Below are positions 1 through 33,250 of a stretch of 33,250 bases of DNA, in pieces; position 1 is the first letter of the stretch; every line of letters begins with the position of its first letter. Source of the stretch: an uncultured Opitutia bacterium (GTDB taxonomy: Bacteria > Verrucomicrobiota > Verrucomicrobiia > Opitutales > UBA953); NCBI GenBank assembly GCA_903919185.1, contig CAIXHF010000054.1:1-33250 (forward strand). Direction: 5' to 3'. The notes beneath the pieces were generated by a model that saw only the letters and a program-made list of their open reading frames with translations, searched no databases and was not told the DNA's origin. The position numbers were made by a program, and so were the translations under genes.

Positions 1-6
1 GCAAAG

Positions 7-35
7 CGAAAGGACGCTTTTTAGGCGTCCTTTCG
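7..35. terminator. Hairpin downstream of ychF, possible terminator
   Basis: A perfect 11-bp inverted repeat (7-17 with 25-35) surrounds a 7-nt T-rich loop. It begins 34 bp past the ychF stop. Neither strand has a good T-run after the stem, so it may be a bidirectional or weak intrinsic terminator. The gene to the left lies outside the window. Confidence 0.6.
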
Positions 36-69
36 GTTAGTCTGACCGTCATTTAGGGGCATTTAGCCC

Positions 70-1179
70 TTAGTCCGTGAAGCGGAACAGGGCCACGTCG
101 CCGTCCTTAAAGAGGTAAGCTTTGCCTTCGAGACGGTAGCGGCCGGCATCGCGCGCGGCAGCGACCGAACCATACTTGGCGAGGTCTTCGTAGGAGACGA
201 CTTCAGCTTTCACGAAGCCTTTTTCAAAATCGGTGTGAATCACCCCGGCGCACTGCGGGGCGGTCATGCCGTGGCGGAAGGTCCAGGCGCGGACTTCCTT
301 TTCGCCCGCGGTGAAGTAGGTGGCCAAACCGAGCAGGTGGTAGGCACCGCGGATGAGCGAAGATACGCCCGAGTCAGTGACGCCGAGGGACTGCAGGAAC
401 TCGGTGGCTTCTCCTGGGGTGAGGTCGCACAGTTCGGCTTCAACTTGAGCACAGATCACGACGTGTTCGCAACCATGGCGCTTACCGATGAGGGCGGCGA
501 CGGCGACGACGTGGTGGTTCTTAGAGGGTTCAGCAAGGTCGGCTTCAGAGACGTTGCAGGCGAAGAGTACCTTCTTCGAGGAGAGCAGGTTGAAAGCCTT
601 GAGGCGATTGCGCTCATCGTCCGAGACTTCCATCGTCGAGGCCGGCTCGTTTTCGTTGAGGTGCTTGACGAGGCGGGAGAGGAGCTCGACGGCCGCGATG
701 GCTTCCTTATCCTGACTGCGCACCTTCTTCTGGTTGCGGTCCAACTGCTGTTCGGCCGACTGGATGTCAGCGAGGATGAGCTCGGTCTCGATCACACCGA
801 TATCGCGGATCGGGTCGACCTTACCCATGCTATGCACGATGTCATCGTTGTCGAAGCAGCGGACGACGTGAATGATGGCATCACACTCGCGGATATTGGA
901 AAGGAAGTCGTTACCCTTACCTTCGCCCTTAGAGGCGCCGGCGACGAGGCCGGCGATGTCGACGATGTCGATCGTGGCCGGGATGACGACTTTGGTGCCG
1001 GCAATAGCTTGCAGTTTCTGCATGCGTTCATCGGGGACGAGCACGACGCCGACATTTGGCTCAATCGTGCAGAACGGGTAATTGGCCGCCTCCGCCTTGC
1101 GGGAGCGGGTCAATGCGTTGAAAAGGGTGGACTTGCCGACGTTGGGAAGTCCGACGATACCTGCCTGGGTCTTTGCCAT
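70..1179 (-). CDS. ychF: YchF/Obg-like ribosome-associated ATPase
   Basis: This is a 369-residue TRAFAC-class P-loop protein of the YchF/OLA1 family, which binds ribosomes and usually hydrolyses ATP rather than GTP. The P-loop GLPNVGKST is at residues 10-18 and the G3 motif DIAG at 74-77. The G4 position reads NVSE (209-212) instead of NKxD, which is the family hallmark linked to relaxed base specificity. The C-terminus matches the TGS domain, including AGVIHTDFEKGF. The frame stays open upstream to 1281, but the start at 1179 (MAKTQAGIVG) matches the family N-terminus and the extra 34 residues look non-native. It lies 34 bp after the small lipoprotein on the same strand and is probably the last gene of the dnaG-rpoD unit. 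Length is close to the E. coli protein (363). Confidence 0.97.
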   Translation of the reverse strand: MAKTQAGIVGLPNVGKSTLFNALTRSRKAEAANYPFCTIEPNVGVVLVPDERMQKLQAIAGTKVVIPATIDIVDIAGLVAGASKGEGKGNDFLSNIRECDAIIHVVRCFDNDDIVHSMGKVDPIRDIGVIETELILADIQSAEQQLDRNQKKVRSQDKEAIAAVELLSRLVKHLNENEPASTMEVSDDERNRLKAFNLLSSKKVLFACNVSEADLAEPSKNHHVVAVAALIGKRHGCEHVVICAQVEAELCDLTPGEATEFLQSLGVTDSGVSSLIRGAYHLLGLATYFTAGEKEVRAWTFRHGMTAPQCAGVIHTDFEKGFVKAEVVSYEDLAKYGSVAAARDAGRYRLEGKAYLFKDGDVALFRFTD

Positions 1180-1213
1180 GGAAAGTGAAACGTGGGCAGG
1201 GTTGCCCCGGAGG

Positions 1214-1620
1214 TCAAGAGCCGGGAGGGGACGGCGGTAAGGCTTCGGCCTGCTGGCGTAAGGGACTCGAAGGCAGGACAATCTCTTCGTTGGCTCCGGG
1301 CTGTCCGCGCAGCACGACCGCGAGGGCCGCTAAGCCACGGATGTCGACAATCCTTAGGAGTGCCGTTGGTTTCAGGTCACGGGAACGGCTGACCACGAGT
1401 TCATCCTTCTTAAGCGAGAGCTCACTGGCCGTGCGCGATAGGAGCACTAATTGCGGACCAGACGCGGTGGGGTTTTGTCCTACGAAGCCCAGTCGAGGGT
1501 TGCGGCTTGCCCCCGGGGGGCGGGCGAATTCACCGCCTGATTCGACCATCGGCGGAGGGGTGGGCTGATCGACCGCGCAACCTACCAGCAGTAGGCTGGC
1601 GGCGATACCAGCGATGCGGC

Positions 1621-1624
<4 letters not shown>
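1214..1624 (-). CDS. Small putative lipoprotein translationally coupled to rpoD
   Basis: This 136-residue protein has a short hydrophobic N-terminus and a lipobox LLVGC with the candidate lipidated cysteine at residue 16, so it is predicted to be a membrane-anchored periplasmic lipoprotein. The start is GTG and overlaps the rpoD TGA in a GTGA arrangement, which suggests translational coupling. Residues 20-45 are rich in proline and glycine. Residues 46-115 alternate hydrophobic and charged residues and look beta-rich, loosely like small envelope proteins with a FlgT-C-like fold found in this phylum; that resemblance is tentative. No catalytic motif is visible. Its place between a sigma factor and ychF is odd for an envelope protein. 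Function unknown. Confidence 0.75.
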
Positions 1625-3819
<2,195 letters not shown>

Positions 3820-3824
3820 GGATG

Positions 3825-5690
3825 TTAGGAAAGGGAAGGAGGGGCCGTGTGGGCCTTGCGCAGGGCAATCTTTTGACCCTGCAAGGTGTTGAGCGTGGCA
3901 ACGTCTTCGCGAGGCGTGGAGGCAATCATCGAATCCAGTCGGCGGGTCTGCACTTGCAGCTGACGTTGGTGGAAGGCCTTCAGGATGCTGTTCGCCCGGA
4001 TCAGCAGTTCTTCGTGTTTGTCGGTGTCTACCTGAGGGACGGACGATAAGCGGGCGGCTTCATCGCGAAGGTCATCGTCCAGGGCATTAATCGCCTCGCG
4101 GACGCCTTGGAAGTGTCCGTGGACGGCTTCGTTCAGAAGGGCCATTAGGAGGCTGCCTCCGCGGCCGGCTTGATCAATCCATTCCAGCGGTAACGCTTGG
4201 GCGATTGGAAGGAAGAACGATTCATGCCGGAGAAGGAGCAATATCAGGTCTTCCTCGGAAGTTGTCAAGCCCCCCCCCTTGACAGGCGGGACCTCACTGG
4301 GTTCGACCCGGCCCAGCTGGGCGGCGGGGCGTTGGGCGGCGACTGTCGCCAAGTGGCGTTCGTAGGCCATGTGCATCTCGCGGATGCCGATCCCCGCGTG
4401 CCGCGCGGCTTCGTTGAGCGCTTCGCGGACAATCTCCTCGGCCCCGGCCTGCTCGACAATTGGAAACAGGGTTTCCAAGAGCGCGAGGCGTTGCGCGAGC
4501 GGCATGTTGCTGGCGCCCTCGGGAATAATCGACTGGACGCAGAACTGCATCGCACTCCGGGCGGTCGCCACCAGGGCCGGCCAAGCCTCAGCGGAATGTG
4601 TTGAGAAATAGTCATCCGGATCCTTGCCGCCAGGCAGCGAAAGAAAACGAATATCCAAGCCTTCCCGCAGGCCGATCGGCAGGAGTCGAAGCGCCGCCTT
4701 CTGGCCCGCGGCGTCGGAGTCGAGGAAGACGATGAGGCGTTGCGTGAAGCGGCGGAGCTGGGAGAGGTGTTCTTCCGTGACGGCCGTGCCTTGGGCGGCA
4801 ATCACGCCGGGGATACCCGCCGAGTGGCAGCGGATGGCGTCCAACTGCCCTTCGACGAGCACGAAGGGCTCTTCGCCTTTGCGGATCGTCCGGGCACGGT
4901 CGAGGTTGAAGACGGTGCGCGACTTTTTGAAGAGTTCGGTTTCCGGCGAGTTGACGTATTTGGCCTCACGGGAAGGGTCATCCTGCGGTGTGATATCAAG
5001 GGTGCGCGCGGTGAAGGCGATGACGCGGCCTTGGATGTCGCGGATCGGAATAACCAGCCGGCCACGGAAGCGGCAGCGCCAGCGGGCGGGGTCGGGTACG
5101 CGGTCGGTCCCGAAGAATAGTCCAGTCTGTGCCAAGGCTTCTTTGCTGTAGCCTTTCTTAAGGAGGCCAGGGATGAGCTTGGAGTCGTCGACGGGGGCGA
5201 AGCCGATGCCGAAGTCGTCGGCGACGGCGAGGTCGAAGCGACGCTTCTCCGTCCAGTAGTTCTTAATCCATTCTCCATGAACGGCGTCTTCAAGGAAGCA
5301 CCGGCGCCAGTAGTCGGTGACCAGCTCGTGGATCTCTAAGAGCTGTCCGCGCATCGAGCGCTCGGAACTGGTCTCGCCGCCGTTCTCGTACTCGAGCTGG
5401 AAGCCGAAGCGCATGGCCACCCGTTCGATGGACTCGGGGAAGTCGAGGCCCTCGCGGGTCATGACTAACTTAAAGGCGTCGCCGCCTTGTTGGGTACTGA
5501 AGCAGTACCAGAGCCCAGTATCAGGGTTGACCTTAAAGGAGGGGCTTTTCTCAGATTTGAAAGGGCTCAGACCCCACCAGTCGCGTCCCCGCTGCTTCAT
5601 CTGGGTATAGTCGCCCGCCAACGCGACGATGTCCGCCCTTTGGCGAAGGTCGTCGATGGATCTGCGGGAAATTCGGGCCACGGCTGTCAA
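3825..5690 (-). CDS. dnaG: DNA primase DnaG with degenerate zinc ribbon
   Basis: DnaG makes the RNA primers for DNA replication. The N-terminal CHC2-type domain (residues 1-105), the central RNA polymerase core ([12 protein letters not shown] and following) and the TOPRIM site are recognisable: E280 in VEG and D324-S-D326. A C-terminal helicase-binding region follows from about 475. The zinc ribbon is abnormal. The positions equal to E. coli C40, H43, C61 and C64 read S42, K45, C63 and T66, so only one ligand remains. The longest frame begins with TTG at 5690. A GTG three codons later (5681) gives [12 protein letters not shown], which fits the usual DnaG N-terminus better, so the true start may be there. 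The total of 621 residues is normal. It directly precedes rpoD. Confidence 0.95.
4263..4284 (-). other. G9 tract inside a 7-bp inverted repeat within dnaG
   Basis: The coding strand of dnaG reads TGTCAAG, then a run that completes nine consecutive G, then CTTGACA. The arms can form a 7-bp stem with an all-G loop. The tract encodes K-G-G-G near residues 471-474, at the junction between the catalytic core and the C-terminal helicase-binding domain. Skipping one G gives a stop at once (GCT TGA). Adding one G gives about 14 foreign residues and then TGA. Confidence 0.8.
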
Positions 5691-5808
5691 GGGGTGCGTG
5701 TCAAGCGGGGCTCGGCAACCTCATTTAGTTCCCATTCCGCCGCGTAAGTTCCCACTTAGGGGTGCCTAAGGGGGTTAATCTGTCAAGGGGTGGAGGGAAA
5801 ATCCCTAC
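5691..5808. promoter_or_regulatory. dnaG upstream region with direct repeats and a hairpin
   Basis: This 118-bp gap separates the TPR lipoprotein from dnaG, both on the minus strand. Two copies of AGTTCCCA lie exactly 20 bp apart (5727-5734 and 5747-5754). An imperfect hairpin (5751-5774) has a core stem CTTAGG/CCTAAG around a 4-nt loop. A minus-strand TTGACA is present at 5781-5786, but I see no convincing -10 hexamer at the right spacing. The promoter and operator role is inferred. Confidence 0.4.
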
Positions 5809-6414
5809 TTAACACTCGTCGCAGAGCTTGTGGCGGATGTCTTTCGCCTCTTGGCGGCACTGGGTGGCCTCGACCGCCCGGCCCTGGGCTTCGAGGGCCT
5901 CGGCCAGGTTGGTCAGAATAGTGGCGGCCTCGCGGCTCCCGCGGGTGTGTAGGCGGTATTCCGTGGCTAAGAGCTTCCGCTGGATGCGTTCGGCCTCGGG
6001 GGCGTTACCCTGACGCAGTTCCACGCTGGCTAAAATGCTCCAGAGGCCGGCCACGTCTTCGTGGTCGGGGCCGAGCCGAACCATCTCGCAGGTCAGGGCT
6101 TCACGGTAGCAACGGATTGCCCTGGGTAAATGGCGCAGGCGGTAGTAGCAGCCGGCTAATTGCGTCAGGCCATTGGCGTAGTCCGCTGGGTCACGGGCGG
6201 GGTCGGCGGCCAGCGCGGCGAGGTAATCTTCATACCCCTTTGCCGCGGACACAAAATCACCAGCACTACTGGCCGCCCGGGCGGTGGCTTCAATCTGCAA
6301 GGCTTCCTTGGCCCTTTCGGAGGGCGGGGGAGTAGTCAGGCCTGGTGAAGGGTCGCCGGGAGTGCAGGCGACGAGTAGCGCGAGGCAGCTGGCTGATAAA
6401 ACTACACGAAACAT
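5809..6414 (-). CDS. TPR-containing putative lipoprotein
   Basis: This 201-residue protein begins with a signal peptide ending in the lipobox LLVAC (candidate cysteine 17), so a membrane-anchored periplasmic location is likely. The mature part is alpha-helical, with tetratricopeptide-like repeats from about residue 45 to 195. Examples are the segment with AGDFVSAAKGYEDYLAAL, the segment with CYYRLRHLPRAIRCYREAL, and a third with ILTNLAEALEAQGRAVEATQ. The pattern resembles kinesin-light-chain type TPRs (GPDHEDVA). Such repeats act as protein-binding scaffolds; no partner can be named. The protein ends with a CDEC motif. It is on the same strand as dnaG, 118 bp upstream, and could be part of that unit or separate. 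No catalytic residues are apparent. Confidence 0.85.
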   Translation of the reverse strand: MFRVVLSASCLALLVACTPGDPSPGLTTPPPSERAKEALQIEATARAASSAGDFVSAAKGYEDYLAALAADPARDPADYANGLTQLAGCYYRLRHLPRAIRCYREALTCEMVRLGPDHEDVAGLWSILASVELRQGNAPEAERIQRKLLATEYRLHTRGSREAATILTNLAEALEAQGRAVEATQCRQEAKDIRHKLCDEC

Positions 6415-6609
6415 AAGGTGAGGCCGTGAGGGTGGCCTCGGATCAGCGGGTCGGCAATGTTCATGTTTGCGACAGCATTGTTTCGAATGTTACGCCGGCG
6501 GATTGGTTAATGGCATTTATGACAAAAGTTAAGGTTAGGTGTATGACACGTCCGTCACCCTCCTGCCATTAAACCTTAAAGAAGGTATAGGAAGATAGTC
6601 GCCTTCTCC
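6415..6609. promoter_or_regulatory. Divergent intergenic region between TPR lipoprotein and autotransporter
   Basis: These 195 bp must contain start signals for both flanking genes. A 6-bp stem (GAGGCC at 6420-6425 with GGCCTC at 6434-6439) lies 5 nt upstream of the TPR lipoprotein start and could fold in its leader. The right half is AT-richer than the surroundings, as expected for a promoter, but I cannot assign clear -35 and -10 boxes. No small ORF is convincing. Confidence 0.35.
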
Positions 6610-9600
6610 ATGCACCACCTATCCCGATCCTTCCTCCTCGCCGCGGCCTGCTCGGTCACGGCTTTCGCTCAGCAGTATACTGGTCCTTCGGCCTCACAGT
6701 CGCCGATTGCCACGGTGACGTCCCCGAACTGGACGCTCACGTCTTTACTTTCTACGGGTGATAGCGTCCCGGGTTTTTCGGCGGGCACGTCTTACGTCAT
6801 GGGCGGGGTTCCTGATGGCCTCGGTGCGTATGACAACGGCGATGGCACATTCACGATGCTATCGAACCATGAACTTTATGATACCTGGGGTGTAACGCGT
6901 GTCGGCGGTTCCAAGGGGGCCTATGTTTCAAAGTACGTCATCAATAAGACGACGCTCGCGGTGGTTTCGGCGGGCGACTTCCTGACCTCGAATAGCAACC
7001 TCTATCTCTGGAATCAGGCAGGTTCGAATTGGACTTCGGGCGCCAGCTATGCGATGTGGCGCCTGTGCTCGGCTGATTTGGCTCCCCTCAGTGCTTTCTA
7101 TAACGCGACCACTGGCAATGGCTACAATGGCCGTATCTTTCTGAACGGTGAAGAGGGGGCTGCCGCTTCGACGGCCAATAATCCACTGGGTTCGCGAGGT
7201 TTTGCCTGGATCGCTACGGGTGCTGAAGCGGGCCGTGTCTACGAACTGCCGCACCTCGGTCGCTTCGCCGTTGAGAACCTGCTGGCTAATCCCTTCCTGC
7301 CATCAACGTCGAATCAAACGATCGTGGCCGGCAACAGCGACACCTCGCCCCAAGGCCAAGTCTATCTCTATATCGGAACCAAGCAGTCGACGGGCAACGC
7401 CATCGAGAAGGCAGGTTTGACTAATGGTACGCTCTACGGCGTCAAAGTGACTTCTGCAACTGGTTACACCGGGGCCGTGGCCAACGAACTCGCAACCGGC
7501 ATTAACGGTAATTTCATCCTAGTCTCGAAGACCGATGGGACGAACGCTGGCGCCACTCCCATCTGGACCACCTCGACGACTGCCTCCGGTCTCGTGACGA
7601 ACGCCGGTTCGGCGGGTATAACAGGCTTCGCTCGTCCAGAGGATGGTGCCTGGCTGAATGCCACGACCTACCTGTTCAATACGACTGGCTCTACTCCCTC
7701 TGGCGGTACCAGCCAGACCGCGGCGAAGGTCTATAAGTTATCCTTCGCCAATGCTGCCGATTACACGGTTGGTGGCACGGTCTCTGTCCTGGTAGATAGC
7801 TCCCGCCTTAAGGGCAAGGATGGTTCGGCGGCCTGGATGTTCGATAACCTTGCGGTTGGTCGCGATGGCTTGGTTTACATTAACGAAGACCCCGGCTTGA
7901 ATCAGTATGTCGCCAAGACTTGGGTTGTTGACCCGACCGCCGCTGATCCTAGCGCTTCGGCTCTTCAGGTCATGGAGCTTGATCGGGCCCGCTTCCTCGG
8001 AACGGTGAATGCCACCATCACCTCAGGCGCCAGCGGCACCAACGCCCTCGTTCTTTCCAGCGTCGCCGGACTGTCCGTTGGCCAAGTCGTCGGCGGCAAG
8101 GGTATCCCAGATAACACGCGCATCGTTGGCATCAATACACTGACCAACACGGTGACTTTAAGCGCCAACCTCACGGCGGCTTCTTCCGGCTTCTTCAGCG
8201 CTGGCGCCGACTTCCGCACATGGGACGAAGAGTTCACGGGTATCGTGGACGTGTCCGACATTTGGAACGACGGGACGAAGTACTTCCTGGTCGCTATGCA
8301 GGACCATAAACTCACCGCTGGCACCGACACGTACGGCACGGTCGAAGGCGGTCAGTTCATTCTAATGCGTAATGTAAGTTCGGCTGCGGTTCTCGCGGGC
8401 GGCGTCTATAACATGAACGGCTCAACGCTGGCCGGTGCCGGCGTGACCATCACTGCCCCCATCGTATTGAACGGAACGGGCGGCGTGTTCGATATGACCG
8501 GGACTAACACTATCTCCAGCGTTATCGGGGGTTCAGGTCAACTTTGGAAGATGGGTGCGGGCGAACTCATTCTGTCCGCTGCCAACACCTACACCGGCAA
8601 TACAAACGTTTCCGCCGGCATCCTGACCGTTGACGGCACCATCCTTTCGCCAACAACCTCGGTCTACTACGGCGCCACGCTCAAGGGCCATGGTACGATT
8701 CGCGGTGACGTGAAGAACTACGGTACCGTCGCTCCGGGTAATTCCCCTGGCGTACTCACCGTCACGGGCAACTACACGGAGAATGGCGTCCTTGCCATTG
8801 AGATCGCCGGCACCTCCGGTGCTGGCAGCCTCACTGGCCACGACCAGCTCGTGGTCGGCGGTACTTTCAATGCGATCGGGTCCAGCTCAAATCCGGCCAG
8901 TACGGGTTCGACCTTGAGTATCGTCAAGTATACTGGCTTTGACCCGCTGCGTACGCAAAGCTTCAAGGTCATCGCGGCCGCCAATTACGCGGGTGGCTTT
9001 GCAGTCCTCGATCGCAATACCCAGTCGACGCAGCTCTTTTACCAGCCGACCACCGGTACGCTCTTCGGCACGGGCCTGACGGAAACGCAGACCTTCGCGG
9101 ATTATGACACCGCGGTTGCCAATCGCGTCGCAGTCGGTGCGGCACTTTGGGCCGATGGCGTGACCAATGGCACGGTAATCAAGAACGGTGCTGGTTCGAC
9201 GACCTCGACCGCTAAGGCCTTCTTGGCCGCGACTGACGTCGGCAACGCTGCCGCTGGGGTTCTCTTGGCCGCTGACGTAGGCGCCGCCTTGGATGCACTC
9301 TCGCCTGAGTCGTATGGCACGGTCGCCCTGATGGGTGCTCGTAATGCCCACTCCCTCGCTCGCTCCTTGCTCGCGGCGGCTCCTTCGGGCGATGCTTGGA
9401 CCTATCAGCTCGGCTATGATGCCTCCAAGGCCACTGCTACTGCTTCGCCGACCAGCCTGAACGGGGAGTACGACGTCAACTCCAGCTACGTGCTCGCCAC
9501 TCGTGGTCTGGGGCAGAATAGCAAGGTCTCCATCATGCTCTCGACCGACCATGGTAACGTGGCTGCCAGCGGCTTCGCCTCCAAGATGACTGGTCAGGCT

Positions 9601-10182
9601 TTGGGCTTGGGCTTCGGCACTGACTTCGGCGGTGCGCGACTTGATCTCGGCTTCACCTCGGGTGTGGAGAAGGTCTCTGGTGTCCGTTCGGGACAGACTT
9701 TCACCGATGCCAACCTGAGCACTTCCTCGTTGATGGCTCGCCTATCCATGGCGCCGATGGCGGGCTTCACGCCTTTCATTGGCCTCAGCCACAGCAGTGG
9801 CACGATGGGCTCGTTTGCTGAAGTGGGTACGGGGGCCAACCTGAACGTGACCTCGTTTGCTAACAACATGAACTTGGCCGAAATCGGTGCCGAGTACTCT
9901 TACAAGTTGTCCGATAAGCTTACGTTGGGGCTCTCGGCCGCTTACGAGCACGACCTAGATACCGGTGTGAATAGCATCACCTCCAGTTTCGCGGATGCTG
10001 CCACGCCGACGGCCTTCACCGTCAATTCCTATGGTTTGGGTAAGGATCAGTTCCGTGGTGGCCTGAACCTCAAGGTTAGCTTGAGCGAATCCAGCTCTGC
10101 TGGTTTCTCTTACGAGATGCGTTCGGGTAGCGGTGTTAAGTCCGCCTCCGACCTCAAGCTGAATTACACCTGCCGCTTCTAA
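6610..10182 (+). CDS. Autotransporter with PhoX/DUF839-like passenger
   Basis: This 1190-residue protein starts with a Sec signal peptide (residues 1-20, ending AFA). Residues about 25-590 resemble PhoX/DUF839 beta-propeller proteins, with the motifs SNHELYDTWG, FLNGEEG, RPEDGAW, DNLAVGRDGLVYINEDPG and a late DEEFTGIVDVSDI. PhoX enzymes are calcium- and iron-dependent phosphatases, but I have not confirmed every metal ligand here. About 465-533 is an inserted module of the GKGIPDNTRI type. Residues 595-745 form a right-handed-helix-like stalk with a PATR repeat (MGAGELILSAANTYTGNTNV). The C-terminal part from about 910 is a type V autotransporter barrel rich in alternating aromatic and small residues, and it ends in phenylalanine. 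The passenger is probably displayed on or released from the outer membrane. The gene stands alone, with a strong terminator after it. Confidence 0.85.
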   Translation: MHHLSRSFLLAAACSVTAFAQQYTGPSASQSPIATVTSPNWTLTSLLSTGDSVPGFSAGTSYVMGGVPDGLGAYDNGDGTFTMLSNHELYDTWGVTRVGGSKGAYVSKYVINKTTLAVVSAGDFLTSNSNLYLWNQAGSNWTSGASYAMWRLCSADLAPLSAFYNATTGNGYNGRIFLNGEEGAAASTANNPLGSRGFAWIATGAEAGRVYELPHLGRFAVENLLANPFLPSTSNQTIVAGNSDTSPQGQVYLYIGTKQSTGNAIEKAGLTNGTLYGVKVTSATGYTGAVANELATGINGNFILVSKTDGTNAGATPIWTTSTTASGLVTNAGSAGITGFARPEDGAWLNATTYLFNTTGSTPSGGTSQTAAKVYKLSFANAADYTVGGTVSVLVDSSRLKGKDGSAAWMFDNLAVGRDGLVYINEDPGLNQYVAKTWVVDPTAADPSASALQVMELDRARFLGTVNATITSGASGTNALVLSSVAGLSVGQVVGGKGIPDNTRIVGINTLTNTVTLSANLTAASSGFFSAGADFRTWDEEFTGIVDVSDIWNDGTKYFLVAMQDHKLTAGTDTYGTVEGGQFILMRNVSSAAVLAGGVYNMNGSTLAGAGVTITAPIVLNGTGGVFDMTGTNTISSVIGGSGQLWKMGAGELILSAANTYTGNTNVSAGILTVDGTILSPTTSVYYGATLKGHGTIRGDVKNYGTVAPGNSPGVLTVTGNYTENGVLAIEIAGTSGAGSLTGHDQLVVGGTFNAIGSSSNPASTGSTLSIVKYTGFDPLRTQSFKVIAAANYAGGFAVLDRNTQSTQLFYQPTTGTLFGTGLTETQTFADYDTAVANRVAVGAALWADGVTNGTVIKNGAGSTTSTAKAFLAATDVGNAAAGVLLAADVGAALDALSPESYGTVALMGARNAHSLARSLLAAAPSGDAWTYQLGYDASKATATASPTSLNGEYDVNSSYVLATRGLGQNSKVSIMLSTDHGNVAASGFASKMTGQALGLGFGTDFGGARLDLGFTSGVEKVSGVRSGQTFTDANLSTSSLMARLSMAPMAGFTPFIGLSHSSGTMGSFAEVGTGANLNVTSFANNMNLAEIGAEYSYKLSDKLTLGLSAAYEHDLDTGVNSITSSFADAATPTAFTVNSYGLGKDQFRGGLNLKVSLSESSSAGFSYEMRSGSGVKSASDLKLNYTCRF

Positions 10183-10202
10183 GCCCTGACAGGATAAATG
10201 AC

Positions 10203-10235
10203 GAAGGCCGCCCATTCGGGCGGCCTTCTTGTTTT
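10203..10235 (+). terminator. Intrinsic terminator of the autotransporter gene
   Basis: A perfect 11-bp GC-rich stem (10203-10213 with 10218-10228) has a 4-nt loop and is followed by TTGTTTT on the plus strand. It begins 20 bp after the autotransporter stop. The minus strand has no matching T-run, so it serves the plus-strand gene. Confidence 0.9.
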
Positions 10236-10255
10236 AAGGGGGCAGGGGTGCGGAC

Positions 10256-13200
10256 TTAGTCGCCGATGAAGGTGACGTCGTCCCACTGGGCCTTGAAGTA
10301 AGGAGCGGTGAGGTCTGGTTCGACGACGAGGGAGTGGTTACCGGCGGCAACAATCACCGTGGATTTACCGTCCTTGAGTTCGAGTGGTTTGCCATCAATC
10401 CAAGCGGCTTTGACGCCCGAGAGAACGAGCGGCTTGGCGGTCGCCGCCGAGGCGGTGAAACGGGCTTCGGCGTACAGTCGTCCAGGATTAAACTCCTTGA
10501 GGAGTTGACCGCCAATCAGCGTGTAGATGGTCGCCGGGGCGCCGGACTTAGCCAAGGCGCCGGGAGGTTGGTCCTGGAAGATCCATGCACGGGCGACGTT
10601 GTTTTTGCTGGTGTCGAAGGGTCCAGGCTTACCGATTTCACCGAGGAAGGCGAAGAGGCTGCGCTTGGGGACGAAGTCGAGGCCGTCCACCAAACCAGCG
10701 GGCATGAGGCTGCCGATGTTTTCACGCTTCACGAGGTTGGCCTTACTGACGGGGAGTTCCACGCCTGGGCCCGGCCGAATGATAATATCGCTGGTCGTTT
10801 CACGGGCCGGGATGCCAGTGAGGACGCTGCCGTCCTTCATGGTAAAGGCGAAGCCGTGGTAGCCTTCCTTTATCTTGGCCGCAGGGTTGAGGACGCTCTC
10901 CACGATGTAGTCAATGGGGGCACTGGCACCGATGCTGGAAAGGTCGGGTCCAAGTTTGCCGCCCGCGCCGCCGATAGCGTGACAGAGCGCGCAGCCGTTC
11001 TTGCGGTAGACGATTTCACCTTCGACTGGATCAGCGCCACGCTTGAGCGCGGCGACCATACCGTTCACTTCGGCGGTGTAGTCACGTGCGCCAGCTTTTG
11101 CGCCAGTGAGCGGGGTGAGGACGTCGACCAGGGCCTTGCCCGTCCGGCCCGAGCCCTTGGCGGCCTGGAGGGCGGTGGCGTAGGTTTCCGCCGTGAGGCC
11201 CTTAGGGAAGTCCTTGGCTAGACGGGCCGCGAAGGCCGCGTGGGTGAAGAGTTCCTGCCAAGTACTGACCGCCTCATTTTTCTTCAGTTGGGCAAACACG
11301 CTTGGTAGCACCTTGAGTGCTTCCGCTGGTGCGTGCACGGAGAGGCCAATCAGGGCGCCACGCCGGACGGAGAGCGGCTGCGTGTCAGCGGAGAGGGCCT
11401 TCAATGCGTTGACGGAAGCCGGTTGGCCGATGTCGCGGAGGGCTTTAAAAGCGAAGTCGCGAGCGGCCGGGTCTTTTTCTTGTCCCGCGAGCTTGGCGAT
11501 TTCGGGAACGGAGGTTGCCAGCTTCCAGGATCCGCTCAAGCGAACCGCGGCCAGACGGAGGTCACGGTTGTCGGATTGGAATAAGGCACCGAGTGCGGCG
11601 AGATCTCCAGTGGGGCGAACGTTGCGCGTGAGGGCGGCGTCGACCAGCGCACCCGCAGCCCGGACGCGGGCCGCCGTTTGCAAGGCATTTTCCTTGGTTA
11701 GTAGTCCGAAGAGTTGGGTGATTTCCGTTTCTGCACCGGCCTTGCCGATGAGTTCGATCCAGGGGCCAGTGCCCGCGGCATCGATGGTCCGTCCCTTGAA
11801 GAGAGCTTGGATGTGCGGGCCGCTCACTACAGGGTCAGCGGTCTTGACGAGTCGGTCCAACTTGGCTTCGCGACCGTTCAGGAGGTCGGGCTGGGCTACG
11901 ATGGCTTTAAACCAGGTCTGGGCGACTTCGTTGCTACTCGTCCAAGCAGCAAAATCTAGGAAGTTGTCTTCTGGGTTGTTGGGGAGGTTGTCGAGGATGG
12001 CGTCCGCCGAAGCGAACGTCCCCACCCGCGCCAAGGCACGATAGGCTTCGAGTTGCACGCGGGGGTTGGCGTGTTTCAGGGTGGCGGCAATCGCAGGAAC
12101 GTCGTTCGTCTGCACCAAGCGGTTGGCCTTGCCGAGCTCGCGGAGGGCGACCTGCACGGTGACGGCATCGGTACTCTTCAGCATGGCCAAGAGTTCGGCG
12201 GAGCTGTCGGTACGACCGCTGAGTAACCAAGCGGCGTGGCGTCGGGTGACTTCATCCTTAGCCCAACCGCTGACGGCTTTTTGGAGCGACGCTTGGTCGA
12301 GGAGCAGGAGTTCGCGGCGGGCCTGTTCGAATTCCCAGCGATTCGCCGAGGTGAGTTTAGCGAGTAAGGCCGCCGGCTTTTGACCAGCGAGGGATTCCCA
12401 GGCAATGGGTTTGCTGGCCGTCGGTGCGATGCGCCAGATGCGGCCGTGTTGCTTGTCGCGGCGAGGGTCGCGGAAATCGACTTCCCCGTGATTGATGATG
12501 GGGTTAGTCCAGTCGGCAATGTAAAGGCCGCCATCGGGGCCCATCGCGACGCCAATGGGGCGGAACGAAGCATCGCTGGTGCGGACAACGTCCGGTTGCG
12601 CGGTGGTGATGAAGCCAGACTTCGGCTTGGCGTCGGCGGTAAAGTCATTGAAGGCGAACCGGACGATGCGGTGGGCGCGGAAGTCATTCGTGATGGCGTT
12701 GCCTTGCCACTCGGCGCCGAAGAGGGGGCTCTGGACAATTTCCAGGCCACAGAACTTCGGGTAAGAACCCGGGCTGATGCTGCTGACCGTCCGGCGGGCG
12801 CCTTCGGTCGCATTGAGAACAGCACCGGGGAAGCCCCAGCTGATGCCGTTACCGTCGGCTCCCGAGGTCAGGAAGGTCTGGCCAGCCAAGTCTTCCTGTT
12901 GTCCCCAAGCGTTAACGAGGCCCTTCGAGTTCACCTCAAGGCGCTCGCTTTCGGGGTCGTAGGCGTAGGCCGCGCCGGAGTTCGCACGGATTAAGCCCCA
13001 CGGGGTTTCGATGTGCGAGTGGATGTAGATCGTTTGGTGGAAATAGAGGCGACCATCGACGCCCCAGTGGAGGGCATGGATGATGTGGTGCGTATCCTCA
13101 GTTCCGAAACCGCTGAACACGATGCGCCGATCGCTCAGCAACCCGTCGGAGCCGGGGTTGGTGAGGTGGAGAAGCTCGGTGCTAGCGCTGATGAAGCAGC

Positions 13201-14569
13201 CGCCCCGGTTATCAGGGGCGACACCAGCGGGGATGAGCAACTTGTCAGCGATGATCCGCGATGATTCCGCGACTCCATCCTTGTTCGTGTCTTCGAGGAG
13301 GATGATCTTATCGTTGCCAGTCGAGGGGCCGAACTTAGCGGCATTTCCTTCCATCTGCGCACCGAGGTCGTCGGGATTAACTTGCGGGTAGGTGTTGGAA
13401 GTCGCGACCCAGAGGCGGCCGCGGGTGTCCCAGTTCATATGGACAGGCTTTTCAAGTAACGGGTTTTCAGCGAAGAGTGTAATCTCGAGGCCCGGCTCGA
13501 GTTTGAAGTCTGGACGAGGCAGCGGAGGGAGCTGCTTAAGTTGGGTTTCCGACTTGGGTTCGGGCGGCAGGGTGCTGGGCTTGCCAGCCGAGATGCCGAT
13601 AGCGTTGGCTTCTGCCTTGTCGACGAGGGGGTCGAACTTCGGAATCTCGACGGCGTTACGGCCTTGTTCGCCCCGACGGAAGCCGAAGATATAGGTATAG
13701 TTGGCGGGGCGGCTACGGTGGAAAAAGAGTGCGTTCTTGCGGAGAATGGCCTCACGGAGCGAAGCCTGCGCGGCGTCTTCCTTGTCCCACTGGCTGGCAT
13801 CGGTCTTCCAACCCAGCTGTTGGGCGAAACTCGTGGCTAAGGCACGGTAGCCGCGGGCGTTTAGGTGCACACCGTTATCGGTTCCTTGCGTGAGCTTGAT
13901 GCCCGCGGTTTGCTGCCATTCGGCGGCGATGAATGGCGCGTTCTTCTCAGCGGCGAGTTCGCGGAGGACTTTTTCATACTCAGCGAGGATGGCGTTGTGT
14001 TCGGCGGGATTGGGTAAGCCCGGCCGAGAAGCGCGAAGGTCTTCATGCTTGATGGGACCGACGAAGACGAAACGCACTTTGCCGCCAGGGCTGGCCGCAG
14101 TGATAAGGTCCATGAGCTGAAGCATCTCTCGGCGGAACTTCGCGGGACTGTGGTCGAGGCCATAGCGCGCTGGGTCGGGGTTGAGGACCGGGTCGTTCTT
14201 GCGATAGGTGAGTTCGTCCAAACTCGCGGCCATGCCGTAGCCGAGGATGGCCACGGTTGGTTTCACGACTGCGAGCTGTTCCTTGAGGCTGTCCACACCC
14301 TTGGCGACGGGATCAAAGCTCGCACGGGAGGCGCCGAGGGGACTGTCGCCGCTATAGCCGAGGTTACGGACGGCGAAGTTACGGCCTGGGAATTCGCGGC
14401 GCATCTTCGTCTCGAGGTAACCGAAGTTATTTTCGCGCTCCATGAGCACGTCGCCGATGAGCAACACGCGATCACCGTCTTGGAGGGTGAGCTTGGCCTC
14501 GGCGTAGGCGGTGAGGGCGCTGGTCAAGAGGCAGGACAGCGTGAGGAACGAGCGCAGGGAAGGACGCAT
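10256..14569 (-). CDS. Secreted SGNH-like / PVC beta-propeller / HEAT / cytochrome c protein
   Basis: This 1437-residue protein has a signal peptide (1-24). Residues about 28-250 form an SGNH/GDSL-hydrolase-like domain: block I reads GDVLMER, so valine sits where the catalytic serine should be, while the block V region keeps NGVHLN. Residues about 350-735 match the PVC-type membrane-bound-dehydrogenase beta-propeller (LWVATSNTYPQ, IADWTNPIINHGEVDFRDPR). HEAT-like helical repeats follow (about 735-1150), then a cytochrome c domain with C1193-A-L-C1196-H1197. A C-terminal beta domain has no clear name. Such proteins are numerous in Verrucomicrobiota and Planctomycetes and are thought to oxidise sugars or other substrates in the periplasm, passing electrons to the heme; the substrate here is unknown. 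It is convergent with the autotransporter. A partial paralogue starts at 30195. Confidence 0.9.
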   Translation of the reverse strand: MRPSLRSFLTLSCLLTSALTAYAEAKLTLQDGDRVLLIGDVLMERENNFGYLETKMRREFPGRNFAVRNLGYSGDSPLGASRASFDPVAKGVDSLKEQLAVVKPTVAILGYGMAASLDELTYRKNDPVLNPDPARYGLDHSPAKFRREMLQLMDLITAASPGGKVRFVFVGPIKHEDLRASRPGLPNPAEHNAILAEYEKVLRELAAEKNAPFIAAEWQQTAGIKLTQGTDNGVHLNARGYRALATSFAQQLGWKTDASQWDKEDAAQASLREAILRKNALFFHRSRPANYTYIFGFRRGEQGRNAVEIPKFDPLVDKAEANAIGISAGKPSTLPPEPKSETQLKQLPPLPRPDFKLEPGLEITLFAENPLLEKPVHMNWDTRGRLWVATSNTYPQVNPDDLGAQMEGNAAKFGPSTGNDKIILLEDTNKDGVAESSRIIADKLLIPAGVAPDNRGGCFISASTELLHLTNPGSDGLLSDRRIVFSGFGTEDTHHIIHALHWGVDGRLYFHQTIYIHSHIETPWGLIRANSGAAYAYDPESERLEVNSKGLVNAWGQQEDLAGQTFLTSGADGNGISWGFPGAVLNATEGARRTVSSISPGSYPKFCGLEIVQSPLFGAEWQGNAITNDFRAHRIVRFAFNDFTADAKPKSGFITTAQPDVVRTSDASFRPIGVAMGPDGGLYIADWTNPIINHGEVDFRDPRRDKQHGRIWRIAPTASKPIAWESLAGQKPAALLAKLTSANRWEFEQARRELLLLDQASLQKAVSGWAKDEVTRRHAAWLLSGRTDSSAELLAMLKSTDAVTVQVALRELGKANRLVQTNDVPAIAATLKHANPRVQLEAYRALARVGTFASADAILDNLPNNPEDNFLDFAAWTSSNEVAQTWFKAIVAQPDLLNGREAKLDRLVKTADPVVSGPHIQALFKGRTIDAAGTGPWIELIGKAGAETEITQLFGLLTKENALQTAARVRAAGALVDAALTRNVRPTGDLAALGALFQSDNRDLRLAAVRLSGSWKLATSVPEIAKLAGQEKDPAARDFAFKALRDIGQPASVNALKALSADTQPLSVRRGALIGLSVHAPAEALKVLPSVFAQLKKNEAVSTWQELFTHAAFAARLAKDFPKGLTAETYATALQAAKGSGRTGKALVDVLTPLTGAKAGARDYTAEVNGMVAALKRGADPVEGEIVYRKNGCALCHAIGGAGGKLGPDLSSIGASAPIDYIVESVLNPAAKIKEGYHGFAFTMKDGSVLTGIPARETTSDIIIRPGPGVELPVSKANLVKRENIGSLMPAGLVDGLDFVPKRSLFAFLGEIGKPGPFDTSKNNVARAWIFQDQPPGALAKSGAPATIYTLIGGQLLKEFNPGRLYAEARFTASAATAKPLVLSGVKAAWIDGKPLELKDGKSTVIVAAGNHSLVVEPDLTAPYFKAQWDDVTFIGD

Positions 14570-14678
14570 GAGATTGGTGGGGTAGGGACGGGTATAGGAC
14601 TTAACCCGTCGGACATAAGACTAAAATGACCCTTGAGGGTTCCAATTATTCCCCCGCCAATATCAGTCTTAAAACCAG
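14570..14678. promoter_or_regulatory. Leader region of the PVC cytochrome gene with two inverted repeats
   Basis: These 109 bp follow trmO and precede the SGNH/PVC gene, both on the minus strand. A perfect 7-bp stem with a 10-nt loop lies at 14587-14593 and 14604-14610 (GACGGGT/ACCCGTC). A second 7-bp pair (TAAGACT at 14616-14622 and AGTCTTA at 14665-14671) brackets a 42-nt interval. They may form leader RNA structure, a weak terminator for trmO, or operator sites. Confidence 0.4.
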
Positions 14679-15491
14679 CTAGTCGACGAACTCGGGCCAC
14701 TTCGCACGGAAAGCCAGCTGGGCATCCTTATCGGGCACTTCCGGGCGGGTGGGGTCGGTCAGGAACTTCAGGGGGAAGGATGGCTTCAGGTGCAGCACCG
14801 TGATGGCCATACCCTCGACCTTGAAGACGGCAAACCAAGCCCCGCAGCCGATATCGAAGAGGTCACCGTGGCGGCTGCGAATGCGGCGCGTGCGGTGCGG
14901 GGTCGGGTCGCGGGTCAAGATCTCGAGCATCCGCTCCGTGAAGTCGATCGACCACGTTTCGCGCAACCAGCGGAGGTGTTCTTCGGCGGCAGGCGTAAAG
15001 GTGACCGCGAAGGCCGGCGGCGCGCTTAGGGCAGCATCCACTTCATCAATCCAACCGGCTCGGGAGTCCGGGAAGGAATCGTAGGCCGGGATGTAAGGCT
15101 TGATATCAAAGACCGGAGTGCCGTCCACGAGGTCGCAGGGGCCGAGGAGTAGCAGGTTCTTCTTAATGCCTAGAAGCTGGACAGGCGTGATGCCGAGCGC
15201 GTTGGGACGATGCGGGGAACGGGTGGCGAAGACGCCGCGCCGTTGGGCTGGGCCGCGTGGCGGGAGGACTTCGGGGCGCCAGTCCTTGTTGCGGTGGAAC
15301 CACCAGAGCAGCCAGATGCGGTCGAAGCCGTCGAGGTCCTTCAGGGCCTTGACGTATTTATCTCCAGGAATGAGTTCGAGAACGTTCGTCTCTGGGAGCT
15401 GTTCGTTCGGCTGGTGGCGGGCGTTGAACTTCAGCGTCTTCCCGCAGCGGATATGGCCAATGGGGCTGAGGGCGAGTTCTTCGGACGACAT
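14679..15491 (-). CDS. trmO: tRNA (N6-threonylcarbamoyladenosine(37)-N6)-methyltransferase TrmO
   Basis: This 270-residue protein belongs to the TsaA/YaeB (TrmO) family, which uses S-adenosylmethionine to methylate t6A37 in tRNA to m6t6A. The N-terminal beta-barrel domain begins ELALSPIGHIRCG. The SAM-binding signature RGVFATRSPHRPNALG is at residues 85-100, followed by DGTPVFDIKPYIPAYDSF. The C-terminal domain (about 155-265) ends with the family-typical pattern of a basic patch, FAVFKVEG and a hydrophobic strand. It is somewhat longer than the E. coli protein (about 235 residues). The gene is divergent from trhO, with 119 bp between the starts, so the two may share a promoter region. Both act on the tRNA anticodon loop. 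Confidence 0.93.
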   Translation of the reverse strand: MSSEELALSPIGHIRCGKTLKFNARHQPNEQLPETNVLELIPGDKYVKALKDLDGFDRIWLLWWFHRNKDWRPEVLPPRGPAQRRGVFATRSPHRPNALGITPVQLLGIKKNLLLLGPCDLVDGTPVFDIKPYIPAYDSFPDSRAGWIDEVDAALSAPPAFAVTFTPAAEEHLRWLRETWSIDFTERMLEILTRDPTPHRTRRIRSRHGDLFDIGCGAWFAVFKVEGMAITVLHLKPSFPLKFLTDPTRPEVPDKDAQLAFRAKWPEFVD

Positions 15492-15610
15492 GACGGGGCG
15501 GTGCAGGACCGATGGGATAGGGGTAGAGACGGGCAGGGGAAAGGCAAGAACAGGGCGAGCGGTGTTTTCGCCTTTGCGTCCGTGACGCTAGGTTCTTTTG
15601 ATGTCGGGGT

Positions 15611-16471
15611 ATGTCCACGGAGGTCATTAATCTATCCTGTTATAAGTTCGCCGCCCTCGATCGCCTCGAGGAGCGCAAGGAAGGGCTGTTGGCCCTCTGC
15701 CGCGAGCAGGGCCTGAAGGGGACTGTCCTGCTGGCCGCCGAAGGGATCAATTTCTTCCTCGCCGGCACGCCGGCTCAGTTAGCGGTCGCTGTGGATTTCA
15801 TCCGCACCTTCCCGGGTTTAGCGGACATCACGCCGAAGGAGAGCCCGAGCTCGCACCAGCCTTTCAAGCGCATGCTCGTGAAGGTGAAGAAGGAAATCAT
15901 TTCCTTTGGCATCGAAGGGGTCGATCCAGTCGGTAAGCCCTCCCCGAAGATTACCGCAACACAACTCAAGGCTTGGCTCGATGAGGGCCGCCCGCTCGTT
16001 CTGCTCGATACGCGTAATGATTACGAAGTCCGCCTCGGAACGTTCAAGGGGGCCTTGCCGGCGGGAGTGGCCAACTTTCGGGATTTTCCTGAAGCGGTTC
16101 GTAAGCTGTCGCCGGAACTTAAATCTCAGCCCGTCGTAATGTTCTGCACCGGCGGTATCCGCTGTGAGAAAGCTGGTCCCTTCATGGAGATGGAGGGCTA
16201 TACCAACATCCTGCAGCTTGATGGCGGTATCCTAAAATATTTTGAGGAAGTCGGCGGTGCCCACTACGACGGAGAATGTTTCGTCTTTGATAACCGCGTC
16301 GGGGTTGGTCCCGATCTCCGCGAGACCGAGTCCGTCATTTGCTTTAACTGCCAAATGCCTCTGACGAAGGCTGACCAACGCCTGCCCGAATACGTTTACG
16401 AGAAGTCGTGTCCGTATTGCATCAACGGCAAGCCCAAGGGGCGCGGCAATACGGCGCAGGCCGGTTGCTAA
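15611..16471 (+). CDS. trhO: tRNA uridine(34) hydroxylase TrhO (rhodanese-like)
   Basis: This 286-residue YceA/TrhO-type protein belongs to the family that makes 5-hydroxyuridine at the tRNA wobble position. It has an N-terminal acylphosphatase-like domain (residues 1-95, with [17 protein letters not shown]) and a rhodanese domain (about 120-220). The active loop reads [11 protein letters not shown], with C179 as the likely catalytic cysteine. The tail carries two CxxC pairs (CFNC and CPYC), a probable zinc knuckle. E. coli TrhO is about 350 residues, so this is a short version without the long C-terminal extension. The ATG at 15611 matches the family start. Its stop codon touches the stop of the HAD gene on the other strand with no gap. 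Confidence 0.93.
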
Positions 16472-17317
16472 TCACCAGCGTAGTTCCGCTAGGCTCAACC
16501 AAGGGCGGTCGGCACGCTTCGGGAGACGCGGGAGCAACGTCGCGTCGTCTTGGCCGATCATGATACCGGTACGCACGAGAGCACCGTCGAGGGCCGCGTT
16601 GGCTGCACCCAATAGGTCGTGTTCGGGGCTGTCGCCAATGGCGAGCACGGCGGACGGCGGTGGATTCCCTGCGGCGGCGAGGGCGGTGCGGTAGATGTCG
16701 ATGTGCGGCTTGCCGAAGGTGTGCAGTACGGCCCCCGAACGCTCGAGTTCCAAGGCGATGGCACCAGCGGAGGGACGGACCCCTTTGGGCGTCAGCATTT
16801 CGAGGTCAGGGTTGCAGACGGCAATCGTCACGCCGCGGCGAGCCGCACCGAGGAGGTCGCGAATCTGTTGCCGCCAATTACGGTCAGGCTCCTGGCACGC
16901 AGCCAAGATGATGCCGTCGGCCTCATCCGGCCAAGCGGGAGTGAAGCCAAATGAGCCAAAGCCGTAGTCGGCACCGAGTTTGCCGGAGATATGAATCTTG
17001 CCGCCCGTTTGGAAGGCCGGCCCAAGTAAGCCGGCCCGCATGGCGGCTTGCGCAGCGTCGCCCGAAGTCACCACGGCGTCGAGGTGCCGTTCATCAAAGC
17101 CAAAGCCTTTAAGTCGCTCACGGTTGTCATCGCCCGACTTGGCTGAGTTAGACAGCACCACGACCTTTCCGCCGGTGGCACGGTAGCGCTCGAGCGCTTC
17201 GGCTGCATGTGGGTAAGGCGTCTGGCCATCATGGAGCGTGCCGTATTGGTCGACGAGGAGGACGCCGTAGTTTTCGGCGACTTCCGCTAACCCGTTGATA
17301 GTCTGTAAAGTGGTCAT
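16472..17317 (-). CDS. HAD-superfamily subfamily IIA hydrolase (TIGR01459-like)
   Basis: This 281-residue HAD-fold phosphatase-like protein has motif I reading D23-Q-Y-G-T-L-H-D-G. The nucleophile aspartate is present, but the usual second aspartate is tyrosine, as the TIGR01459 subfamily usually has an aromatic residue there. Motif II is VVVLSNSAK and motif IV is AIGDSPEHDLLGA. A large C2-type cap lies between them (about 85-200). The start codon overlaps the stop of the FGGY kinase (ATGA at 17314-17317), so the two are almost certainly cotranscribed and translationally coupled. It may dephosphorylate the kinase product or a toxic side product; this is inferred from context. It is convergent with trhO with zero spacing. 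Confidence 0.88.
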   Translation of the reverse strand: MTTLQTINGLAEVAENYGVLLVDQYGTLHDGQTPYPHAAEALERYRATGGKVVVLSNSAKSGDDNRERLKGFGFDERHLDAVVTSGDAAQAAMRAGLLGPAFQTGGKIHISGKLGADYGFGSFGFTPAWPDEADGIILAACQEPDRNWRQQIRDLLGAARRGVTIAVCNPDLEMLTPKGVRPSAGAIALELERSGAVLHTFGKPHIDIYRTALAAAGNPPPSAVLAIGDSPEHDLLGAANAALDGALVRTGIMIGQDDATLLPRLPKRADRPWLSLAELRW

Positions 17318-18600
17318 GAGAGTTTCAGTTCGTGGCCGAGGGCACGCCAGGCAAGGCGGGCGGTGCCGGCAGCGGCTTCGTCGCTCCAGGCGGCGGCCAG
17401 CGGAACACCCAATTTCTGGGCACGGAGTTTCATCCAGGCTGGATTACGGGAGCCGCCGCCTGCATGACGGACGGAGACGAGCTTGGGGCCGCCCAGTTCG
17501 GCGAGTCGGGCGTAGCCAAGTTGCTCAACCGCGCTGAATCCTTCGAGGATTGCTTGCAGGAAGGTGGCGTCGTCTGCCGGACGCGGCGTTAAGCGTGGGG
17601 CCAGCTGCGCGTCGGCGATAGGGAAGCGTTCGCCCATGGTCGCGAGCGGATAGTAGTCGAGGCCCGTGGGTTGGGTGATGTCGAGGGTTGCGGACAAAGC
17701 GGCGAGTTCCGCTTCGCTGAAAAGTGCGGCCAGGGTTTTGCCGCCACAGTTGGAGGCACCGCCCGCGAGCCATTGGTCACCGAGCCGATGGCTGTAGATA
17801 CCGTATTGAGGCGCGAAGATGGGGCGGTCGCTGAGTAGCTTCAGTACAATAGTCGAACCCAGAGCGCTTGCCCCTTCGCCCACTCGGCTAGCACCACTGG
17901 CAAGGAACGAGGCGCAACCATCCGTCGTTCCGGCGGCGAGGGTGATGCCGGCGGGGATGCCGAGAAAACTTGCGGCGATGGCGTCGATCTTGCCGATGGG
18001 GGTCCCGACTGGGACGACCTTGGGAAGGCGCAAATAGGGTAGACCGAGTGATTCCAGCCAGGCGGGCCAAGCACGTGCGACGGGATCATAACCTGTTTTG
18101 AGCGCGTTATTTTCATCGGCGATGAATTCGTCGGAACCTAGTTTCCGGTTCAGCCAATCGGCTTGGTGCAGGATGCAATGTAGGTTCGGTAAATCCAGCC
18201 AGCCAAGTGCGCGGGCGGCGGGTGAGGTCGCTCCGTGGGCGGCGCTTTCTTGCGGCGCCAGTTGGGCGATGCGTCCGGCGAGGTCGCCCGTATCGGCGTC
18301 GTCATACATCCGACCTGCGGCTAACGGGTTGCTAGATTCATCGACGGGTAGAATTGTCCCAGAAGTTGCATCGAGGGCGACCGCTCGAGCTTGGGATAGG
18401 TCGACTTGCTTGCCGAGCGCTCGGCAGGCGGCCTGCAGTCCGTACCACCAGTCGTCTGGGTGTTGTTCGCGCCGAGTCCCCGTGACCAATGTCGGCGGAA
18501 GTTTAGCCGAACCAGCCCCGAGGATCTGACCACGCGCATCTACGGCCAAGGCGCGAACGCCGCTAGTACCAACATCAAATCCGAGGACGAATCCATGCAT
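17314..18600 (-). CDS. FGGY-family carbohydrate kinase (D-ribulokinase-like)
   Basis: This 428-residue sugar kinase uses ATP to phosphorylate a sugar or polyol in the cytoplasm. The N-terminal phosphate motif is LGFDVGTSGVRALAVD. The central GTTDGCASF contains the likely catalytic base D227. The C-terminal adenosine motif HAGGGSRNPAWMKLRAQ is clear. It is shorter than glycerol or xylulose kinases (about 490-500 residues) and resembles the compact plant/cyanobacterial D-ribulose kinase group, so D-ribulose is my best guess, with moderate confidence. Its stop overlaps the start of the HAD hydrolase by 4 bp. The GATTACA heptamer array lies about 60 bp upstream of its start and could affect its expression. 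Confidence 0.88.
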   Translation of the reverse strand: MHGFVLGFDVGTSGVRALAVDARGQILGAGSAKLPPTLVTGTRREQHPDDWWYGLQAACRALGKQVDLSQARAVALDATSGTILPVDESSNPLAAGRMYDDADTGDLAGRIAQLAPQESAAHGATSPAARALGWLDLPNLHCILHQADWLNRKLGSDEFIADENNALKTGYDPVARAWPAWLESLGLPYLRLPKVVPVGTPIGKIDAIAASFLGIPAGITLAAGTTDGCASFLASGASRVGEGASALGSTIVLKLLSDRPIFAPQYGIYSHRLGDQWLAGGASNCGGKTLAALFSEAELAALSATLDITQPTGLDYYPLATMGERFPIADAQLAPRLTPRPADDATFLQAILEGFSAVEQLGYARLAELGGPKLVSVRHAGGGSRNPAWMKLRAQKLGVPLAAAWSDEAAAGTARLAWRALGHELKLS

Positions 18601-18659
18601 GAAGCACTAGATAGGGGAAGGCGGGGCAAAGGTGCAAGGAGGATGAAGATTGGAGTTTA

Positions 18660-18701
18660 GATTACAGATTACAGATTACAGAGTACAGAGTTCAGATTAC
18701 A
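18660..18701 (+). repeat. Tandem GATTACA-type heptamer array, left arm
   Basis: Six contiguous 7-bp units read GATTACA three times, then GAGTACA, GAGTTCA and GATTACA. The array faces an inverted set at 18765-18792. It lies upstream of the FGGY kinase start and downstream of the DUF5722 gene. Confidence 0.95.
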
Positions 18702-18764
18702 GAGGGACGAGGCAGCGTGAAGTAGAACGATCCTCCTGAGTTCTATAAACGCCTCTTCGCTTTC

Positions 18765-18792
18765 AGTAATCCGTACTCCGTACTCTGTAATC
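18765..18792 (-). repeat. Inverted heptamer array, right arm
   Basis: On the minus strand four contiguous units read GATTACA, GAGTACG, GAGTACG and GATTACT. They are the reverse complement, with small changes, of the 18660-18701 array. Together the arms could form a long imperfect stem around an intervening stretch of about 63 nt. The right arm begins 12 bp past the DUF5722 stop, so a terminator or RNA-stability role is possible. Confidence 0.9.
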
Positions 18793-18804
18793 TACTTTAC
18801 CCCC

Positions 18805-20073
18805 TCACTTCCCCCACATTACTTCATCCCAGCTCTTGAAGTCGCAGGTCTTGAGGTAGGGGGCCGCGGTGGCATTCCACTCCGTGGTGCCGGCTGCCTT
18901 AAAGAGAAACCAGATGGGGCGTTGGCGGGAGGGGTCGGCGATCGACCCCGGCTTGTTTTCCCAAAGGCCGAGCTTGAGGCCGCCTTCGAGGGAGTGGTCG
19001 ACCTGACGATGATAGATGAACGCATCAATGCCCGGGAGGCGTTGCACTTTTTCCCAAGCGTACGCGTAACCAGCCGCTTGGAGCTCTTCGGCGTTCGGTG
19101 CCTTCCCGACATTGAAGCCTTGCTCGGTGAAGCTGAGGCGACGGGCCTTGCCTTGGTGGAGTAGTTCCGGCGAGGCCAGCTTGCGCGTGAGGACTTCTAA
19201 GTTCTTAAACGTAACCTTCGGCGTTTGGTCATCGAAGGTCACCTTGTCCTGCCAAGTGCGTGGGTTGAAGAGGTTGGCGGGGTAGGGGTGGAACGCTAAA
19301 TTCCAGTCGAAGTCACCGCGCTCTTTGGCTTTCTTCGCGAACGCTTCGAGTAGGTCGCGGCCTGGGCAGGCTTTGGTTGGGCTGGAGTTTCCCTTGGCCG
19401 TCCAGTGGTGTTCTAGCGAGATGTAGACGCGGGCGTTTGCTGAGTGCTTGCGAAGCGACGACCAAGCCAGACGGGTCTGGTCTTCGTATTGCGCGGCCAC
19501 CTGTTCGGTCGTCGCCGGCCCCATCTGGTGCCATTGCCAATGGGAGTTGACCTCGTTGCTGATGATCCAGCCCCAGACCCGGCCATGGGTCTTGTCTTGG
19601 CCCGACCAGCGGGCGGCGATGAAGTCCGTGACAGCCTTGTAGCAGGCGCGGCCTTCGGGCGTGACCGTATTTGCCGCCATGACCGTACCTTCGGTTTCGC
19701 TCGCTTGTGGGTGGATGGCGATTTCGCGAAGCCGTGCGTTCTTGGTCCGGTAGGAAATCAGGATGAGGTTTACCACGATGCCCTTGTCCGAGAGCCCTTT
19801 GATCGTCCGGTCGAGGCTCTTGGCGTAGGCCTCGTTGAAGCTAAAAGTAAACCCGTCGACGGTGAGCGTCGGTTGCCCTGGTTGGGTTACCGCTGACAAG
19901 AGGGCCGTTACGTTGACGTTGACGCCAGCGTGGTGCACCCCGAGGGCGAGGGCGTCGTCGACCATCTGGATCTGCAGCCCTTTGACGCTGGGGGTCGTCG
20001 GGTAGGGGGCGGTATCCGACTCAGCTAAGGCCAAGCTGGCCCAGCAGACGAGGGAGAGGAGCAAGGGGCGCAT
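18805..20073 (-). CDS. Secreted DUF5722 protein (glycoside-hydrolase-like TIM barrel)
   Basis: This 422-residue protein has a signal peptide (1-17, LALA). The body looks like an (alpha/beta)8 barrel of the DUF5722 type: GVHHAGVNVNV near the start, IISNEVNSHW with E174, and RRLSFTEQGFN with E317. The two glutamates sit where clan-A glycoside hydrolases carry the acid/base and nucleophile, so retaining hydrolase activity is plausible but unproven. DUF5722 genes are often found in polysaccharide-degradation regions of this phylum. It is divergent from a sulfatase, with 92 bp between the starts, which suggests joint use on a sulfated glycan. A run of eight G lies 21 bp upstream of the start (20095-20102). 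Confidence 0.82.
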   Translation of the reverse strand: MRPLLLSLVCWASLALAESDTAPYPTTPSVKGLQIQMVDDALALGVHHAGVNVNVTALLSAVTQPGQPTLTVDGFTFSFNEAYAKSLDRTIKGLSDKGIVVNLILISYRTKNARLREIAIHPQASETEGTVMAANTVTPEGRACYKAVTDFIAARWSGQDKTHGRVWGWIISNEVNSHWQWHQMGPATTEQVAAQYEDQTRLAWSSLRKHSANARVYISLEHHWTAKGNSSPTKACPGRDLLEAFAKKAKERGDFDWNLAFHPYPANLFNPRTWQDKVTFDDQTPKVTFKNLEVLTRKLASPELLHQGKARRLSFTEQGFNVGKAPNAEELQAAGYAYAWEKVQRLPGIDAFIYHRQVDHSLEGGLKLGLWENKPGSIADPSRQRPIWFLFKAAGTTEWNATAAPYLKTCDFKSWDEVMWGK

Positions 20074-20165
20074 GCGGAGGGGACAGTGAAAGGCGGGGGG
20101 GGTTCCTGACGTTCTCTTGTAATATTTAATTCCTCGTCCAAGGTTGGCCGTACCCCCTACGAACC
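20074..20165. promoter_or_regulatory. Divergent promoter region, DUF5722 / sulfatase
   Basis: This 92-bp region contains a G8 homopolymer (20095-20102) and an AT-rich core around 20118-20132 (TAATATTTAAT), the likely site of strand opening for one or both promoters. No full -35/-10 pair can be assigned with confidence. Confidence 0.35.
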
Positions 20166-21740
20166 ATGTTCACCCGTATCTGCCTGCTCCTGCTCAGCGT
20201 GGCCGCCTTGTCGGCTGCCCCGTCCGCCAAGCAACCTAACATCGTTTTCATTTTCTCCGACGACCACGCCTATCAGGCCATCAGCGCCTATGGGGATGCC
20301 CGGAAGTTAATCCAGACGCCCAACATCGACCGCATCGCCAAGGAAGGTATGCGTTTCGACCGTGCTTTGGTGACGAATTCGATCTGTGGTCCCTGTCGCG
20401 CCGTCATCCTCACCGGCAAGTACTCGCACCTGAACGGCTTTTATAATAACAGCAACTCCGTCTTCAACGGTGCGCAGACGACCTTCCCGAAACTCCTCAA
20501 GGCCGCCGGGTACCAGACCGCCCTCGTGGGCAAGTGGCACCTCAACAGCGACCCGCAAGGTTTCGACTACTGGCAGATTCTGCAAGGCCAAGGCATCTAC
20601 TACAATCCACCGATGAAGACCGCCCAAGGCGTCATTAAGACTTCTGGCTACGTCACGGATATCACCACGGATGCGTCGATGGCTTGGGTGAAGGGGCGCG
20701 ATAAGAGCAAGCCCTTCATGCTGATGTGCCAGCAGAAGGCACCGCACCGCGAGTGGTCGCCGAACCTGACGGACCTCGGCTGGGATAAGGGCCGCGTTTA
20801 TCCAGAGCCGGCAACTTTGTTCGATGACTACAAGGACCGCGCTTTCTCGGTTGGCGATCAGGACATGACTTTGGAAAAGACGATTAGCCAGTTGGACATG
20901 AAGCTGGTGCATCCTCCCGGCATCACGCCCGAACAGGCCAAGGCCTGGGATGCCTATTACAACCCCATCAATGAAGCGTACCATAAGGCTGACCCCAAGG
21001 GCCGCGACCTCGTGAAATGGCGCTACCAGCGCTATATGCATGATTACCTCGGTTGCGTGAAGTCGGTCGACGACAACGTCGGCCGCATGCTGAAGTTTCT
21101 CGAAGACGAAGGCCTGATGGAGAATACGATCATCGTGTACTCCTCGGACCAAGGTTTCTACCTCGGCGAGCACGGTTGGTTCGATAAGCGCTGGATCTTT
21201 GAGGAGTCCGTGCGCACCCCTTTGCTGGTCCGCTGGCCCGGCGTCACCCCGGCTGGCTCCGTTAACAACTCCCTCGTTGCGAACGTCGACCTCGCTCAAA
21301 CCTTCCTGGACATGGCGGGCGTCGCTGCCCCCGCGGATATGCAAGGCCGTAGCCTTCGTCCGTTACTGGCCGGTCAAGTGCCCGCCGATTGGCGGAAGGA
21401 GTTCTACTACCACTACTACGAATACCCTTCGCCGCATCGCGTCTCGCCCCATTACGGCATTATCACCGACCGGTATAAGCTCGTGCACTATTATGGCACC
21501 GGTCACGACGCCGTGGACCTCTTCGACTCGGTCAAGGATCCCCTCGAGCTTAAGAGTTTCGCCGGTCAGGCCGATTATGCGGACATCCAAGTCGACTTGG
21601 AGCAACGCCTGAAGCGCCTGCGCGTCGAGCTTAAGGTGCCGGATGTCGACGACCCTGAGGCGACGGGTGAACGTACTATCCGCCGGCCCCAGGAGCAGGC
21701 TAAGAAGAACGCTGAAAAGAAAAAGGCGGAGGCTAAGTAG
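20166..21740 (+). CDS. Secreted sulfatase (S1 family, N-acetylglucosamine-6-sulfatase-like)
   Basis: This 524-residue sulfatase has a signal peptide (about 1-18) and is predicted to be periplasmic or secreted. Metal-binding D32-D33 sits in FIFSDDH. The formylglycine site is C74 in SICGPCRAVILTGKYSH, so the core is C-x-P-C-R rather than the common C-x-P-S-R. GKWHLNSDP and the later SSDQGFYLGEHGWFDKR provide further active-site residues. It hydrolyses sulfate esters on a carbohydrate; the overall pattern resembles mucin-desulfating and GlcNAc-6-sulfatases. Maturation needs a formylglycine-generating enzyme not seen here. The C-terminus is a lysine-rich tail. Its stop lies 2 bp from the stop of the opposing sulfatase. 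Confidence 0.93.
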   Translation: MFTRICLLLLSVAALSAAPSAKQPNIVFIFSDDHAYQAISAYGDARKLIQTPNIDRIAKEGMRFDRALVTNSICGPCRAVILTGKYSHLNGFYNNSNSVFNGAQTTFPKLLKAAGYQTALVGKWHLNSDPQGFDYWQILQGQGIYYNPPMKTAQGVIKTSGYVTDITTDASMAWVKGRDKSKPFMLMCQQKAPHREWSPNLTDLGWDKGRVYPEPATLFDDYKDRAFSVGDQDMTLEKTISQLDMKLVHPPGITPEQAKAWDAYYNPINEAYHKADPKGRDLVKWRYQRYMHDYLGCVKSVDDNVGRMLKFLEDEGLMENTIIVYSSDQGFYLGEHGWFDKRWIFEESVRTPLLVRWPGVTPAGSVNNSLVANVDLAQTFLDMAGVAAPADMQGRSLRPLLAGQVPADWRKEFYYHYYEYPSPHRVSPHYGIITDRYKLVHYYGTGHDAVDLFDSVKDPLELKSFAGQADYADIQVDLEQRLKRLRVELKVPDVDDPEATGERTIRRPQEQAKKNAEKKKAEAK

Positions 21741-21742
21741 GC

Positions 21743-23173
21743 TTACTTGGCAGCCTTCTTGACCGCTGGGGCTTTCGCCTTGGAGGGCGTGGGGTCGTAG
21801 TTCGGATTGGCCGAGGGTAACTGCGCACCGACGGACTTCAGGTAGGCGTCCAGCTGGGTGCGTAGTTCCTTGGCCTTCTCAGGCTGACTGGCGGCGAGGT
21901 CCTTGGTTTCCCCGATGTCATGGGCGAGGTCGTAGAGCTCGTCCCGATTATCTTCGTAGAAGTGGATTAGGCGGAACTCGCCTTTGCGGATGGCACTGTG
22001 CGGCGTCGCACCACCGCCATGGTAGTGTGGGTAGTGCCAATAGAGCGCCTCGCGTTCGACCTTGGCGCCCACCTTTAGCAGCGGGGCGAGGCTTACGCCG
22101 TCGACCACGGTCTTCTGGGCGGCGATGCCGGTCATCTCGAGGACCGTCGGGTAGAGGTCATGCGTGATATTGGGCGTTGCGTCCACGCGACCGGGTTTAG
22201 TGACGCCAGGCCAGTAGACGATGAGTGGGACGCGGATGCCGCCTTCGTAAGCCGAGCCTTTACCCACGCGGTAGGGCGAATTATCGGTGGGGCCAATCTT
22301 GCCGCCGTTATCTCCTGTGAAGATGATGATGGTGTTGTCGTCGAGGTGCAGTCGTTTTAAGCCTGCGCGGATTGTGCCCAGCGCGTCGTCGACGCTACTC
22401 ACCAATGCGGCATAGGTCGCGTTGCGCTGCTTGAGCGTCGGGTCGGCGTCGACCTTGGCCTTATATTTAGCGATGACCTCTTTCTTGCCATCGAGCGGCT
22501 GGTGGACGGCGTAGTGTGGGAGATAAATGAAGAACGGCACGTCTTGGTTGGCCTCCATGAACTTCACGGCCTCGGCGGCTTCTCGGTCGGTCAGGAATTC
22601 ACCCTTCGGGCCGTCGACGAGGGTCGGAATCTTATAGGGCGAGAAATAGGATGGCGGCTGTCCGCGGTGGTAGCCACCGATGTTGAGGTCGAAACCGTGC
22701 TTTTCCGGGTAGTAGGCTTCGTCGCCTTTCTCCAGCCCAGGAGTCAGGTGCCACTTACCAATACTGGCGGTGGCATAGCCAGCGGCCTTGAGCTGCTCGG
22801 CCAGCGTGACTTCCTCGAAGGGGAGGAACTTCTGCCAGTCGGGGATCTTCAGCTTGGCCTTCGGGTGGCTCTCGCCAGGAATCCAATCGGTAATGTGGAG
22901 CCGGGCTGGAATCTTTCCTGTGAGCAGCGCCGAGCGGGTGGGGGAGCAGACCGTACAGGAGGAATAGCCCTCCGTGAAGCGCACCCCGTCCTTGGCGAGT
23001 TTGTCGACGTTAGGTGTCTCGTACAGACGGCTGCCGTAGCAGGACAGGTCGGTCACCCCGAAGTCGTCGACGAGGATGACGATGACGTTCGGGGGTCGCG
23101 GGGCAGCTAGGGCCGCGACGGCAGTGGCTAGGGTGAAAAGCAGAGTGACAATGCGTTGGACGGGGCGAGCCAT
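21743..23173 (-). CDS. Secreted sulfatase (S1 family, arylsulfatase-like)
   Basis: This 476-residue sulfatase has a signal peptide (about 1-24). Metal ligands D36-D37 are in ILVDDFG. The formylglycine motif is C76-S-P-T-R in a SALLTGK context, with threonine replacing the usual serine or alanine. GKWHL is present, and TGDNGGKIG supplies the late Asp/Asn/Lys group. The segment GFDLNIGGYHRGQPPSYFSPY resembles exo-acting carbohydrate sulfatases of marine and freshwater degraders, but the substrate cannot be set. The C-terminus has a short Lys/Ala-rich tail. It is a different subfamily from the neighbouring 20166-21740 sulfatase, suggesting two different sulfate positions on one substrate. It is divergent from the metalloprotease. 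Confidence 0.93.
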   Translation of the reverse strand: MARPVQRIVTLLFTLATAVAALAAPRPPNVIVILVDDFGVTDLSCYGSRLYETPNVDKLAKDGVRFTEGYSSCTVCSPTRSALLTGKIPARLHITDWIPGESHPKAKLKIPDWQKFLPFEEVTLAEQLKAAGYATASIGKWHLTPGLEKGDEAYYPEKHGFDLNIGGYHRGQPPSYFSPYKIPTLVDGPKGEFLTDREAAEAVKFMEANQDVPFFIYLPHYAVHQPLDGKKEVIAKYKAKVDADPTLKQRNATYAALVSSVDDALGTIRAGLKRLHLDDNTIIIFTGDNGGKIGPTDNSPYRVGKGSAYEGGIRVPLIVYWPGVTKPGRVDATPNITHDLYPTVLEMTGIAAQKTVVDGVSLAPLLKVGAKVEREALYWHYPHYHGGGATPHSAIRKGEFRLIHFYEDNRDELYDLAHDIGETKDLAASQPEKAKELRTQLDAYLKSVGAQLPSANPNYDPTPSKAKAPAVKKAAK

Positions 23174-23347
23174 GGGGAGGGGTATCGAAGCTTTAGGCTA
23201 GGCGTGGCTGCTCGACAACCCTTTAGGCAAAGGGCCTGTGCTCACTGTCGTAAGTTCACCTAGGTATATCGGATTAGGCAGAGGTATGAGGTATAGCCCC
23301 TATTCTTTAGTTTTGCCCTAGTCTGGCAGCGGCCTAACCTTAAACGC
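23174..23347. promoter_or_regulatory. Divergent intergenic region, sulfatase / metalloprotease
   Basis: In these 174 bp a perfect 6-bp stem with a 4-nt loop (CCCTTT-AGGC-AAAGGG) occupies 23219-23234. A tandem GAGGTAT repeat is at 23281-23294, and a related AGGTAT at 23262-23267. These may be operator half-sites. No convincing small ORF. Confidence 0.35.
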
Positions 23348-25417
23348 ATGAAATCGCCCTTCACTCTAGTCGTGGCCTGTCTTCTGTCCGTGGTTTTGTT
23401 GGCCGACCCGAGGAACTCTCAACAAGCCGCGAAGGCTACAGCGGCTGATCGTGCAGCCGCCGCCCAACAAGCCAACGTCACTGAGACAGACTTTAATCGT
23501 GCGGCGATGGCGCACAAGCACCTGCACCTCGACAAGGGCAAGCGCGCATTGTTCGCCTGCGAAGGGCTGGCCGCACAAGTCGGACCAGACACTTCCAATT
23601 ACACGTCGACGGCTCTCTATCCGTTGGTCGATACGTTCGCACTACACTCTCGTCCGGGTGCGACCAAAGTAATCTATCTCGACTTCACGGGGCACACGAC
23701 GGCGAACACTCCTTGGAACTCAGGGGTGAATGCAAACGTTAATATCGTGACGCCTGCGTTCGACCTCGATGGGGATCCGACGACTTTTAATGATGCCGAA
23801 CGTACGGCCATCCAGGATATCTGGCGCCGGGTCTCAGAAGACTACGCCGCTTGGGATGTGGACGTCACCACGGCCGATCCTGGCTTAGAGGCTATTCGCC
23901 GCACTTCTGCCTCGGATGCGAACTACGGTGTCCGTTGTGTCATCGGCGGTTCCAGCATGCAGTGGTTGGGTTCCGGTGCCGGCGGGGTGGCCTATGTCGG
24001 CACCTTTAGCTCTACGGTTTCGGCCTCTTTGACCGCCAATGATATCCCTGCGTTTGTCTTTCCTCAGCAGTTGGGCAATAGCGCCCGCCTCATCGCCGAA
24101 GCGGCTTCGCACGAAGTCGGGCACACGTTGGGCCTCTATCACTCAGGTCAAACCACCGGCGTTGAGTATTACGCCGGGCATGCCGATTGGGCGCCCATCA
24201 TGGGTGTGAGTTATTATAAGACGGTTACTCAATGGACCCGTGGTGACTACCCCCTCTCGAATAACACTCAGGATCAAATAGCCATCATCACCGCGAAGCT
24301 ACCGCGTCTGGCTGCAGCGCATGGTGGGTCAACGGCTACAGCCTCGGTCGTTCCGGGGAATTCCTTTACGGCGGGCGGCGTCATCACGGGGAGCGCTCAA
24401 CAAGATTGGTTCAAACTAACCGTCGGAGCGGGTCCTCTCTCGGTCAGCGGCGCGGTCGCTCAGCCCTCGCCTAATCTAAAGCTCGCCTTGTCCTTAGTTA
24501 ATTCCACTGGAGCCGTCGTGGCGCAGGGCGTCGCCAACGGCATGGGCTCTAATCTTAATGCTACGATTGCCGCGGGCGATTACTACCTCGTTGTCGATGG
24601 CGTCGGCAGCACCAATAATGCAACCACGGGCTATACCGACTATGGCTCGCTCGGTCGATATGGCCTCGCCGGTTCTTGGGCTGCGGCCACCGTGACCCCT
24701 CCGCCGCCCCCGCCCCCAGCAGTAAACGTCCCTCCCGTCGCATCGACCGCTGGGTCTACTCCGCTCACGGGGGTAGCTCCTCTGGCGGTGAAGTTGGTCG
24801 GTACGGCTTCTTCGGACACGGATGGTACGATTGCTTCTTATCGCTGGGAGTTTGGAGATGGCTCCGCTGTCGCCACGACCGCTACCGCTAACCACACTTA
24901 TGCTGCGGGAACTTATACCGCTCGCTTAGTAGTCACCGATAATCTGGGCGCCTCGGCTTCGACTACGGTGCAGATTGTGGTGTCTTCGGCGCCCACGCCT
25001 CCGCCGCCTCCGCCGGTGACGAAGCCCAGTTGCAAGGTGGCCTCGATTGCCCTGACCTGGGTAAAGGTGACGAACGCATCAGGCTACGCCCAAGGCGTGG
25101 TGACAATCACCGATAATGCCGGTAAGCCGGTGTCGGGAGCGCTGGTAACCGTGAAGTCGACGGGGCTGGTCGCTGGTACGGGCCAGGGGCGAACCGATTC
25201 CCGTGGTCAGCTGGTGCTCGTGACGACGCGACTTCCTGTGTCCATAAAGGGTGACCTCACCTTTGCCGTGACGGCCGTGTCTCATCCTACGCTGGTCTAC
25301 GATCCCACCAAGAACGTGGTCTCCAGCGCGACGCTAACCTTGGCGGGAGCTACGGTCGTGGTGCAGCCACCGTCGTATCGCCCACATGGCGACCGTGACG
25401 ATGACGATCATCGTTAA
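23348..25417 (+). CDS. Secreted metzincin-type zinc protease with PPC and PKD domains
   Basis: This 689-residue protein has a signal peptide (about 1-20). After a pro-region, the catalytic domain (about 100-325) carries the full zinc motif H255-E-V-G-H-T-L-G-L-Y-H265 and a Met-turn candidate M285 (PIMGVSY), the metzincin pattern. A pre-peptidase C-terminal (PPC) domain follows at about 328-450, then a proline linker, a PKD domain (about 455-545, WEFGDGS), a second proline linker, and a beta-sandwich with VTITDNAGKPVSGALVTVKS that looks Big/Ig-like. The last residues are a charged Asp/His/Arg tail. It probably degrades protein outside the cell. PPC domains are often removed during maturation. 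A terminator hairpin follows. Confidence 0.9.
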   Translation: MKSPFTLVVACLLSVVLLADPRNSQQAAKATAADRAAAAQQANVTETDFNRAAMAHKHLHLDKGKRALFACEGLAAQVGPDTSNYTSTALYPLVDTFALHSRPGATKVIYLDFTGHTTANTPWNSGVNANVNIVTPAFDLDGDPTTFNDAERTAIQDIWRRVSEDYAAWDVDVTTADPGLEAIRRTSASDANYGVRCVIGGSSMQWLGSGAGGVAYVGTFSSTVSASLTANDIPAFVFPQQLGNSARLIAEAASHEVGHTLGLYHSGQTTGVEYYAGHADWAPIMGVSYYKTVTQWTRGDYPLSNNTQDQIAIITAKLPRLAAAHGGSTATASVVPGNSFTAGGVITGSAQQDWFKLTVGAGPLSVSGAVAQPSPNLKLALSLVNSTGAVVAQGVANGMGSNLNATIAAGDYYLVVDGVGSTNNATTGYTDYGSLGRYGLAGSWAAATVTPPPPPPPAVNVPPVASTAGSTPLTGVAPLAVKLVGTASSDTDGTIASYRWEFGDGSAVATTATANHTYAAGTYTARLVVTDNLGASASTTVQIVVSSAPTPPPPPPVTKPSCKVASIALTWVKVTNASGYAQGVVTITDNAGKPVSGALVTVKSTGLVAGTGQGRTDSRGQLVLVTTRLPVSIKGDLTFAVTAVSHPTLVYDPTKNVVSSATLTLAGATVVVQPPSYRPHGDRDDDDHR

Positions 25418-25438
25418 GCGCTAACCTTCGGTGTGACG

Positions 25439-25470
25439 AAGAAGGCCGGCGGAAATCCTTTGGCCTTCTT
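25439..25470. terminator. Hairpin between convergent metalloprotease and DUF1501 genes
   Basis: A 9-bp stem (AAGAAGGCC at 25439-25447 with GGCCTTCTT at 25462-25470) has a 14-nt loop and ends in a T-rich arm on the plus strand. The A-rich left arm gives a T-rich end on the minus strand too, so it may terminate both converging transcripts. Confidence 0.7.
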
Positions 25471-25478
25471 TATGCCCG

Positions 25479-26939
25479 CTACGCCAGAACGCCTTTAACG
25501 ACGTGGGCTTCTTCGACGCCGGTGAGCTTCACGTTCAGGCCGCGGAACTTAAAGGTGAAGCGCTCGTGATCGATGCCCAGGCAATGCAGGATGGTTGCGT
25601 GCAGGTCGCGCAGGTGCACGGGGTCCTTGGCGATATTGTAACCAAAGTCGTCGGTCGCACCGTATTCAAAGCCCGGCTTTACGCCGCCACCAGCCATCCA
25701 GATGGTGAAGGAGCGTCCGTGGTGGTCGCGGCCTGAGCCGGGGTTACCAAAGCCGCCCTGACTGAAGGCCGTGCGGCCGAACTCAGTGGCGAAGACGACG
25801 AGCGTGTCTTCGAGCATGCCGCGGGCCTTGAGGTCCTTGAGGAGCGCCGCGGTCGGCTGGTCAATGTCGTGACACTGGTTGGGCAACTGACGCGAGAGCG
25901 CGACATGCTGGTCCCAGCCGCGGTGAAAGAGCTGCACGAACCGTACGTCGCGTTCGAGCAGTCGGCGAGCGAGGAGACAGTTGGCGGCGTAGGAGCCCGG
26001 GCGCGTGACCTCGGGGCCGTAGGATTCAAGGGTGGCTTGGGATTCGCTGGAGATGTCCGTGAGTTCTGGCACCGAGGTCTGCATACGATAGGCCATCTCG
26101 TAAGCCTTGATGCGTGTGATGGTTTCAGGGTCCGCGATTTCCTTGGCGCGTTCAGCGTTCAAGGCACTGAGGTCGTCCAGCAGTTCGCGGCGTTGGGCAC
26201 CATCGACGGATGGGGGGTTCTGCAGGTAGAGGACAGGATTGGCCCCTGGACGGAGACCAACGCCTTGGTGGTTCGACGGCAGGAAGCCACTGCCCCAGAG
26301 GCGGGAGAAGACTGGTTGGCCAGGATTTTTGCCAGTGCCTTGCGAGACCATCGCAATGAAGGCAGGCAGGTTCGCGTTTTCAGTGCCGAGGCCGTAGCTC
26401 GCCCAGGCGCCCATGCTCGCGTAGCCCGGCAGCTGGTTGCCGGTGTTCATGAACGTGATCGCTGGGTCGTGGTTAATCGCTTCAGTGTAAAGGCTCTTGA
26501 TGAAGCACATCTCATCGGCGACCGTCTGCAGGTGCGGGAGGAGGTCGCTGATCCAAAGCCCATTCTTTCCGCACAACTTGCCGTCCTTGAGGGAGGGCGT
26601 GCAAGGGTAGCTGCCTTGGCCGCTGGTCATGCCCGTGAGGCGCTGGGTGCCTTTGACCGAGGGCGGTAGGTCCTTGCCGGCCATCTGCTTCAACATCGGT
26701 TTGTGGTCGAAGAGGTCGACGTGCGAGAGGCCGCCAGACTGGAACAAGCAGAGGATGCGCTTAGCCTTAGGGGCGAAGTGTGGCAGGCCCGTCAGCCCGC
26801 CTTCCCGCGTGCCCTTGCTGGCAGCGAGGAGTTCTGGAAAGAGCATTGTGCCCAGCGCAAGGCCACCGACGCCGCGGGCGGTCTGCCCGAGGAAGGTGCG
26901 GCGGGTCAGGTGGTGGAGGCGTTCTTGAATCGGGTCCAT
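25479..26939 (-). CDS. DUF1501 protein with Tat signal
   Basis: This 486-residue protein has a twin-arginine signal: R13-R14 in LTRRTFLGQTARG, followed by a hydrophobic stretch, so it is predicted to be exported folded. The rest matches DUF1501, a sulfatase-like alkaline-phosphatase-fold family common in Planctomycetes and Verrucomicrobia: LCLFQSGGLSHVDLFDHKP, SLYTEAINHDPAITFMNTG, VVFATEFGRTAFSQGG and GRDHHGRSFTIWMAGGG. The biochemical function is unproven. It begins only 3 bp after the PSD1 gene stop, and the pair is a conserved two-gene unit in this phylum. It is probably a partner of the multi-heme-motif protein in the periplasm. Intact and full length. Confidence 0.93.
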   Translation of the reverse strand: MDPIQERLHHLTRRTFLGQTARGVGGLALGTMLFPELLAASKGTREGGLTGLPHFAPKAKRILCLFQSGGLSHVDLFDHKPMLKQMAGKDLPPSVKGTQRLTGMTSGQGSYPCTPSLKDGKLCGKNGLWISDLLPHLQTVADEMCFIKSLYTEAINHDPAITFMNTGNQLPGYASMGAWASYGLGTENANLPAFIAMVSQGTGKNPGQPVFSRLWGSGFLPSNHQGVGLRPGANPVLYLQNPPSVDGAQRRELLDDLSALNAERAKEIADPETITRIKAYEMAYRMQTSVPELTDISSESQATLESYGPEVTRPGSYAANCLLARRLLERDVRFVQLFHRGWDQHVALSRQLPNQCHDIDQPTAALLKDLKARGMLEDTLVVFATEFGRTAFSQGGFGNPGSGRDHHGRSFTIWMAGGGVKPGFEYGATDDFGYNIAKDPVHLRDLHATILHCLGIDHERFTFKFRGLNVKLTGVEEAHVVKGVLA

Positions 26940-26942
26940 GGC

Positions 26943-29900
26943 TTAGTTGCGGGTGACGGCTTCGCTGAGGTTAAGAAGGAGGGTGGCGACTTGCATCCAC
27001 GCGGCGTGTTCGCCGGCGGGAATCTGGGGGTCACGGGGAGATTCGCCGACGGCGAGGACGGCGGTGGCGCGGGCCCCGTCACGGGTATAGCGTGCGCGTT
27101 CGCGCGCTAAGGCCTTGGCCGCAATGGCGAGTTCCTGGGCCGTCGGCTCACGTGAGACGACTTCGAGGAAGGCCCAACGGAGCTTGGCTTCATCGTTGCC
27201 AGTGCGTTTAGCTAAGCGTTCACCGAGCGCACGCGAGGCTTCGACGAACTGGGTGTCGTTAAGTGTGACGAGAGCCTGCAAGGGCGTGGTCGTGTTGCCT
27301 CGCGTGATTGTGCAGACTTCCCGATTCGGGGCATCAAAGGCCACCATGTTGGCGGGTGGTGCGGTGCGCTTCCAATAGGTGTAGAGGCTGCGACGGTAGA
27401 GTTTCTCGCCGTGGTCTTGGACGAAGATCTGGGCCGTGGCGGGCGTCGAGCCGTAGTGGCTAACTTCGCGCCAGAGATCGAAAGGTGAATAGGGATTGAC
27501 GCTCGGCCCGCCCACTTGTGGGACAAGTAGTCCGCTCGACTTTAACGCCACGTCGCGAATGATTTCAGCGGGCAACCGGAAGCGCGGGCCGCGGGCGAGC
27601 CAGGTGTTGCTGGGGTCGAGTTCCTGTTGCTTGGCGGTGGGCGTTGAAGAGCGCTTGTAGGTGTCGCTGGTGACGATGAGCGTGATCAACTTCTTGACGT
27701 CCCAGCCGCTACGACGGAATTCGATGGCCAGGTTGTCCAATAATTCGGGATGGCTCGGGTAAGAGCCTTGGTAGCCGAAGTCCGACGCGGAAGTAACCAA
27801 GCCTTGGCCGAAGAGTTGCTTCCAGAAACGATTCACGGCGACACGAGTGGTCAGTGGGTTTTCAGGCATGACCATCCATTGGGCTAGTCCAAGGCGATTG
27901 GCGGGTGCGTTAGCGGGCAGGGCCGGAAGTTTAGCGGGGGTCCCGGCGCTGACCTTCTCACCCGGCTGCGCGTAGTCGCCGCGTTTCAGGATGAAGGTCT
28001 CGCGCGGCTTAGCCGAAATAGCCATGACCATGATCTGCTGCGGCTCTGTCAGGGACTTGAGGCGCTGTTCAGCGTTAGCGAGGTCGGTGCGCACGGGTTC
28101 CATCGCCAGCGACTTTGCCGCATAGTAGTCCCAGAGTTGGCGTCGCTGAGGTTCGCTACGTTGGGCGGCAGGTATTGCGATGAGGGCGATGATCTCGGCG
28201 GGCAGGTCGGTGCCGTCGTCGGTGCCGGTCACGGCGAAGAGCTGACCTTGTTGTGGCGTCTTACCGCCCATCGCGAAGTAGACCTGAGTCGTCAGGTAAG
28301 CCTGTTTGTCGGCCGTGATTGGCTGGTCAAAGGTGAGGGTCAGGTGGGGAGCTTCGTCGGACTTCAGGTCGGGTGACCAGCCGTGGCGGGGATTGAAGGC
28401 GCGTACATCGACCGCCGGGAACTCGGGTTGCCAAGAGCTCGCCGTGACGCGGCTGAACTTCTGCAGCCGATGGATGTTCACTTGATCGCCGGCGACCTTG
28501 TCGGCGGTCACATCCACCGCGCTGACGACGAAATCCGCTTTCTGGGCGGGCTTCAGGACCTTCTTCGCGTCCTTGGGGTCCATGGTCGGCTTGCCTTTGT
28601 TCGGCGTGAAGACCAGCCGGATTCCGGTGATAGGTTCAGGGGTCTTCGGCGTTTCGCCGAGGATGTCATAGGCGGCGCCGCCGAGTCCCTTGAACGTGTT
28701 GCCCTCCACAGTAAAACCGCCGCCACTATTGGGGGTGGAGATTTTTAGCAGGTTAACGGGGTAGAGCTTTAGTCCGGCCGTACGTTGGGCGAGCTGGGCT
28801 TGCTGTTCGCTAATCCAGCGGGCGAGGGCGGGGTTGTCGGGCGTTGCTAACTTCAGCTTCAAGCCGGCGATACGGTCTGGGAGGGTGGCTTGGTCGAGGG
28901 CTTTGAGCACCGTCTTCTTGTTGACGGAAGGACCCGAGTTATTTCCGGCGTTACCGTCGAGGCCCGCGTCGCCCAGTGAATTAAAGTAGGCGAACATCTG
29001 GAAGTAGTCCTTCTGGCTGATCGGGTCGAACTTGTGGTCATGGCACTGCGCGCAGCCAAGGGTGAGCCCGAGCATTGCTTCACCGAGCGTCTTCACACGG
29101 TCGGCGTTGTAATTGACGAGGTTCTCGGCGGGGATGGTGCCGCCCTCGTGGGTGTTCATGTTATTGCGCTGGAAGCCGGTCGCAATGAGTTGGGCGTCGG
29201 TCGCGTTGGGAAGGAGGTCGCCGGCCAACTGTTGGAGGATAAACTGGTCGTAGGGCAGGTTATCGTTGAAAGACTGGATGACCCAGTCGCGCCAAATCCA
29301 CATGTTGCGGCCACCGTCGATGGAGAAACCGTTGGTGTCGGCGTAGCGGGCAGAGTCCAGCCATTCGAGGGCCATGCGTTCGCCGAAGTGCGGGCTAGCG
29401 AGCAGGCGAGTGACGAGTTTCGCGTAGGCTTGGGGGTCGCGGTCAGCGACGAAGGCTTGGACCTCCTCAGCGGAGGGCGGCAGGCCGGTGAGGTCGAGCG
29501 TCACGCGGCGGATGAGTGTAGCCCGTTCGGCGACGGGCGTCGGCTCGAGGCCTTTCTTCTTAAGTGTCTCCGAGACGAAGGCGTCGATGGGATGACCGGC
29601 GGTCGGGGCCGGCGTTTCCTTGGGAGCTGCGAAGGCCCAGTGGGATTCGTATTTGGCGCCTTGCTGTATCCAGGCCTTGATGGTCGCTTTATCTTGCGTA
29701 CTGAGCTTCAGGTGCGACTTCGGCTGGGGCATGACTTCATCGGGATCTTCGCTGATGATGCGTTGCCAGACTTCGCTCTTGGCGAGATCTCCGGGGACAA
29801 TCGGTGTGCCGCTTTTATGTTCACGCGTGGCTTCTTCAGGGAGGTCGAGCCGGAGCTTAGCCTTACGCGCTTTCTCATCGAAGCCGTGACAGGAGAAACA

Positions 29901-30011
29901 GTTCTCGGAGAGGATGGGTCGGACGTCGCGGTTGAAGGCTAACTGCGGGTCAGCAGCCTGCATCGCCAACGGCAAGAGACAAAGGGGGAGGAGTCGGCGA
30001 ACCAAGGTCAT
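26943..30011 (-). CDS. PSD1 / planctomycete cytochrome c protein (DUF1549-DUF1553)
   Basis: This 1022-residue exported protein has a short signal peptide (about 1-20). It carries an N-terminal planctomycete cytochrome c domain (PSCyt1) with C38-F-S-C41-H42, then DUF1549 (PSCyt2) with a second CxxCH, C320-A-Q-C323-H324, followed by DHKFDPI. A beta-sandwich-like middle section (about 430-600) follows. The C-terminal DUF1553 (PSD1) contains NRFWKQLFGQGLVTSASDFG and NTTTPLQALVTLNDTQFVEA. Two heme c sites are predicted. Such proteins are always exported and presumed to be redox enzymes acting on organic polymers; no activity is established. It is the first gene of the pair with DUF1501 and is divergent from the truncated PVC gene. 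Confidence 0.93.
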   Translation of the reverse strand: MTLVRRLLPLCLLPLAMQAADPQLAFNRDVRPILSENCFSCHGFDEKARKAKLRLDLPEEATREHKSGTPIVPGDLAKSEVWQRIISEDPDEVMPQPKSHLKLSTQDKATIKAWIQQGAKYESHWAFAAPKETPAPTAGHPIDAFVSETLKKKGLEPTPVAERATLIRRVTLDLTGLPPSAEEVQAFVADRDPQAYAKLVTRLLASPHFGERMALEWLDSARYADTNGFSIDGGRNMWIWRDWVIQSFNDNLPYDQFILQQLAGDLLPNATDAQLIATGFQRNNMNTHEGGTIPAENLVNYNADRVKTLGEAMLGLTLGCAQCHDHKFDPISQKDYFQMFAYFNSLGDAGLDGNAGNNSGPSVNKKTVLKALDQATLPDRIAGLKLKLATPDNPALARWISEQQAQLAQRTAGLKLYPVNLLKISTPNSGGGFTVEGNTFKGLGGAAYDILGETPKTPEPITGIRLVFTPNKGKPTMDPKDAKKVLKPAQKADFVVSAVDVTADKVAGDQVNIHRLQKFSRVTASSWQPEFPAVDVRAFNPRHGWSPDLKSDEAPHLTLTFDQPITADKQAYLTTQVYFAMGGKTPQQGQLFAVTGTDDGTDLPAEIIALIAIPAAQRSEPQRRQLWDYYAAKSLAMEPVRTDLANAEQRLKSLTEPQQIMVMAISAKPRETFILKRGDYAQPGEKVSAGTPAKLPALPANAPANRLGLAQWMVMPENPLTTRVAVNRFWKQLFGQGLVTSASDFGYQGSYPSHPELLDNLAIEFRRSGWDVKKLITLIVTSDTYKRSSTPTAKQQELDPSNTWLARGPRFRLPAEIIRDVALKSSGLLVPQVGGPSVNPYSPFDLWREVSHYGSTPATAQIFVQDHGEKLYRRSLYTYWKRTAPPANMVAFDAPNREVCTITRGNTTTPLQALVTLNDTQFVEASRALGERLAKRTGNDEAKLRWAFLEVVSREPTAQELAIAAKALARERARYTRDGARATAVLAVGESPRDPQIPAGEHAAWMQVATLLLNLSEAVTRN

Positions 30012-30194
30012 GGGGTTACTTAAGACATGGACGGAGGCGGGCAGGTTTCAAAGGAAAATACCCCATTGGGGGAGGGACATTCTGGTAGAATGCGCAGGGC
30101 CTAAATGACGGATAAAGAAGCAGGGTGTGGTCAGGGCCATCTCGGGTAGGCTCGACAGTTCGGTGGGCTTGGTTCACTTTGGCTTAATTCCGCC
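30012..30194. promoter_or_regulatory. Divergent intergenic region, PSD1 unit / second PVC gene
   Basis: These 183 bp separate oppositely directed cytochrome-type genes, so they should hold both promoters. I see only a small 5-bp inverted repeat (CATTC at 30078-30082 with GAATG at 30088-30092) and no clear -35/-10 pair. No small ORF stands out. Confidence 0.35.
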
Positions 30195-33100
30195 ATGTTT
30201 CGCGTCCGTTCGCTGCTGACTATCGCCCTGCTTGCAGCCCAGGGAGTCTCTCTATTCGCCGCCGACTTGATCGAACCGCCGCAGGGTGCTTCGATTGTCC
30301 TCCTCGGCGGCGGCCAAGGTGAGCGCCTCTTGCGCTATCCAGCTTTCGAGGTCGAGCTCCAGCGTCGCTTCGCTGGGCGTGACCTCGTGATCCGCAATCT
30401 GTGTGACGACGGCGACACTCCAGGCTATCGCGACCACTCGGGCCGTAATTCTCCCTTTGCCTATCCAGGTGCTGAAAAGTTTTACCCGCTATCGAAGGCG
30501 AAGGACTTCTGGGGCTCTGGTCATGCGGGCTCAGGTTTCTCCCAGTCGCCAGACCAGTGGCTTACTGGCCTCAAGGCCGACGTCGTTTTGGCTTGGTTCG
30601 GATATGCTGAATCTTTCAAGGGTCCGGCGGGCTTACCGGCTTTTAAGGAAGAGCTTGCTGGCTGGCTCGAGCATGCGGCGAAGCAGACATATAATGGGAA
30701 GTCTGCCCCTCAACTGGTGTTGCTGCCCCCGCTCGCCCTCGAGGAACGCTCGTCCCCGCAAGGCATTCCAGGCGCCCAAGCCGTGAATGCCAACCTCGCC
30801 CTCTATGCCCAAGCAATCAAAGAGGCCGCCGCCCAGCGTAACCTGCGCTTCGTCGACTTGTTTGCCTTCAGTCAGCAGCTCTACGCTGAGGCGAAAGCCC
30901 CTTTAGCCACTGATGGTATGAGCCTCGGTGTCCAAGGTCAGCAGTTGCTGGCAGCCAAACTCGCAGGTGCCGTCTTCGCCGCCGGTTCGCCGCGTGGGGA
31001 TGCTGGGGCCGTGTCCGCTGCGGTAGCGGACAAGAACTGGTATTGGGAAAAGCTCCACAAGGTCCCGAACGGCGTCCACGTCTTCGGGCGCCGTAACCGG
31101 CCCTTCGGTCCGGATAATTTCCCCGCTGAGCTCGAGAAGCTGGATGAACTCGTGCTCATCCGTGATCGCGCGGTTTGGGCCGCTGCGAAAGGCGAGAAGT
31201 TCGACGTCGCTGCCGCTGACGCCAAGACGCGGGTCCTGCCTCCGGTGAAGACTAATTACTCTTCGAGTAATATTAAGAACGGCTCGTCGGTTTACCTCCC
31301 GGGGGCGGACGCCGTGAAAACGTTGGCGGTGCCAGAGGGCTATAAGGTCGAGCTCTTTGCTTCCGAGGAGCAGTTCCCTGACCTCGCTAATCCGGTGAAG
31401 CTGTCCTTCGATAACCGCGGTCGACTCTGGGTCGCGACGATGCCGAGCTACCCACAGTGGCGTCCAGGCGATGCTAAGCCTGATGATAAGATCCTAATTC
31501 TTGAAGATACCAATGGCGACGGCCGGGCCGACAAACAGACCGTCTTCGCGCGTGGGCTCCACTTGCCGCTATCGTTTGAGTTCGCTCCCGAAGGCGTCTA
31601 CGTCCCGCAGAGCAGCCACCTCGTGTTGCTGCGTGATACTAAGGGGTCGGGCGTGGCCGATAGCGCTCAGATTATTCTTAGCGGGTTCGACGACCATGAT
31701 ACGCACCACGCCATCAGCGCCTTCCGGGCCGACCCTTCGGGCGCGTTCTACATGGCCGAAGGCACGTTCCTGCATAGCCACGTCGAGACTCCCTATGGTG
31801 TCGAGCGGAGCACCAACGGTGGTTTTTTCCGCTATGCCCCGCAGCGTCAGCAGCTCGAGCGCACTCTGCGCGTGAGCATCCCCAATCCTTGGGGCATTGC
31901 CTTTGATGCGTATGGCCAAGATTTCTTTGCGGACACCTCTGATCCGAATGTGCGCTGGATGACCCCAGCGTCCCTGTGGGTGCCGTTTGGTGAGTTCGCT
32001 CCGTTGCCACCCAACCTCATTCCTAATGCCCAGAAGGTCCGTCCGACCGCCGGCCTAGACTTCATCAGCAGCCGCCATTTCCCGGATGACGTCCAGGGCG
32101 ACCTAATTATTAATAATACAATCGGCTTCCTCGGTACGAAGCAGCATGCGGTCTCCGAGGATGGCACGGGCTACAAACTGACGTTCCGGCAGAACCTCCT
32201 GCAGTCGAAGGATGGTAATTTCCGTCCGGTCTCGATGGAGTTCGCTCCGGATGGCTCCCTCTATGTGGCCGACTGGCATAATGTGCTCATCGGCCACATG
32301 CAGCACAGCGCCCGCGATCCGCTCCGTGACCATACCCACGGCCGCATCTACCGAATCACCTATCCTTCGCGCCCGCTCGTGAAGCCTCCAGTCATCGCAG
32401 GTGCCACCATAGATCAACTCTTCGCTAACCTCACGTTGCCCGAGGACCGTGCCCGTGAGCGGAGCCGTCTCGAACTGCGGGGTCGTCTAGCCGCCGAGGT
32501 AATCGCGGGGCTGCAGAAGTGGGTGGGTGGGTTGAAGTCCGACGACGCTCGCTTAGAGCACCATCAACTCGAAGGTCTCTGGGTGAGCTGGGGCCTCGAT
32601 CGCGTGGATGTCGCTCTGCTCAAGAAGCTCCTGCAGGCCAAGGATCACCGTGTCCGCGCGGCTGCGGTTCGCGTCTTACGTTACAATGGCCACAACGTCG
32701 CTGACCAGCGTGACCTCCTTTTCAGAGCCGCCAGTGATAGCCATGGGCGCGTGCGCCTGGAAGCCGTCAACGCCGCGACTTGGTTGGGTAAGGACTTTGG
32801 CCTCTTGGTCTTGGCGGAAGCCCGTAAGCAGCCGGAAGATGCTTGGTTGAAGCCCGTCTTCGCCGCCGCGGCGTCTTACCTCAATGGCGGTTCCGTGGTG
32901 GCCGCACCCCCAGCTAAGGCATCGACCACGCTGACGGGGCAGGACAAGCGCCTCTTTGAGCTCGGTGAGCAGGTCTACCGCCGTGAAGCGCATTGCATCA
33001 CCTGCCACCAAGCGGATGGCCAAGGTCTCCCGGCCGCACAGTTCCCGCCGATCGCGAAGTCCAGTTGGGTGAGTGGCAATCCCGAGCGCTTAATCCGCTT

Positions 33101-33250
33101 GTCCTTGCATGGGCTCATGGGTCCCATCGAGGTGAATGGCGTTAAGTATCCTGGCCAGGTGCCGATGACGGCCTTCAAGGGCTTGTCCGACGATGAATTG
33201 GCGGGTGTGCTTACCTACGTGCGTAATTCTTTCGGTAATGTGGCGGCCCC
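30195..33250 (+). CDS. SGNH-like / PVC beta-propeller / cytochrome c protein, truncated by window end
   Basis: The frame opens at 30195 and runs without a stop to the window edge (1018 full codons). The signal peptide is about residues 1-22. An SGNH-like domain (about 27-265) follows, in which block I reads GGGQGER, so the serine nucleophile is absent. Then comes the PVC-type beta-propeller (about 370-740) with LWVATMPSYPQ, GFDDHDTHHAI and VADWHNVLIGHMQHSARDP, HEAT-like repeats (about 755-900), and a cytochrome c domain with C934-I-T-C937-H938. It is a paralogue of the 10256-14569 protein with the same domain order but strongly diverged. A periplasmic redox role is inferred from the family. 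The C-terminus is not visible. It is divergent from the PSD1/DUF1501 unit. Confidence 0.9.
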   Translation, partial: MFRVRSLLTIALLAAQGVSLFAADLIEPPQGASIVLLGGGQGERLLRYPAFEVELQRRFAGRDLVIRNLCDDGDTPGYRDHSGRNSPFAYPGAEKFYPLSKAKDFWGSGHAGSGFSQSPDQWLTGLKADVVLAWFGYAESFKGPAGLPAFKEELAGWLEHAAKQTYNGKSAPQLVLLPPLALEERSSPQGIPGAQAVNANLALYAQAIKEAAAQRNLRFVDLFAFSQQLYAEAKAPLATDGMSLGVQGQQLLAAKLAGAVFAAGSPRGDAGAVSAAVADKNWYWEKLHKVPNGVHVFGRRNRPFGPDNFPAELEKLDELVLIRDRAVWAAAKGEKFDVAAADAKTRVLPPVKTNYSSSNIKNGSSVYLPGADAVKTLAVPEGYKVELFASEEQFPDLANPVKLSFDNRGRLWVATMPSYPQWRPGDAKPDDKILILEDTNGDGRADKQTVFARGLHLPLSFEFAPEGVYVPQSSHLVLLRDTKGSGVADSAQIILSGFDDHDTHHAISAFRADPSGAFYMAEGTFLHSHVETPYGVERSTNGGFFRYAPQRQQLERTLRVSIPNPWGIAFDAYGQDFFADTSDPNVRWMTPASLWVPFGEFAPLPPNLIPNAQKVRPTAGLDFISSRHFPDDVQGDLIINNTIGFLGTKQHAVSEDGTGYKLTFRQNLLQSKDGNFRPVSMEFAPDGSLYVADWHNVLIGHMQHSARDPLRDHTHGRIYRITYPSRPLVKPPVIAGATIDQLFANLTLPEDRARERSRLELRGRLAAEVIAGLQKWVGGLKSDDARLEHHQLEGLWVSWGLDRVDVALLKKLLQAKDHRVRAAAVRVLRYNGHNVADQRDLLFRAASDSHGRVRLEAVNAATWLGKDFGLLVLAEARKQPEDAWLKPVFAAAASYLNGGSVVAAPPAKASTTLTGQDKRLFELGEQVYRREAHCITCHQADGQGLPAAQFPPIAKSSWVSGNPERLIRLSLHGLMGPIEVNGVKYPGQVPMTAFKGLSDDELAGVLTYVRNSFGNVAA

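Follow-up and report, generated by a model that had tools for sequence, protein, structure and literature searches.

A DnaG primase with a probably metal-free zinc ribbon in an uncultured Opitutia bacterium, and the recurrence of its ligand swap across bacterial phyla

Can a bacterial primase exchange most of its zinc ligands and remain the ordinary replicative enzyme of its cell? In reviews, the Cys3His zinc site is treated as an invariant element of bacterial primase and as a feature of the enzyme as a drug target. The question is raised by a dnaG gene of an uncultured Opitutia bacterium, located in a stretch of 33,250 nucleotides (the window, meaning here the whole stretch analysed). The source genome is a fragmented metagenome-assembled genome (MAG) of 2.29 Mb and 89% completeness. 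Instead of a Cys-His-Cys-Cys (CHCC) ligand set, the encoded protein has S42/K45/C63/T66.

The gene and its altered ribbon

The features considered are the following, all on the minus strand.
3825..5690, minus: dnaG, DNA primase of 621 aa with a ligand-less CHC2 ribbon and a TTG start (open reading frame and family matches)
5376..5675, minus: N-terminal 'zinc-binding' domain (residues 6–105), predicted DnaG ribbon fold (AlphaFold, Foldseek and alignment)
5565..5567, minus: Ser42 codon (Cys40 in E. coli)
5556..5558, minus: Lys45 codon (His43 in E. coli)
5502..5504, minus: Cys63 codon, the sole ligand kept (Cys61 in E. coli)
5496..5498, minus: Ser65 codon, in place of the Gly that is nearly invariant in the CFGC knuckle, and switching together with the ligands
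5493..5495, minus: Thr66 codon (Cys64 in E. coli), just outside the interval 5502–5567 of an earlier note on this DNA
4608..4862, minus: TOPRIM domain, acidic residues intact (family match and relatives' alignment)
1621..3819, minus: rpoD (sigma-70), directly downstream of dnaG in the usual dnaG–rpoD arrangement

The window protein is a full-length match to the dnaG family TIGR01391 (340 bits against a curated cut-off of 283.6) and also matches PF01807 (92 bits, cut-off 24.9), PF08275 and Toprim, the latter two marking its polymerase (RPD) core. The acidic residues of the TOPRIM domain, which the earlier note had described as intact, are all present (E280, D284, D324, D326, D357 and D359) and invariant among relatives. 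The C-terminal third is present as a region, with zero matches to Pfam DnaB-binding families. Gene order in the window runs from dnaG to rpoD and then ychF. Elsewhere in the window, positions 10256–14569 (minus strand) encode a 1437-aa protein that combines a GDSL lipase, DUF7133, HEAT repeats and a weak cytochrome c match.

Translation, together with a gap-free alignment to the solved CHCC ribbon of 1D0Q (from a profile of the window ribbon and its relatives), bears out the earlier reading of the four ligand positions in an ungapped ribbon. One change goes beyond that reading: the glycine between the last two ligands is Ser65 in the window, and the CFGC knuckle has become CFST. The protein resembles canonical DnaG (E. 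coli; B. stearothermophilus, 1D0Q; A. aeolicus, 2AU3) in domain order, gap-free ribbon, predicted fold (TM 0.85), TOPRIM acids and dnaG–rpoD neighbourhood, but differs in the replacement of three of the four zinc ligands and the knuckle glycine.

Integrity of the gene and distribution of the two ligand states

The window stems from a fragmented, 89% complete MAG, a provenance compatible with the explanation that the ligand loss reflects a fault of sequencing or binning, or else the decay of a second copy; the probability of this is nevertheless vanishingly small. The same ligand residues occur in more than 40 genomes of the genus, where every ribbon read agrees, and every ribbon read from other genera of the family is likewise of the S-x-[CD]-[ST] pattern (S-type). 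S-type ribbons are also encoded in relatives assembled as one contig (G004, G032 and G094), each with exactly one PF01807 match. The source genome has a single match to this CHC2 family, and the PF01807 search of this 89% complete genome returned no further dnaG in which the CHC2 motif is intact, a check that the earlier note had proposed. Against decay, the strongest purifying selection falls on the ribbon: within the genus, pN/pS is 0.037 for the ribbon (residues 36–72), 0.157 for TOPRIM, 0.181 for the RPD and 0.398 for the C-terminus, making the ribbon the most constrained part of dnaG. Error and decay were rejected on the one-contig relatives, the genus-wide identical residues and pN/pS. 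The ligand loss in the window is neither a sequencing error nor the product of a decaying gene, and the earlier view that the substitutions are real is upheld by the uniformity of the genus and the slow evolution of the ribbon.

Several loci in other genomes deserve separate mention. The f17 genome G081 (one contig, 2.3 Mb, rated 95% complete) yielded no dnaG with either PF01807 or the S-type profile, and PF01807 matched eight times in G071 and four times in G049. Two overlapping frames make up dnaG at G204:C259:15317-17180 and G237:C60:28534-30397 (L097, L098), where the break lies near residue 470, and in G014:C13, where it lies near residue 460; the cause is either indel errors or genuine frameshifts in the linker that precedes the C-terminal domain. 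At L170 (G049:C37, about 6000–8610) lies a second, divergent CHC2-Toprim primase reading SPF...HCMSSGKGG, which probably belongs to a mobile element; ligand loss thus extends beyond housekeeping DnaG.

Among 264 aligned full-length DnaGs, 129 carry CHCC and 135 are S-type, with no intermediate; about two-thirds of the sequences are from Verrucomicrobiota, so the lack of intermediates holds for that sample. Position 42 is Cys in 100% of the CHCC proteins and Ser in 100% of the S-types, position 65 is Gly in 98% of the former and Ser in 100% of the latter, and position 66 is Cys in the one and Ser or Thr in the other. The flanks PF, E, PSF and GG hardly differ between the two. Asp takes the place of Cys63 in family f20 and in part of f8, as well as in many Bacteroidota and some Hyphomicrobiales.

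Comparison of these columns in close relatives, also proposed in the earlier note, indicated that members of the genus, family and order do not keep C/H/C/C, with one exception: the S-type was seen in all sampled families of the order but f14 (Opitutaceae-like), where the site is CHCC. In family f20 and in part of f8, the remaining cysteine is gone too (S/N/D/S and S/T/D/S). Elsewhere in the class, f30 (genomes of 2.3–2.5 Mb) and f34 are S-type, and f29, f31, f32, f33 and f35 keep CHCC, as do the sampled genomes from other classes of Verrucomicrobiota.

Beyond this phylum, a scan of named genomes recovered S-type DnaGs in Bacteroidota (Salegentibacter, Zobellia, other Flavobacteriia and a Flammeovirgaceae MAG), in Ancylobacter, Bradyrhizobium, other Hyphomicrobiales and Robiginitomaculum, and in a Corynebacterium, a Saccharibacteria MAG, a Patescibacteria MAG and one unplaced bacterium. 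The S-type is not general in Bacteroidota, since Parabacteroides and Prevotella have the CHCC set. By DNA pattern, at least 72 of 198 Bacteroidota genomes, at least 14 of 115 Alphaproteobacteria genomes and at least 1 of 119 Actinomycetota genomes (the Corynebacterium) are S-type. These counts are lower bounds, and the pattern demands a WSN codon, in practice Ser or Thr, at the knuckle glycine. The reversed pattern, used as a control, gave 0 matches, and translation of those loci that were fetched confirmed the S-type motif. The histidine persists in two Bacteroidota (SHDT), and in one alphaproteobacterium the knuckle glycine position is occupied by Ala. Judged from these motifs, the same swap recurs in at least five phyla and is not confined to the window lineage. 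The metal-free N-domain that the earlier note ascribed to this lineage is thus very probably in use there, in an otherwise normal DnaG, but it is not a lineage peculiarity, because the swap recurs so widely.

Origins of the S-type site

A tree of RpoB and RpoC (2617 columns) placed CHCC-bearing f14 as sister to the S-type genome VE3 (100/100), followed by S-type f24 (89/82) and then by 26 other S-type rows, with f30 and f34 forming a separate S-type clade (100/100). Given this position of f14, the ligands were either lost at least three times within the order, or lost once and regained once. An AU test on the DnaG core did not reject a single clade of the order's S-type members (p = 0.27). A ribbon swap from a distant source was rejected as the origin of the f14 site: with the ligands masked, the f14 ribbon backbone is most like those of S-type VE3 and f24 and was therefore not imported from a distant CHCC lineage. 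That the zinc site is a two-state switch able to flip back, with f14 regaining all four ligands inside an S-type clade by point substitution in a metal-free ribbon, seems to us conceivable but improbable. We lean towards parallel losses in the order, because losses are common elsewhere.

Between phyla, the near identity of the S-type motif would suit one ancient loss followed by transfer of the ribbon. Two comparisons count against this scenario, which we consider very unlikely. In a tree of the catalytic core built without the ribbon, S-types fall with CHCC proteins of the same phylum, and at least ten state changes are implied, on a quick tree with many open forks. Furthermore, with the ligand columns masked, the ribbons of Corynebacterium (Actinomycetota), Alphaproteobacteria and Patescibacteria have their closest counterparts among the CHCC ribbons of the same phylum and not among S-types of other phyla, which argues for parallel substitution; for Bacteroidota, this comparison had few same-phylum CHCC ribbons and is uninformative. 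We accordingly take the swap to have arisen by parallel substitution in four phyla or more, to which Bacteroidota probably add one.

Fold, metal and function

AlphaFold, run with 94 S-type ribbons, returned the known ribbon fold with a pLDDT of 93.7, a result to be read in light of the fact that it models without metal and may return a known fold whatever the ligands. The best Foldseek match of this model was the zinc domain of B. stearothermophilus (1D0Q; TM 0.85, rmsd 1.3 Å), followed by the Aquifex primase. A profile of the window ribbon and its relatives found no solved structure of an S-type ribbon, the solved DnaG ribbons found being the CHCC proteins 1D0Q and 2AU3.

From these data we infer the absence of metal and the retention of priming, and consider it likely that the window DnaG is the ordinary replicative primase of its cell with a metal-free, still functional ribbon. 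In the proposed mechanism, the zinc ligands were replaced together (C40 by Ser, H43 by a variable residue, C64 by Ser or Thr, with C61 kept or replaced by Asp), accompanied by a Gly to Ser change inside the second knuckle. Packing and hydrogen bonds of the resulting S/S/T side-chain cluster would hold the ribbon fold without the ion, and the metal-free ribbon would still dock on the polymerase core, holding the template during initiation. Conservation of the ribbon suggests that the template-binding and initiation role of the domain is probably kept. Because most S-types keep one cysteine, a weak non-canonical metal site may exist in those members.

Published work bears on this proposal from both sides. 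Studies of the T7 and B. subtilis primases hold that template recognition requires the zinc domain (PMC6163395, PMC5429622), and published work gives the domain a part in template binding and initiation (PMC6163395, PMC5429622, PMC12839067). The requirement counts against function without metal, as does metazoan Twinkle, which lost its cysteines along with primase activity (PMC3610141). The N-terminal primase-like domain of this helicase is a related domain without zinc cysteines, but Twinkle has also lost other primase motifs, whereas the window DnaG has an intact core and is the sole dnaG found. A precedent in favour is bacterial GluRS, in which a domain free of zinc performs no worse than its zinc-bound counterpart (PMC4381286); this enzyme and cysteine-free ribosomal protein variants share with DnaG the recurrent loss of ligands from a retained domain, although they are different proteins. 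The open-access literature, with subscription journals mostly outside the search, yielded no description of a ligand-less bacterial DnaG.

Alternatively, the metal may have been lost and the original role may have drifted, with a changed initiation specificity (a different or relaxed trinucleotide) and the conserved Ser/Thr knuckle contacting template DNA directly. This reading, which we hold to be rather doubtful, draws on the contribution of the zinc domain to initiation-site recognition in the T7 and B. subtilis primases (PMC12839067, PMC5429622) and on the restriction of the switching positions to the ligands and knuckle glycine; the likeness of the PF, E, PSF and GG flanks in the CHCC and S-type proteins speaks against it. 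The extreme conservation of the remaining ribbon would, if anything, argue for retained function.

As to cause, selection for zinc sparing or for fewer oxidisable cysteines (redox hardening) is a tentative explanation that we judge unlikely to be the driver. In the order genomes checked, ribosomal protein L31 is of the long, cysteine-poor type B, as expected of zinc sparing, but f14 combines a CHCC DnaG with type-B L31, f34 combines an S-type DnaG with a four-cysteine L31, and most S-types keep C63. A zinc-sparing link with L31 was rejected, since the DnaG and L31 states do not track each other. At the L31 loci themselves (L409–L428), the order genomes checked, f14 included, appear to use type-B L31 only. 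Candidate causes of the loss are redox hardening and neutral drift by way of an ion that had become redundant.

Returning to the metal-free, functional ribbon, the ligand swap has arisen separately in several phyla while the predicted shape of the ribbon and its strictly conserved surroundings were kept, and the zinc of bacterial primase is therefore probably dispensable. If so, the annotation 'CHC2 zinc finger' would mislead for many public proteins, S-type DnaG sequences being already public. Natural sister pairs of CHCC and S-type DnaGs would then offer a direct route to the role of zinc in primer initiation. Should Flavobacteriaceae, relatives of Bradyrhizobium, Corynebacterium and others indeed prime DNA without zinc, the metal in this enzyme would be structural and replaceable.
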